Source of the DNA: Akkermansiaceae bacterium
GTDB taxonomy: Bacteria > Verrucomicrobiota > Verrucomicrobiia > Verrucomicrobiales > Akkermansiaceae
DNA length: 64,000 nucleotides
Assembly: GCA_022424905.1 (NCBI GenBank)
Contig: JAKMGP010000029.1
Span: 20,635 to 84,634 of the forward strand
Reading direction: 5' to 3'
The notes under the pieces are model-generated. The model saw nothing but the letters and a program-made list of their open reading frames with translations, ran no database searches and was not told where the DNA came from. Of the stretch, positions 1-64,000 are shown piece by piece. The position numbers and the translations under genes were made by a program. Within the stretch, counting starts at the first letter, position 1; the number at the start of each line of letters is the position of its first letter.

Positions 1-188
1 AAAGCATTCGAGTGATCCAGTTCACGATAATCCACTACCGATTTTGCCGGAGTAATTTTGCTTTCGGGGATCAACCCTGATTTACCGCTCGCCATCAGCT
101 GGCAAGCTCGAACAAAGGCTAAAATTGCGGAGTGCATGACTCCGTTTTCTTGCATTTTCTGGCGGATTTGATCGACAGGAGGGTTCAT
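1..188 (-). CDS. partial CDS (N-terminus only, runs off the left edge); possibly UTP--glucose-1-phosphate uridylyltransferase family
   Basis: Reverse-strand reading from ATG at 188 is open to the edge: MNPPVDQIRQKMQENGVMHSAILAFVRACQLMASGKSGLIPESKITPAKSVVDYRELDHSNA; resembles the N-terminus of UDPGP-family enzymes (GxSGLIPExxI). Family call is tentative. Confidence 0.45.
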   Translation of the reverse strand, partial: MNPPVDQIRQKMQENGVMHSAILAFVRACQLMASGKSGLIPESKITPAKSVVDYRELDHSNA

Positions 189-251
189 AAGCTTTTACGA
201 CCCCTTCTTCGCAAAAACACGAGGCTCGTAAAAGAAATTTTCCGTAAACTT

Positions 252-267
252 TGGCACAAATTCTGCT
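252..267 (+). promoter_or_regulatory. possible sigma-54 (-24/-12) promoter upstream of rpoN
   Basis: TGGCACAAATTCTGCT: GG and GC at the canonical sigma-54 spacing, -12 element CTGC instead of TTGC. Confidence 0.4.
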
Positions 268-313
268 TACACCTTTACAGGTTAGGGCTTCTAGGTAATT
301 CTTGAGCGTAGCC

Positions 314-1720
314 ATGGCAGAAGCCTCACTTCAACATTCGCTAAATCAGCAACAAAACTTTGCCCCACAAATGCGGCAGAGCCTGGAGATCCTGCAAGCT
401 AACACTCTTGAGTTAGGCCAGTTACTTCACCAGGCCATGGAGACCAACCCCGTCCTTGAAGACGTCACGGAGCACGAATCACTCGACGAAATCACAGACA
501 CAGAAACTGAGGACCCCGATAACTACGACGATTGGCAGGAAAGTTATGACGATGATATGCGTGAGCTCTCAATCATGGAACGCCGTAACCAAGGCATGGG
601 ACAGGACGCCATTGAAGCTCGCGAACACTTTTACAACTCGATCGTCTCCCCCCTGACTCTACAAGAGCATTTAACTGAGCAGATTCGAGAAAGTGGACTT
701 TCAGCAGAACACCAAGGAGACGCAAAAATCATTGTTGGAAATCTCACAGACCATGGCTATCTCGATTCATCTCTTCAAGATCTTGCAATCAACCTTCAAA
801 TTCCCCTCGAACGGCTTGAGGATGCTCTTGCCACTATCCAAAATTTTGACCCCGCAGGAGTTGGAGCTGCTGACCTGCGAGAATGCCTTCTTCTCCAGCT
901 TGATCACCTAGGCCTGGGAGCCGGACTTGAAGCAGAACTTGTTGATGAATACCTCGATGAAATTGCCCGCAACCATTTTCCCCAGCTGGCAAAAAAGCTT
1001 AATCTCCCTCTCGATACAATCATTGAAGCCATCAACCATATTCGCACACTTGATCCATCCCCCGGATCACGCTTTCAAAATAACGGAAACCCCTATGTTC
1101 AGCCCGACGTCGAAATCAAACCAGGAGAGTTCGGTAACTGGACACCAAGCCTAACCGGCAGCTACCTCCCACGACTCCGCATCAACGACGAATACAAGGA
1201 CCTCCTCTCGAGTTCAGGCGACGATCGCAAAACCCGAAACTACTTACGCAATCAGATCCGAGACGGTCGGGCCGTCATTCGCGCGATTGACCAGAGACAA
1301 GAAACAATACTCGCGATTGCGCGTGAGATCGTCGACCGGCAAAAACCCTTTCTAGAAAGGGGCACCCGCCACCTCAAGCCCATGACCATGAACGAGATCG
1401 CGGAGGTGATTGGCGTTCACCCCACGACCGTTTCGCGAGCGGTCGCCGGGAAGTATATTGACACTCCACACGGACTCATGGAGATGCGCAAATTTTTTGC
1501 AACGGGCTACCAAACGTCCGACGGTAAAGACGTCTCCAATGAAGGTGTTCGGGAAGCTTTACAAGAACTCATCACAAGCGAGGACAGCAGCAAGCCCCTT
1601 TCTGACTCTAAGCTCGAGAAGCTACTCAACGAGCAGGGAATTAAGGTCGCGCGCCGAACCGTCGCAAAGTATCGCGAACAACTCAGCATCTTACCCTCAC
1701 ACTTGCGCAAGAAATACTAG
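314..1720 (+). CDS. rpoN: RNA polymerase sigma-54 factor
   Basis: N-terminal Q-rich region (LNQQQNFAPQMRQSLEILQ), HTH, and C-terminal RpoN box variant ARRTVAKYREQL; start at internal ATG 314 preferred over TTG 302. Confidence 0.95.
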   Translation: MAEASLQHSLNQQQNFAPQMRQSLEILQANTLELGQLLHQAMETNPVLEDVTEHESLDEITDTETEDPDNYDDWQESYDDDMRELSIMERRNQGMGQDAIEAREHFYNSIVSPLTLQEHLTEQIRESGLSAEHQGDAKIIVGNLTDHGYLDSSLQDLAINLQIPLERLEDALATIQNFDPAGVGAADLRECLLLQLDHLGLGAGLEAELVDEYLDEIARNHFPQLAKKLNLPLDTIIEAINHIRTLDPSPGSRFQNNGNPYVQPDVEIKPGEFGNWTPSLTGSYLPRLRINDEYKDLLSSSGDDRKTRNYLRNQIRDGRAVIRAIDQRQETILAIAREIVDRQKPFLERGTRHLKPMTMNEIAEVIGVHPTTVSRAVAGKYIDTPHGLMEMRKFFATGYQTSDGKDVSNEGVREALQELITSEDSSKPLSDSKLEKLLNEQGIKVARRTVAKYREQLSILPSHLRKKY

Positions 1721-1751
1721 CGGTCCGAGCACGCCGCGCTAACCTTGTCAC

Positions 1752-2795
1752 ATGACAAGCGAAGAGATCAGCAAAGCCCTCGGTGAGGTGAAATACCCAG
1801 GATTTTCACGAGACATTATTTCATTTGGCCTCGTGAAAAACTGTGAAATAGAAAACGACACTGCGGTGGTAAAAATACAGATCCAGACACAGGATCCAAA
1901 AATACCCCAAAAAATCTTTGAAGACTGTCACACCATTCTCGACCCGCTCATGGGAGACCCCGCGAAAGTGCGCATTGAGATCGATGTTCAAAGCCCCACC
2001 TCTTCGGGAGAAGCTTCCACCGGTTCAAGTTCGCTACCAGGGGTCAAAAGAATTATCGCGGTCGGATCTGGCAAAGGCGGCGTTGGGAAATCCACCGTCT
2101 CAAGCAACTTAGCCATCGCCCTCTCAAAACAAGGACTCAAAGTCGGACTGTTAGATTGTGACCTTTATGGCCCGTCAGTCCCCTTAATGTTTGGAGTCCC
2201 CCATCATCAACCACAGGCCGACAGCGAGGATCGCATTATTCCAATTGAAGCTCATGGTCTAAAACTCATGTCGATGGGATTCCTTCTTAGCGATAACTCC
2301 CCCGTGATTGTTCGAGGCCCACTGGCTAACCGCTATACTCAGCAATTTCTACAGCAAGTCGCTTGGGGCGAGCTCGACATTCTCGTTCTAGATCTGCCGC
2401 CCGGGACAGGAGACATCCAACTCACCCTCGTTCAAACCGTCTCACTAGACGGCGCGATCATTGTCACAACTCCTCAAGAAGTAGCGATGATCGACGCCCG
2501 CAAGGCCGTCTCAATGTTCGCCAAGGTCAACGTCCCCATTTTGGGCATCATCGAAAACATGTCCTATTTCGAATGCGATCACGGCAAGCGCTACCACCTA
2601 TTCGGCGAGGGTGGAGCCCAACGTGAATGCGATCGGATTAAAGTCCCTCTCCTTGGCCAAATCCCCCTCGAACCGATCATTGGCAAACGGTGTGACGGGG
2701 GCGATCCAACCGCTCTCTTAAGCCCTTCTGAATCCAAGGCATCAGCAGCGTTCCATAATGTTGCACAGACTCTTCTTGATCACGTTTCCGCTTAG
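1752..2795 (+). CDS. Mrp/NBP35 family P-loop ATPase (Fe-S cluster carrier)
   Basis: N-terminal DUF59-like domain, GSGKGGVGKST Walker A, LDLPPGTGD, ENMSYFEC. Confidence 0.93.
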   Translation: MTSEEISKALGEVKYPGFSRDIISFGLVKNCEIENDTAVVKIQIQTQDPKIPQKIFEDCHTILDPLMGDPAKVRIEIDVQSPTSSGEASTGSSSLPGVKRIIAVGSGKGGVGKSTVSSNLAIALSKQGLKVGLLDCDLYGPSVPLMFGVPHHQPQADSEDRIIPIEAHGLKLMSMGFLLSDNSPVIVRGPLANRYTQQFLQQVAWGELDILVLDLPPGTGDIQLTLVQTVSLDGAIIVTTPQEVAMIDARKAVSMFAKVNVPILGIIENMSYFECDHGKRYHLFGEGGAQRECDRIKVPLLGQIPLEPIIGKRCDGGDPTALLSPSESKASAAFHNVAQTLLDHVSA

Positions 2796-2860
2796 AATCG
2801 AAAGAATGGTTTCTTTTATTGGCACACCTTAGCTTGTTCTGCTAAATCTTTCCCCATCTT

Positions 2861-3775
2861 ATGAAAAGACGTCAATTCACTCAAATGACTGGTGCCTCGA
2901 TTTTTGCCATGACTGGCTCATCAGCTTTGGCACAAAAAGCAGCCGCAAAGGGTGCTCCCTTCGCAGCAAAATTTGCACCCCACCCCGGACTCCTCTTCGG
3001 AGGAAAAGGCAAGAAACTCAGCTACGTCGATCAGCTCAAATTGGCCCATGATCTCGGCTTCCGTGCTTGGGAAGACAATGGACTAAAGGGCCAAAAGAAT
3101 GAAACGATTGAACAGATCGCCGAATTCATGCGGGATAAGAAAATGGATCTCGGAGTCTGCGTAATTACCGGCGGAGCCGGCGCTATGTTCAACAAGCCAA
3201 CTGACGAACAAAAAGAAAAGGTTAAAGCAGAACTCGAGCGTGGGATCGAAGTCGCTAAAATCACAGGGCAAACGAACATGACCATGATCCCTGGCGCTCG
3301 TGACAAATCAATGACCCGCGAGGAGCAAATTAAAGCTTCAGTAGACAACATGAAGCTCTGCTGTGACCTCGTTGAAGAACATGGAATCATCATGGCTCAA
3401 GAACCTCTTTCCCACAATGTCCGCGGTGGCGAGCCCCTCATTCGCTCATTTGCTGATGGCCACCTTCTGTGCAAGCTCGTGAACCGACCTTCTTGTAAAT
3501 TACTTGCGGATTTCTACCATGAAGGGCAAATCGGTAATGGCGATAAACTCGTGGCAAATGCCGAAGCAGTTTGGGACCAAGTGAGCTACATCCAATACGG
3601 CGCCTCACCAGGCCGAAAAGAGCCAGGCACAGGAAAACTCGACTACGTTGCAGTGACCAAGTTCCTCCGCAAAAAGGGCTTCACTGGAGTCATTGGCATG
3701 GAGCACGGCGCCAGCAAAAAAGGCCAAGAAGGTCTCGATGCTCTCATGGCTGCCTATCGTAAGATCGACGCTTAA
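2861..3775 (+). CDS. TIM-barrel sugar phosphate isomerase/epimerase (hydroxypyruvate isomerase-like), exported
   Basis: N-terminal signal MKRRQFTQMTGASIFAMTGSSALA; AP-endonuclease-2-like TIM-barrel motifs (DFYHEGQIGNG, GVIGMEHG). Confidence 0.75.
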   Translation: MKRRQFTQMTGASIFAMTGSSALAQKAAAKGAPFAAKFAPHPGLLFGGKGKKLSYVDQLKLAHDLGFRAWEDNGLKGQKNETIEQIAEFMRDKKMDLGVCVITGGAGAMFNKPTDEQKEKVKAELERGIEVAKITGQTNMTMIPGARDKSMTREEQIKASVDNMKLCCDLVEEHGIIMAQEPLSHNVRGGEPLIRSFADGHLLCKLVNRPSCKLLADFYHEGQIGNGDKLVANAEAVWDQVSYIQYGASPGRKEPGTGKLDYVAVTKFLRKKGFTGVIGMEHGASKKGQEGLDALMAAYRKIDA

Positions 3776-3796
3776 AAAGAAACCTTTCTAACCAAG

Positions 3797-3829
3797 AACC
3801 GCCTTAGTCTAAAGCTGAGGCGGTTTTTT
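3797..3829 (+). terminator. intrinsic terminator after TIM-barrel gene
   Basis: ACCGCCTTAG-TCTAAAG-CTGAGGCGGT 10-bp stem followed by a T run. Confidence 0.85.
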
Positions 3830-3846
3830 CATCCTCTCCCCGGATC

Positions 3847-4170
3847 CTATTCGAAAGGATACTTCTTTTGGTAAGCCTCAAGCTTTTCCTCGGCTTCCTT
3901 TTCACTTTTAGTAAGGACTTTCAATTCCTCCTCAAGGGCTGTAACTGCAGCTTTTGTTTCCTCAAGTTGCTTTTGGAGATCCTCAACTGACACCTCCAGC
4001 TTTTTCACTTTGATCTTGGCCATCTCAGCCCTCAACTTCTTAAGCTCATCTTCAAGAGATTTTAATGCTACCTTCTCTTCTTCGAGCTGCTTCATCTCGG
4101 GCGAATCCTTAACATCCTGACAAGCGACCATCGAGAGAAGGACCAAAACGAAAATGACGGCATTAGACAT
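3847..4170 (-). CDS. coiled-coil lipoprotein, unknown function
   Basis: Lipobox LLSMVACQD; heptad-rich E/K coiled coil. Confidence 0.7.
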   Translation of the reverse strand: MSNAVIFVLVLLSMVACQDVKDSPEMKQLEEEKVALKSLEDELKKLRAEMAKIKVKKLEVSVEDLQKQLEETKAAVTALEEELKVLTKSEKEAEEKLEAYQKKYPFE

Positions 4171-4233
4171 ACCTCAAAGAATGCCTAAGAGACTGATCAA
4201 GTCAAACTCAACCCACTCTTTCCTTCTGGCCAA

Positions 4234-4809
4234 TTGACAAGCCCGCCTTCCTTGCAAAACTCTCCCAGTATGACCTGGGACGAAAAATTTAACGAACTCT
4301 TTAACCGCTGCCTCTCCGCCTACCAAAAAGGCAATTCAGATTTCATGAGCTACTACACTCCAAATGATCATGAATTCCTTGCTAGTATTGGCTATAAACC
4401 CCGCGAACTCTTTGATTTTGTTGAGGACCACGCTGACGAGGGACTGCCTGCCAAATCGACAGCCCTTCTCGTAGCCGCGGTCCGGCGAGACTATTTTCTA
4501 GCCGTTCAAAGTGGCAAAACGAGCCCAAGAGTAATCTCCCGCGGTGATGTTCCATCTTTCAGTGAAACATTTGAAGGATTCGCTTACCTTCCACGTATCG
4601 TCGCCAAAGCCGAAGCAAAGTTGCGCGGCGAACTTGATCCCGACATGATGTTTGGTTGTGGTGGGGACCGAAAATTTCTCCGTGAAAATGGAGAAATCAA
4701 TCCCGCTGATTTTCTACGACACGTCTGGGCCGCGGCTGGCGACCTCTCGAAAGTTACTGAATTTGTGAAAAAACAAAACACTAGCCCCCCGGCCTCTGCA
4801 TCTTCTTAA
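4234..4809 (+). CDS. DUF5069-like protein
   Basis: WDEKFNELFNRCLSAYQKG ... FLASIGYKPRELFDFVED pattern typical of this family. Confidence 0.65.
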   Translation: MTSPPSLQNSPSMTWDEKFNELFNRCLSAYQKGNSDFMSYYTPNDHEFLASIGYKPRELFDFVEDHADEGLPAKSTALLVAAVRRDYFLAVQSGKTSPRVISRGDVPSFSETFEGFAYLPRIVAKAEAKLRGELDPDMMFGCGGDRKFLRENGEINPADFLRHVWAAAGDLSKVTEFVKKQNTSPPASASS

Positions 4810-5725
4810 GATCCTCCTCCTCGGATCTCAAGCGCGCGATCACTAAATGACCATCCGAGTTGAGATCATTCAATTTTTGAGCCTTGTCCCGATACATTTG
4901 GGAATACCCCAATGCTTTTTCTCTTCGTTTATTGCTACGTGCGAGGGAGTAATCACGTTGCCACTGAGATGATCGCGACTTGAGGTCTTGAATTTTCAGA
5001 AGTCGTAAATTCATAGAGTTCTCGATAGTTTGAACTTCGACTTGGATATCTTTCAAACGCTTCGCGATAGCCTTTTGAGCAGCTTCGCTCTTGCGATCGG
5101 CCAAACCTTCTTTCCACTCTTTGTAGCGCTCCTCTCTTACTTTTGCATTATCCCTCAATTGAGCCCGATGAGCTTCGGCTTCCTCCTCGCTCATTTGTAG
5201 CATTTCCCTGACCTTTTTCGGAATTTCGCTGATGGGAACTGATTGGGGGCCCGAGCTCTGGTAAATACGGATTTCAACCGGATTTACCGACAGGACCCTA
5301 ACCTCCTTATAACCTTCTCCCATGGTCGTTGAAAGATCGAGATTCTTCCCCACAACCTCTTTTCTGACCTTCGCACGATATTTCGCCTGATAGTCCTCAA
5401 ACCCCAATTCACTCTCTTCCAAGGATGCTCTAACTTCGTCAATCAATGACGTCACATTCTCCAAGGTCTTTGTGACATTGGAAATAGCTTCATTAATTTC
5501 TCCAGCCTTTTTAAGATCTTCTTCCGCCGCCTTCAGCTCAGCAAGCTTAGCCTTGGCTGTATCAATAAACTTCCTGGTCGATTTTTTATCGAACTCGACT
5601 CCTGCAAGGTTAGCTTTCACTTGCTCAAGATCCACCTTCTTCTCGTCTTCAAGACACCCAACAAAAAAGAAGCAAGATGCAAGCAAACCCAATGATCTGA
5701 TTAGGGAATGTAATTTAGAATTCAT
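4781..5725 (-). CDS. coiled-coil lipoprotein, unknown function
   Basis: Signal plus lipobox FFFVGCLED; long coiled coil; 3' end overlaps the convergent gene. Confidence 0.7.
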   Translation of the reverse strand: MNSKLHSLIRSLGLLASCFFFVGCLEDEKKVDLEQVKANLAGVEFDKKSTRKFIDTAKAKLAELKAAEEDLKKAGEINEAISNVTKTLENVTSLIDEVRASLEESELGFEDYQAKYRAKVRKEVVGKNLDLSTTMGEGYKEVRVLSVNPVEIRIYQSSGPQSVPISEIPKKVREMLQMSEEEAEAHRAQLRDNAKVREERYKEWKEGLADRKSEAAQKAIAKRLKDIQVEVQTIENSMNLRLLKIQDLKSRSSQWQRDYSLARSNKRREKALGYSQMYRDKAQKLNDLNSDGHLVIARLRSEEEDLKKMQRPGG

Positions 5726-5794
5726 GATTCTCCTAACTTAAGCAATAAACCCCACTGATCAAGAACCATCAGAAGATGATTTTTTTCCGATTTA

Positions 5795-6448
5795 ATGCAA
5801 AGAATCGACACTAGCGAATCAGCCTGCCAAACTCTGCGGATGCGCGACTATCAAGGAGAGGAAATTTTGGTTATCTCACGTCAACTCTTTGACGAATTGG
5901 GATGTTTTCAAGGAATCAAAACTGATGTCGCCGGATACCTTGAAGCCATTCTTGATCCAGCAAACAACTTCTTCATGGATCGTGGCAAAGCCGAAAATGA
6001 CCCTTCCTTCAAACAAATCATTCCTTACGCCTTATTCCACCACAACGGAAAATATCTCCATTACACTCGGGGGGAAAGCGGCGGAGAAAGCCGTCTCCAC
6101 GCCCAAGGGTCCGTTGGTGTCGGCGGCCATATTAACCCAGTCGACGAAAGAGCCGACCCACTTGGGAAGGCGACCTACCTAGCAGGTGTGGAGCGCGAAA
6201 TCGACGAGGAACTCAATATCACAGGTGGTCACAAAAACAGGATCGTCGGGCTCCTAAATGACGATAGCAATGACGTCGGCAAAGTTCACCTTGGGGTCGT
6301 CCATATCTTCGATCTCGAATCGGAAGACGTGACATCGGCGGAAGACGCCCTCGCCAACCTAGCTTTTCAGTCTTCTGAAGACCTCACAGGTAAGCTACAC
6401 GGCTCCCTCGAAACATGGTCACGATTTTGTGTCGACGAACTGATCTAG
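5795..6448 (+). CDS. NUDIX-like phosphohydrolase
   Basis: GVGGHINP ... [10 protein letters not shown] resembles a degenerate Nudix box. Confidence 0.65.
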
Positions 6449-7431
6449 TCGACGCAGCAAGGACACTTTTGCACCCAATGATTTGGCGCAATTTCGACAA
6501 ATGGTAATTCTCGCCCTACACTTTCGGAGTATCGAGCATGGTTCACTCGGTGACCAAAGGCGCAACCTTTAGGGGGATCAATTGGACTAGGAACATCGCC
6601 GTCTAACACAACCCGCTCCCGCTCAGCTGTGGGGTCGGGAGTAGGAATAGCCGACAAGAGCGCTTTCGTGTAGGCATGCCGGGGATTGTTATAAATTTCA
6701 TCAGCAGGAGCCAACTCCACGATCTTACCAAGATACATGACCGCAATCCGATCGCTCATGTGTTTAACTACTGCCAAATCGTGGGCGATGAAAAGGTAGG
6801 ACATCTCGAAGTCCCGTTGCAGTTCGAGCAAGAGATTCATCACCTGAGACTGAACAGAAACATCAAGAGCTGAAACCGGTTCATCTAGAACGAGGAGATC
6901 CGGATTGAGCGCCAAGGCCCGAGCAATCCCAATCCGCTGCCGCTGACCGCCAGAAAACTCAAAGGGAAATTTGCCTGCTGCATTTTCAGGCAAGCCAACA
7001 CGATTCAAAAGTTCCGCCACCCTTTTCTGAATCGTTACGCGACCACCCATTTTTTGGATCACAAGAGGCTCAGCAACCAATTCGCCCACCGCCATCCGAG
7101 CATCAAGAGATTCTGCCGGATCTTGGAACACCATTTGAAAATCCTGGCGCAGCGGCCGGACCGCCCCCTGCCTCATGTGGGTAATATCGTGGCCCTTAAA
7201 AAAAACCTTCCCACTCGTGGGGCTTAAAAGACGCACCACTGATTTCCCTAAAGTAGATTTTCCACACCCCGATTCACCCACCAGACCCAAAGTTTCGCCA
7301 GAATGGATATCAAAACTCACTCCATCGACCGCTTTCACAGCACCAATTTGCCTCATCATCAATCCACCCCGAACCGGAAAATGCTGGCGAAGATTTTCTA
7401 CTTGAAGAAGTTTGGGGGCATCATCGTTCAT
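6445..7431 (-). CDS. oligopeptide/dipeptide ABC transporter ATP-binding protein (OppF/DppF type)
   Basis: [25 protein letters not shown], oligopeptide-type C-terminal extension. Confidence 0.93.
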
Positions 7432-8405
7432 ACCTTAAAACATTGGGGACAAGTTTCCACCCAGTGACCTGGCGTAATCTCACGGTAATCAGGACGTTGT
7501 CGGAGAATCGTAGTATCGTCACGTTCCATTCGCTGACAGAAACGACAACCAGAAACAAAATCCTGAATCGAGGCGACCTGCCCAGGGATCGTATTAAGAT
7601 GACTCTTTCGCTCGCTCTCGATTCGTGGAATCGAGCTAAGGAGCCCTTTTGTATAGGCGTGTTGCGGGTTAGCAAACAGTTCCACTACAGGAGCCCTCTC
7701 AACAATCCGCCCAGCATACATCACCACCACCTCATCACAGTTCTGGGCAATCACCCCAAGATCGTGAGTGATCATCAAAACAGCCATTCCAAGCTTCTGC
7801 TGCATGGATCCGATCAACTCTAAAATCTGAGCCTGCACAGTCACATCAAGAGCAGTTGTCGGTTCATCGGCAATCAAAAGATCAGGCTCACATGCCAAAG
7901 CTATAGCAATCATCACCCGTTGCCTCATTCCACCCGAAAGCTGATGTGGATAACTAGAAATCCGCTTCTCTGGTGCCGGAATTCCAACCGCATCAAGTAA
8001 CTGAACAGCCTTTTGCAACGCTTCTCGTGACGAGATTTTTTCGTGGATCTTCAGAATTTCTACCAACTGCTTACCAATTCGATGAACCGGATTTAAAGCA
8101 GCCATAGGTTCTTGGAAAATCACCCCAATCTCACCTCCACGTATTTTGCGCATCTGGGACCGATCCACTTTACGGAGGTCCTGCCCCTTAAAACTGATCT
8201 CACCTTCAAGGACATTTCCCGACGGTTTGGGAAGGAGGTCAATAATCGACATTGCAGTAACAGTCTTTCCGCAACCTGACTCACCGACCAAGCCAACCGT
8301 CTTTCCTGCCTCCACTGAGAACGAAACCCCATCAACTGCCCTAACCCAACCGGCGTCGGTATCAAAACTGGTGACCAGCCTATCTATTTCCAACAAGCTG
8401 CTCAT
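7428..8405 (-). CDS. oligopeptide/dipeptide ABC transporter ATP-binding protein (OppD/DppD type)
   Basis: [48 protein letters not shown]. Confidence 0.93.
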
Positions 8406-10438
8406 TTCTTTCGATACATTTCCACCACGTTTTCAACCTCCGGGAAAGTTCTACCAGATCGAATGGCAGACCGCGTTTCCTCCTGCATCTCCTCATCGAT
8501 CCAGAAGCTGTAATGATCCCATGGATAAGCATTGATCGGCGGGCAAAACTTTACCGTTTCAGAATTTGGCCACCTCAGCCATCGCCAACAGGCCACCCGC
8601 TCATAATCCCGTTTCCAACCAGGAACAAAGACACAACGCTCGTAAACCTGTTGTTGAATTTTGTGAGCAAGATCTCGTTTTTCTCCATCCTCAGTGGCAC
8701 GTCGATACGCTTCAACCCACTTATCCATCTCTGGATCATTGTAGGCAAAGACATTATTAGTCTTTGGTTTAATATTCCCCTGCTCATCGTAGGCATTCCT
8801 TGAGTGGAAATACTCGTAAAATGAGAAGTAGGGAGGCTGCACAGCCCAAGCCACGGCGGTCAATTCGAACTTCTTATCCATGGCATCAGTGAAAACAAGA
8901 CTGGGGTCCTTACCATCGAGTATCAAATCAATCCCGGCCTTTTTAGCCTCATTCTTAAGAATCCCCATGATATCAGTGTATGCCTTAATCGAGTAATGGC
9001 TGAGTGTGAACTCAAGCCTCGTCCCGTCCGCTTTGCGGAGCACACCATCATTAGCCTCCTCAGTAAACCCAGCTTTGGCAAAATACTCACGCGCTTTGGC
9101 AGGATCAAACGGCCAGGGCTTCACGTTAGGATTCACAAAATCACCATACCCATCAACAAATCCCGGGAGACGAGAATAGTCTCCCCAAAATTGCACCTGG
9201 ATTACCTTATCATAATTCAACGCATGCGCTAAGCCGAGACGCACGTTAATATCCTTCAGCTTTTCGCGAGAGAGATTCATCTCGACTCCAAACTGAGCTC
9301 GAGGAAAATCATTATACCACCAGTGGCGCTCAATATGCCCGTCATAGACCTGTTGAATCTCCGATTTCTCATACCAAGACTTTGGACCAGAAACGGAAGA
9401 CATATCTAGAATCCCAGCCCTGAATAATTCAAATGCCTTGTTTGGATCTCTAACAATCCGCCACACAATCTTATCAGGATTGTAACGATAGCGGTAAAAC
9501 TTTTTATCGTTCCCCCACCAATCTTTCTTCCGGGTCAACGTCACTGAAACCCCCTTGTTGACATCACCCTCAGCTACGTAGTAAGGGCCTGTAATTGGTT
9601 GATGTCGCCAATTATAGCGATCCTCGTAATCAGGGCCAAATTCTTCGTAAAAATGAGGTGGAGCCGGGGGAAGGGCACCGATTGTATTATACATTCCCAA
9701 TTCACTTTTGGGACTCGGAAAAGTAATTGCGAAAGTATGTTCGTTGTAAATCGTAATTTGGGCAATCTCCTCACGAATATATTGTTTATAGTAGGGTGCC
9801 TTGGCGTAATCATGAGCCCGCAAATAAAGATTCACAGCATAGTCTCTTGCCTTAACAGCTTCGCCATCACTGTATGTTGCGTCCTGGTGCAGCTTGAAAT
9901 ACCAGGTCCTTTTATCTTCACTGTGCGCCCACTCCCGAGCCATCGCGGGAACAACAGAACCATTGAGGCGGTTCAACCTTACGATTCCCAGCTGCACATC
10001 ATCGTATAGCTCGCTTCTGAGACCACTGTTAGCGTTAGGCCCAAAAGGCCTCATGGTGGGTGGCGGGCTTGCGGTATAGTAGCGAAACACTCCGCCCTTT
10101 TTTGCAGCGGGATCCGAATCCTCCGGCTCATCCAACCCGTCCTTCCACAAAAGATCCCTTGGGAGATCTTCGATCTTCGAAAAATTAAAATAGTCACCTA
10201 AAGCCAGACGCCTTTCGTAACGCCCTATTGCTTCCTCCGCATCTTTCGCCTCAATTGAACCCGGCTCAGCTTCAGATAACTCCACCTTAGCTTCATCAAT
10301 CTTTCCTGCAGCCCAACGCCTAATATAGTCGTTATATGTGGGAACATATTCATCAAAACCCAATCCCCCTACATAGGGGACTTCGTCCTCACCGCAACCG
10401 ATCAGAAAAAATGAAATGAGAAGTAATAAACAGCGCAT
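8402..10438 (-). CDS. extracellular solute-binding protein family 5 (YejA/OppA-like lipoprotein)
   Basis: Lipobox FFLIGCGED; SBP_bac_5 motifs (WYFKLHQDATYSDGEAVKARDYA). Confidence 0.88.
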   Translation of the reverse strand: MRCLLLLISFFLIGCGEDEVPYVGGLGFDEYVPTYNDYIRRWAAGKIDEAKVELSEAEPGSIEAKDAEEAIGRYERRLALGDYFNFSKIEDLPRDLLWKDGLDEPEDSDPAAKKGGVFRYYTASPPPTMRPFGPNANSGLRSELYDDVQLGIVRLNRLNGSVVPAMAREWAHSEDKRTWYFKLHQDATYSDGEAVKARDYAVNLYLRAHDYAKAPYYKQYIREEIAQITIYNEHTFAITFPSPKSELGMYNTIGALPPAPPHFYEEFGPDYEDRYNWRHQPITGPYYVAEGDVNKGVSVTLTRKKDWWGNDKKFYRYRYNPDKIVWRIVRDPNKAFELFRAGILDMSSVSGPKSWYEKSEIQQVYDGHIERHWWYNDFPRAQFGVEMNLSREKLKDINVRLGLAHALNYDKVIQVQFWGDYSRLPGFVDGYGDFVNPNVKPWPFDPAKAREYFAKAGFTEEANDGVLRKADGTRLEFTLSHYSIKAYTDIMGILKNEAKKAGIDLILDGKDPSLVFTDAMDKKFELTAVAWAVQPPYFSFYEYFHSRNAYDEQGNIKPKTNNVFAYNDPEMDKWVEAYRRATEDGEKRDLAHKIQQQVYERCVFVPGWKRDYERVACWRWLRWPNSETVKFCPPINAYPWDHYSFWIDEEMQEETRSAIRSGRTFPEVENVVEMYRKK

Positions 10439-10444
10439 GATTCA

Positions 10445-11995
10445 CTAACGATAAAAGGTGTATTTTTTGGGATCAAAAGCTTCGCGAATCGCCTCCCCCA
10501 CAAAAGTCACAAGAACTAACAAAGAAACAAGGCAAGCAAAAGCCGCACTCACCAACCACGGCGAAGAAAGCGAAGAAAGCCCATCTTTAAGGAGCTTCCC
10601 CCAACTGGCGAGATCAGAAGGAACAAAGCCAAGATAATCGAGAGCCGTGAGAGACAATATTACCCCCGAAATAGAAAACGGAATCAAAGTTACTAAAATA
10701 GCAACCGTATTTGGCATGAGGTGCCTGAACAAAATTCGCGGCACGCCAGCACCTAAAACCTGGCTGGCTGCAATATAATCGCGAGCCTTTTCCTTGAGAG
10801 CCGCTGTTCGCATTAAGTTCGTCATCCCCATCCAACCGAAGACTGCTAGAAGAAGCAGAATAAGATAAAACCCAAGGCGATCTTTATATTGCGGAGGAAC
10901 GCCCAGAGTCACGATGATTACGAGAAACAAAAAAGGAATATTTGCTAACACCTCAATCAACCGTTGGACCACAAGGTCAAACCAGCCTCCAAAATAGCCC
11001 ATCAACAGACCTATAGAAATTCCAATAAAGTAAACAATCGGAATATAAATTAAGGCTGCTTTAAAATTCACTTGAAGCCCTCCGAAAAGATAAGCGAGCA
11101 CATCGTCACCTTGTGAGGTCGTGCCCAGAGGAAACTCCCATTTGGGCTCCGATGGTGGATAGCTGACATCGTATTCCTGATTCTCACTCAACCCCATAAA
11201 GTCTACCAATGTTCCTTCGCCTGTAAACTCCTCCGAACCATCGACCAATTTCCCCCCTGCGTATTTCGCTTGATAAACACGATTCTCATTCTCATCCCAA
11301 CCTTGTACACTTCCTTGTCTGAGACCTTTACGATAGGTAAACCTAAGATGCGGTTTTTCGGGTCGCTCCGAGTCAAAAAGTCGTGTTCCCAAACCCTTAT
11401 AGTCATTCTCCGAAGGATTAATCGGCCTACCTAGGGCTTTGATGATGTCACCAGTCGGAGCATAGGGTCGGAGTGGGAGAAACACGTTGTAATCCTCCTT
11501 CTTTTTCAACTCACGATAATCTGGCTCCAAATCAGCCTTTCCTCCTTCAATAATACCGAAGTCTTTGTTCTTTTCGAGCTTGGTTGTAAATGCCGGAAAG
11601 GTCCATGACCCGTTATATTCAACAGCAAGAGCCTCCTTTCCCACCACGACCTGATCGAGAGCAGCGAAACCAGCTAAACCTATTAGAATCAAGAAAGAAT
11701 AGTAGCCACGCTTAATGGCTTTGAATCGTTGAATTTTACGGATCGTAACAGGATTAGGCGGACCACTCTTGATCTTAGAAATGACCAACCAAACGCCAAA
11801 AAGAAGTAACACGGTTGCCGTCACATCACCGGCATTTTCAATGAGAAACTTCAGCGGCTGAAACAAAACCAGTTCACCTGCTGTTCTGCTCAGATTATAC
11901 CCCCAACTAATTGTAGGCAACATTAGGCCTAATTGCTCGGCCACAAAGCTAACAACAGCCACAAGCATGAGTGAGATTCCGATCAAGAGCTTCAT
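10445..11995 (-). CDS. peptide ABC transporter permease (YejE/OppC-like) with large periplasmic insertion
   Basis: FPLGTTSQGDDVLAYLFGG and permease loop ASQVLGAGVPRILFRHLMPN; about 200 aa extra between N-terminal TMs and the core. Confidence 0.85.
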   Translation of the reverse strand: MKLLIGISLMLVAVVSFVAEQLGLMLPTISWGYNLSRTAGELVLFQPLKFLIENAGDVTATVLLLFGVWLVISKIKSGPPNPVTIRKIQRFKAIKRGYYSFLILIGLAGFAALDQVVVGKEALAVEYNGSWTFPAFTTKLEKNKDFGIIEGGKADLEPDYRELKKKEDYNVFLPLRPYAPTGDIIKALGRPINPSENDYKGLGTRLFDSERPEKPHLRFTYRKGLRQGSVQGWDENENRVYQAKYAGGKLVDGSEEFTGEGTLVDFMGLSENQEYDVSYPPSEPKWEFPLGTTSQGDDVLAYLFGGLQVNFKAALIYIPIVYFIGISIGLLMGYFGGWFDLVVQRLIEVLANIPFLFLVIIVTLGVPPQYKDRLGFYLILLLLAVFGWMGMTNLMRTAALKEKARDYIAASQVLGAGVPRILFRHLMPNTVAILVTLIPFSISGVILSLTALDYLGFVPSDLASWGKLLKDGLSSLSSPWLVSAAFACLVSLLVLVTFVGEAIREAFDPKKYTFYR

Positions 11996-11999
11996 GGCT

Positions 12000-13388
12000 T
12001 TAGTGAAATTTTACACGGGGATCTACGAAAGCGACTATCACATCCGAGAGAATATTCCCCATAACCATGAGAAATGAGGCTACAGTCAGCGTTCCCATAA
12101 TCAGCATCTGATCAGGCGCAGTGATCGCTCGGAATTGAAGGAGACCGAAACCTTGAATATCAAAGACCGTCTCAATAAGTAGACTTCCCGTCACAATCAG
12201 AGTGATTAACTGTCCAAGACTAGAAGCAATCGGGATAAAGGAATTTCGAAAGGCATGATTAAAAACAGCTCGATTAAATCCAACCCCCTTGGCAACCGCA
12301 GTGCGAACGTAGTCAGCAGCAAGATTATCCATCAGGTTGTTCTTCATCATCATTGTCATCCAAGCAAAAGCACCCACTAGGTAGCTCACTAATGGCAACA
12401 CCGAGTGCCATGCCAGATCCTTAATTTTCCCAAACGCATTCATCGAATCAAAATTCTCCGAAGTGAGCCCAATCATTGGAAAGATGGGCTTGACCGCGCC
12501 AAAATAAACAAGCGCCAGCGCACCGAGAGCAAATCCAGGAATTGCATACCCCAAAAAAATCAATATCGAACTTACGTTGTCGATTGGAGTACGATGTTTA
12601 ATTGCCTTTAAGATCCCTAAGGGAAGGCAAATGCCGTAGCTGAAAATTGAAGTTAAAATACCAAAATAAAGTGCAACCGGCATCCGCGAGATTATTAAAT
12701 CGCTCACTGGCTCCCCAAATACCGAAGATCGACCAAAGTCTCCTTGAAGAAGGCCAGATATACGGGACTTATAGATGACCGCACGAGGGACATAGTTATC
12801 TACTGTTTTGTTGGTCGTTCCCTTTTCCCGCTTCAAATGAGCATTAAAACGGAATTGAGCTGGCTCATAACGAACTTCCCAACCCTCATCTGCAATTGCT
12901 TGCCAATCCGCCATTGGCTTACGTCGGTCTGCAAAGCGAGCCCATTCAATTTTGTCGTCTTTTCGTTGAACTACCACTGGTCGTCCCGTTCCGGCCAAAC
13001 TAATCAAGACCTGTTTTTCCGGGTCTGCCACATAATTGGTTCCAATCGTCTCCTCACTTACCTTTGATCCCTGGGTAGCAGGCTTAAAGTCAGCCTCGCT
13101 ATGCAATCGCTCCCTCGGCCAGACCCCCAACCAGGTCAGATAAGCCAAGGGAGTCGGCTTATCCCATAAAAACTCGCGTTCAAATTCCTCAATCTGCTCT
13201 TCGGTCAATGCTCCACCGCCACCTTTTCCACTCCCCCCGCCACCATCAGTGGTTCCGGCAGCGGCAGCTTGCAACTCCTTCGCCAAAGGACTTCCAGGCA
13301 TCACTCGTGTGATTGCAAAAACAAGGAAAGTAACCCCTAGCACGGTCAACGGGACCAGTAGCAATCGACGGAGGAAATAGACTTTCAT
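12000..13388 (-). CDS. peptide ABC transporter permease (YejB/OppB-like) with large insertion
   Basis: MKVYFLRRLLLVPLTVLGVTFLVFAITRVMPGSPL and DYVRTAVAKGVGFNRAVFNHAFRN; start MKV at 13388 preferred over the longer ORF start at 13415. Confidence 0.85.
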   Translation of the reverse strand: MKVYFLRRLLLVPLTVLGVTFLVFAITRVMPGSPLAKELQAAAAGTTDGGGGSGKGGGGALTEEQIEEFEREFLWDKPTPLAYLTWLGVWPRERLHSEADFKPATQGSKVSEETIGTNYVADPEKQVLISLAGTGRPVVVQRKDDKIEWARFADRRKPMADWQAIADEGWEVRYEPAQFRFNAHLKREKGTTNKTVDNYVPRAVIYKSRISGLLQGDFGRSSVFGEPVSDLIISRMPVALYFGILTSIFSYGICLPLGILKAIKHRTPIDNVSSILIFLGYAIPGFALGALALVYFGAVKPIFPMIGLTSENFDSMNAFGKIKDLAWHSVLPLVSYLVGAFAWMTMMMKNNLMDNLAADYVRTAVAKGVGFNRAVFNHAFRNSFIPIASSLGQLITLIVTGSLLIETVFDIQGFGLLQFRAITAPDQMLIMGTLTVASFLMVMGNILSDVIVAFVDPRVKFH

Positions 13389-13394
13389 TATGGC

Positions 13395-13414
13395 TGAGTC
13401 AGCGAATTGACTCA
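13395..13414. promoter_or_regulatory. perfect inverted repeat TGAGTCA-N6-TGACTCA in the divergent ABC promoter region
   Basis: TGAGTCAgcgaatTGACTCA, 7-bp arms, lies just upstream of the preferred yejB-like start. Confidence 0.4.
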
Positions 13415-13503
13415 CAGGGTTTTCCTTCTTTTCGACCGCTCATGTCAAACCAAAGTCTCTCAATATAAAAATTCATTCCCTTTTTAGCAAATTTGTCCAG
13501 TGT

Positions 13504-15531
13504 TTGACCGTGTTTCGAAATGCTATTATCACCATCCTTACCTGCCTGACTTTCGTGTCATGTGAGCGCAGATCGGACGTGCAAATCGCGAACGAGGAAA
13601 ATATCCTTATCGTTGGGAACAGCGGAGAACCGAAAGGCTTAGATCCTCACCTTGTTTCCGGAGTTTTAGAATCAAACATTATCCGGGCGCTCTTTGAAGG
13701 ATTGTGCGTGGAAGACCCCGATAAAGATAGCTCCTCGCTTCCAGGGGTTGCTAAAAACTGGACTCCCAACGAAGACTCAACCGAATGGATCTTTGAACTT
13801 AATCCAGAGGCTAAATGGTCTGATGGAATTCCAGTAACCGCAAACGATTTTGTCTTTTCCTATCGCCGCCTTCTCTCACCAGATCCGGATTGGCCCGCCG
13901 AGTATGCCGAAATGCTCTACTTCCTCAAAAACGGTGAGGCCTACCACCGCAGTCATTTTGGAAAGATTCTTTGCGGTAACGATCCTGACTTCCCCGTCAA
14001 ATGGCAAATTCTAAAGGAAAGTAATTTTAAAGGTGACCCAAAACTTAAACTTTCGAACTTCGCCGGCAAAACCTTCTCAGAGCTTGATGAACGGGATCTC
14101 AAGAAATTCGCCTCATATCTCAGCAGGGGGCAAAAAGTTGACCTAACCAAGCTCTCCGCCACTAAAGTGGAGACCGAAAAGTTAACGGAAGTCGAAAAGC
14201 GCATCTTCTTCAATTCGAAAGGAATCGACAAACTAAACAAAAGCGATCTCACGTCACTCAAGCAAAACACAAGCCTTATCAATTGGGCGAATCAGGTTCC
14301 CGAGGAAGTCCGGCAACTGGTCCTAGACCGCATCATTGCGCACCACGAGGCCGGGAAACCAAATCTTTGGGAAAAGGCAGAGGTCGGTGTCGCTGCGATT
14401 GATGACTTTACGCTGAAAATCAATCTTCGTGGGCCTATCCCATTTCTCCCAGAAATCACCAAGCACTATACTTGGTATCCGGTTCCTAAACATGTGATCC
14501 TGAAACATGGAAAAATGAACACTGCCTACCAGTCCCCTTGGACAAGTGTTGAAAATATCGTTTCGAACGGGGCATTTAAGCTGAAAACTTGGAGAACTAA
14601 CCATTTCTTAGAGGTTGAACGAAATAATCAATATTGGGATAGAGACAACGTCCATCTTGATGGCGTTCGTTATCTTCCAATCAAGAACTACTACACCGAA
14701 ACAAGAATGTTTGGTGACGAGCAACTTCACCTCACTTATACAGTTCCCTCAGAGCTAATCCCGATGGCAAAGGAGAAATATCCTGCTCAACTTCGTCAGG
14801 AACCCTACGTCGGTGTCCGCTTTCTCCGAGTCAACAATCGCAAGGAACCACTCAACGACCCAAAGGTCCGCAGGGCCTTCGCCCTTTCAATTGATCAAAA
14901 ATCAATTTGTGAAGAAATTTTGCAGGGCGGCCAAACCCCAGCCTCAGGAATCGTCCCACCGTTCGGCAACTATAAACCACCCGGCGTGATTCATTTTGAT
15001 CCCGAAAAAGCCAAAAATCTACTCGCCGAATCGGGATACGAATCAACTTCCTCTTTTCCAGAAATCAGCCTCTTAACTACCAATTCAGATTCAGGACTCC
15101 GAGAAGCCGAAGCTCTCCAAGCAATGTGGCAAAAGCATCTTGGCATCAAAGTGCGTATCATGCAGCGGGAATGGACCACTTACCTTCAAAAACAATATGA
15201 TGCCGACTATGATATTTGTGTTGCAGGCTGGATCGGCGATTATTTAGACCCCACTACTTTTCTTGAAATGTGGATTACCGATGGAGGCAACAATAACACC
15301 GGTTGGGGGTCCACCGAATTTGAAGATCTTTTAAACAAAGCCGAAAACACAACAGATGTTGCGACAAGAATGGAGATTCTTTCGCAAGCCGAGCAGACAA
15401 TATTAAACGACACGCCTGTCCTTCCAATTTACTGGTATACCACCAACTACTTGATTCGCCCCGAAGTGAAGGGTTGGAACCCCCTGCTCCTAAACAATCA
15501 TCCTTTCAAGTCGGTTAAAATCGAAAAATAG
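13504..15531 (+). CDS. oligopeptide ABC transporter substrate-binding protein (OppA-like lipoprotein)
   Basis: Lipobox CLTFVSCER; GNSGEPKGLDPHLVSGV, SDGIPVTANDFVFSYRRLLSP. TTG, GTG or ATG start near 13504-13519 uncertain. Confidence 0.9.
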   Translation: MTVFRNAIITILTCLTFVSCERRSDVQIANEENILIVGNSGEPKGLDPHLVSGVLESNIIRALFEGLCVEDPDKDSSSLPGVAKNWTPNEDSTEWIFELNPEAKWSDGIPVTANDFVFSYRRLLSPDPDWPAEYAEMLYFLKNGEAYHRSHFGKILCGNDPDFPVKWQILKESNFKGDPKLKLSNFAGKTFSELDERDLKKFASYLSRGQKVDLTKLSATKVETEKLTEVEKRIFFNSKGIDKLNKSDLTSLKQNTSLINWANQVPEEVRQLVLDRIIAHHEAGKPNLWEKAEVGVAAIDDFTLKINLRGPIPFLPEITKHYTWYPVPKHVILKHGKMNTAYQSPWTSVENIVSNGAFKLKTWRTNHFLEVERNNQYWDRDNVHLDGVRYLPIKNYYTETRMFGDEQLHLTYTVPSELIPMAKEKYPAQLRQEPYVGVRFLRVNNRKEPLNDPKVRRAFALSIDQKSICEEILQGGQTPASGIVPPFGNYKPPGVIHFDPEKAKNLLAESGYESTSSFPEISLLTTNSDSGLREAEALQAMWQKHLGIKVRIMQREWTTYLQKQYDADYDICVAGWIGDYLDPTTFLEMWITDGGNNNTGWGSTEFEDLLNKAENTTDVATRMEILSQAEQTILNDTPVLPIYWYTTNYLIRPEVKGWNPLLLNNHPFKSVKIEK

Positions 15532-15543
15532 CCTCTTCTTACA

Positions 15544-16464
15544 ATGCTCAAAACCATTTTCTCACGAGTGACTCAGACCATTGTCGTGGTCTTTCTCTTA
15601 GTCACTTTTGTTTTCTTCGCGGTTCGTGCGATTCCGGGAAACCCATTCGCAAGTGAAAAAGCTCTCGCCCCGGAGGAGCAAGCGGCGCTTGAACGACAAT
15701 ATGGTCTCGATAAACCGATCAGCATTCAGTATTTCAACTACTGGAAAAATATCCTCACCGAAGGTGACTTTGGATATTCTCTGGCAATGAAAGGCCGAAA
15801 GGTCTCTACCATTATTTCCGAATCGTTTCCTGTTTCACTCAAGCTTGGTGTTCTCTCATTAATTCTCGGAATGGGTCTAGGAATACCGCTCGGAATTCTC
15901 GCCGCTCTTTTCCATAACAGATGGCAGGACTATGCTGCCATGGTCATCGCAATGGCAGGAATTTGTATCGTAGCCTTCGTTCTTGGCCCCATTTTTCAAC
16001 TCTCGATTGCGCGCCCTCTATCCGTCCTTAATGTCGCGGGTTGGAGCAGACCAGCTGACATTATCTTACCCTCCGTAACCCTCTGCTTTGGAGTAGCTGC
16101 TTACCTTGCTCGCCTCACCCGGGGCGGAATGCTTGATGTCCTCTCTCAGGACTACATTCGGACAGCTCGCGCCAAAGGTGTCCCAACCCTTCAGATCATC
16201 ACCAAACACGCCCTAAGACCGGCGCTTATGCCTGCTGTCACTTTCCTTGGACCGGCCTTCGCAGGAATTATCACCGGCTCATTCGTTGTTGAAAATATTT
16301 TCCTCGTCCCCGGAATGGGCAAACACTTCGTCCTCGGAATCACCTCCAACGATTACAACCTCGTCCTCGGACTAGTTCTCTTCTACGGAATCCTGATGGG
16401 GATCGCTAATTTACTCTCTGATCTCGCTCTCATCTTCATGGATCCAAAACTTCGCAATTCCTAA
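15544..16464 (+). CDS. oligopeptide ABC transporter permease OppB type
   Basis: FFAVRAIPGNPF, DYIRTARAKGVPTLQIITKHALRPALMP. Confidence 0.92.
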   Translation: MLKTIFSRVTQTIVVVFLLVTFVFFAVRAIPGNPFASEKALAPEEQAALERQYGLDKPISIQYFNYWKNILTEGDFGYSLAMKGRKVSTIISESFPVSLKLGVLSLILGMGLGIPLGILAALFHNRWQDYAAMVIAMAGICIVAFVLGPIFQLSIARPLSVLNVAGWSRPADIILPSVTLCFGVAAYLARLTRGGMLDVLSQDYIRTARAKGVPTLQIITKHALRPALMPAVTFLGPAFAGIITGSFVVENIFLVPGMGKHFVLGITSNDYNLVLGLVLFYGILMGIANLLSDLALIFMDPKLRNS

Positions 16465-17447
16465 TGGCCATGACTTCACTTGCCCAAAACATTAAAGGAG
16501 AAACTTTGGCGACCGAAAAAGGGACCAGCTTATGGGCCGACGCCTATATTCGCCTCAAGAAAAACAAGCTAGCGATGCTTGGCGGCATTGTCGTTATCCT
16601 AATTCTTATCCTTTGCTTCATTATTGCGCCCATTCTTGCCGCTTCTGGCATGAATGCCAATGAACAGGATCTCACCAACCGCTTTGCTGGAGTTGGCGAA
16701 AAAGGAGTCCTAGGCACTGACCAACTCGGCCGGGACCTTTTCATGCGCGTCTTGGAAGGTGGCCAAATTTCTCTTCTCGTCGCAATTATGGCCACCTGCA
16801 TGACCGTCACCATTGGTGTCATTTATGGAGGAATTGCTGGCTACGTCGGAGGAACGCTTGGCAACACAATGATGCGTATCGTCGACGGGCTTCTAGCAAT
16901 GCCCTTCCTGATTATCGTCATCCTTTTCCGCGAGATTATCACACCATATATTGACACTCTGGCGAAATTCCTCATTGATGATTGGGGATGGAACGACAAC
17001 ACCGTTCTCCGATTTGCAAACCTCATCCCGCTTACCATTGCTATTGCTGGATTTGGTTGGCTCTCTATGGGGCGTATCGTACGCTCCGCTGCCGCATCCC
17101 TTTCAAAACAAGAATTTGTTGAAGCGGCCCGCTCCCTTGGAATCAGTCATCGCCGAATTCTTTTCCGCCATATTCTCCCCAACATGCTAGGCCCTGTAAT
17201 AATTTATGCCACCCTGACCATTCCCAGCTTCATTCTTTACGAGGCAACTTTAAGTTACATCGGCCTTGGAATCGAACCACCCAATTCATCTTGGGGAAAA
17301 TTAATTCAAGAAGGAGCAAACTACCTTGAAACGAACCTCACTGTTCTTGCCGTTCCAGCTATCATGTTCTCACTGACCCTCTTCGCTTTCAACTTTCTTG
17401 GTGACGGACTTCGTGACGCTCTTGATCCCAAAGCCTCTAAAGACTAA
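16464..17447 (+). CDS. oligopeptide ABC transporter permease OppC type
   Basis: LGTDQLGRDLFMRVLEGGQISL, EAARSLGISHRRILFRHILPNMLGP. Confidence 0.92.
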   Translation: MAMTSLAQNIKGETLATEKGTSLWADAYIRLKKNKLAMLGGIVVILILILCFIIAPILAASGMNANEQDLTNRFAGVGEKGVLGTDQLGRDLFMRVLEGGQISLLVAIMATCMTVTIGVIYGGIAGYVGGTLGNTMMRIVDGLLAMPFLIIVILFREIITPYIDTLAKFLIDDWGWNDNTVLRFANLIPLTIAIAGFGWLSMGRIVRSAAASLSKQEFVEAARSLGISHRRILFRHILPNMLGPVIIYATLTIPSFILYEATLSYIGLGIEPPNSSWGKLIQEGANYLETNLTVLAVPAIMFSLTLFAFNFLGDGLRDALDPKASKD

Positions 17448-17608
17448 AGCTCACGCAAAGGGGGGTATTCTCCAAGCATCGGCCATCCCCTTCCGGCCCT
17501 TGCACCTTAACCAATTTAGAAAATTGGCTCTCTCCTTAAAAAAAGTGAAATCAAAAAACTCCTTTTTCTTTCTCAAGGCCGCCTGATTTTGCCAGAATTC
17601 CCACAGCA

Positions 17609-18592
17609 ATGGATCCACAAGAGCTTCAAAACAAAATCTCCGACTCTAGTTCATGGGTCGGGGCAATGCGCAGTGAGATGGGCCGCGTTCTCGTCGGGCA
17701 GACAAACCTAGTCAACAAACTTCTCATTGGACTTCTAAGCAATGGACACATTCTGCTCGAAGGTGTCCCCGGCTTGGCCAAAACTTTAGCCGTAAAAGCT
17801 CTTGCTGGCTCTCTTAGAGCGGAGTTCGCCCGTATCCAGTTTACACCAGACCTCCTCCCTGCCGACCTTCTCGGCACCATGATCTATCACCCGGACCAAA
17901 AGACTTTTGCTCCGAAGCTTGGCCCAATCTTCGCTAATCTTATTTTGGCCGACGAGATCAACCGTGCCCCAGCAAAGGTTCAATCAGCCTTGCTCGAAGC
18001 GATGCAAGAACGACAAGTTACGATCGGAGACCAATCTTATGACCTCCCCAGTCCCTTTTTAGTTCTCGCCACACAGAATCCAATCGATCAAGAAGGAACG
18101 TACTCCCTTCCCGAAGCTCAGCTCGACCGCTTCCTTCTAAAAATCACCGTCGATTATCCAAGTCGGGAGGAAGAACTCGAAATCTTGGATCGAATGTCTT
18201 CTTCCGATGCGAACGAAGAAACTAGCGCAGTCACTACAACTGAGACAATCGCCGAAAACCGAAAACTCATTGATCAAATTTATATCGATTCAGCCGTGCG
18301 AGGCTACATTGTCGACCTTGTTCAAGCCACCAGGACTCCCGGGAACTATGAAAGTTCACTTAAGAATCTAATTATGGCGGGAGCTTCACCACGGGCCACT
18401 ATTAACTTCGCTCGAGCCGCCCGCGCAAATGCCTTCCTCCAAGGTCGAGCGTTTGTCACCCCAGGCGACATAAAAGAACTTGCGCCAGAGATCCTTCGAC
18501 ATCGCATCCTACTTTCCTATGAGGCCGAAGCTGAAAATGTTACGACTGATCAGATAGTCGAACGTCTCATGAGTCGCGTTCCAGTCCCTTAA
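17609..18592 (+). CDS. MoxR-family AAA+ ATPase
   Basis: LEGVPGLAKT, DEINRAPAKVQSALLEAMQE, ATQNPIDQEGTYSLPEAQLDRFL. Confidence 0.93.
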   Translation: MDPQELQNKISDSSSWVGAMRSEMGRVLVGQTNLVNKLLIGLLSNGHILLEGVPGLAKTLAVKALAGSLRAEFARIQFTPDLLPADLLGTMIYHPDQKTFAPKLGPIFANLILADEINRAPAKVQSALLEAMQERQVTIGDQSYDLPSPFLVLATQNPIDQEGTYSLPEAQLDRFLLKITVDYPSREEELEILDRMSSSDANEETSAVTTTETIAENRKLIDQIYIDSAVRGYIVDLVQATRTPGNYESSLKNLIMAGASPRATINFARAARANAFLQGRAFVTPGDIKELAPEILRHRILLSYEAEAENVTTDQIVERLMSRVPVP

Positions 18593-18607
18593 CTTCAGGA
18601 CGATAAA

Positions 18608-19171
18608 TTAAAGATTTAGGAAATTTTGGAGAATCTGTTTACCAGAATCTGTCAGAATGGACTCTGGATGAAATTGCACTCCATGAACATTTAATTCCTT
18701 GTGCTTTAGCCCCATAATAATTCCGTCTTCAGTCCAAGCCGTGACCTCAAGACAATCAGGAAGACTTTCCTTCTTAACAATTAGGGAGTGATACCGTGTT
18801 GCTTCGAAAGGATTAGCCAGGCCTTTGAAAACACTATCGCCGTCATGATAAATCATAGAAGTCTTACCATGCATCAGCTCTTTGGCGCGAACCACTTCAC
18901 CACCATAAACTTGGCCGATAGACTGATGACCAAGACACACACCAAAAATCGGTATTTCTCCGCCGAAAGACTTAATCACCTCACATGAGATTCCAGCCTC
19001 ATTTGGAGTGCAGGGGCCCGGTGAAACGCAAATTCGGGTCGGTCTCAAATCGCGCAACTCTTCTACACTCACAACATCATTCCTAAGAACTTTCAGCTCT
19101 ACACCTAATTCTCCGAAATACTGGACAAGATTGTATGTGAACGAATCATAGTTATCAATTACGACTAACAT
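18608..19171 (-). CDS. trpG: anthranilate/aminodeoxychorismate synthase component II
   Basis: [45 protein letters not shown]. Confidence 0.93.
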
Positions 19172-19183
19172 AACAAAAAAAGA

Positions 19184-20686
19184 TCAAGGTTTGATGAGAG
19201 TTTTAGCAAGTTCAACAGCCCGCATCATGGCCGCAGCTTTATTCACTGTCTCATTATATTCATAGGTAGGATCGCTATCCGCGACCACTCCTGCTCCAGC
19301 TTGGATATAGACCTTATCATCTTTCAAAACACAAGTTCGCAGAGCGATACAGGAGTCATGATTCCCATCCCATCCGAAATAACCAACTGCGCCAGAGTAA
19401 GTCCCACGTTTGTTTTTTTCAAGCGAGTTGATGATCTGCATTGCCCTGATTTTTGGGGCCCCACTTACGGTTCCAGCGGGGAAGGTGCTTCGTAAAACAT
19501 CATATGATGAATGCTCTGGAGATAGTCGACCACTAACATTCGAGACGATATGCATCACATGACTGTAACGCTCGACAATCATCTGATCATCGACTCTCAC
19601 TGTGCCAGTTTCGGATATTCGACCGACATCATTACGAGCAAGATCAATCAACATGACATGCTCCGCACACTCTTTTTCGTCGGCCAAAAGATCATCAGCC
19701 AAGGCATCATCCTCTTCGGGAGTTTTACCCCTCCATCGAGTCCCTGCTATGGGGCGAATATCGATACGACCATCAACTGACCGAACGTGAACCTCCGGAG
19801 AACTTCCAACTAAGGAAAACTCTGGTGTCTCATACACGAACATATACGGAGAGGGATTAATGTGCCGAAGCGCTCGATATAAATCGATATTACAACCCTC
19901 GAAATCTGCCTCAAAACGCTGACTTAGCACGACCTGAAAGGCATCTCCAGCTGCAATGTAATCCTTTGCCTTGAGAACCATCTCTTCATACTCAGTCTGA
20001 GTCGTATTACTGCGTGGAGCAGGCGCCTTGACATCGGCCAAACCATTGAGCGGAGAGACATGAAGAGGCCGATCCAACATTCCAATCACCGCTCCAATCC
20101 TACCAACGGCGAGTGCATAAGCCTCATCAGGCGAGGACGCTTCATCAAGCATCGCGTTTGCCACAACTAGAAGTCGGCGCAACTTATGATCAAAAACAAC
20201 GAGAGTATCAGCTAGGAAGAAAATGGACTCTGGGAGTTTCAGATCATCCTCGGGGCATTTGGAAATTGTCGGCTCAAATTGCTGGGCTGCATCGTAACCA
20301 ACATACCCAACCGCGCCTCCAAAGAATGGCGGAGCGTCACCGTGGGTTACCGGTTTGTAACCGGCCATTAATCGCTGAACTTCATCAAGCACGTCTCCCT
20401 CACGATTTCTTGTTTCGACGTCCCCTCCTCTCTCGATAGTGACCTCATTACCGCGCGATGTGAAAATCCAACGCGGTTGACTTCCCACAATGGACCATCG
20501 ACCACTCGCATCGGTGCTTTCGGCGCTCTCAAAGAGAAAGGCATTCTTGCCATCACGAAGCTTTAAAAAGGCAGAGACCGGGGTCTCAAAGTCGGCAGCA
20601 AGCTGAGCATAAACAGGCACGACATTTCCAGCCTGCGCTAACTCAACAAACTCCTCGGCACTGGGCTTGACTGGAACCTGATTCAC
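19184..20686 (-). CDS. trpE: anthranilate synthase component I
   Basis: VGSSPEVHVR, PIAGTRWRGKTPEEDDALADDLLADEKECAEHVMLIDLARNDVGR. Confidence 0.93.
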   Translation of the reverse strand: MNQVPVKPSAEEFVELAQAGNVVPVYAQLAADFETPVSAFLKLRDGKNAFLFESAESTDASGRWSIVGSQPRWIFTSRGNEVTIERGGDVETRNREGDVLDEVQRLMAGYKPVTHGDAPPFFGGAVGYVGYDAAQQFEPTISKCPEDDLKLPESIFFLADTLVVFDHKLRRLLVVANAMLDEASSPDEAYALAVGRIGAVIGMLDRPLHVSPLNGLADVKAPAPRSNTTQTEYEEMVLKAKDYIAAGDAFQVVLSQRFEADFEGCNIDLYRALRHINPSPYMFVYETPEFSLVGSSPEVHVRSVDGRIDIRPIAGTRWRGKTPEEDDALADDLLADEKECAEHVMLIDLARNDVGRISETGTVRVDDQMIVERYSHVMHIVSNVSGRLSPEHSSYDVLRSTFPAGTVSGAPKIRAMQIINSLEKNKRGTYSGAVGYFGWDGNHDSCIALRTCVLKDDKVYIQAGAGVVADSDPTYEYNETVNKAAAMMRAVELAKTLIKP

Positions 20687-20731
20687 GCGGGCGCTAGTCT
20701 GGCAACGATACCACGAAGAGCAACGTGAAAT

Positions 20732-21547
20732 TCATCGAGGATCAAAGAGGTCCCCATAAAACGCAGGGTCTATCGCTTCGTCAATCGTCTGCCAGGGTGT
20801 CACCTCATTTTGAGAAGCGACACATATTTCAAGTTCCTCGCCGACGATTCGCTCGCGAACCACCTCAACGGCTTTCATCGGACAATTGCAGTCACTACTT
20901 AAATGCCCCAGTATCAACCGTTTCAAGCCGTTTGGAACAAGCTCAGCTATGAGATCCGCCGCTTGTTCATTCGACAAATGCCCATGCTGAGAAGAAATCC
21001 GCTGCTTCGTGCTAAATGGCCGCTTTTGGTCAGCCTCCAACATTTGCCACTCATAATTCGCTTCGAGAACTAAGCCCTGAACGCCCTTCAAGGCCTGGGT
21101 GACTTGACTATCAACATGCCCCAAATCGGTCGCTACTCCAACGCTATGTTCCCCTCTAGCAATTACATAGCCCACCGGCTCAACAGCGTCATGAGGCAAC
21201 GGAAAGGTTGTAAAATCAAAGCCCTTCCAGCTGAACTTCTGTCCACTTTCAAAGACAATCCACTCTACCGATTCTCTAAGCCCCTCCTTTACCACTCGAC
21301 TGGTCATAATAGAGGCTAAAATCGGCACCGGACACTTCCGAAGAAAAACATCCAACCCCCGAACATGGTCACCATGCTCATGAGTCAGCAAAATCCCGCT
21401 TATTTGTTCAGGAGCTACATGCAATCGTTCCAAGCGAAGATTAAGCTGCTTGGCGCTCAATCCAGCATCAACAAGGAGATATTCTCCATCGCACTCGACG
21501 ATAGTGGAATTTCCTCCACTGCCACTGCCTAAAACTGCAAATCGCAT
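20732..21547 (-). CDS. MBL-fold metallo-hydrolase (YycJ/WalJ-like)
   Basis: GSGSGGNSTIVE, LLTHEHGDHVRGLDVF. Confidence 0.85.
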   Translation of the reverse strand: MRFAVLGSGSGGNSTIVECDGEYLLVDAGLSAKQLNLRLERLHVAPEQISGILLTHEHGDHVRGLDVFLRKCPVPILASIMTSRVVKEGLRESVEWIVFESGQKFSWKGFDFTTFPLPHDAVEPVGYVIARGEHSVGVATDLGHVDSQVTQALKGVQGLVLEANYEWQMLEADQKRPFSTKQRISSQHGHLSNEQAADLIAELVPNGLKRLILGHLSSDCNCPMKAVEVVRERIVGEELEICVASQNEVTPWQTIDEAIDPAFYGDLFDPR

Positions 21548-21668
21548 CGAAGTGCAGCATGACTAGGAGAACTGGAATCTGCAATTCAAACGACTTATCT
21601 ACCGCTATAAATTTGCCTGAGAGAACCTCTTGCATATGTCTTTCGATTCTTTAGAGTTTCCCCGCAAG

Positions 21669-21750
21669 GCCGGGATGGTGGAATTGGTAGACACGCGTGA
21701 TTTAGGATCACGTGCCCTTGGGCGTGCAGGTTCGACCCCTGTTCCCGGTA
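21669..21750 (+). tRNA. tRNA-Leu (anticodon TAG)
   Basis: Acceptor GCCGGGA/TCCCGGT, anticodon stem CGTGA-TTTAGGA-TCACG, long variable arm TGCCCTTGGGCG, T-arm GCAGG-TTCGACC-CCTGT. Confidence 0.95.
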
Positions 21751-22005
21751 CTTTCAATTGATCAGTCATAAAAAACAAGGTCTGGTGTGAGCTCTCGGTC
21801 CTCAAAGGGCGTGCTTGCCTAATATCGCTTGAGGTAATTGCTAACCCATTGGAATGGTTACTTTGAAGCCTTTTAAAAGTGAGTTCATAGGATGATACCA
21901 CACCGTTTAGAATGACCCTCAATTTAGGGATCATTAAAGAACAACAAGCCCTACTTAAAGAAGAGAATCTTCGACAAAGTGGCTCCAAATCGATAACTAA
22001 GGGTA

Positions 22006-23004
22006 ATGAGAATACTTTCCATCTCGGCTCTCACATTTTCGCTCGCTTTAGCTCAGCAACAACCCTTCCCAACTGCAGGAACAGTGGAAAGATTAGATCC
22101 AGCACTCGATCAATTAATCGCCCCACACACCAGAATCGAAGTCATCGCTTCTGGTTTCACTTGGTCAGAGGGCCCTGTTTGGGATAAGAAAAATAATCGC
22201 CTCCTCTTTTCTGATGTTCCGGAAAACACAGTCTACCAATGGAATCTAAAAGATGGTGTCTCCGTCTTTTTAAAACCATCAGGATTCACAGGCCCAAGCA
22301 GATATAGCGGCGAACCTGGATCAAATGGACTGGCATACAATAATAACGGCCAGCTTTTGTTTTGTGAACACGGAGACCGCCGTGTTTCGATGATTACGGA
22401 AGGAAACAGTGGCAAAATCACACTCGCCGACAAATTTAAAGGGATGCGATTCAATTCGCCAAACGATCTTTGCGTTCACTCATCCGGCCTCATCTTTTTT
22501 ACAGATCCTCCTTATGGACTTCCTCTCAAAGAAAAAGACCCCACCCGTGAAATTGACGCCTTTGGGGTCTACCGCATTGCTCTAGACGGCTCCATCACAA
22601 TGGTCATTCCTGATCTCAAGCGTCCGAACGGAGTCACTCTCTCCAACGATGGTAAGATCCTCTACATTGCCCAATCACATGGCGAAGAGGCCTGGATAAT
22701 GTCCTACCCAGTCAACAAAAACGGAGACGTTGGTAAAGGAACTCTCCTCTACGACGCCACCGAACTCGCCAAGACTGACAAGGGATTACCCGACGGGCTT
22801 AAGACCGATACAAAGGGGAACATTTGGTGCACCGGTCCAGGTGGAGTCCTTGTCATAAACCCTAAAGGCAAGCTCCTTGGTCGCATCCTTACTGGGCACC
22901 GCACTGCAAATTGCGCTTGGGGCGAAGATGGGTCCACCCTTTATATGACAGCCGATTACTATATCATGCGGATTCAAACTCTCACAAAAGGCACCGGCTT
23001 TTGA
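22006..23004 (+). CDS. SMP-30/gluconolactonase family, exported
   Basis: FTWSEGPVWDKKNNRLLFSDVPENTVYQW, RFNSPNDLCVHSSGLIFFTDPPYG. Confidence 0.92.
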   Translation: MRILSISALTFSLALAQQQPFPTAGTVERLDPALDQLIAPHTRIEVIASGFTWSEGPVWDKKNNRLLFSDVPENTVYQWNLKDGVSVFLKPSGFTGPSRYSGEPGSNGLAYNNNGQLLFCEHGDRRVSMITEGNSGKITLADKFKGMRFNSPNDLCVHSSGLIFFTDPPYGLPLKEKDPTREIDAFGVYRIALDGSITMVIPDLKRPNGVTLSNDGKILYIAQSHGEEAWIMSYPVNKNGDVGKGTLLYDATELAKTDKGLPDGLKTDTKGNIWCTGPGGVLVINPKGKLLGRILTGHRTANCAWGEDGSTLYMTADYYIMRIQTLTKGTGF

Positions 23005-23009
23005 AAATC

Positions 23010-23687
23010 ATGGCCCAACGAAGTTCAAATATCATTAAAGCTCTCGAGCAGGAGATCATGAATGGCAAGCTTACTACAGGGGAGCGCCTTCCCTCTGAAG
23101 AAAAGCTTTGCGATCGATTCGGTGCCAGCCGCACCGTCATACGAGAAGCAATTCAGCAACTTAGAGGCCGTGGACTCCTGAGAACACTCAAGGGATCGGG
23201 CTCCTATATCGCTAACCCAAGCCTCGAAACCCTTGCAGGTGCGATTGAAACCTATTCCGTCCTCACAACCGACGACGCCTACCTGCAATTAATGGACCTC
23301 CGAATCCTCCTTGAAACTGAATGCGCCCGTCTCGCCTCTATTCATTCATCGGAAAGATTTATCGCGATTATGAAAAAAGCGATCGATAAGATGCAAGACT
23401 CATGTGGTGACCGAAAGCGCTTTAGCGAGGCTGATATCGCCTTCCATCTTGCCATCGCCGCTGGATCAAAACACAGCCTCTACGCCACTGTCCTGAGCGC
23501 GCTTGAAAAACGATCCATTGAATACGCCAACCTCAATCGAGGTGACAACGAGTGGTATCTAAATGTAATCAACACCCACCAAAAGATTTTCGATGCTATT
23601 GCTAAGGGAAAGGCCGAAGAAGCCGCGGCAGCCATGAAGCGCCACCTAATTCTTTCTCGCCGCCACTACGTGGATCTGGATCGGTAA
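23010..23687 (+). CDS. GntR/FadR family transcriptional regulator
   Basis: Winged HTH GERLPSEEKLCDRFGASRTVIREAIQQLRGRGLL plus FCD domain; start at ATG 23010. Confidence 0.92.
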   Translation: MAQRSSNIIKALEQEIMNGKLTTGERLPSEEKLCDRFGASRTVIREAIQQLRGRGLLRTLKGSGSYIANPSLETLAGAIETYSVLTTDDAYLQLMDLRILLETECARLASIHSSERFIAIMKKAIDKMQDSCGDRKRFSEADIAFHLAIAAGSKHSLYATVLSALEKRSIEYANLNRGDNEWYLNVINTHQKIFDAIAKGKAEEAAAAMKRHLILSRRHYVDLDR

Positions 23688-23893
23688 TGTTTTCCTTATG
23701 CAAAATACTCTCGCAATCCCGAATTCAAATTCTCAAAGCTAAGTCCGAATGCAACGTGATATTCTCAACATAATCACTCTTGCAGTCACTGCCCTCTTCA
23801 GCTCTTGCAGTGCCTTTACTTACAATCTTTTTTAGCGACATTTTGGAAATATCTAAAGCTCCTCTAAACTTTTGGGAGATTCCCGAAAGCGAG

Positions 23894-24505
23894 ATGAAAA
23901 GGCGCGCCCAAATCTTTAGCTCTCATTTGATTCAAAGGCGCAGTGTGCGAGATTTCTCGGAACGCCCCATCCCTAAAGGGGTCCTTGAGGCCTGCCTCGA
24001 AAGCGCTGTTACAGCTCCAAACGGGGCCAACCTCCAGCCATGGCATTTCTCGGTTATTCGAGATTCAAAAATCAAGAAGGCGATTCGCGAAGCTGCTGAA
24101 GAAGAGGAAAAGAAATTTTACAATTCCCGGGCGCCTAACGAATGGCTCGATTCACTGGCTCCAATTGGAACAAATGCCAAAAAGCCCTTTCTTGAAACTG
24201 CTCCTGCTCTCGTCGCGATCTTCCAAAAGTCTGAAATTACTTCCCCAGATGGAACAGTTTCTCGGACCTATTATTCTAAAGAGTCGGTGGGGATTTCGAC
24301 TGGCTTCCTAATTTCGTCCCTCCATCACGCTGGATTAGCAACTTTAACCCACACGCCAAGTCCAATGAAATTCCTCAATGAGATTCTTGCTCGTCCGCTA
24401 TCAGAAAAGCCATTTCTTTTACTTGTCGTAGGATTTCCTGCGCCAGACTGTCACGTTCCAAATATTCACCGACTCCCGACCGAAAAAATGGTCGAATTTC
24501 ACTGA
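23894..24505 (+). CDS. nitroreductase family protein
   Basis: LIQRRSVRDFSERPIPKGVLEACLESAVTAPNGANLQPWHFSVI; start likely ATG 23894 rather than TTG 23780. Confidence 0.88.
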   Translation: MKRRAQIFSSHLIQRRSVRDFSERPIPKGVLEACLESAVTAPNGANLQPWHFSVIRDSKIKKAIREAAEEEEKKFYNSRAPNEWLDSLAPIGTNAKKPFLETAPALVAIFQKSEITSPDGTVSRTYYSKESVGISTGFLISSLHHAGLATLTHTPSPMKFLNEILARPLSEKPFLLLVVGFPAPDCHVPNIHRLPTEKMVEFH

Positions 24506-24535
24506 CTCAAAAACTAAATAAGATTAATAAAAAGG

Positions 24536-24551
24536 TGGCACATGCCTTGCT
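24536..24551 (+). promoter_or_regulatory. sigma-54 (-24/-12) promoter for glnB
   Basis: TGGCACATGCCTTGCT, consensus match to TGGCAYRN4TTGCW, 34 bp upstream of the P-II start codon. Confidence 0.8.
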
Positions 24552-24569
24552 ACTCTCTTTTCAACGTAA

Positions 24570-24932
<363 letters not shown>

Positions 24933-24961
24933 CTTCAGATCTCCCCCTTCCAAAGAGCATA

Positions 24962-24996
24962 AGGCCGCCCTTTGCAAAGATGGGTGGCCTTTTTCT
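24962..24996 (+). terminator. intrinsic terminator after glnB
   Basis: AAGGCCGCCC...GGGTGGCCTT hairpin followed by TTTTT. Confidence 0.85.
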
Positions 24997-25127
24997 AGAT
25001 GTATTTCGTCAGAAGACGTCTCCAATTGAATTCACCCTTGGTTGTAAGTAAGGATTTCAAGGATCTGCGCGATCGCGACCGTCACCTAAGTCCACCTCAA
25101 TTGGGGGAGCAGATAGGTCGAGCTAGG

Positions 25128-25358
25128 CTAGCTCAAATCTTCCGCCGTAACACTCCGCTGCTCCCTAGTTCCAAGCTCCACCGCCTGGTCAACAACTCTA
25201 GAGGGATCGGAGTCAAATCGGTATCCATGGCAATTGGGACAAATTACCACCTCGGTAGTCACGATTGAATCACAACCCTCACAAACCTTATAGGCAACAG
25301 GATTGTTAGCGATCTCCCTCGCCTTTGCGAGACGATCTTGCTGAGCCGGTTCGGACAT
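25128..25358 (-). CDS. small zinc-ribbon protein
   Basis: CEGCDSIVTTEVVICPNCHGYRFD: two CxxC knuckles. Confidence 0.75.
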   Translation of the reverse strand: MSEPAQQDRLAKAREIANNPVAYKVCEGCDSIVTTEVVICPNCHGYRFDSDPSRVVDQAVELGTREQRSVTAEDLS

Positions 25359-25373
25359 GACCTAAAGAAAGGG

Positions 25374-25412
25374 TAAAAAAAGAGAGGCCACGAGGAAAAA
25401 TCCTCGTGGCCT
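25374..25412 (-). terminator. intrinsic terminator after rpsT
   Basis: AGGCCACGAGGA-AAAA-TCCTCGTGGCCT perfect 12-bp stem, T run on the minus strand. Confidence 0.85.
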
Positions 25413-25442
25413 ACGAAAATCTATCGAAACAAAAGCACAAGC

Positions 25443-25703
25443 CTAGGCAGGCTTAATTGCCTTGTTCGTACGGCTCTTAAGGTTCGCAGCCTTGTTTTTC
25501 TGGAAAATATTCCTCTTGGTCGCCTTATCTACAGCCTTAGTAAACTCCTGAAAAGTCTTTCGTGCTTCATCTGAGTTACCTTCACCAGCAGCGCTTACCG
25601 CCTTCTTCTGAAGGGTCTTAATGCGGCTCTTGGTGGCACGATTTCTTTCTGTTCGCTTTGCAATTTGACGAACTCTTTTTTCTGCAGACTTAGTATTGGC
25701 CAT
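25443..25703 (-). CDS. rpsT: 30S ribosomal protein S20
   Basis: MANTKSAEKRVRQIAKRTERNRATKSRIKT ... KNKAANLKSRTNKA. Confidence 0.96.
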   Translation of the reverse strand: MANTKSAEKRVRQIAKRTERNRATKSRIKTLQKKAVSAAGEGNSDEARKTFQEFTKAVDKATKRNIFQKNKAANLKSRTNKAIKPA

Positions 25704-25816
25704 AGGAAGATTCCCCTCGGGAGAAGCGGCAAAGTATGGATTTTGAACCAGGTGTCAAGGTTCAGTATACGGAAATTTCAATAGCACCGGCCCTTTTCTT
25801 ATGGGAGACTCAAACC

Positions 25817-26620
25817 ATGCAGATGATCTTCCTTGCGCTCCTTGGCTTTTGCGTCCTGGTTGCATCGGCCCAGGACAAACCCGAAATCCCCGATGATTTG
25901 CTCGATACTGAGCATTTCCGAAACGACAGCGCTCTTAACGAATTTACCGTCCCTTTGATCTCTAAGGTTTTCAATGAACTAGAGAAAGTTTCACCCCTTT
26001 CCTACGACCCTGACCATTATAAAAACTACGGGCGGACCCCCATCGACAGGTCCCGTATCGCGTTAAGGCTAGGAACTTTGATTGCGGATGGTTTTATCGC
26101 AGTTCAAACCGGCAATTCGGAGGATGTTCCTAAAATAGCCGCGCATATCTCCCGCTATTCCAAGGCGCTTGGTGCCGGCGACAAAATCAAGGTCCACGCC
26201 GCCGAACTACTTGAACACGCTAAAGCGAAGGACCTTCCTAAATTGAAACAGGCACTCGCCTCCACCCAGCGTGATGTCGAGCGTGAGCTTGCCGGGCTAC
26301 GAGATCCGGACCTCTCCCACCTGATCTCCCTTGGTGGTTGGTTGGAAGCCCTCGATTCAGCAGCAACCGCCGTTAATAAAAAATACACTCCCGAACGTGC
26401 TCTAACACTCTTTCGCGAAGACGTTGCAGACTACTACGCCGAATCTATTGGCTCTCTCCACCCGGACATTAGCCGGCGCCCACATTTAATCAAAATGAGA
26501 GAGCTTCTTCAGGGACTCCGTAACGCGATGGTTTTGGCAGAGAACTCCAAACCTTCGGCCGTTCAGGTCAAAGAGGTGACGATCGTTTCCTCACAACTTG
26601 TTGAAATAGCCCGACGTTAA
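25817..26620 (+). CDS. hypothetical exported protein
   Basis: Signal peptide MQMIFLALLGFCVLVASAQ; no recognised domain. Confidence 0.65.
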   Translation: MQMIFLALLGFCVLVASAQDKPEIPDDLLDTEHFRNDSALNEFTVPLISKVFNELEKVSPLSYDPDHYKNYGRTPIDRSRIALRLGTLIADGFIAVQTGNSEDVPKIAAHISRYSKALGAGDKIKVHAAELLEHAKAKDLPKLKQALASTQRDVERELAGLRDPDLSHLISLGGWLEALDSAATAVNKKYTPERALTLFREDVADYYAESIGSLHPDISRRPHLIKMRELLQGLRNAMVLAENSKPSAVQVKEVTIVSSQLVEIARR

Positions 26621-26631
26621 ACATCATCACT

Positions 26632-28170
26632 ATGACACTTCTCCTAGGCCTTGGAATTATTGGATCCCGCAGTGCCGACCAGCTTATCGCTGCCGGACAT
26701 CCCCTCAAAACTTGGAACCGAACCCAAAAGGATCGCCCAGAAACGACTCCAGAACTCGCGGAAGCAGCATCGCAGGCCGATGTCATCTTATGCTATCTTC
26801 GAGACGACCAAGCGGTCCGAGAGGTTTTCTCGCAAATCGAAGAGCACCTCAGCGAAGGTAAAACATTCATCAATCACGCCACCATCGATCCCGAGACCAC
26901 CTTGTGGCTAGAGCGCCAATGCAAAGCAGCGGGCGGAAATTTCTTAGATGCCCCATTCACTGGCTCGCGCGATGCCGCAGCTTGCGGGAACCTTGTTTAT
27001 TATGTCGCCGGAGATCGCGAACTACTTGAAGAGCATCGTTCATTACTCGAGGTCACTTCCCGCGAGATTATTTACCTTGGCCAACCACCTGCGGCAACTG
27101 TCGTTAAAATCACCACGAACCTTGCCACTGCGTCTGCTATCCAAGCTCTCACCGAGGCTCTAGAGATTTCACGACGGTATGGCGTTGACCCACGAGCGTG
27201 GCATGACGCGGCCAAGTTTAATGGGTGCTATGCTCCTGTAATGGGGATGAAAATACCAACCCTCCTCGAAAACGACTTCACCCCTCACTTCTCGACCGAA
27301 AACATGGCAAAGGATACCAACTACGCCATTCAGCTCGCCGACTCGGCAGGCATCACCGCTGATCTCAATCACCTTACTTGGGCCCGGCTTTTCGAAGCCG
27401 AAATGCGAGACGCTTCAGAAGATTTTTCCTCAACTGTTCGCCAGCACCAAACGACTGACCTAGAACTGGAAGAAGATGTTGAAATCTCCTGTAGCCGAAT
27501 CCGTGTGAAAGGTCCGGATGCCGAAAGATATCTCAATGGGCAAGTGACAAATGACGTCCGCCTCACTGAAGACGGTCGGATCATTGATGCCTGTATTTTA
27601 GATGCCAAAGGAAAGCTCCAATTCTATGTTCATATTCATTGCGAAGAAGAAGATTTTATTGTGCAAGGCCCCATCGACCTAGCGAAAGAAATTTACACCC
27701 GCCTTGATAAATACCTTATCGCCGATGACGTTGAACTCATTGATGAAAGCCAAGATGAAACTGCTTACTTGATTGTCACCAATGAAACTCGGCGCATCAT
27801 TGAGGGAGTCCCCCGTTGGCCAAACGAACTTTTCGCTGGCATTCTTCCTCCCGAAGCCGGAGTCGAAAAAAAGTCCATTTCATACACCAAGGGTTGCTAC
27901 ACCGGACAGGAAGTCATTTCACGTATGAAGCGCGCCGGGAAAACCAACCGTCATCTCGTAAAACTAGCACTTGATAAGCCGCTTATTCCAACAAAAGCAA
28001 AACTGCTAGTAGAGGGTCAAGAAGCCGGATTTATCACCTCAGTTGCATCACACATCAAGCAAGGGGAAGTTGCTCTCGGCTATCGCCATCGCAAGTACTC
28101 TGAGGCCGATGAATTTGATGTGGCTTCGCCTTGCTCAGGCACGATCATTGGCAAAGCTTATCTTCGGTAA
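26632..28170 (+). CDS. fusion: 3-hydroxyisobutyrate dehydrogenase-like (N) plus YgfZ/GcvT-like folate-binding protein (C)
   Basis: N: GLGIIGSRSADQLIAAGHPLKTWNRT, DAPFTGS, VVKITTN. C: KGCYTGQEVISRMKRAGKTNRHLVKL (YgfZ signature). Confidence 0.9.
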   Translation: MTLLLGLGIIGSRSADQLIAAGHPLKTWNRTQKDRPETTPELAEAASQADVILCYLRDDQAVREVFSQIEEHLSEGKTFINHATIDPETTLWLERQCKAAGGNFLDAPFTGSRDAAACGNLVYYVAGDRELLEEHRSLLEVTSREIIYLGQPPAATVVKITTNLATASAIQALTEALEISRRYGVDPRAWHDAAKFNGCYAPVMGMKIPTLLENDFTPHFSTENMAKDTNYAIQLADSAGITADLNHLTWARLFEAEMRDASEDFSSTVRQHQTTDLELEEDVEISCSRIRVKGPDAERYLNGQVTNDVRLTEDGRIIDACILDAKGKLQFYVHIHCEEEDFIVQGPIDLAKEIYTRLDKYLIADDVELIDESQDETAYLIVTNETRRIIEGVPRWPNELFAGILPPEAGVEKKSISYTKGCYTGQEVISRMKRAGKTNRHLVKLALDKPLIPTKAKLLVEGQEAGFITSVASHIKQGEVALGYRHRKYSEADEFDVASPCSGTIIGKAYLR

Positions 28171-28179
28171 GTCAGCTAC

Positions 28180-29877
28180 CTACATTCGAAACAAGCCACC
28201 CTTTTTCCCCCCAAGAATAACGGCTCCGATGATGGAAATCCCAAGAAACACCATCGCCCAAACACCCAGCGCAGACGCTAACTCGTAGCCATTCCCCAAC
28301 ATTCCCAGGAGCGAGTAAATTGCCTTCGTGATCGGGAAATGCTCGGACTGTTGAGCAAGAATCAGACTATCGCTCACCTCTAACATCGCGAAGGCAAAGG
28401 CAAGAATTCCACCTGCAATCAAATTAGCACCCAATAAGGGCAGCGAGACTCGTCGGAGAGTTCTTGCGGGAGTCGCTCCCAGCGACCGGGCAGCCTCTTC
28501 AAGAGCAAGATTACTTTGCTGTAATCCTGCGACTGCTGAACGAACCACATACGGGAGTCTCCTAACTGCGTAAGCCACCACTAGAAGCCAAGTTGGATTC
28601 TGGGCGGCACCCTGAACCAAAAAATAGAAATTCTCCCCTTTTTGCGAGAGCGCGAGGTAACCAAAGGCTAGGACAAGACCAGGAACTGCTAGCGGAAGCA
28701 TCACCAAAGCATCGAGAAAGGCTCGGCCGCGGATTGTGCTCCGAACGATTACCCAAGCTATCGCCACGCCCAAGATCAAATCTACCAGGGTCGCTGCCGA
28801 AGCATAAAAAAGACTATTTTGAATCGAAGGGACGACAAGCGGATGGCTAAGAGCCTCCCGATAGTGCTCAGTCGTCCAAAGCTCCGGCAAAACGGTGGAA
28901 TACCAATCGTGAGCCAAAGAAAGCACCACCACGCCGGCGTGGGGAAGAGAGGCGACAAAAAACACCAAAAAGAAGAACAACGTGCAAAGCCAAGCTCTTC
29001 CTCTTTCGGGGCGAACTTCTACATTCCTCCCCTTTGGCCTTGGAGCAGTCCCCAATTTTGAGCGGCCAAGCACGGCTTTAGAGACAATGAAAACAAGAGT
29101 CGAAACCACCAACATAATCGCCACAAGAGCATAAGGAAACGGATTTTCGCCGAGATCTTTAATACCATCATAAACTTGCACCGGCGCAACTCGGGTAAAA
29201 TCAAAAACCAAGGGCACACCAAGTTCAGTGAAGGACCAAATAAAAACAATCGCACCACCAGCAAAGATGCCAGGCGTAGTCAACGGAAGAGTGATCCGCA
29301 TCAGGCGCCGCCAAGGAGGACACCCAAGATTTTGAGCAGCTTGTTCCATGGCTGGGTCAATATTCGACAAGGATGCCGCGATATTCATGTAAAGAATCGG
29401 ATAAAGGTGGAGGGCATTCATAATGACAACTCCCCAGAACCGCCCATCGCCCAGCCAATCCATCGGCATAGTTGGATCCATAAGGCCAAGCTTTACCAAA
29501 AAGGCATTAAGGGCGCCTTGAATCCCGAGGATCTGCTTCACTCCTACCGCTCCCACAAAGGGAGGAAGAACGAGAGGAATCAGAACCAGGGCAGATAATG
29601 ATTTTTTAAATGGGAAGAGATAACGATGCCCAATCAGCGCGAGAGGAAATGCGATAAAAAGAGAAGCTAGCGTGCTCGAAATTCCCAAAGCAAACGCATT
29701 CCAAAGGCCTTCGGTGTATACTGGATTCTTAAAAACCTCTCCTACAAAAGAGAACGTAAAACCATCATCGGAAGAATAAAATGCCTCCTTTAAAACGATC
29801 ACCGCTGGGTAGAGGAAAAATACCGTGAAGAAAATCGTCACGCACGCAGTTAAACTATAAGCAACACCCTTATTCAC
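28180..29877 (-). CDS. ABC transporter permease, Fe3+/FbpB-type with two fused permease units
   Basis: Two EAA loops (EQAAQNLGCPPWRRLMRITLPLTTPGI and EEAARSLGATPARTLRRVSLPLLG). Confidence 0.88.
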   Translation of the reverse strand: MNKGVAYSLTACVTIFFTVFFLYPAVIVLKEAFYSSDDGFTFSFVGEVFKNPVYTEGLWNAFALGISSTLASLFIAFPLALIGHRYLFPFKKSLSALVLIPLVLPPFVGAVGVKQILGIQGALNAFLVKLGLMDPTMPMDWLGDGRFWGVVIMNALHLYPILYMNIAASLSNIDPAMEQAAQNLGCPPWRRLMRITLPLTTPGIFAGGAIVFIWSFTELGVPLVFDFTRVAPVQVYDGIKDLGENPFPYALVAIMLVVSTLVFIVSKAVLGRSKLGTAPRPKGRNVEVRPERGRAWLCTLFFFLVFFVASLPHAGVVVLSLAHDWYSTVLPELWTTEHYREALSHPLVVPSIQNSLFYASAATLVDLILGVAIAWVIVRSTIRGRAFLDALVMLPLAVPGLVLAFGYLALSQKGENFYFLVQGAAQNPTWLLVVAYAVRRLPYVVRSAVAGLQQSNLALEEAARSLGATPARTLRRVSLPLLGANLIAGGILAFAFAMLEVSDSLILAQQSEHFPITKAIYSLLGMLGNGYELASALGVWAMVFLGISIIGAVILGGKKGGLFRM

Positions 29878-31364
29878 TTAGCATCTCCTTCCCCAACCAT
29901 GAGCGCCATGCGCTCTGCCTCGCGATAGTTTTCACGAAAGTAAGTTCCTAAATCATTCATCATTCGCACAACCGCAATTTTATCTCCCGATTTCAAAGTC
30001 ACCTTAATCTCGGACAAAGTGGCCTCATAGCCAACCGGTGAAACCTCGTAGAATTTCGCAGTCGCCTCGGGCGGAAAGCCTGCTTTAATCAAAGTGGTCC
30101 AAGCCGCTTTCATTTCCTCATGTGAGTCAATACACATGGCACGGATGATATTGCGTAGAGGCGTAAAGTGCCGCCCCGTTAAATCGTAATCGTAGACAAA
30201 TTCGCTCGCAACTTCATAGGGCATAACTGAGGCATCAACCATCTCAGAGAGAAAAGGTTCCTGATAAAGATCTTTTCGAATAGGCAACCGCCGCAGTCCG
30301 CGAATTTTCGGCCCCATTTCTGTGCCCGGCCTAGCATTCCAAAGCATTTGCCCTTCCTTGGTAAAGATGAAGTTTACAAATTCCTGCGCAACTTCGAGGT
30401 TGGGAGCTCCTTTGAAAATCGCAACTGGATCTACACTGTAGGACGTGCCGCCAACCGGAGAAATAAACTTCAACCGTGAGGTTCCATTTTCCTTCTTAAG
30501 CGCCTCGTTATAAGAGCGACCAAAGAAGTCGATACACATCCCAGCGATGGCATTTCCTTGAGCGACATCATGGGGAACCTTGGAAGCACCATCAGTAAAG
30601 TAACGAGCATTGGCGCCAATTCGCTGGATCAGATTAAGACCCTCCACCCATCCCTTCTCACAAGCTTCTTTGCGAGAAAGATTACCGGCAAGCTGTCCAT
30701 GAATTTTTTGCTGCACCAGCATCTCAAACGCTTTTGCTACCGATCCACTCTTAGTAGGATCGGCTAGAGCAATCCCCTTTTGAAATCCTGGTCGACCAAG
30801 GTCATCCCATGTTGTCGGGGCCGGGAGATCTAATCGATCCAAGCTATCGAGATTGTAGCAAATTCCAAAAGATGACAAGCAGGTCCCAAGCCAATCGTGT
30901 TCTTTAGGGTAGTAACTTTCTCCGCTCTGAATTTCAGGGATAGTCCCGCGCTCAAACAACAAGGCTTCATTCTCAAAAACATCCATTTTTTGAAACCGGC
31001 CTGCTTTGGCCTGACCTTTAAAATCGTAAACTCCCCCACCAAAGAAAAGATCGAGACCAATCCCCTCGCTTTTGTTTTTCTCGGCCGCTTTAAAACGGCT
31101 GTCTAACACTCTCTTAATCTCACTCGTTCCTCCAGGAGTCCGCCAATTTACGTAGACACTTTCTCCATGTTTCTTTTCATACCAACGCGAAAACGCTTCA
31201 CCAAATTCCCGACGAATAAGCTCGTTGTGTGGTGTAATAACTTCAAGCCGGAGTTCCGCCTGATTCATTGCAGCGGCGTCGTTGTCCCGAAGAATTATAG
31301 GCGCAGCAATCACCGCCGCCATCGGGAGAAAGACTCCAAGGTTTTTTTTCCAAGGCCCTTTCAT
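29874..31364 (-). CDS. ABC transporter extracellular substrate-binding protein (Fe3+/AfuA-like)
   Basis: LDLFFGGGVYDF, WDDLGRPGFQKGIALADPTKSGS; in an operon with permease and ATPase. Confidence 0.83.
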   Translation of the reverse strand: MKGPWKKNLGVFLPMAAVIAAPIILRDNDAAAMNQAELRLEVITPHNELIRREFGEAFSRWYEKKHGESVYVNWRTPGGTSEIKRVLDSRFKAAEKNKSEGIGLDLFFGGGVYDFKGQAKAGRFQKMDVFENEALLFERGTIPEIQSGESYYPKEHDWLGTCLSSFGICYNLDSLDRLDLPAPTTWDDLGRPGFQKGIALADPTKSGSVAKAFEMLVQQKIHGQLAGNLSRKEACEKGWVEGLNLIQRIGANARYFTDGASKVPHDVAQGNAIAGMCIDFFGRSYNEALKKENGTSRLKFISPVGGTSYSVDPVAIFKGAPNLEVAQEFVNFIFTKEGQMLWNARPGTEMGPKIRGLRRLPIRKDLYQEPFLSEMVDASVMPYEVASEFVYDYDLTGRHFTPLRNIIRAMCIDSHEEMKAAWTTLIKAGFPPEATAKFYEVSPVGYEATLSEIKVTLKSGDKIAVVRMMNDLGTYFRENYREAERMALMVGEGDAK

Positions 31365-32416
31365 CGCGCTAAAAGTGTCACATCTTGACCGGAAAACTGT
31401 AACCCCACGAGTTCCTCTCCCGGAGAACGAATAATCTTCGGGTTTTGCTCGGTCACCTGCATCACCGAATCATCCCCCAATTCAACAGCATATTGAATAA
31501 TGCTGCCCAAATAAATTCGCTCAATGATTTTTCCACTTAAGTCCGCTTGAGTGGCATTAACAATTTTTACTGCTTCGGGCCGGATCGAAAGGATAACCTC
31601 TTCTCCAGGAGCAGGAGTCCAACCAGTGACACTTGGAGTCGCTGCCAGAGTTGCTGTTGCCGTCTTTACCAAATTATTTTCATTTGCCGTTCCCTTCAAA
31701 AGATTAGTTTCACCGATAAACCCCGCGACATAACTGGAAACCGGTTGTCGATAAATTTCTTCGGGCGGTCCCACCTGAACAACAACACCTTGATCCATCA
31801 CGGCCATTCGGTCGGCCATCGAAAGCGCCTCGGCTTGATCGTGGGTGACGTAAACTCCAGTGAGGTCATTTTCTTTGACTATACGACGAATTTCAGACCG
31901 CATTTCCAGTCTTAACTGCGCATCAAGATTTGAGAGCGGTTCATCAAGAAGCAAACACTTTGGGCGGACGACGAGAGCTCGGGCCAGAGAAACTCTTTGT
32001 TGCTGACCTCCAGACATTTGATCAATTCCCCGCTTCGCAAACCCCTCGAGCTTGACCATAGCGAGCGCTTCCTCGACTCGACACTGGATCTCTTTTTTAT
32101 CGACCTTCCGTTCTTCAAGGCCGAAGGCAATGTTTTGCCCCACTGTCATGTGCGGCCAAAGCGCATAAGATTGGAAAACCATGGCAGCCTCCCGTTTATG
32201 AGTGGGCAATGCGGTAACGTCTCGCTCTCCAAAAAAGATTTTCCCTTTGGTCGGAGTCTCGAGGCCGGCAATACAGCGAAGCAAGGTCGTTTTTCCACAC
32301 CCACTCCCTCCCAGGAGGAAAAACAACTCTCCGGGGGCAATTTCGAGCGAAACCTCATTCAGCGCGGTAACATCGCCAAATTGCTTTGTTATCCCAGCAG
32401 CGCGAATTTCTTCCAT
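31361..32416 (-). CDS. ABC transporter ATP-binding protein (FbpC/PotA type)
   Basis: GGSGCGKTTLLRCIAGLE, MSGGQQQRVSLARALVVRPKCLLLDEPLSNLDAQLR, TOBE-like C-terminus; likely start MEEIRAAGITKQFG. Confidence 0.92.
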   Translation of the reverse strand: MEEIRAAGITKQFGDVTALNEVSLEIAPGELFFLLGGSGCGKTTLLRCIAGLETPTKGKIFFGERDVTALPTHKREAAMVFQSYALWPHMTVGQNIAFGLEERKVDKKEIQCRVEEALAMVKLEGFAKRGIDQMSGGQQQRVSLARALVVRPKCLLLDEPLSNLDAQLRLEMRSEIRRIVKENDLTGVYVTHDQAEALSMADRMAVMDQGVVVQVGPPEEIYRQPVSSYVAGFIGETNLLKGTANENNLVKTATATLAATPSVTGWTPAPGEEVILSIRPEAVKIVNATQADLSGKIIERIYLGSIIQYAVELGDDSVMQVTEQNPKIIRSPGEELVGLQFSGQDVTLLAR

Positions 32417-32528
32417 AGGGGGACATGCTTTAATTTCTCTCGAAAAAGGCAAGTCCAACCCAACGTAGTTTTCTTATCGCCAATCGCCACCCGGTGTGAT
32501 CAAGTTTCGTTAACAATCGCCAAAAAAC

Positions 32529-33197
32529 ATGCCTCGCGTCGCAATCACCATTTCCGGAAAGAGTCCCCAGCCCTATCGATTCCAACTTGATACTAAAAAA
32601 GTCTCGATTGGCCGCAGCGAGGATAATGACATCACAATCGCTTGTCCTTCTATCTCATCTCTGCACTGCACCATGGAGCGGGTCGATGGTGGATATATTC
32701 TCCGCGACCGCCATTCAACAAATGGAATTAGCCTTGGGGACGATGACATGGCAATCATCGATCTCCGTAATGACAGCGAGATTAAAGTCGGAGACGTCAA
32801 ATTTGAATACACTCTCAGTGATGAGGAACTTGATGACATCGACGACGAAGACTTTGTCCCACACGCCAAAACTGCCGAGGAAGCAGCTGAAGAGCCCGAA
32901 GAAAAATCTACGCCAACGAAAAAAGCCAAGGCGAACATGGTTACTTCGCCTCGCCAGCCCGCCACTCCATTCCCTCCTACGGTTCTCGCTTCAACCAATC
33001 AAGGCAGCGGGGGCTTGTATGGAATCGCCTTATTTGTCTGTGGAGTAGCGGCATTCTATGCCGGACTAGATCACAGCTATTCCGGAAAACAGCGCGACGC
33101 TGGACGAAAGGGTGATTTCTCACTTCTTTCCGATATCAGCAAGGGCCGCCCTGCCCTGCCCTCCACGGAAGAATCAAAGGAAGAAGGATCTGAGTAA
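32529..33197 (+). CDS. FHA-domain protein with C-terminal transmembrane segment
   Basis: VSIGRSEDNDITIACPSISSLHCTMERVDGGYILRDRHSTNGISLGD. Confidence 0.88.
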   Translation: MPRVAITISGKSPQPYRFQLDTKKVSIGRSEDNDITIACPSISSLHCTMERVDGGYILRDRHSTNGISLGDDDMAIIDLRNDSEIKVGDVKFEYTLSDEELDDIDDEDFVPHAKTAEEAAEEPEEKSTPTKKAKANMVTSPRQPATPFPPTVLASTNQGSGGLYGIALFVCGVAAFYAGLDHSYSGKQRDAGRKGDFSLLSDISKGRPALPSTEESKEEGSE

Positions 33198-33556
33198 TTT
33201 CTCTGTAAGCGAGCAGCGAACGAAGCGTATCTCGAGGCTACCGGAAGATTACGGCAACCTTCTCCCAAAAGGGTCCCTTGTTCATTCCTCTGACCGGGAC
33301 TTCGGGCCAAAGTTCACCCAGTTGAGAACTTGCTTATGGTCTCAGCCGTCGAGGCATTGATAAACGCTAGTTTGGTTCGACAACCGTCACCACAACTTAG
33401 GGAGCTGCCGAAGTGGGGATCACGTTTGGGGATAGAATTATTACCGAACCTCTCGTCCTCCTACCGCATTTTAGATACCCGCATTTCTATCAAGCTCTGC
33501 ACCATCTACTACAACGATCGTTCCTTAAGTCTTCGAAACACGAGCTATTCTTAGCT

Positions 33557-33636
33557 CTAATTCGGGTGAGCTTTCCTCCATGGTTTTACTCTTTATCGGT
33601 TCTGTTATCTCGAAAGCCTTTCACCCGAATCATTAG
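33557..33636. other. long bulged inverted repeat in a non-coding gap (candidate structured RNA)
   Basis: CTA-ATTCGGGTGA-GCTTTC (33557-33575) pairs with GAAAGC-(CTT)-TCACCCGAAT-(CAT)-TAG (33612-33636): 19 bp with two 3-nt bulges on one side. Confidence 0.5.
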
Positions 33637-33864
33637 TGCGATTTGGGCGCGTAATTTTGTCATCAAACCGCTGATTCAGAGTGACATTTTGTCGCGTTTG
33701 AGCCCAAATTTCGAGCCATTCGAAAATGGTAATGGACGCAGGAACCCCAATTTCACTTAAATACACCTTGAAAGCGCAAAGAAATCTCAATCTTTCCTAA
33801 ATAAGAGCCATTCCTTACTACCTCACCGCAAGTTGGCATATTTCTAGCATCCCACGCCGTGATG

Positions 33865-34722
33865 ATGACACGATCAGAGACAAATAGCAGCATCACAATG
33901 TACATGCGAGAAATCGCAAAGACCAAGCTTCTAACCCCCAAGGAGGAGATCGAACTTGCTGCTCGGATTGCGAAGGGCGACGAACGAGCACGGGCTCGCA
34001 TGATTGAGTCCAATCTTCGTCTTGTTGTAAAGATTGCCAAAGACTACAGCAACTACGGGGTCCCCCTCGTTGACCTCATTTCTGAGGGTAATATTGGTCT
34101 AATTCGCGCCGTCGAAAAATTTGACCCTAAAAAAGGGGGGAAACTCAGCACATACGCAGCTTGGTGGATAAAACAATCAATAAAGCGAGCGCTCGCCAAC
34201 CAAGGAAAGACCGTTCGTCTTCCAATCCATCTTGTCGACAAGCTAGCACGAGTCCGCCGAATTTCAGCCCTCATGGCCGAAGACCTGGGTCGAGAACCAA
34301 CAGATTCTGAGCTCTCGGAAGAACTCGGTATTCCGCGGGAAAAACTCGCTTTACTCCTTCAAGCATCCAAACAAAACCGCTCGATGGATGAGTCCACCCA
34401 TGATGACAGTATCGCGAGCTTCGGGGAGGTAATAGCTGACGAACATGCTATCGACCCGCTTGAAGCACTTAGCCAAAAAAATGGACTTGATGAACTCGAC
34501 GTCGTTCTTGAAACCCTTAACGAAAGGGAGACTGAAATTATTGGCGCTCGGTTTGGGCTAAACGGCAAAAGAATCCTGACCCTTGAAGAAATTGGAAGAA
34601 ACTTCGGAGTCAGTAGAGAAAGAATCCGACAGATTCAAAATGTTGCACTCAAAAAGATGCAAAAAGCTCTCACCAAAAAGAACGCAATCGCTCCGCCAAA
34701 ACTACGGAAATCTCTGAGCTAG
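33865..34722 (+). CDS. RNA polymerase sigma-70 family factor (RpoD/RpoS-like, group 2)
   Basis: YMREIAKTKLLTPKEEIELAARI, GLIRAVEKFDPKKGGKLSTYAAWWIKQSIKRAL, GVSRERIRQIQNVALKKM. Confidence 0.94.
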   Translation: MTRSETNSSITMYMREIAKTKLLTPKEEIELAARIAKGDERARARMIESNLRLVVKIAKDYSNYGVPLVDLISEGNIGLIRAVEKFDPKKGGKLSTYAAWWIKQSIKRALANQGKTVRLPIHLVDKLARVRRISALMAEDLGREPTDSELSEELGIPREKLALLLQASKQNRSMDESTHDDSIASFGEVIADEHAIDPLEALSQKNGLDELDVVLETLNERETEIIGARFGLNGKRILTLEEIGRNFGVSRERIRQIQNVALKKMQKALTKKNAIAPPKLRKSLS

Positions 34723-34731
34723 GAAATCTTT

Positions 34732-35205
34732 TTACATCTGCCCATCTAGGAGGACCTTCAGCTCCCCTTGGAAGCTTACCAAATCTGCTTCCGAAGGCTG
34801 ATAGCCTGGCTGGTCGGGATCAATCGAGGGGCGGCCCATTTCATCGATAAGCCATAAACCCTTCATTCCATCACTAAATGTGACCGTTCCGCTTACCATT
34901 GAGCCAGGGCGTGCAACTTGATCAAGGCTAGCTGAGACGCTTCCACCACTTGGTTTTGCTCCTTCAAGATCTGGTTCCTCCTCAACCTGTGGGACTTCAA
35001 TGACTTCTTCAGTCTGAACTTCCTCCTCGTCCACTTGAAAATTTAATTCTAGATCTAAAGAAAGGAATCGCGTGTCCATATAAGTTGCCTTGAAACCGAA
35101 ATCATCATTCAGCCGTCGTTGAACATCGGCCATCTGAGCACCATCAGCAACCCATCCTTTAACCATCTCAACTTGTTCGCTGCTTAAATCGCTAACGCTA
35201 ACCAT
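34732..35205 (-). CDS. hypothetical protein
   Basis: Open frame with acidic linker; no recognised domain. Confidence 0.6.
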   Translation of the reverse strand: MVSVSDLSSEQVEMVKGWVADGAQMADVQRRLNDDFGFKATYMDTRFLSLDLELNFQVDEEEVQTEEVIEVPQVEEEPDLEGAKPSGGSVSASLDQVARPGSMVSGTVTFSDGMKGLWLIDEMGRPSIDPDQPGYQPSEADLVSFQGELKVLLDGQM

Positions 35206-35248
35206 GCACAAGAGCTAAGCGCCTCAAATAAAAAACCCAAGACTCAAT

Positions 35249-36367
35249 TCACGCACGGTGCCACTTCTTAACGAAGTTTAGCATTTCCCCTTCCTGATCC
35301 TCGATTGATTTCACCAAAGCGAGCTGAGTTCGGCAGCGATCCAAATTATGATTATCACGATGAACTCTGAAGTATTTATCCCCTTCCAAATAGTCGGTTA
35401 AAAAACGAATCCCCGTTTCTAAAGCAATTAATTTTGCCGAAAAAGGAAGCAGGTCGATCTCCAATGGAGTAAGGAAATTCGCGGCGGTCTCGAGATAGCC
35501 TTCAACGATTGCCTCGAACATAGGGAGACGCATTTCAACTTTGGACGCATCGGGCTCATCCTCGGCGACAGGGCTTGTCGCTCCCCGAATCAAATCTCCA
35601 AAATCATATAAAGCGAGTCCCGGCATCACCGTATCTAAATCGATCACGCAAACCGCTTCATCAGTCTGCTCATCGATCATGACATTATTAAGTTTGGTGT
35701 CATTGTGCGTTACCCTCTCGATTAAACGTCCAGCTGCGAGATGATCCAAAAGCACTCCGGTAATCGACTCTCTTGAGGCAATAAAGTCGATCTCTCGCTG
35801 GACCTCCTTAACGCGATCGCAGGGATCACTTTTTATCGCTGTAATCAGTCGAGAGTATCGTTCAGGGGTATTGTGAAATCCTGGAATGGTAACCTCCACC
35901 TTTTCAATCGGAAGATCACTCACGAGATCCTGAAATGCCCCAAATGCCTTGGCCGCCTGATAGGCTTGACGAGTGTTTTCCACCACGTCGTAAGTCCTAC
36001 AACCCTCAATAAAATTATAACAACGCCAGATCCCTCCGGAAACACCAGAAATACAGTTTTTCCCATCTCTTCCGGGGTAAAGATTAAGAGTCTGGCCACC
36101 AAAATCCCGCTTTCTGCGGAATACCTTACGATTGATATGATTGGTTACCCGCTCAATATTCTTCATCACCACTAGAGGTTTTGGAAAAACATTTTCGTTA
36201 ATTCGCTGAAAAATATATCGACGAGTCCCCCCGTCCTCATTCCGATAAGCGGCTAGATAGGTCGTGTTGATATGACCACTTTGAACCTCTTCACCATCGA
36301 TAAAGGTCCCATTAATTGCAAATTGGCTACCAATTGCGGCAATATCATCTTTCCGAGCTTCCATCAC
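35249..36367 (-). CDS. aminoglycoside-phosphotransferase-fold sugar kinase (N-acetylhexosamine 1-kinase/NahK-like)
   Basis: GHINTTYL, THNDTKLNNVMID (Brenner motif), VIDLDTVMPGLALYDFGDLIR. Confidence 0.78.
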   Translation of the reverse strand: MMEARKDDIAAIGSQFAINGTFIDGEEVQSGHINTTYLAAYRNEDGGTRRYIFQRINENVFPKPLVVMKNIERVTNHINRKVFRRKRDFGGQTLNLYPGRDGKNCISGVSGGIWRCYNFIEGCRTYDVVENTRQAYQAAKAFGAFQDLVSDLPIEKVEVTIPGFHNTPERYSRLITAIKSDPCDRVKEVQREIDFIASRESITGVLLDHLAAGRLIERVTHNDTKLNNVMIDEQTDEAVCVIDLDTVMPGLALYDFGDLIRGATSPVAEDEPDASKVEMRLPMFEAIVEGYLETAANFLTPLEIDLLPFSAKLIALETGIRFLTDYLEGDKYFRVHRDNHNLDRCRTQLALVKSIEDQEGEMLNFVKKWHRA

Positions 36368-36376
36368 TTGCCTATT

Positions 36377-37321
36377 TTACTTTAGGTCTCTTAACAATTC
36401 AAGCCATGACTCTGATTCTCTCACCCAAGAGAATAACGGAAGCCGATCAGCTGACAGGCGGCTCCACTCATCAAGATCTACCCGCTGGTGCATGATAGCT
36501 TCGAGCGCTTTAGCCATTCCCCCTTCCTCAAAATAGCCCGGATAATCATCACCCAGAAGCCCTACGTTTCCCTCGATCCTACTTGCCAGAACCGGAACAC
36601 CCATCGTCATCGCCTCCAAAACCGCGTTTGCTCCTCCTTCCAAAATCGAACTATTAATGGTCAGTGAACTTTTGGCACACAGGGCCAGAGACTCCCCTCT
36701 TGGTAATCCTCCGCACCACCGATACCTTTTATCCTCTTCCATCCAAAATTCCGCTGTTTTGCGCATCTTCTCATCTAAAGCCTGTCCAATTTGCCAAACT
36801 TCAAGATCAGACCACTCCGGATACTGAGCTAGGGTTTCAATCGTCAAAAATGGTCGTTTTACGGGTCGCAGATGTCCCACCACTGAAATCACAAACGGCG
36901 ATTGGCTCGGGGTGGCTTTCACAGCTATCGAATCGAGACTTGAGCGTATCACGACCGTCTTATCTCGCACTTTCTCGGGAAGTTTTTGAATCGCGGCTTC
37001 TTGGGGCACAACGATCCGATCCGCCAGCTGCAGGGCGTCCTCCCCAATTTGAGACCCCTCCGGGAGCCCCTGATAAATATCGGTGCCCGTCAGCAAAATG
37101 ATGACTTTCCCTTTCGGTGTCTTCTTTTTGAAATCAAAAACCGCTGGGGCACCTTTAATGGCATGGAGTGTGATCAGAATATCGGCGAGCTCACCATCAT
37201 TACCATGCGCACCTCTTGCCTCGATACCTCCTTCATTTAGCATCGCCACGATTCGGTCAGTGGTAACCGAGTTTCCCTTCAGCTCGGAGAGCGGATAAGG
37301 TGACGCTACGCAGACCTTCAT
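36377..37321 (-). CDS. glycosyltransferase resembling SenB (selenosugar synthase of the selenoneine pathway)
   Basis: KGNSVTTDRIVAML, LHAIKGA, ILLTGTDIYQ, VVGHLRPVKRPF, EGGANAVLEAMTMGVPVLASRIEGNVGLLGDDYPGYF: match remembered SenB family signatures. Confidence 0.7.
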   Translation of the reverse strand: MKVCVASPYPLSELKGNSVTTDRIVAMLNEGGIEARGAHGNDGELADILITLHAIKGAPAVFDFKKKTPKGKVIILLTGTDIYQGLPEGSQIGEDALQLADRIVVPQEAAIQKLPEKVRDKTVVIRSSLDSIAVKATPSQSPFVISVVGHLRPVKRPFLTIETLAQYPEWSDLEVWQIGQALDEKMRKTAEFWMEEDKRYRWCGGLPRGESLALCAKSSLTINSSILEGGANAVLEAMTMGVPVLASRIEGNVGLLGDDYPGYFEEGGMAKALEAIMHQRVDLDEWSRLSADRLPLFSWVRESESWLELLRDLK

Positions 37322-38730
37322 AACGGAATGACCTCGTAACCCTCGCGACCGTCTTTCACCATCCAGCCATTCTCAGCCAACTCGTCACGATAACGATCCG
37401 AAGCCGCCCAATCCTTGTCCTGACGTGCCTTCCAACGATTCTCGGCAAGTTTGGCGATCTTCTCCGGAACCTCAATTCCCTCGGGTTCGGGCAAGGTCAA
37501 ACCAAGAGAAGCAAGAACCGTAAAGAATCCGTGCCAATCATCCAGAGATCTGGCATTTTTGAGGTTAGCAAAAAGTTCGCCCAAAGCTGCTGCCGTATTT
37601 AAGTCCTCGTTCAATCGCTTGAAGGCACCCGCAAAAACACCTAAGCTCCCACCCTTTGAAAGTTCGCGGTATCCCGGAACGGCATGATCTTTTGCTGCTT
37701 TTGCTAACCTTCCGAGAGCCTCGCGAGCAGCGTGAAGAGATTCCATCGTAAAGTTCAATTGCTTACGATAGTTCGCCCCAATTAAAACATAACGAACTTC
37801 CATCGGCGACCAACCTTCATCCGCTAAATCGCTCAAGGTATAAAGAGTTCCACTCGACTTCGACATTTTCTTGCCATTCACCAGCAGGTGGGTGGAGTGA
37901 AACCAATGCCGAGCAAATTCCCCACCACACGAACACTTAGATTGTGCCAACTCGTTTTCGTGGTGCGGAAAAACCAAGTCCTCCCCACCGCTATGAAGAT
38001 CGAAAGTCCTACCCAGGTATTTTAATATCATCGCCGAACACTCAAGGTGCCAGCCAGGCCGCCCCTCTCCCCACGGACTACTCCAATAGTTGTCACCGTC
38101 CTCGTCACGACGACTTTTCCAGAGAACAAAATCGGCGATATTATCCTTTGCGTATTCATCAGAATTAGCTCGCTCGTTCTGGGTCTTTCCCAAATCAAGC
38201 TCACGTTGATCGAGACGCGATAGTTTTCCATATTCAGAAAATGAAGTGATTTTGAAATAGACTGAGCCATCCTCTGATGCATAAGCGTGGCCCTTCTCCA
38301 ATAATTCTTCGATCATCGCAACCTGCTCTGGGATATGTTCCACCGCACTTGGTTCAATGTGTGGCTTAAGACAATTAAGAGCCTCGCAATCAGCGTGAAA
38401 CCTGTCGCGCCATTGAGCCGTAAAATCAGCCAATTGCATGCCAGCGCTTACCGAATCACGGATCGTCTTATCATCCACGTCCGTTATATTACGGACATGC
38501 TTAGTTTTCATACCCCCTAACTCGAGAACCCTCCGCATCACGTCTTGTATCACGAAAGTTCGAAAATTACCGATATGGGCCGGGCCATATACCGTCGGCC
38601 CACAGCAATAAAACCTGAAGACTTTACCATCCACCGGCTCAAGGGGAACGACTTCGCGCGTTAGAGTGTCAAACAACCTCACGGGGCGAGCATTAACAGC
38701 CCTCGTGTTCCGGGCAATCGAATTTCCCAA
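37318..38730 (-). CDS. cysS: cysteinyl-tRNA synthetase
   Basis: [43 protein letters not shown]. Confidence 0.95.
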
Positions 38731-38766
38731 GATTGCGTCTCTTCGCTTTTCTGTCAGACTACCCGT

Positions 38767-39048
38767 ATGAGCAAACGCTCCCGGATTATTTTAAGTGGCA
38801 TGATTCCAATCTTGCTAGTCTCGGCGACAATTCTCGGAATCGGTCTAGGTGGACGTCTCCCCGGTCTTCCTGGAGAAATCTTCCGCAAGATCACCGGATT
38901 CATGTTCACCCCTGTCTTCTTAGAGCTAACTTTTGCCTTTCTTGGGCTTCTAGCCGTCTTTTCAATCAACAACATTCGCCTCCAAAAACAAGGTGATGAA
39001 TATGTCTCACTTGAAGTTGAAGAAGGCCAAAAAGACCAAAAACCATGA
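38767..39048 (+). CDS. small membrane protein, unknown
   Basis: Two predicted TM segments; ATGA overlap with pdxH. Confidence 0.6.
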   Translation: MSKRSRIILSGMIPILLVSATILGIGLGGRLPGLPGEIFRKITGFMFTPVFLELTFAFLGLLAVFSINNIRLQKQGDEYVSLEVEEGQKDQKP

Positions 39049-39686
39049 ACCTTGCAAACCTTCGCGAAGACTACACGAAAGGTGGCATCAGCCGGTCTAG
39101 CATCAAGAGTGACCCTTTCACGCAATTTGAAGAGTGGCTAGAAGTCGCCCATGAGCAAAAGATACCAGACGCCAATGCCATGACCGTGGCCACCGCCGGG
39201 AAGGATGGTGTGGTGACCTCTCGCACACTTCTTCTCAAAGGAATTGTTGATGGCAATCTACAATTTTTCACGAACTATCGCTCAAAGAAAGCTCAGGACC
39301 TCGCTGAGAATCCGAATGCTTCGGTCACGATCCTCTGGAAAGAATTGGAACGCCAAATCTGTGTTCGAGGAAAAGTGGAAAAAACCTCGCGGCAGACATC
39401 TGAAGATTATTTTAAAATCCGCCCCTACAATTCTCAAATCGGCGCTTGGGTTTCCGAATCTCAATCTGAGCCTATCGTGGACCGCGCAACAATCGCCACC
39501 CGGCAAAACGAGCTTGAAATGAAATTTCCAAAAGGAACTGAGGTTCCCTGTCCAGAATTTTGGGGTGGTTATAACCTGATACCAAACTACATCGAATTCT
39601 GGCAAGGTCGACAAGGCCGCTTGCACGATCGCCTTTGCTTTTTGAGATCAGGCGAAAATTGGAAACTTAAGCGCCTCAGCCCCTAG
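39045..39686 (+). CDS. pdxH: pyridoxamine 5'-phosphate oxidase
   Basis: DPFTQFEEWLEVA, NAMTVATAGKDGVVTSRTLLLKG, FWQGRQGRLHDRLCF. Confidence 0.95.
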   Translation: MNLANLREDYTKGGISRSSIKSDPFTQFEEWLEVAHEQKIPDANAMTVATAGKDGVVTSRTLLLKGIVDGNLQFFTNYRSKKAQDLAENPNASVTILWKELERQICVRGKVEKTSRQTSEDYFKIRPYNSQIGAWVSESQSEPIVDRATIATRQNELEMKFPKGTEVPCPEFWGGYNLIPNYIEFWQGRQGRLHDRLCFLRSGENWKLKRLSP

Positions 39687-40495
39687 TTGGGGGCCTTCGC
39701 CTTTAAGGCGCCTTTGATCCTCCCCGGGAAATCAGTTGTCACCGACTGTGTTCCCTGGTCCGCGAACCATTGGGCGACTTTGATTTCATTCACTGTCCAA
39801 ACATGATGCTCAAATCCGGTCATTTGTAATTTGGTAATAAATTTATCATTAACTGCAGAGCTACTTGAACTCATTCCATCTGCTTTCACTTTGCGTAAAG
39901 TGGCTAGAGAATCTTCCAATGAAGGCGTGAAGGAACCGTCTTGATTTTGTTTTACATTGGAAAGCCAGTAGGCCTTGAAGTAAGGAGCCTCCATCTTCAC
40001 CGCCCCGATAATTTTGGCATCAAAACAAATAAAAACGACCTGCTCTTTCTTAAGCTGGGACTTAGAAACCTCTCTCAAAAGCGGCGAAATAATTTCAAGT
40101 CCACATTTAATCTCAATGTAGATCTTTTTTTCCGCTGGAATCGTCTCAAACACTTCTCCAATTGTTGGGATTGAAGTGCCCTTAAATGCAGCCCCCTTTT
40201 TTATTCCCACATCTAATTTTTTGAGTTCTGCCAGAGTAGTATCCTTAACCACCAAGTTTTTCCCCGCCACTTTTTTGGTGTTCGCATCATGGATACAAAC
40301 AACATGGCCATCTTTAGTGAGATGAAAATCGCCTTCGATTGCGTCGGCTCCTTGCTTCCATGCCAAATTGAATGCCGGGATTGTATTTTCAGGAGCCTCA
40401 CCCGATGCCCCGCGATGTGCTACTATCATGGGTGTCCCTGCCAACGCAAATTGACCTAACACACCGAAAATTAAGATGTAAAAATGAGCTCTCAC
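39683..40495 (-). CDS. glycerophosphodiester phosphodiesterase, exported
   Basis: MIVAHRGASGEAPENTIPAFNLAWKQGADAIEGDFHLTKDGHVVCIHD. Confidence 0.92.
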   Translation of the reverse strand: MRAHFYILIFGVLGQFALAGTPMIVAHRGASGEAPENTIPAFNLAWKQGADAIEGDFHLTKDGHVVCIHDANTKKVAGKNLVVKDTTLAELKKLDVGIKKGAAFKGTSIPTIGEVFETIPAEKKIYIEIKCGLEIISPLLREVSKSQLKKEQVVFICFDAKIIGAVKMEAPYFKAYWLSNVKQNQDGSFTPSLEDSLATLRKVKADGMSSSSSAVNDKFITKLQMTGFEHHVWTVNEIKVAQWFADQGTQSVTTDFPGRIKGALKAKAPN

Positions 40496-40652
40496 TCCGC
40501 AGACGATGTCCTATCGCAGTAAAAAGCAAAAGGGAAATTCGCGCGCCCCGTGAGGCCCATTCCCAACCGCGGAATGAAAACTCGTTACCCTTTTTTACAT
40601 CCCCTACATAAATCAAAAAAAATAGTGAGCGATGCTTCCCCCTTCAAGGACC

Positions 40653-40687
40653 AAAAAAAAACCGCCGCATCCTGTGAATGCAACGGT
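40653..40687 (-). terminator. probable intrinsic terminator after bactofilin gene
   Basis: ACCG..GCAT / ATGC..CGGT hairpin with A9 on the plus strand (T run on the minus strand). Confidence 0.6.
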
Positions 40688-40711
40688 CTGAAAATTTGTT
40701 AGGATTAAAAA

Positions 40712-41032
40712 TCAGCTTCCAATCGAGGTTTTCCCCTGAAGAGTCGCACCTTCCTCCATGCTAAGGGTCTTTGTTTTGATATCCCCCTTGAGCAAAGACT
40801 TCTCCTTTAGCTCGCAACGATCTGATGTAATTGTCCCTTCAACCTTTCCGTAAAGTTTCACTTCCCCAGCCTTAACATCACCCTTGATACTCGCATTTTC
40901 AGCGATCGTCACTTTACCTTTATCAGAGATAATCTCTCCATCGATTTTCCCATCAACGATCATGTCATTTGAAAACTTGATTGATCCATTAATTTCGAGC
41001 CCCTGAGTGAGGATGTTGGTTGCATTTGCCAT
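40712..41032 (-). CDS. bactofilin (polymer-forming cytoskeletal protein)
   Basis: DMIVDGKIDGEIISDKGKVTIAENASIKGDVKAGEVKLYGKVEGTITSDRCELKEKSLLKGDI. Confidence 0.92.
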   Translation of the reverse strand: MANATNILTQGLEINGSIKFSNDMIVDGKIDGEIISDKGKVTIAENASIKGDVKAGEVKLYGKVEGTITSDRCELKEKSLLKGDIKTKTLSMEEGATLQGKTSIGS

Positions 41033-41128
41033 AATCTTGGACGGAGTCCACCAGCTTTAGGGATCTCTGGCAATGCCATTTTTGGGAAAGCTTTTGACAA
41101 AAAGCCCTACAAAGAGGACCACTTTGGC

Positions 41129-42265
41129 GTGAGCTTTGCCAGCCAGTTCAAACCACTCATGGAGGACCCGACTCCTCTCATGCGGAGATTTCGGAAATTA
41201 ATTGATCCCTGCCCTGATCGACAACTCGAGAGCATGGCTCGTCAAAGCCAAACTCTGACTCGCCGCCACTTTGGAAAAACGATGCGTCTCTTTGCACCTC
41301 TCTACCTATCAAACGAGTGTGTAAACAACTGCCAATATTGCGGATTTTCCCGTAATAATCCTATCCTTCGCACCACTCTTACCGTTCCTCAGGTTGTCGC
41401 TGAGGCCAAATATCTTTACGATTTAGGCTTTCGAAACATTCTTCTCGTGGCCGGCGAGCACCCTAAATTTGTTTCAGATGGCTACCTTCAAGAGTGTGTC
41501 AATGCACTGAGAGCCTTAATTCCAACGATTGGAATAGAGGTCGGCCCGATGGAGGATCATCAATACAGCGAGTTGGTCGATCACGGGGCTGAAGGCCTCA
41601 TCGTTTATCAAGAAACTTATCACCAAGAAACTTACGAAGTCCTTCACACCGCTGGCCCTAAGAAGAAATTTAATTGGAGGCTCGATTGTCCTGAGCGCGC
41701 TTACGCTGGAGGCTTTCGCAGAATCGGAATAGGTGCCCTTTTCGGCCTCGCCAACTGGCGCTACGAAGCAATCGCGCTGGCGACTCACCTTGACTATCTA
41801 CTCCGTCATTGTTGGAAAGCCAGCTTCACTATCGCTTTCCCTCGTATGAGACCCCATGCGGGGAACTATCAATACACCCCCAATCCAGAATTATCCCTAG
41901 ACGAACGAAGCCTAGTGCAATTACTCACTGCATTTCGCATTTGCTTTCCTCAAGTTGGAATTGTGCTTTCAACCCGCGAACCAGCAGAACTTCGCGACTC
42001 ACTCTTCCCTCTCGGCGTTACTCATATTTCGGCTGGTTCTCAAACAGACCCGGGGGGCTACACTGGCGCCGGAACCGAGAACCTACATTTAACGGTCAGG
42101 GGACTTCGGGTTGAACTTGAAAAACAACAAGTTCATGATCGGGCGACCGGTCAATTCGAAATCGATGACAAGCGACCGGTCGATGAAATCGCCGGCATTC
42201 TCAAAAATCAGGGATTTGACCCAGTATGGAAAGACTGGGATCCCGCAATTCTTACTTATTCATGA
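41129..42265 (+). CDS. thiH: 2-iminoacetate synthase (radical SAM)
   Basis: APLYLSNECVNNCQYCGFSRNNPI (CxxxCxxC), VGPMEDHQYSELVDHGAEGLIVYQETYH. GTG start or ATG 41159 possible. Confidence 0.94.
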   Translation: MSFASQFKPLMEDPTPLMRRFRKLIDPCPDRQLESMARQSQTLTRRHFGKTMRLFAPLYLSNECVNNCQYCGFSRNNPILRTTLTVPQVVAEAKYLYDLGFRNILLVAGEHPKFVSDGYLQECVNALRALIPTIGIEVGPMEDHQYSELVDHGAEGLIVYQETYHQETYEVLHTAGPKKKFNWRLDCPERAYAGGFRRIGIGALFGLANWRYEAIALATHLDYLLRHCWKASFTIAFPRMRPHAGNYQYTPNPELSLDERSLVQLLTAFRICFPQVGIVLSTREPAELRDSLFPLGVTHISAGSQTDPGGYTGAGTENLHLTVRGLRVELEKQQVHDRATGQFEIDDKRPVDEIAGILKNQGFDPVWKDWDPAILTYS

Positions 42266-42462
42266 CTCTCACAATCAACGGAGAAAATCGCAAATTCAAC
42301 AATGGCCTCAATTTACAGGCCCTCCTCGTAGAGTTAGGACTTGCTGAGAAACCAGTGGTGGTTGAACTCAACCAGAAAGCACTCGCGCCTTCTGAGTTCA
42401 AATCCCAGAAGCTCACGAACAATGATCAGCTTGAGATCATTACAATTGCCGCCGGAGGATAA
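42262..42462 (+). CDS. thiS: sulfur carrier protein ThiS
   Basis: 66-aa ubiquitin-fold protein ending IAAGG; overlaps the thiH stop. Confidence 0.9.
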   Translation: MTLTINGENRKFNNGLNLQALLVELGLAEKPVVVELNQKALAPSEFKSQKLTNNDQLEIITIAAGG

Positions 42463-42910
42463 CCTAATTCATTCACTTATTTTCTGAACCTAGCTTAGGT
42501 TCAATCAGCTCGACAGGCTGAGAAGCTGCGACTTTGAAAGAGAAGTTATGGAACAACTACCTGTTTGCTCCACCCCTTTTTAGTGGTTGAGGGACCAGTG
42601 TCCTAACATTCGGTTTTGACCCAACAGAAGGGCCAACTGACACAAAGACAGAGAAAAAATCAACCCTATCCCCCAGCCCGTTTCTGAAATCTCTAAATGC
42701 TGTCGTCGGTTCCTTTTCATAGCCACTCATTGTAACAATTCTTTGACTGGCGACACTAAAGCTTCCGCAAAAGAAACCGCAATCGACCCCCACAAAAAGA
42801 AGGGAAATCTTAGATTCTTTACCCCCCATTCGAGATCCAACCACCTTGCTGAATTTTTCACCGCGACAAGGCCTATCCTCTACGATATCTACCCCCTTGC
42901 TTGCCTCACT

Positions 42911-44866
42911 ATGTCCGCCCCTCGTAAAGCCCTCAGAAAATATTTCGGTCATGATTCTTTTCGCGATGGCCAAGAAGAGGTCATCGAATCCATCTTATCG
43001 GACAAATCTACCCTCGCCGTATTTCCAACCGGAGGGGGGAAATCACTCTGTTATCAACTTCCCGCATTACTATTCGATCAACTCACTCTCGTTGTCTCTC
43101 CGCTCATCGCCCTGATGAAAGATCAGGTTGACTCGCTAGTTGCCAAAGGAATCCCGGCAGCCCGACTCGATTCCACCCTTTCGGCAGACGAAACGAGCAA
43201 GCTTTACCAGAAACTTAAGAAAAATAAGATCAGGCTCCTTTACGTAGCACCCGAGCGCCTCGCTAACGAAAAGTTTAGAGCGCGTCTTAGCAAAATCCCA
43301 CTCGCTCTGCTTGCAATAGATGAGGCCCATTGCATTTCGGAATGGGGACATAATTTCCGCCCTGACTACCTCAAGTTAACTCGTTTTTCCGACGAGCTCA
43401 AAATCCCACGTGTTCTCTGCCTCACGGCAACGGCCACTCCGGAGGTCGCGAAGGATATTTGTAGACACTTCGAAATTCAATCGCAGGACCATCATCAACT
43501 CACTTTTTATCGAGCCAACCTCGACCTCGTAGTCACTCCTATCGCTACAAACGATCGCCGTGAGCACCTCCTCAAGCAGCTCAAGAAAGCGCCTATTCAA
43601 CCAACCATCATTTACACAACTCTGCAGCACGGGGCAGAGTCTCTCGCCTCCTTTCTAAAGAGCAACGGACTTCCCGTCCGCCCTTATCACGCCGGATTAC
43701 GATCCGAGGCACGCTCTGAAATCCAAGAGGCCTTTATGTCCGGTGAAGTTCCCATTATCTGCGCTACTATCGCGTTTGGAATGGGAATCGACAAATCAGA
43801 TATCCGAGCGATTTATCATTACAACCTCCCCAAATCGCTCGAAAATTATACCCAAGAAATCGGTCGTGCCGGACGGGACGGCCAACAAGCGCACTGCGAA
43901 CTTCTGGCCTGCCAAGATGATCTTCGAACTCTCGCCAACTTTACTTATGGCGATACCCCACAACCCAATGCCCTTCGCTCCATCCTCCGTATTCTACTAG
44001 ACCAACCCGGGGAATTCGATATTTCGATCTATGAACTTTCGCGATCTCACGACATTCGCCCCCTTGTCATCAACACTTTACTAACTTATCTCGAATTAGA
44101 AGGATTTCTCAAAGCCACTTCTCCGTTCTACTCTACTTACAAGATTTCGTTCACCCGAGATCTAGAGCACCTTTTGAATGGCTTCGATTCAAATCGTCAG
44201 TCTTTTCTCCGCAAACTTTTCGAGACCGCCAAACCGGGCTACAAATGGCTCGAGCTAAATCCGGAGGACGCGGCCGCTGAGATCGGTGAGTCCAAAGAAA
44301 AAATCGTGAAAACAATTGCCTACCTTGAAGACCTTGAGGACATCGCTGTCAAACCTTCCAGAGTTCGACAGGGCTATCGACTTCTTGAGAAACCTGATGA
44401 TCTTCCCGCTCTCACTCGGCGGGTGATCGATCTTTTTCAACGCCGCGAAAACTCGGATCTTCAACGTCTTCAAGGGGTCGTTACACACGCGCTAAGGCCA
44501 TCTTGTCTCTACGCATCGCTCCTAGATCATTTTGGCGAAGAAATGAAATCCTGTGGCCACTGCTCTCGTTGCCGTGGCCACGCTCCGCCCCCGAACCTCC
44601 CTTCCTCGCCCCCTCCCGAAATCACTAATGAAGACCTCAACCTAATTCAAAATCTAGTCAACCTCAAGCAACCCGGTCTTCGAACACCCCGGGCTCTCGC
44701 CCGCTTTCTTTGCGGAATGACCTCTCCCGCCACAACTTACTCTTGGTATCTACCAGATGGAGCGCGCCGCAAACAGCGCCTCATTTCCCACGATGCCTAC
44801 TCTCTTCTCGAGCTTCACCCTTTCGAATCGATCCTCAAAATCTGTGAGGCCCAAATTTTCCACTGA
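42911..44866 (+). CDS. recQ: RecQ-family ATP-dependent DNA helicase
   Basis: RKYFGHDSFRDGQEEVI, FPTGGGKSLCYQLPAL, DEAHCISEWGHNFRPDY, C-terminal Cys cluster CGHCSRC; start at ATG 42911. Confidence 0.92.
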   Translation: MSAPRKALRKYFGHDSFRDGQEEVIESILSDKSTLAVFPTGGGKSLCYQLPALLFDQLTLVVSPLIALMKDQVDSLVAKGIPAARLDSTLSADETSKLYQKLKKNKIRLLYVAPERLANEKFRARLSKIPLALLAIDEAHCISEWGHNFRPDYLKLTRFSDELKIPRVLCLTATATPEVAKDICRHFEIQSQDHHQLTFYRANLDLVVTPIATNDRREHLLKQLKKAPIQPTIIYTTLQHGAESLASFLKSNGLPVRPYHAGLRSEARSEIQEAFMSGEVPIICATIAFGMGIDKSDIRAIYHYNLPKSLENYTQEIGRAGRDGQQAHCELLACQDDLRTLANFTYGDTPQPNALRSILRILLDQPGEFDISIYELSRSHDIRPLVINTLLTYLELEGFLKATSPFYSTYKISFTRDLEHLLNGFDSNRQSFLRKLFETAKPGYKWLELNPEDAAAEIGESKEKIVKTIAYLEDLEDIAVKPSRVRQGYRLLEKPDDLPALTRRVIDLFQRRENSDLQRLQGVVTHALRPSCLYASLLDHFGEEMKSCGHCSRCRGHAPPPNLPSSPPPEITNEDLNLIQNLVNLKQPGLRTPRALARFLCGMTSPATTYSWYLPDGARRKQRLISHDAYSLLELHPFESILKICEAQIFH

Positions 44867-44874
44867 TTCAGCCC

Positions 44875-45903
44875 ATGAAAAAACTCCTCTTCCTCGCCAT
44901 AATACTACCTGGCTTTGCTCAAGAGCCAATCATTCGAATTGCCTGCGGTTCTTGTTACAAGCCGGAACGTGATAACGGCATTTTTAGAGCCATTGCAGCC
45001 GATAAGCCCCAAGCCTTCCTTTTTATGGGCGATAATATTTACGCGGACACCAATGACCCTCAGATAATGAAAGAAAAATACCGCGATCTTAATAATCAGC
45101 CAGACTATGCGGCTTTTGCAAAAACTGTCCCTATTATTCCAATTTGGGATGATCATGATTACGGGCTCAACGATGCCGGGCGAGAATACAAAATGAAGGA
45201 AGCTTCTGCTCAACTTTTCTTCGAAGCCTTCAACTTCCCAACTCACCACGAAGCCACAAAAACACCTGGTGTCTATCACTCACAGATTTTGGGACCTCAG
45301 GGAAAGCGGGTCCAATTGATCATGCTCGATACTCGCTACTTCCGAAGTCCGTTGAAAAAAATCAAGAAAGGGAAACGAAAAGTTTATCAAATTGAAAAAG
45401 GTCCGGATGCGACCATTCTCGGTAAAACCCAATGGCAATGGCTCAAAGAACAACTCAGAAAGACCGCTGAATTACGCATCATAGTAAGCTCCATCCAAAT
45501 TATTAACACCGAGCACCGTTTTGAAAAATGGAGTAATATCCCAAACGAACGCACGAAGCTTTTGAACCTACTGAAAGGCTCCAACCCCGGTCCAACGATT
45601 CTTCTTAGCGGTGATCGTCATCTTGCGGAGGTCTGCCGAATACGAGCCAATGGAAAAGAGAATCTTCCATTTGATCTATACGAGATGACCTGCAGCGGAA
45701 TGACTCATGCTGGAGCACCTAATGATCACTCTCATCTAAGGGTCCCCGGAACCTATTCAAGGGACCTGAACTACGGATTAATTGATATCAACTGGGGAAG
45801 AAAGAAACCAGAAGTCACTCTATCGGTAAAAACACCAACGCTAGATGTCACCACTGGAAGCATGACTGTTCTCGACTTTAACGAGGATTCAACAATCAAA
45901 TAA
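44875..45903 (+). CDS. PhoD-like alkaline phosphatase/phosphodiesterase
   Basis: IACGSCYKPERDN, FMGDNIYAD, IWDDHDYGLNDAG, LLSGDRHLAE. Confidence 0.92.
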   Translation: MKKLLFLAIILPGFAQEPIIRIACGSCYKPERDNGIFRAIAADKPQAFLFMGDNIYADTNDPQIMKEKYRDLNNQPDYAAFAKTVPIIPIWDDHDYGLNDAGREYKMKEASAQLFFEAFNFPTHHEATKTPGVYHSQILGPQGKRVQLIMLDTRYFRSPLKKIKKGKRKVYQIEKGPDATILGKTQWQWLKEQLRKTAELRIIVSSIQIINTEHRFEKWSNIPNERTKLLNLLKGSNPGPTILLSGDRHLAEVCRIRANGKENLPFDLYEMTCSGMTHAGAPNDHSHLRVPGTYSRDLNYGLIDINWGRKKPEVTLSVKTPTLDVTTGSMTVLDFNEDSTIK

Positions 45904-45916
45904 GCTAGCAATAGGG

Positions 45917-46948
45917 TTAAAGAAGGTCCAACTGGCTCTCCTCCTCCTCAAACTTCACCCCCACCCCAAGAAGCCTTACCGACTTACCCTCCCCTCGGCT
46001 CCAAGCCAAACTAAGCAGTTCTCTGTAGACTGTTTCATCCATTTGTCTTCCCGCCTTCTCAGCAGTAGTCTGAGTGAAATCCTCAAACTTTAACTTCACC
46101 ACCCTTGATTTAATTTCCTGACTAGAATTGTGCTTCACCGCCTCCTCAACTTCAGTTCGCAACTTGCGGAGAACATTCATAAGCCAGTCGAAATCATCAA
46201 TATTTTCCCGAAAAGTTCGCTCCTTCGAAAGCGACTTCCTAGCTCGACTGACTGTGACCTCCCGATCATCTTTGCCCCGACATCTATCGAAGAGTTCAAG
46301 GCCCCACCGCCCGAGCTTTTCCGCGACTTCGACCTTACTTAATAACTGGAAATCGCCACAAGTTTCGATCCCCAAACGCGCCAAGGTTTCTTGTCCCTTT
46401 TTCCCCACTCCCTGAAGTTTCGAAACCCTTAGGCCTCGCATAAAACCATTGACATCTTCAAGCTTCACCTCGAGCTGTCCGTCAGGTTTATTCCAGTCAC
46501 TTGCCACTTTCGCAATCATCTTATTCGGCGCGATTCCAGCAGAGGCCGTAAGACCAGTTTCTAAATAGATAGCACGGCGGATTTCCTTTGCCAGTGCCGC
46601 TCCAGATTCAGCGCGATGACTAACATCAAGATAGGCCTCATCTAAAGAAAGAGGCTGAACGATATCAGTGTAACGACCAAAAATCGCACGGATTTTTAAA
46701 GACTCCTGACGGTAAACCTCAAACCGAACCGGAGTCAGAATAATCTCAGGGCAGAGCTGCCTTGCCTTAAAGACCGGCATTGCGGAGTGACACCCAAATT
46801 TACGAGCCTCGTAATTGGCCGTCGTCAAAACCCCCCGCCCCGTGCTACCTCCAACTCCAACGGGCTTTCCATTTAGCGAAGGGTCATCACGCACTTCGAT
46901 GGCCGCATAAAAGCAGTCCATGTCAATGTGGATGATTGTCCGAACCAT
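45917..46948 (-). CDS. dinB: DNA polymerase IV
   Basis: [61 protein letters not shown]. Confidence 0.95.
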   Translation of the reverse strand: [343 protein letters not shown]

Positions 46949-46991
46949 AATGGTAATCTAGCGGAGCTAAATCACTGGAACAATCGACTAA

Positions 46992-48581
46992 TTAAATATC
47001 AAAGAAGTCCTCACCGAACGCTCCAGATTTTTGTAGATAGTAGTCATAACCACCAGAATATTTCTTCACCTCTCCATCCGCGATGTGCCAAGTGTGTTCA
47101 GCGAGCGAGCGGATAAAGTGCACGTCGTGAGAAATGAAAACCAAAGTCCCTTCATACTGCTTTAAAGCAGAGACAAGAGCCTCGATGGAAGTCAAATCAA
47201 GGTGAGTCGTCGGCTCGTCCATCAAAAGAAGATTGGGAGGATCAACGAGGAATTTCACAAGTGATAAACGCGATTTCTCACCCCCGGAGAGAATTTTTAC
47301 ACGCTTAGAAACATCATCCTTTTTGAAGAGAAAAGACCCGAGGATAGCACGCGCTTCATTTTCACGCATCCCACCACCAGCCTCAATAACTTCCTCAAGC
47401 ACCGAATTATTTTCATTCAAGGTCATAGCCCGATGTTGAGAAAAGTATCCGATCTTCGTTGTTGTTCCAACATTCCGGCGCCCAGCGTCCCCTTTTTCGA
47501 TACCCGCAATCATCTTCATGAGGGTCGATTTTCCTGCACCGTTCGGCCCCACCAAAACAATACGATCTCCTCGCTCGATGTGAACATCGAGATTCTTGTA
47601 GAGGACGTTATCACCATAGGCCTTATCCACATTCTCGAGAGAAATCACTCTTTGGGTTGAGCGTGGTGGCTGCGGAAAATGAAAATGGAAAAGCTTTCGT
47701 GGCTTTCGTGGCTTGGGTAGACGAACCATTTTCTCAATCATCTTCACCCGACTTTGGACTTGCGAAGCCTTTGAGCCAACCGAGCGAAATTTATCGATAA
47801 ATTCCTGAATGCGAGCGATTTCCTTTTTCTGGTTCTGGAAAGCCTTCATCTGTTGGTCATACCGCTCATCCTTCAACTGCAAATACTTGGTATAATTCCC
47901 GGTATAATTAATGAACTTTTGCTCATCAATTTCGTAAACTTTCTCGACAACACCATCCATGAACGAACGGTCGTGCGAAATAATGAGGAGCGCACCAGGA
48001 TATTGTTGGAGATATTTTTGAAACCACATCAGGGAGTTCAAATCCAGGTGGTTTGTTGGCTCATCGAGCATAAGGAGATCAGGCTCTTCGACAAGTAAGC
48101 GGGCAAGGTGAGCCCGCATGATCCACCCCCCTGAAAACATGTCAGCAGGCCGGTCAAAATCTTCCTGAGAATACCCTAAACCAGCAAGAATCTTCTTAGC
48201 CTTAGGCTCAAGTTGATAACCATTTAACTCCTCCCATCGATCTTGGGATTTGCCAAATTCCTCGGAATCCTCCGCCTTCGTCCGCATTGTCTCTAGCACT
48301 TCGCGGTGCTCAGCGGTGATCCCCATTGCAATTTCCATGATGCTGGCATTCCCAGGATCTCCAGCTTCCTGAGCGAGGTAGCCTACCATGCCATACTCAT
48401 CGAGATCGACAGTCCCTTGATCGGCGTCTTCTTCTTTTAAGACAATTTTGAAAAGAGTCGATTTGCCCGCGCCGTTAGGCCCGACCAAGGCGACCCGCTC
48501 ACCCCAATTGATCGTCATTTCCGAGTTTTCGAACAGCACACGACCACCTAAGGCCTTAGTCATCTTCTTGATCGTCAACAT
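46992..48581 (-). CDS. ABC-F family ATP-binding cassette protein
   Basis: Two ABC modules (GPNGAGKSTLFKIV, GPNGAGKSTLMKMI), no TM domains, DEPTNHLDL / DEPTTHLDL. Confidence 0.92.
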   Translation of the reverse strand: MLTIKKMTKALGGRVLFENSEMTINWGERVALVGPNGAGKSTLFKIVLKEEDADQGTVDLDEYGMVGYLAQEAGDPGNASIMEIAMGITAEHREVLETMRTKAEDSEEFGKSQDRWEELNGYQLEPKAKKILAGLGYSQEDFDRPADMFSGGWIMRAHLARLLVEEPDLLMLDEPTNHLDLNSLMWFQKYLQQYPGALLIISHDRSFMDGVVEKVYEIDEQKFINYTGNYTKYLQLKDERYDQQMKAFQNQKKEIARIQEFIDKFRSVGSKASQVQSRVKMIEKMVRLPKPRKPRKLFHFHFPQPPRSTQRVISLENVDKAYGDNVLYKNLDVHIERGDRIVLVGPNGAGKSTLMKMIAGIEKGDAGRRNVGTTTKIGYFSQHRAMTLNENNSVLEEVIEAGGGMRENEARAILGSFLFKKDDVSKRVKILSGGEKSRLSLVKFLVDPPNLLLMDEPTTHLDLTSIEALVSALKQYEGTLVFISHDVHFIRSLAEHTWHIADGEVKKYSGGYDYYLQKSGAFGEDFFDI

Positions 48582-48664
48582 GGCAAAGGGGATGTCGGGG
48601 CTGTTTGCGCGAGAGTCAAGAAGTTTGCGATTAGGCTGGCGGAACTCCGAAAGGTCGCAAAGAC

Positions 48665-50392
48665 CTATCTTTTTACAGCTTCAATCCTACCCTCGAGTAG
48701 TTTAGCTGCCTTTATTTTTTCCATTTTTTTCAAAACCCCGTGAAACCCCTCTAAGGTCGCAAGATGGTTTGGACGCAAAGCGAGACCCTCACGGAAAGCA
48801 TCCTCAGCCTTCTCCAGCTTCCCTTCCTGAAGATAAAACAACCCTAGCCTCCACTTCATCGGATAATCCACCGAGGGAGGGAGAAGATTAGAAGGAGTCC
48901 CCTGCCGGTCAGAAGCAGAACGAAACCAAGTCGCAGCCGATAGGCGAATTGCTCCCTCTTGATTCTGAGCAATTAAACCACGAAGTTCTGGGACCATCAT
49001 CAACAGAGTATTCATCGCCCGCACCCAATCGGCATAACTACTAGTCTTAGCGGCAAGTTTCTGGGTCTTTCCTAAAGCATCAACCCTGAGCAAGAATTGG
49101 TCGAAGAGGGCTTTACTACTCTTTATGTCTTTATCCGCAATAGCCATGCGAACCGCGAGGTAGATTGCGATACAATTTCGGTAAGGCAAAGCGAATGATT
49201 TATCCTTGAACCATTGTTCTTCTGGCAACGCCTTAAGAAGCTTCTGCCCCTTTTTAAATGAAGCAATATCCCTTCGCCCCATCATCATGCGTGCCCCTAC
49301 ATTGCGACCTTCCCAGAGCAGTAATCCGGCACCGCGCGAAAAAAGTCGCGCTTCTTCGATTTCGATTTCAGCGAGCTCCTTCCCAACTTTTTCCGCCATG
49401 CTTTTCTCCCCTTTCATTTCATGGAGAGTAGCTAAGTAGACTTTGGCACGGATCCAGCCATCGCAATCATAAAGACTTACCTTCTCTTCGCTCATGTAGG
49501 CTGTGTAGAACTTAGCAGCGTCATTCGCAGCTTGAATCGCCAGAGCTGCGTTACCACAACGAGCTTCGACATGAGCCAGCATGAGGTGATAGGGAGGATA
49601 TTTCGGCAGCAGCTTCACCAATTTACGAGCCACTGGTAAAACCTCATTACGGAGCATTGAGACATTCAAGGGAGCTTCGGCCTGGCTACTGACCCAAAAC
49701 GCCATAACCGAAAGATGTTCAGGCTGTTGTTCTAGCATCTTCTTAATGCCCTCGTTCGCCCTTTTTTGCCCTACGAGTGGTTTGCCTCCGCTATCAAATC
49801 CATCTCTCTGGAGAAATAGGGAGAATAAACGCGCCTGAATATCAGCAGGATACTTTTCCGAGAGTGAATTAAAGGCCATCCCTGCAGCCCTTACACCGCT
49901 GGTCAAAAGGTAACCGGCTGCTTGTGCGTATCGCTTCTCAAGATCGGACCAACGAGTTTTCTTTGCTGAGATCTCCGATTCCAGCAAATCAAGCATCCGA
50001 TCAACCGCAGCCCTTCGCTCAGAGAAAAATTCATGTTGGCTTCCAGCCAAGCTCATTGCAATTCCCCAATAGGCCATTAGGCACTCGGGATCCACCCTCG
50101 CTGCCTCACAAAAGTGCCGATAAGCTTCAAAATCCCAAGAAGCGTTCATCCGGCCAAGTCCTTGCGCAACGTGGCTAGCCGCTATTTCCGAGCTAGAAGA
50201 AATTGCCATATGTCCCTCACCCAAAGCGACTATGACCTTTGGCTTCCCAAGTTTGATAACAACCGGGTGGATCACATCTTCCACCTTAAAATCGTCGGCA
50301 GCTAACTCACCGCAGAGCACAAAGTGAAATATCAAAAGCAAGGTCTTTCTCACTCCAAAATTCTCGGTTAAACAGACACAATTGGCAAACAA
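48665..50392 (-). CDS. TPR-repeat protein, exported
   Basis: N-terminal hydrophobic leader; tetratricopeptide-like repeats (LFYLQEGKLEKAEDAFREGLALRPNHLATLEG). Confidence 0.75.
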   Translation of the reverse strand: MFANCVCLTENFGVRKTLLLIFHFVLCGELAADDFKVEDVIHPVVIKLGKPKVIVALGEGHMAISSSSEIAASHVAQGLGRMNASWDFEAYRHFCEAARVDPECLMAYWGIAMSLAGSQHEFFSERRAAVDRMLDLLESEISAKKTRWSDLEKRYAQAAGYLLTSGVRAAGMAFNSLSEKYPADIQARLFSLFLQRDGFDSGGKPLVGQKRANEGIKKMLEQQPEHLSVMAFWVSSQAEAPLNVSMLRNEVLPVARKLVKLLPKYPPYHLMLAHVEARCGNAALAIQAANDAAKFYTAYMSEEKVSLYDCDGWIRAKVYLATLHEMKGEKSMAEKVGKELAEIEIEEARLFSRGAGLLLWEGRNVGARMMMGRRDIASFKKGQKLLKALPEEQWFKDKSFALPYRNCIAIYLAVRMAIADKDIKSSKALFDQFLLRVDALGKTQKLAAKTSSYADWVRAMNTLLMMVPELRGLIAQNQEGAIRLSAATWFRSASDRQGTPSNLLPPSVDYPMKWRLGLFYLQEGKLEKAEDAFREGLALRPNHLATLEGFHGVLKKMEKIKAAKLLEGRIEAVKR

Positions 50393-50451
50393 TCAATCAG
50401 TAACAAAGACCCGGACTCGACAGCACACCTCAATCTAGTCAAAACTTCAGC

Positions 50452-51252
50452 ATGACGATTGGCCTCATTGGATGTGGGAAAATGGGATCCGCCCTAACAT
50501 TGGGCGCGATCAAGAAAGGAGTGTTTGAGTCCCACCAAGTTTTGGCCTACGATCCTGTCCCGGAGGCCATTGCAGCGCTTGGAAACGGAATTTCAGCTGC
50601 TAAATCGCTCGAAGAAGCAATTCACGAAAGTGATATCCTCCTCCTCTGTGTCAAACCTTACCAGGTCTCTGAAGTTCTCGCCAAAATCCCTCCACTGGTC
50701 CAATCTTCTAATAATCTACTTGTGATCTCTATCGCAGCCGGGGTCAAGATTGAGACGATGGAGGAGAGTTGCAATCATCAGGCACGGATTGTAAGGGCCA
50801 TGCCGAACACTCCAGCTCTTGTTGGCGAGGGCGCCGCGGCGTTTGCGTTAGGCAAGAAAGCCACCGATGCCGATGCCGATTTTACCGAGAAGCTTTTTGG
50901 CTCAATCGGAATCGTATACGAGGTAAAGGAATCACTTCTCGACACTGTCACTGGACTTTCAGGTAGCGGACCTGCCTATGTTTACACCTTTATCGAGGCT
51001 CTCGCCGATGGGGCCCTTCTCGAAGGCTTACCCCGCGATCAGGCACTCGCTTTGGCAACCCAGACTGTTCTTGGAGCGGCACGCATGGTGGCGGATTCCA
51101 GCGAACACCCCAGCGTTCTTCGTGATCGTGTCACTTCGCCCGGCGGCACGACCATCGCAGGGCTCGCGGCACTTGAAGAGGGTGCCTTTCGGTCTTCAGC
51201 AATTAACGCCGTGAAAGCTGCTACCAAAAAGGCTCGCGAGCTGGGACACTAA
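50452..51252 (+). CDS. proC: pyrroline-5-carboxylate reductase
   Basis: IGLIGCGKMGSAL, RAMPNTPALVGEG, LSGSGPAYVYTFIEALADGAL, TSPGGTTIAGL. Confidence 0.95.
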   Translation: MTIGLIGCGKMGSALTLGAIKKGVFESHQVLAYDPVPEAIAALGNGISAAKSLEEAIHESDILLLCVKPYQVSEVLAKIPPLVQSSNNLLVISIAAGVKIETMEESCNHQARIVRAMPNTPALVGEGAAAFALGKKATDADADFTEKLFGSIGIVYEVKESLLDTVTGLSGSGPAYVYTFIEALADGALLEGLPRDQALALATQTVLGAARMVADSSEHPSVLRDRVTSPGGTTIAGLAALEEGAFRSSAINAVKAATKKARELGH

Positions 51253-51327
51253 GTTTCACCACCAAAAACTGCCTTTTTCCTTTCGCTTCGTATCGCCCCA
51301 AGTCAGCTTCCGATCAGACCTTTAAAG

Positions 51328-52095
51328 ATGAACATTATTGCCATTGCTAACCAGAAAGGTGGAGTGGGAAAAAGCACCACTGCAATCAACCTTTCCGGTG
51401 CCTTGGCTCAAAAGGGTAAAAAAATCCTCCTAATTGACCTTGACCCACAAGCAAATACAACGAGTGGGATCGGCGAAGAAGCCAGCTCGACCGGTTGCCT
51501 CTACCTACCCCTCATCGGCCAAGCCCGAATCGAAGATAAAATTATCCCAACTCGTCTTAAAAATTTGTCTCTCATCCCGGGTGATATGGACCTTGCCGGA
51601 GTTGAAATAGAACTCGCGCAAATGCCCGATTACTTGTCCCGCCTACGCGACCTGCTCGAAAAACTAGGCAAAAAACAAGATTATGACTTCATCATTCTCG
51701 ATACCCCCCCTTCCCTTGGGATCCTAATGACGTCAGCCCTAGCAGCGGCCGATGAAGTTATCATTCCCCTACAATGCGAATGGTTTGGTTTAGAGGGATT
51801 GGCAAAAATTGTCCATATCATCGACCAGATCCGAGAATCCGGATCGGGAGCCTCAGTGCAACTCGAGGGTATCCTCATGACCATGTATGACAGCCGCACT
51901 AACCTGTCGAAAGAAGTCGTTGCCCAGGTTAAAAGCTTCCTCCCTAAACAACTTTACAAAACCCTTATCCCTCGCTCCATCCGGATTGGAGAAGCTCCCA
52001 GCTATGGCCTCACCATTTTCGAACATGATCCGCATGGAGCCGGCGCAAAGGCCTATGAAAAGCTCGCTAGAGAGTTTCTGGCGAGGAGGAAGTAA
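51328..52095 (+). CDS. parA: ParA-family chromosome partitioning ATPase
   Basis: IAIANQKGGVGKSTTAINLSGAL, LIDLDPQANTTSG. Confidence 0.92.
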   Translation: MNIIAIANQKGGVGKSTTAINLSGALAQKGKKILLIDLDPQANTTSGIGEEASSTGCLYLPLIGQARIEDKIIPTRLKNLSLIPGDMDLAGVEIELAQMPDYLSRLRDLLEKLGKKQDYDFIILDTPPSLGILMTSALAAADEVIIPLQCEWFGLEGLAKIVHIIDQIRESGSGASVQLEGILMTMYDSRTNLSKEVVAQVKSFLPKQLYKTLIPRSIRIGEAPSYGLTIFEHDPHGAGAKAYEKLAREFLARRK

Positions 52096-52256
52096 ACACC
52101 TCGTGATAGTTTGCAATGGCAAAATAAATAAGCGGCAAGGATGCTGCTTGACCATTCTGGGCTCTCTCTCCATCGTCTCTGCCCGCAGCGAGAGTTATTT
52201 TCACAACTCTGCAATCCCTTTACCCAAACAACCTCTTTCCCAACCTAACTCCTTCT

Positions 52257-53309
52257 ATGTCAGTGTTTGCACGACTTTTTGGCCTCCTGTCGAACGATAT
52301 CGGAATTGATCTCGGCACAGCCAACACCCTTGTCAATGTCAAGGACCACGGAATTGTATTACGCGAACCATCTGTGGTTGCTGTAAAAGCCGGTACAAAC
52401 GAAGTTCTTGCGGTGGGAGACGATGCCAAACGCATGCTCGGTCGCACCCCAGGTAATATCGTCGCAATCCGCCCTCTTAAGGATGGCGTAATCGCGGACT
52501 TTGAGGTGACTGAGGCGATGCTTCGCCACTTCATTAAAAAGGTGAGCAGCAAACGACGAAGCCACCCGCGCGTAGTCATCGCAATCCCATCGGGCATCAC
52601 AGAAGTAGAACGTCGCGCCGTCAAGGAATCTGCCGAACAGGCTGGAGCTCGCGAGGTTTACCTCATTGAAGAGCCCATGGCAGCAGCAATTGGAGTTGGC
52701 CTCCCTGTTCAGGATGCATCCGGTAATATGATCGTCGATATTGGCGGCGGAACAACCGAGGTCGCACTCATCTCCCTTTCTGGCATAGTCTACGCCCGCA
52801 GTGTCCGCACCGCTGGAGATGATCTCGACGAATCGATCATCTCCTATATGAAACGGGGCTATAACCTGATGATTGGTGAGCGCACTGCCGAAGATATAAA
52901 AATTCGAATTGGATCCGCTAACACTCTTCCCAAGGAGACCTCCATGGAGGTCAAAGGGCGTGATCTCGTCTCAGGCCTACCAAAGACAATCACAATCACC
53001 TCTCAGGAGATTCGTGAAGCAATGGCTGATCCGCTAACGACCATTGTCGATGCGGTTCGCACAACCCTGGAACGCTGCCCACCCGAACTCGCTGCCGACC
53101 TTGTCGACCGTGGACTTGTTCTTGCAGGCGGTGGAGCTCTTCTTCGGGGACTTGACAAACGACTTCGCGAAGAAACTGGGCTACCAGTCCACGTTGCAGA
53201 GGATCCTCTTAGCGCGGTTGCCGAAGGAACTGGAAAAGTCCTTCAGGAAATCACCTTCCTGAAACGCGTCACCAATTCTGACAATGAAAAATCCGGATTC
53301 CGGAGATGA
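52257..53309 (+). CDS. mreB: rod shape-determining protein MreB
   Basis: [45 protein letters not shown]. Confidence 0.96.
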
Positions 53310-54130
53310 AGCCTCTCAATTTTCTAGCTCTTATCCTCTTTGTCGCGGGGCTCGTATGGGTTTTTACGCTAAGCGAAAAATCTGTGCGCCATATTCAGCG
53401 TTCTTACTATTCGGCAATCTCTCCCCTCATATCCAAAGGAAGTGAAACCGAAGCATTCGCAAATAAATTCTTAGAAGAAGTTGAACACTCCGCAGATCTT
53501 GAAAAACGGGTTGAGCAAGTGATCGAAGAACGTGATCGCTTTAAGCTCATAGCCGGACGGGTGCGCGAACTTGAGGCGGAAAATAATCAGCTCAGAAATG
53601 CGCTCGATTTCAAAAAGAAGACCCAATTTGATGTGGTTGCAGCCCGCGTCATTCGAAAACAGCCTCAGATGTGGGGCAAAACTATAGAGATCGATCGAGG
53701 AACCGATGACGGATTCGAAGCCGATCCTGAATTTGACCTTTGTGTCCTCGCTTCGAACGGCGGCTTAGTGGGCCGCCTCCAGCTTTCAGGCGAGCAAATT
53801 TCATCAGTGCTTCTTATCACCGACGAGATCTCGCAGGTCTCGGCGGAAGTCGAGGGCACTAGCGAAGTCGGCATCATTGTAGGCCGACAAACCACCTTTG
53901 GCCAGACGCCTCGTTTGCGGCTGCGCTATCTCTCTAAGACCGCCATCCTCCAAAAAGGAATGAAGGTCTACACCGATGGGCGGGGGAAGTTGTTTCCTTC
54001 AAACATTCCTATCGGAACTATCGAAGACTTTGAAGTAGGCCCCGTTTACGGCGAGGCGGAAATCAAACCAGCGGTTGACTTCACCAACCTGAAAAATGTC
54101 TTCGTCATTACCGACTCACCCGGTGATTAA
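53306..54130 (+). CDS. mreC: rod shape-determining protein MreC
   Basis: Follows mreB; N-terminal TM, coiled coil, [21 protein letters not shown]. Confidence 0.88.
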
Positions 54131-54139
54131 GACCAAGAC

Positions 54140-54700
54140 ATGTTTCTATATTCCATAAGTCTAATCGGACTCCTTCTCCTAAGCTGTATTGTTCAGCAGT
54201 TTCTTCCGTCTATCTCCTCTTGGTATGACGCTCGTATTCTCATCCTCCCCCTAATCGTCCTCTGCGGATCAGTCACCGTTTCAACCGGCATCATGCTGAT
54301 CCTTGCTTATCTCGGAGGATTTCTATGGGATGCTCAACAAATCCTTTCTGTCACACAAGGCGACCCCATCGTATATCAAAATTCGCCAGACTCTCTGAAA
54401 TTTGGCTACTCCGTGATACTCTACACTTTGATGGGATTCCTTATGCAGGGAATCAGACCAATTTTCCGTGAAGGCAAATGGTATCTTTCAGCTATTCTCG
54501 CAGGAGTTGCGATTTTTCTTTATCTCTTTGTGGAATACCTTCTTCGTGGATTCGTTGGTGGTGGATTCCACAGAAATGACGGTATGATCCAACAAATTTG
54601 GGCTAGCTCGGTCCTCACGATGTTACTTTCCCCTTTTATATTCTGGATTCTATTTCGCGTTGCCGACCTTTGCGGTCACACCATCCGATACAAAACATAG
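54140..54700 (+). CDS. MreD-like membrane protein
   Basis: Multi-TM protein between mreC and mrdA. Confidence 0.65.
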   Translation: MFLYSISLIGLLLLSCIVQQFLPSISSWYDARILILPLIVLCGSVTVSTGIMLILAYLGGFLWDAQQILSVTQGDPIVYQNSPDSLKFGYSVILYTLMGFLMQGIRPIFREGKWYLSAILAGVAIFLYLFVEYLLRGFVGGGFHRNDGMIQQIWASSVLTMLLSPFIFWILFRVADLCGHTIRYKT

Positions 54701-54704
54701 TCAT

Positions 54705-56861
54705 ATGGAACCAAAGTATCGTATAAGACTCTTTTTGCTCACCGCCCTCATTCTAATGGGGTGTGGCACTCTTCTTTCGCGACTTTACGAATTTCAAATC
54801 GACCGGCGAGCCCAGTTTGTCGCCAAGATTCCTATCACTCACACCGTAGAAATTCGCGAGCCGGGAGCTCGTGGCCGTATCGTCGATCGCAACGGCGTAG
54901 TTCTCGCCCGCAATCGGAGATCCTATGAAATTGTTTTCAATCTCGAGGACATTTACGCCGGCTACAAGGAATACAAAAAATCACTAACTGATGAGAACGA
55001 AGGCCAGGAACAGGACGAAAACCCACTACTGGCCGAGGTTGAAAGAAAGGCTCCAGATGACGAAATGATTGTCGAAGCAGTTCGCGAGTGGGTGATCCCT
55101 CAACTTGAATCATTTGGCCTCACTGGGCAACGATACACAAGGGATATCGGAACTCACTACAAGACCTATCGTGGCCTTGTTCCCTATCGCTACCGGCAAG
55201 ATCTGACGGCAGACCAATTTGCAAAGATCGCGGTCCGGAGTCACGAAATTCCCGGCGTGGAAGTGCGTGTCATGCCCCGGCGTGTATATCCCTACGGGGC
55301 ACTTGCGGGACACATTATCGGCTACGTCAAACAGTGGGCGAAAGGAGACATTCCTGACGAATATCGAGGAAAGCAAAATAAAAACAGACACTTCCAAGGA
55401 GATGCCAAAGGTCTGACTGGCGTGGAGTTTACAACAGATGAATTCTTAAAAGGAAAGGCTGGTAAACGGATCCTTGTTCGCAATGAAAGAAACAAGGTCA
55501 TCGCAACTGAAGACTACCAACCCGCTCGTGAAGGTGCCGAGGTCCAACTCACCATCGACAGCCGCATTCAACTGATCGTTGCGAACGTCATGCGCCTCAT
55601 TGGACGTGGTGCCGCCGTGGTGATGGATCCAAATACTGGCGAAGTTCTCGCAATGGTTTCCGTCCCGAACTTTGACCCCAACGACTTTATACCCGCGATC
55701 ACAGAAGCTCGCTTTGCAGAGTATAATACAAATCGGGCACGGCCTCTCATAAACCGTGCCATCGGGCGCTACATTCCGGGCTCTACCTTTAAACTTCCCA
55801 CCGCAATCGCCGCGGCCTGCCACGAGAAAACAAATTTCTGGCACAACTGCCTCGGATTTAGCCAATTTGGAAAAACAAAGATTCGCTGCTGGAAAACATA
55901 TGGACATGGCTCCCTCAGCCTGACCGATTCCATCCAACGGTCCTGCAATCCCTATTTCATGTCACTTGCGGGAACTCTGGGTTCCAAAGCCATGGTAAAT
56001 ACATTCGAGCTAGTGGGCTTTGGCAAAAGATCCGGCATTCTACTCCCCTCCGAAGATCCCGGATTCCTTCCAGGAAGTGACACTTGGAGACGTAAATATC
56101 CGGGAGCATCAATGACCCGAGCAACTCTTGCACAATTTGCAATTGGTCAGAGTCAATCCCTCGCCACTCCACTTCAAGTCTGCTCTGTCGCAGCGACAAT
56201 TGCTAACGGAGGAAAATACTACCAACCTCGTATCGTTCGCCGGATTCTTGGTGAAGATCCAAATGGAGAAGCGCAAATCATCAAAGAAAATATTCCAATC
56301 GTCAAAACGAACCTGATCGATGAAGGCGTTAGCGAAGCTGAAATGGACATGATTAGACTAGGTATGTGGAAAGCTGTTAATGAGCTAGGGGGAACCGCCA
56401 CTAAAGTTGCTTTAGAAGATGTTTTTGTTGCCGCAAAAACAGGCACAGCTCAGACAGGCAAGACAAACATTGAGCACACTCACAACGCTTGGACCACTTC
56501 TTTTGCACCGTTTGAGAAGCCTCGATACGCCATCTGCGTGATGGTTGAGAACGGCAAAAGTGGTGGCGCAGTCGCCGGAGTTCTTTCCCAAAGAATCTAT
56601 CGCGAAATCTTCAATATGGAGGCCGGATTAAACATGCGGATTACCCACCTCGGGACCTATCCCGGAAACTTTGAGGCCTTCGAAAAAATTGAAATTCCCG
56701 AAGGCGAAATCTATTCTTTGACTGAGAATAATGAGGGTGAGACCGGCGATGAAATCGGCGACGTTCTTCTTTCACAAGAACCACCTACCTTACTCACCCC
56801 AAATGAAAATCTTCTCCCATCAATCGCACCGACTCCTGATCGAGAAGCGAACAGTAACTAA
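54705..56861 (+). CDS. mrdA: penicillin-binding protein 2
   Basis: GARGRIVDRNGVVLARN, YIPGSTFKLPTAIAA (SxxK), KTGTAQTG; start at ATG 54705. Confidence 0.94.
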   Translation: MEPKYRIRLFLLTALILMGCGTLLSRLYEFQIDRRAQFVAKIPITHTVEIREPGARGRIVDRNGVVLARNRRSYEIVFNLEDIYAGYKEYKKSLTDENEGQEQDENPLLAEVERKAPDDEMIVEAVREWVIPQLESFGLTGQRYTRDIGTHYKTYRGLVPYRYRQDLTADQFAKIAVRSHEIPGVEVRVMPRRVYPYGALAGHIIGYVKQWAKGDIPDEYRGKQNKNRHFQGDAKGLTGVEFTTDEFLKGKAGKRILVRNERNKVIATEDYQPAREGAEVQLTIDSRIQLIVANVMRLIGRGAAVVMDPNTGEVLAMVSVPNFDPNDFIPAITEARFAEYNTNRARPLINRAIGRYIPGSTFKLPTAIAAACHEKTNFWHNCLGFSQFGKTKIRCWKTYGHGSLSLTDSIQRSCNPYFMSLAGTLGSKAMVNTFELVGFGKRSGILLPSEDPGFLPGSDTWRRKYPGASMTRATLAQFAIGQSQSLATPLQVCSVAATIANGGKYYQPRIVRRILGEDPNGEAQIIKENIPIVKTNLIDEGVSEAEMDMIRLGMWKAVNELGGTATKVALEDVFVAAKTGTAQTGKTNIEHTHNAWTTSFAPFEKPRYAICVMVENGKSGGAVAGVLSQRIYREIFNMEAGLNMRITHLGTYPGNFEAFEKIEIPEGEIYSLTENNEGETGDEIGDVLLSQEPPTLLTPNENLLPSIAPTPDREANSN

Positions 56862-56899
56862 TCAACCAAACTTTTACTCTTATTAACTAATTTAATCAT

Positions 56900-58492
56900 A
56901 TGATCCAAAAAATCAAAAACGCGCTTGGCTTAACCAGTGTTGACCCTCGCGAAGGGCGCACCATTATCGTCAACTCAGAAACACTTGAACGTCGGACCGC
57001 CCTTCTTGAGGATGGTGTCCTTGAAGAATACAATGTCGAACGTAACGGCGACGACAACATCGTCGGCGGAATCTTCAAGGGCCGCGTCAAAAACATCGAA
57101 CAGGGCCTAAAAGCCATGTTTGTTGATATTGGCCTCGAAAAAAATGCCTTCCTTCACTTTTGGGATGCTATCCCAGCTGCACTCGATGGAGGTCTTGAAG
57201 AAATCCGTCGTGAAGGACGGCCACAAAAAAAACAAAAGAAAATCACTTCTAAGGACATCCCAAGCATTTACCCAGTCGGCTCAGAAATCATGATACAGGT
57301 GTCGAAAGGTGCAATCGGGAACAAAGGGCCGAGGGTGACGACTAACATTTCACTTGCGGGTCGTTACCTTGTTCTGATGCCTTATTCCGATCAATTCGGC
57401 ATCTCGCGACGCATTGACGACCCGAAGGAGCGACAACGCCTTCGCAAAATCATGCAGCGCCTGAGCGTTCCTGAAGGCATGGGCATCATTATGCGCACAG
57501 TCGCCACCAGCACCCGCGCTCGCCATTTCGTCCGCGACCTCGCGATGCTCCTAGAACAATGGGAACAAGTCGACGACATTAGAAATAACAAAAGTGCTCC
57601 GGCTTGCTGTTTTCGAGAACCTGATCTTGTCGAAGGAACCGCCGCAAATTTCCTTACAGACGAAGTTGATAAGATTATTTGTGATGACGAAAAGACGACC
57701 GCACACATTCGCGAGATTGCCGCAAAGGTCTCGCGTCGCGCCAAGCGTAAGATTCACTACCTTTACTCCAAACAAACTATTTTTGAACGATTCGGCATTC
57801 AAAAGCAGATCGACGAGGCCTTCATGCGCCAAGTTTGGCTCCCCTGTGGTGGCTACATCGTTATTGATGAGACTGAAGCCCTAATTTCTGTCGACGTTAA
57901 TACTGGGCGAAACCGAGGATCAAAAGACGTTGATAAGGTCCTTCTTCAAACGAATATTGAGGCCGCCGAAGAAGTCGCCCGGCAACTGAGACTTCGAAAT
58001 ATTGGAGGCCTTGTTGTAGTCGATTTTATTGATATGCGACATCGCCGCGACCAACAGGCAGTCTATCGAGCGATGAAAGAGCGACTCAAACGGGACAAGG
58101 CAAAAACCCAAGTCCTTCAAATTTCATCTGTTGGACTCATGGAAATGACACGTCAACGATTGAACGAGAGCCTCCTCGACTCAACTCTCGAGCCCTGCAC
58201 CTATTGTCAAGGGCGCGCTCGGATTAAGACGACAATGTCTATGAGTATTGAAATCCAACGTCGACTCAATACCGTAATTCAACGCCAGCAGGAAAATGAC
58301 GAAGATGGAGATCTGATTGTTATGGTCAATACCGATGTTTTGAATCGTTTTAAGTCCGAGGATTCTAAGATCCTCATGGAACTAGAACGCTCACATAGCG
58401 GGCGACTCATCTTCAGGAGCGACGCTACTCTTCACAGGGAGCGCTTCGCAATTATTGACGCCAAATCTGAAAAGCCTATTGTTCAATACTAA
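56900..58492 (+). CDS. rng: ribonuclease E/G
   Basis: IVNSETLERRTALLEDGVLEEYNVER, VDVNTGRNRG, VVVDFIDMRHRRDQ, GLMEMTRQRLNESL, CTYCQGRA. Confidence 0.95.
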   Translation: MIQKIKNALGLTSVDPREGRTIIVNSETLERRTALLEDGVLEEYNVERNGDDNIVGGIFKGRVKNIEQGLKAMFVDIGLEKNAFLHFWDAIPAALDGGLEEIRREGRPQKKQKKITSKDIPSIYPVGSEIMIQVSKGAIGNKGPRVTTNISLAGRYLVLMPYSDQFGISRRIDDPKERQRLRKIMQRLSVPEGMGIIMRTVATSTRARHFVRDLAMLLEQWEQVDDIRNNKSAPACCFREPDLVEGTAANFLTDEVDKIICDDEKTTAHIREIAAKVSRRAKRKIHYLYSKQTIFERFGIQKQIDEAFMRQVWLPCGGYIVIDETEALISVDVNTGRNRGSKDVDKVLLQTNIEAAEEVARQLRLRNIGGLVVVDFIDMRHRRDQQAVYRAMKERLKRDKAKTQVLQISSVGLMEMTRQRLNESLLDSTLEPCTYCQGRARIKTTMSMSIEIQRRLNTVIQRQQENDEDGDLIVMVNTDVLNRFKSEDSKILMELERSHSGRLIFRSDATLHRERFAIIDAKSEKPIVQY

Positions 58493-58510
58493 ACTTTATT
58501 ATTCTTCAAA

Positions 58511-59488
58511 ATGATCATCCCGATTCTACGCAGCATATTAGTGGGGATCGGGGTATTCATGTTTATCCCTCTCACCTCTTGTTCCGCCCAGAACCCCACG
58601 GCCAAGCAGGCACAAATACGGCTGGGCAAAACGACTTTCCGCTCTTTTGATGGAGCAGAATTTCCTTATACTAAGTGGTCCTCCAAGGAGGACTCCAAAC
58701 TAGTAATCATCGGAGTTCACGGCATCAGCGGTGCAGCTTCGGACTTTCGGCCTCTTGCCAAACATATCTTAGCCAAACATCCCAATATAACGCTTTACGG
58801 CGCCGAAACACGGGGACAAGGCAAAGACCCTATCAAAGAACGACGTGGCCATATTCACAATCGAGAAGAATGGTTCAAAGACCTAACGACCTTCACAAGC
58901 TTGGTCCGTAAGCGACACCCAAAAGCGAAGATTATCTGGTGTGGCGAAAGCATGGGCTCACTCATCGTTCTCCATACCTATGCGCAGATCAAAAAACACG
59001 GTGTCCGCTGCGACGCCATGATCCTAGCATCACCCATAACTGATATTCGTTCTGATTTTCCACAATGGAAAATCTCAGCTGCAAACCTTGCCGGATATCT
59101 TTTTCCGAAAGCAAGAGTTTCACTAGAAAGTCTCTCCGGGCAGGATGAAGTCCGGGTAACGAAGAATACCATCCACCAAGAGCAGGCCGCCACCAACTCA
59201 TACCATATTCGTAAACACACCCTCCGACTACTCACCACTTTGGGTAAGATGATGCAAACTTCCCAGGTAGCTTCGCAACAACTCGATCTCCCACTTCTAG
59301 TTCTTCATGGCGGGAAAGATGTCTTTTCTGACCCTAAAGACGTAAAACGATTTTTTGACGGACTTCCGGAAAAAACTCGTGCCACCAGGAAATTCTACCC
59401 TGAGAGCTTTCACCTTCTCTTTCATGACCACCAAAGCGATAAGGTTGTCGCTGATATAACCACTTGGGTTAACAAGCTTCCGGAGTGA
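58511..59488 (+). CDS. alpha/beta hydrolase (monoacylglycerol lipase-like) lipoprotein
   Basis: Lipobox PLTSCSA; GVHGISGAASDF, WCGESMGSLIVLH, VLHGGKDVFSDP. Confidence 0.85.
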   Translation: MIIPILRSILVGIGVFMFIPLTSCSAQNPTAKQAQIRLGKTTFRSFDGAEFPYTKWSSKEDSKLVIIGVHGISGAASDFRPLAKHILAKHPNITLYGAETRGQGKDPIKERRGHIHNREEWFKDLTTFTSLVRKRHPKAKIIWCGESMGSLIVLHTYAQIKKHGVRCDAMILASPITDIRSDFPQWKISAANLAGYLFPKARVSLESLSGQDEVRVTKNTIHQEQAATNSYHIRKHTLRLLTTLGKMMQTSQVASQQLDLPLLVLHGGKDVFSDPKDVKRFFDGLPEKTRATRKFYPESFHLLFHDHQSDKVVADITTWVNKLPE

Positions 59489-59622
59489 GGTGCATGCATT
59501 CCCCTCTCCTGAGAGTGTTATTTTTCATATACTTCTAAAAAGCGCTCTCTTTCTGGTAGAAACCACGAGGACTTGAAAACAACATCTCGCCGAAAGAAGG
59601 CTAATGTTTTAATCTTCCCCCC

Positions 59623-60588
59623 ATGGCAGCAGGCGGAAAACGAAGGGTCATCGAAAGCATCACTGTTCAGGAATTTCTGGAAAGACACGGAGATGACCTC
59701 GAATTGAGTACTGAGCACCCAGTAACTGGACTCGATCGAGTGATTGAAGAACCCGCGGTCAATCGTCCGGGGCTCGCCTTAGCAGGCTTTATCGACTACT
59801 TCGCAAAAAAGCGCGTTCAGGTTCTGGGGAATTCAGAAAATTCCTATCTTGAAAAACTCTCGGACAAACTTCGCCTTGAGCGCTTCAAAATTCTTTGCGA
59901 ACAAGATATTCCCTGCCTGATCATTGCCCGCGGACATGACCTCTCGCCTATTCTTAAAGAAGTAGCTCGAGAGAAAAACATCGCTATCCTACACACTCCC
60001 CGACCAACCATGTCGTTGCTTAACGCTGCTACCATTAGCCTCGAAAATGATTTCGCCCATCGCACTGCCCTGCACGGTTGCATGGTCGACTATCGAGGGA
60101 TCGGCGTTCTAATAATGGGAGAAAGCGGATCCGGAAAAAGTGAGACCGCAATTGGTCTATTGGAAAAAGGGGCGGCACTGGTCGCTGATGATTCGGTTCA
60201 GCTGAAGCAAATTAATGGCGAGCTATCAGCAAGTGCAAAGGACTTTGCAAGAGGCTATTTGGAGATGCGAGGTATTGGCATCATCAATGTTGCCAATCTC
60301 TATGGTCTATCGGCTATTCGACCTGAGAAACGGTTAGACCTGGTAGTAGAATTAAAATCAGCAAGCGATCTCAATAAAGTCGACCGAATTGGAATATCGC
60401 AGAAAAAAATGCGAATCCTCGACGTCGAAATCCCTCTTGTCGAGATCCCAGTAGCTGCTGGAAGAGACACAGCAAGACTGATTGGCGTCGCCGCACTTGA
60501 TCTCCAACTCCGAAAAATCGGCTACGACATGGCTGACGAATTCAACCAAAGGCTTCTTTCTCAAATGAACCTCAATTCAGATGACTAG
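59623..60588 (+). CDS. hprK: HPr(Ser) kinase/phosphorylase
   Basis: MGESGSGKSETAIGLLEKGAALVADDSVQLK, EMRGIGIINVANLYG. Confidence 0.95.
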   Translation: MAAGGKRRVIESITVQEFLERHGDDLELSTEHPVTGLDRVIEEPAVNRPGLALAGFIDYFAKKRVQVLGNSENSYLEKLSDKLRLERFKILCEQDIPCLIIARGHDLSPILKEVAREKNIAILHTPRPTMSLLNAATISLENDFAHRTALHGCMVDYRGIGVLIMGESGSGKSETAIGLLEKGAALVADDSVQLKQINGELSASAKDFARGYLEMRGIGIINVANLYGLSAIRPEKRLDLVVELKSASDLNKVDRIGISQKKMRILDVEIPLVEIPVAAGRDTARLIGVAALDLQLRKIGYDMADEFNQRLLSQMNLNSDD

Positions 60589-60853
60589 TGAGTCCTCATG
60601 GTCTGTCTATCTGATTCGTTGTGGCGATGATTCACTCTATTGCGGTATTACAAATAATGTCGCACGGCGTCTGAAAGAACATCAATCGCAGGGCCCCAAG
60701 TGCGCCAAATATTTACGGGGCCGAACTCCGTTTAATTTGGTCTATGAAAGGGTGATTGGAAATCGAGCAGATGCGTCAAGCGAGGAATACCGGATCAAAC
60801 AACTTTCCCGTAAAGCAAAAGAGCTTCTTATTGCTCAAAAAGTTCCTTCTTAA
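60581..60853 (+). CDS. GIY-YIG nuclease domain protein (YhbQ/UPF0213-like)
   Basis: SVYLIRCGDDSLYCGITNNVARRLKEHQSQGPKCAKYLRGRTPFNLVYERVIGNRADASSEEYRIKQLSRKAKELLI. Confidence 0.9.
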   Translation: MTSESSWSVYLIRCGDDSLYCGITNNVARRLKEHQSQGPKCAKYLRGRTPFNLVYERVIGNRADASSEEYRIKQLSRKAKELLIAQKVPS

Positions 60854-60929
60854 GGATAAAGAGACCTTTGCTGCTTAAAATGCTAATTCGAAGTGCAAAG
60901 CTAATAATATACGGTATCTTTAAACATTC

Positions 60930-61448
60930 ATGAATCGTCGAGTAATCCCCCTACTTTCTTTTCTGTGCCTTTTAACTCATTGCTCATCGACGCCTCCTGA
61001 CTCCTCGTTAGGCCCCTCAACTCTCCCAATTCTTTCAAGCCCGGCCCGAGCTAATGCTTGGGGCGCCCCCGAGAAGACCAAAACAAGAGACGGTTACGAA
61101 CTTCTCTACACTAATCCTGCCAACAACAAAGAAAAGCTCACGATTACCGGGTCAAGTGAGCTCATGTTCTTTCTTCTTTATCCACCGCATCTGAGAGGCA
61201 CTCGCATTATTGACGGCAACACATTTCAGGTCGATGAAGCACAGCTCTGGAAAAAGGCACGAGTCGCAAACCAAACCGTAAAGTGGTATCATGCTCACCT
61301 ACCCTCGACGCACTACGGCGGCATTTTTCGGACCTTAGGAACAGAACTCAAAAATGGCTCAGGCAAAATTGGCCAGTATCGCATTGAAGTTGAAGGCACA
61401 AAAAACCAGATGCAAACTTGGCTTTCAGAGTTACGATTCCGCCAATAA
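60930..61448 (+). CDS. hypothetical lipoprotein
   Basis: Lipobox LCLLTHCSS; no recognised domain. Confidence 0.65.
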   Translation: MNRRVIPLLSFLCLLTHCSSTPPDSSLGPSTLPILSSPARANAWGAPEKTKTRDGYELLYTNPANNKEKLTITGSSELMFFLLYPPHLRGTRIIDGNTFQVDEAQLWKKARVANQTVKWYHAHLPSTHYGGIFRTLGTELKNGSGKIGQYRIEVEGTKNQMQTWLSELRFRQ

Positions 61449-62185
61449 TGAATGGACCGAAAACTGCTCTTATCACCGGGGCCAATGGAGGAGTTGGATC
61501 AGCTCTGTCTCGTAAGCTTCACTCAGCTGGAACCAGGCTTGTTGTGGCCGGAAGAAACGAGAGCGCACTAAGAGAGCTTTCATCTGACTTGGGCGTCAAA
61601 TCTCTCATCTGTGATTTCACTCAGCCCGATGAGGTCGCCTCCTGTGTTACCTCAGCAATCGAAGAACTCGGCGAAATCGAAGCGGTCGCTCATTGTATCG
61701 GCTCAATCCTCCTTAAACCGGCGCATCTAACCTCGATCCCCGACTGGCAGTCTGTCATCGATACAAATCTCAACTCAGCCTTCTACCTCCTCCACAATTT
61801 GGGAAGACCCATGAGTAAATCCGGCGGCTCCATTGCTTTTGTCACCTCAGTCGCAGCTGAAAAAGGCCTCTCCAACCACGAGGCAATCGCATCAGCAAAG
61901 GCTGGTCTTGCGGGACTCACCCGCTCAGCAGCCGCGACCTACGCGAGAAACCAACTACGGATCAACTGTGTCGCACCAGGACTCACAGACACCCCACTTG
62001 CAGCCCCGATTACCAATAATGAATCGGCACGCAAATTCTCTGAAGCCATGCACCCACTTGGCAGGCTTGGAAGTCCCAATGAAATTGCCACCGCCCTCTT
62101 CTTTCTTCTTTCACCAGATAACACTTGGATTACTGGGCAAACGCTTTCGGTAGACGGCGGACTTTCCTCCCTACAGACAAAGTAG
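61448..62185 (+). CDS. short-chain dehydrogenase/reductase-like protein
   Basis: ALITGANGGVGSALSRKLH, HEAIASAKAGLAGLTRSAAATYA, CVAPGLTDTPL, GQTLSVDGG; start ATG 61448. Confidence 0.9.
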   Translation: MNGPKTALITGANGGVGSALSRKLHSAGTRLVVAGRNESALRELSSDLGVKSLICDFTQPDEVASCVTSAIEELGEIEAVAHCIGSILLKPAHLTSIPDWQSVIDTNLNSAFYLLHNLGRPMSKSGGSIAFVTSVAAEKGLSNHEAIASAKAGLAGLTRSAAATYARNQLRINCVAPGLTDTPLAAPITNNESARKFSEAMHPLGRLGSPNEIATALFFLLSPDNTWITGQTLSVDGGLSSLQTK

Positions 62186-62198
62186 TCACCTACCAAGG

Positions 62199-63080
62199 CT
62201 ATCCGCCGTGCCAATGGAGTTTCTTTCGAAGGGTCTCATAGAAAGAATGTCCAGGGAGCCGCACCAATCTAAGGTTTGCGTCGTGGCAAGTGACTCTAAC
62301 AACACTGTCTTTTTCAATTCGGAGAATATCCCGGCCATCAACTGAAAAAAGAATCGATTCCTCTCCATCGCCAGCCGGTGCAAGCTCAATCACAGATTTT
62401 TCACCGACCACTAACGAGCGGTTACTCATGCTGTGGGGGCAGATCGGAGTGATGACAAAGACTCCCGCGTGGGGACCAAGCAGGGGCCCACCTGCCGCCA
62501 TTGAGTAGGCAGTCGAACCTGTCGGTGTCGCCACAATTAATCCATCAGCTCGATAATGATTTAAAAGCTCCCCATCCACCCTCGCTTCAAGCGAAACCAA
62601 GCGCCCAGTCTCTCCCCGCATCAACACCGCTTCGTTGAGAGCTAAAAATTGGTGTGCCTCACCACCTTCCTCAGTCATCTCTACCTTAAGCATACTTCGC
62701 TCAACGATATTCATTTCTCCTTTAGCCAAATGATCGCCAAGCAAATCAATTTCCTCATCAGTACAAGCTGTTAAAAAACCAAGCGTCCCAATATTCACCC
62801 CCGCAATCGGAATCGGCCGAGGCCCTAAACGATGGAGGGTCTTAAGTAAGGTTCCATCCCCTCCAAGCGAAATGACAAGGTCAGCTCCATCAGCAAAATC
62901 CAACTTGCCCACCTCCTGAATCAAACGTGCTGTTTCTTCTTCGAGAACGACCTCGATGCCACGCTCTAAAAGACATTCTCGAACATTTCGCACCGCCATC
63001 GGGGCATCTGTCTTCCGGGGATGAGCAACGATAGCGACCTTCACGGCCGTTACCCTAGCACTCACGCTGAACTCAGGCAA
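62199..63080 (-). CDS. nadK: NAD kinase
   Basis: LVISLGGDGTLLKTLHRLG, NIGTLGFLT, DGLIVATPTGSTAYSMAAGGPLLGP. Confidence 0.93.
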   Translation of the reverse strand: MPEFSVSARVTAVKVAIVAHPRKTDAPMAVRNVRECLLERGIEVVLEEETARLIQEVGKLDFADGADLVISLGGDGTLLKTLHRLGPRPIPIAGVNIGTLGFLTACTDEEIDLLGDHLAKGEMNIVERSMLKVEMTEEGGEAHQFLALNEAVLMRGETGRLVSLEARVDGELLNHYRADGLIVATPTGSTAYSMAAGGPLLGPHAGVFVITPICPHSMSNRSLVVGEKSVIELAPAGDGEESILFSVDGRDILRIEKDSVVRVTCHDANLRLVRLPGHSFYETLRKKLHWHGG

Positions 63081-63122
63081 TCGTTCCTTGCCTGACGAGA
63101 ATTAACGCGACATCGTTGACCC

Positions 63123-64000
63123 ATGCCATTGACAACGCAAGAAGCCGACCGCTACCAGCGACAAACCATGCTCAGAGAGCTCGGCGAAGCGGGACAAGAG
63201 CGTCTCAGAAACGCTTCTATTCTCTGTATCGGGAGCGGTGGATTGGGCTCACCAGCCCTGCTTTATCTCGCTGCCGCTGGCGTCGGGAGAATTGGCATCA
63301 TTGATCCTGACTCGGTCGACCTGTCTAACCTACACCGCCAAATCCTCCACGACACCGATCGCGTTGGTACCTCCAAAATGGAGAGCGCTAAGGCGAGACT
63401 CTACCAAGTGAACCCTCATGTGGAGATCATCCTTCATGAGGGTCGGTTCGAGCCAGACAATTGCCTTGATCTACTGGAGCCTTACGACGCTGTTCTCGAT
63501 GGCTCCGACAACTTCCCGACTCGCTTCGCTGCAAATGACGCGGCATTTTTCCTCAAGAAACCTCTCATACATGGAGCGATCTTCCAATTTGAAGGACAAG
63601 TCACAGTCTTCGCACCCCATCTCGGTGGACCCTGCTATCGTTGCCTACTACCGGAATCTCCACCCGAGGGAGCAGTCCCAACATGAAGCGAAGCAGGTGT
63701 CCTGGGCGTGCTCCCCGGAATTGTTGGAAGCCTTCAAGCCATGGAAGCAATCAAACTTCTCGCAAATCTCGGGCATCCCCCGCTTGGCAGACTGATTCAC
63801 TATCGTGCCCTTTCGACCTTATTCCGGGAAATTAAAATCAAACCTGATCCAGACTGCCCACTTTGCGGGGATAACCCCACTATTACCAAACCCATCACTG
63901 ACAAAAAAGAAATGACAGAGCTTCCCGAAATCACGACTCTTGAACTGCGCAAAATTCTTACCGATGGCTTCGAAGGCATCTTACTCGACGTTCGCGAACA
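63123..64000 (+). CDS. ThiF/MoeB/HesA-type E1-like adenylyltransferase with C-terminal rhodanese domain, in-frame TGA at 63684-63686 (candidate selenocysteine), runs off the right edge
   Basis: GSGGLGSPALLYLAAAGVGRIGIIDPDSVDLSNLHRQILH; frame continues past TGA with SEAGVLGVLPGIVGSLQAMEAIKLL...CPLCG...ELPEITTLELRKILTDGFEGILLDVRE with no further stop. Confidence 0.85.
63702..63718 (+). promoter_or_regulatory. putative bacterial SECIS hairpin downstream of in-frame TGA
   Basis: CTGGG-CGTGCTC-CCCGG: 5-bp stem, 7-nt apical loop with GU at loop positions 2-3; loop starts 21 nt after the TGA. Confidence 0.45.

Follow-up and report, generated by a model that had tools for sequence, protein, structure and literature searches.

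A probable SenB-type selenosugar synthase encoded outside a selenoneine gene cluster in an Akkermansiaceae genome

The selenosugar synthase SenB is represented by solved structures from Variovorax paradoxus (PDB 8jjn, 8jjq, 8jjt, 8rz3 and 8fbx) and by RsSenB (8k5u). Residues of the Variovorax enzyme (VpSenB) have been mapped by Huang and others, and mutation revealed N20, H58, T83, T85, R155, K158, E231 and E239 to be important (PMC10891094). Selenoneine and ovoselenol are the only selenium small molecules with dedicated bacterial pathways named in a 2026 review (PMC13188914). The stretch of DNA analysed here (64,000 nucleotides, hereafter the window) belongs to an Akkermansiaceae-type genome (Verrucomicrobiota; 4.05 Mb in 347 contigs, 92.8% complete) and had been predicted from its letters to carry a SenB-like gene outside a selenoneine cluster. 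This description holds for the window, in which both SenA and the SelD-like SenC are absent as originally claimed; it also holds genome-wide, to the extent that an assembly of 92.8% completeness can tell. The gene and its neighbors are as follows:

37318..38730, minus strand: cysS; TIGR00435, 405.8 bits over the cut-off; the only cysS found in the genome
36377..37321, minus strand: senB-like Se-glycosyltransferase (selenosugar synthase), 314 aa; assigned by TIGR04348 (245.6 bits), by sequence and fold matches to SenB entries of the PDB and by active-site residues
35249..36367, minus strand: APH-fold sugar-kinase-like gene; PF01636; 9 nt after senB
34732..35211, minus strand: last gene of the operon, for a small conserved protein that matches nothing in Pfam or NCBIfam

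Family, fold and active site of the window protein

The SenB motifs quoted in the original prediction, which gave no strand, all fall inside one 314-aa open frame that spans exactly 36377-37321 and is read on the minus strand (37321-36377). The top NCBIfam family for this protein is TIGR04348 SenB, matched at E 6e-73 over profile positions 1-309 of 310, and the runner-up is NF038229 (GPMC-system GT4) with 112.8 bits. The preference for SenB over ordinary GT4 families on which the original prediction depended is therefore borne out by the profiles (245.6 against 112.8 bits), while Pfam recognizes generic GT4 domains only. In a sequence search of the PDB, SenB entries made up the best four of five matches (E about 1e-37). 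The score is nevertheless below the curated equivalog cut-off of TIGR04348, which is 300 bits. The same is true of four SenBs from this genus and family that are SenA-linked, each located directly before senA, which score 288-296 bits; thus, judging from these sequence scores, the cut-off likely leaves out true SenBs in these genomes and is a poor judge there.

An AlphaFold2 model of the window protein, built with 15 related sequences, has a mean pLDDT of 93. When this model was searched against PDB folds, ranks 1-15 were all occupied by SenB (TM 0.79-0.92, best E 6e-25), and the next structural relatives were BshA and MshA, at E about 1e-14 and 15-17% identity. The predicted structure thus places the protein nearest to solved SenB, with ordinary GT4s appearing only at about 1e-14.

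The window protein and 93 relatives were aligned to the solved SenB sequences and the mapped sites were read off. In this alignment the window protein is identical to VpSenB at N20, T23, H58, T83, T85, D86, R155, V157, K158, E231 and E239; in its own numbering the active-site residues are N17, T20, H53, K56, T78, T80, D81, R152, V154, K155, E228 and E236. The residues reported for selenophosphate and UDP binding are thus retained. R61 is replaced by Lys, which is common among other SenBs too, and H235 also differs, a position at which Asn is usual for the SenB family. K158, E231 and E239 are part of the general GT4 signature. Because of this, the telling sites are those of the selenophosphate pocket, namely N20, H58, T83 and T85, all of which are kept.

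A scan of named genomes yielded 507 SenB-related stretches. A tree built from 94 sequences places the window protein among 24 verrucomicrobial sequences that form one branch (support 93/87). No senA was found near these 24 clade members in the flanks fetched, which mostly extend about 6-10 kb to each side and are shorter at contig ends. The branch is also distinguished at Gln131, a residue that contacts C4' of the donor. Gln131 is present in all 31 SenA-linked SenBs and in 37 of 39 other SenA-free SenBs, but in none of the 24 members of the verrucomicrobial clade; in the window protein it is Ser. Because VpSenB mutants at Q131 and H235 retained partial activity (PMC10891094), the replacement suggests an altered donor preference and not a lost function.

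SenA-free SenBs are found elsewhere too, most prominently in Planctomycetota and in relatives of Thiobacillus, and for some of those outside the clade senA may be located further off. In these other phyla no common non-backbone neighbor of the SenA-free SenBs was seen, the only synteny being taxon-specific. Near some SenA-free senB genes, one in the Akkermansiaceae family (L043) and four in Planctomycetota (L118, L119, L123 and L127), there is a thioredoxin/TlpA-like frame that seems to be interrupted, and a Sec TGA may be the cause. A separate in-frame TGA occurs in the SenA-linked SenB of genome G039 (L003 1123-2061), after the GN motif and ahead of the second strand. It sits at a poorly conserved place and is probably a sequencing error or the mark of a decayed gene, although selD of this genome likewise contains an in-frame TGA.

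Selenium genes and SenA in related genomes

The original prediction had proposed that a selD elsewhere in the genome might supply the enzyme. Such a gene is indeed present on a contig other than that of the window (G000:C8:22286-23209, 381 bits, with an in-frame TGA near the N-terminus), and the host genome has selA and selU as well. To place this in context, 58 related genomes were scored for a full SenB (E < 1e-50) and for selD, selA and selU. At least one of the three selenium genes is found in all 30 genomes with SenB and in 12 of the 28 without it (Fisher p = 4e-7, indicative only since the genomes are related). With the host's own genus left out the counts are 10 of 10 and 5 of 21 (p = 7e-5, likewise indicative), and part of the association is shared ancestry inside one genus. 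Four SenB genomes had no selD match, but because they possess selA and/or selU this absence probably reflects assembly gaps. The strict co-occurrence of SenB with selenium genes speaks for selenium, and not sulfur, as the element used, and it disfavors the thiosugar product that the original prediction had entertained. A phylum-wide sample contained SenB in 1 of 194 genomes, a number too small to strengthen the statistics.

The SenA model NF041186 was run against the same set of 58 genomes and found no SenA in the host genome, the assembly of which is 92.8% complete. The sole match to the model there is a secreted-looking 357-aa FGE-domain protein without the DinB part, in contrast to a true SenA of the same genus, which has both FGE and DinB parts. 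Among the 58 genomes nine contain SenA, and all nine of these contain SenB (p = 0.002). SenA is absent from 12 of the 16 genomes with a cysS-linked senB, most of the 12 being 85-97% complete. The four others (G004, G006, G020 and G021) have an unlinked SenA, and the cysS-linked SenB is their only SenB. This latter arrangement is good, though indirect, evidence that SenBs of the cysS-linked type make a genuine substrate for SenA and that, of the two partners, SenA is the dispensable one. In G020 and G021 the unlinked senA is adjoined by a divergent gene (L198 5095-6132 and L199 5118-6206); a rhodanese domain is evident in the L199 protein, and the L198 protein looks similar.

Hercynine is made by EgtD. 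A search with TIGR03438 gave no EgtD in the 58 genomes, though the positive control of this model gave no signal; with PF10017, for which the controls were positive, there was one weak match in the 58 (G044, 27 bits, a genome without SenB) and none in the host genome. No other EgtB-like enzyme was found in the host genome. The SenA genes at L036, L037, L039 and L092-L100, from the genus and its relatives, score 407-417 bits, just below the cut-off of 420, and their genomes have no detectable EgtD as a source of hercynine. The ovoselenol enzymes, which selenate histidine, are relatives of SenA. SenA genes in genomes without detectable EgtD could fit as ovoselenol enzymes instead.

The cysS neighborhood and other features of the window

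The stop of cysS overlaps the start of senB by 4 nt (ATGA) in the window, and the same -4 overlap is seen in 14 of 15 genomes; because of this overlap the two genes are probably translationally coupled. Across the genomes compared, the start of the kinase gene ranges from 23 nt before to 14 nt after the senB stop. The cysS-senB-kinase operon is present in 16 of 27 genomes of the same genus. In seven same-genus genomes the kinase directly follows cysS with no gene between, and senB presence at this site requires three changes on a tree of cysS and the kinase. The two genes are thus adjacent even in the absence of senB, and the gene order is therefore an inherited backbone into which senB was inserted or from which it was lost. 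Two candidate partners were considered and rejected: the kinase as a selenosugar kinase, its position being a matter of synteny given those same seven genomes, and CysS as an MshC-like ligase, the gene being the single cysS copy of the genome and above the CysS cut-off.

The original prediction had also pointed to a Sec-type TGA at 63684 as a hint of selenium metabolism. This TGA is real and stands where the MoeB/ThiF motif GAVPT-C-SEAGVLG has its Cys. It lies in frame within a gene for a MoeB/ThiF-like E1 enzyme (PF00899; window 63021-64000, plus strand), which reads GAVPT-U-SEAGVLG. Because a Sec-containing MoeB is listed in the 2026 review (PMC13188914), the protein is likely a member of a known selenoprotein family. 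Neither tRNA-Sec nor SECIS was detected in the window by ARAGORN and Rfam, and no SECIS-like fold stood out 3' of the TGA (RNA folding z 0.88). Elsewhere in the window, thiH and thiS are adjacent (41129-42462, plus strand) and belong to a gene set for the thiazole of thiamine.

A probable SenB whose product may not become selenoneine

The family, the fold, the active site, the selenium genes and their co-occurrence with SenB, as observed above, indicate that the window protein is probably a true SenB-type selenosugar synthase, its predicted product not being headed to selenoneine. The enzyme would bind a UDP-sugar, presumably UDP-GlcNAc or UDP-Glc, in its C-terminal Rossmann domain, and selenophosphate from the genome's own SelD in an N-terminal pocket. 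As has been established for the Variovorax enzyme, a C1-Se bond would form with inversion and hydrolysis of the Se-P bond would then release a 1-seleno-sugar. Because neither SenA nor another EgtB-like enzyme nor EgtD was found, this selenosugar would not be turned into selenoneine in the Akkermansiaceae host. It may be an end product (a selenium store, a redox buffer or an exported form), or it may donate selenium to another pathway. Counting against the preferred reading are the score below the cut-off, the loss of Gln131, the general GT4 nature of K158, E231 and E239, the share of the selenium association that is owed to common descent inside one genus, and a possible SenA in an assembly gap.

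The last of these points leads to a different account, in which the protein is an ordinary enzyme of selenoneine or ovoselenol synthesis that acts in trans with a SenA encoded elsewhere, missed by the assembly or recently lost. The four relatives with an unlinked SenA and no second SenB are consistent with this, as is a host assembly in 347 contigs at 92.8% completeness. However, gaps cannot account for all 12 of the SenA-free genomes with a cysS-linked senB, the SenA model matches nothing in the host but a secreted-looking FGE-domain protein that lacks the DinB part, and EgtD was counted in 0 of 58 genomes, SenA carriers included; this account is therefore considered unlikely.

Still less probable is a thiosugar synthase with the same fold and chemistry that draws on thiophosphate or another sulfur donor. 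VpSenB does take thiophosphate weakly, with 10-20-fold discrimination against it (PMC10702425), and the clade has Lys for R61 and Ser for Q131. However, SenB is confined to genomes with selenium genes among the 58 related genomes and is found in 0 of 193 mostly selD-negative genomes of the wider phylum sample, and in four genomes the cysS-linked SenB is the sole SenB alongside SenA. An equally small chance is given to a diverged GT4 that uses a different acceptor and may be linked with the sugar-kinase-like gene and CysS in a mycothiol-like pathway for a low-molecular-weight thiol. The conserved order and overlapping genes of cysS, senB and the kinase would agree with this, as would BshA and MshA being the next structural relatives. 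Against it, cysS is a single housekeeping copy, the kinase follows cysS in the seven same-genus genomes without an intervening senB, the residues of the selenophosphate pocket are conserved, and by fold the protein is much closer to SenB than to BshA.

If the window protein is a true SenB, a stably inherited SenB without SenA in selenium-using genomes suggests that selenosugars can be end products or can feed another pathway, and the organisms and the gene in which to examine their fate are now named. A bolder and more tentative reading, which may well prove wrong, is that the SenB clade of Verrucomicrobiota has become independent of SenA, has an altered donor pocket and produces a selenosugar, or a metabolite derived from one, other than selenoneine and ovoselenol. 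If true, the clade would be an undescribed branch of the bacterial selenometabolome.

The bacillithiol and mycothiol GT4 enzymes BshA and MshA are like the window protein in their GT-B fold, UDP-GlcNAc chemistry and GT4 Lys and E-x7-E motif, but differ in sequence (15-17% identity), in fold score (E about 1e-14 against 6e-25 for SenB) and in having another acceptor pocket. The solved SenBs share the fold (TM up to 0.92), the UDP and selenophosphate residues and about 31% identity in structural alignment; unlike them, the window gene lies outside any senCBA cluster, its genome yielded neither SenA nor EgtD, and its product has Ser in place of Gln131 and scores below the TIGR04348 cut-off. The SenBs linked to SenA in the genus and order (G002, G005, G009, G033 and G039) are of the same family, score 288-324 bits, below or near the cut-off, and come from genomes that likewise have selenium genes; two that were compared, at L036 and L038, share 32-37% identity with the window protein. 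These SenA-linked SenBs differ from it in belonging to another branch of the tree, in keeping Gln131 and in having senA directly after them.
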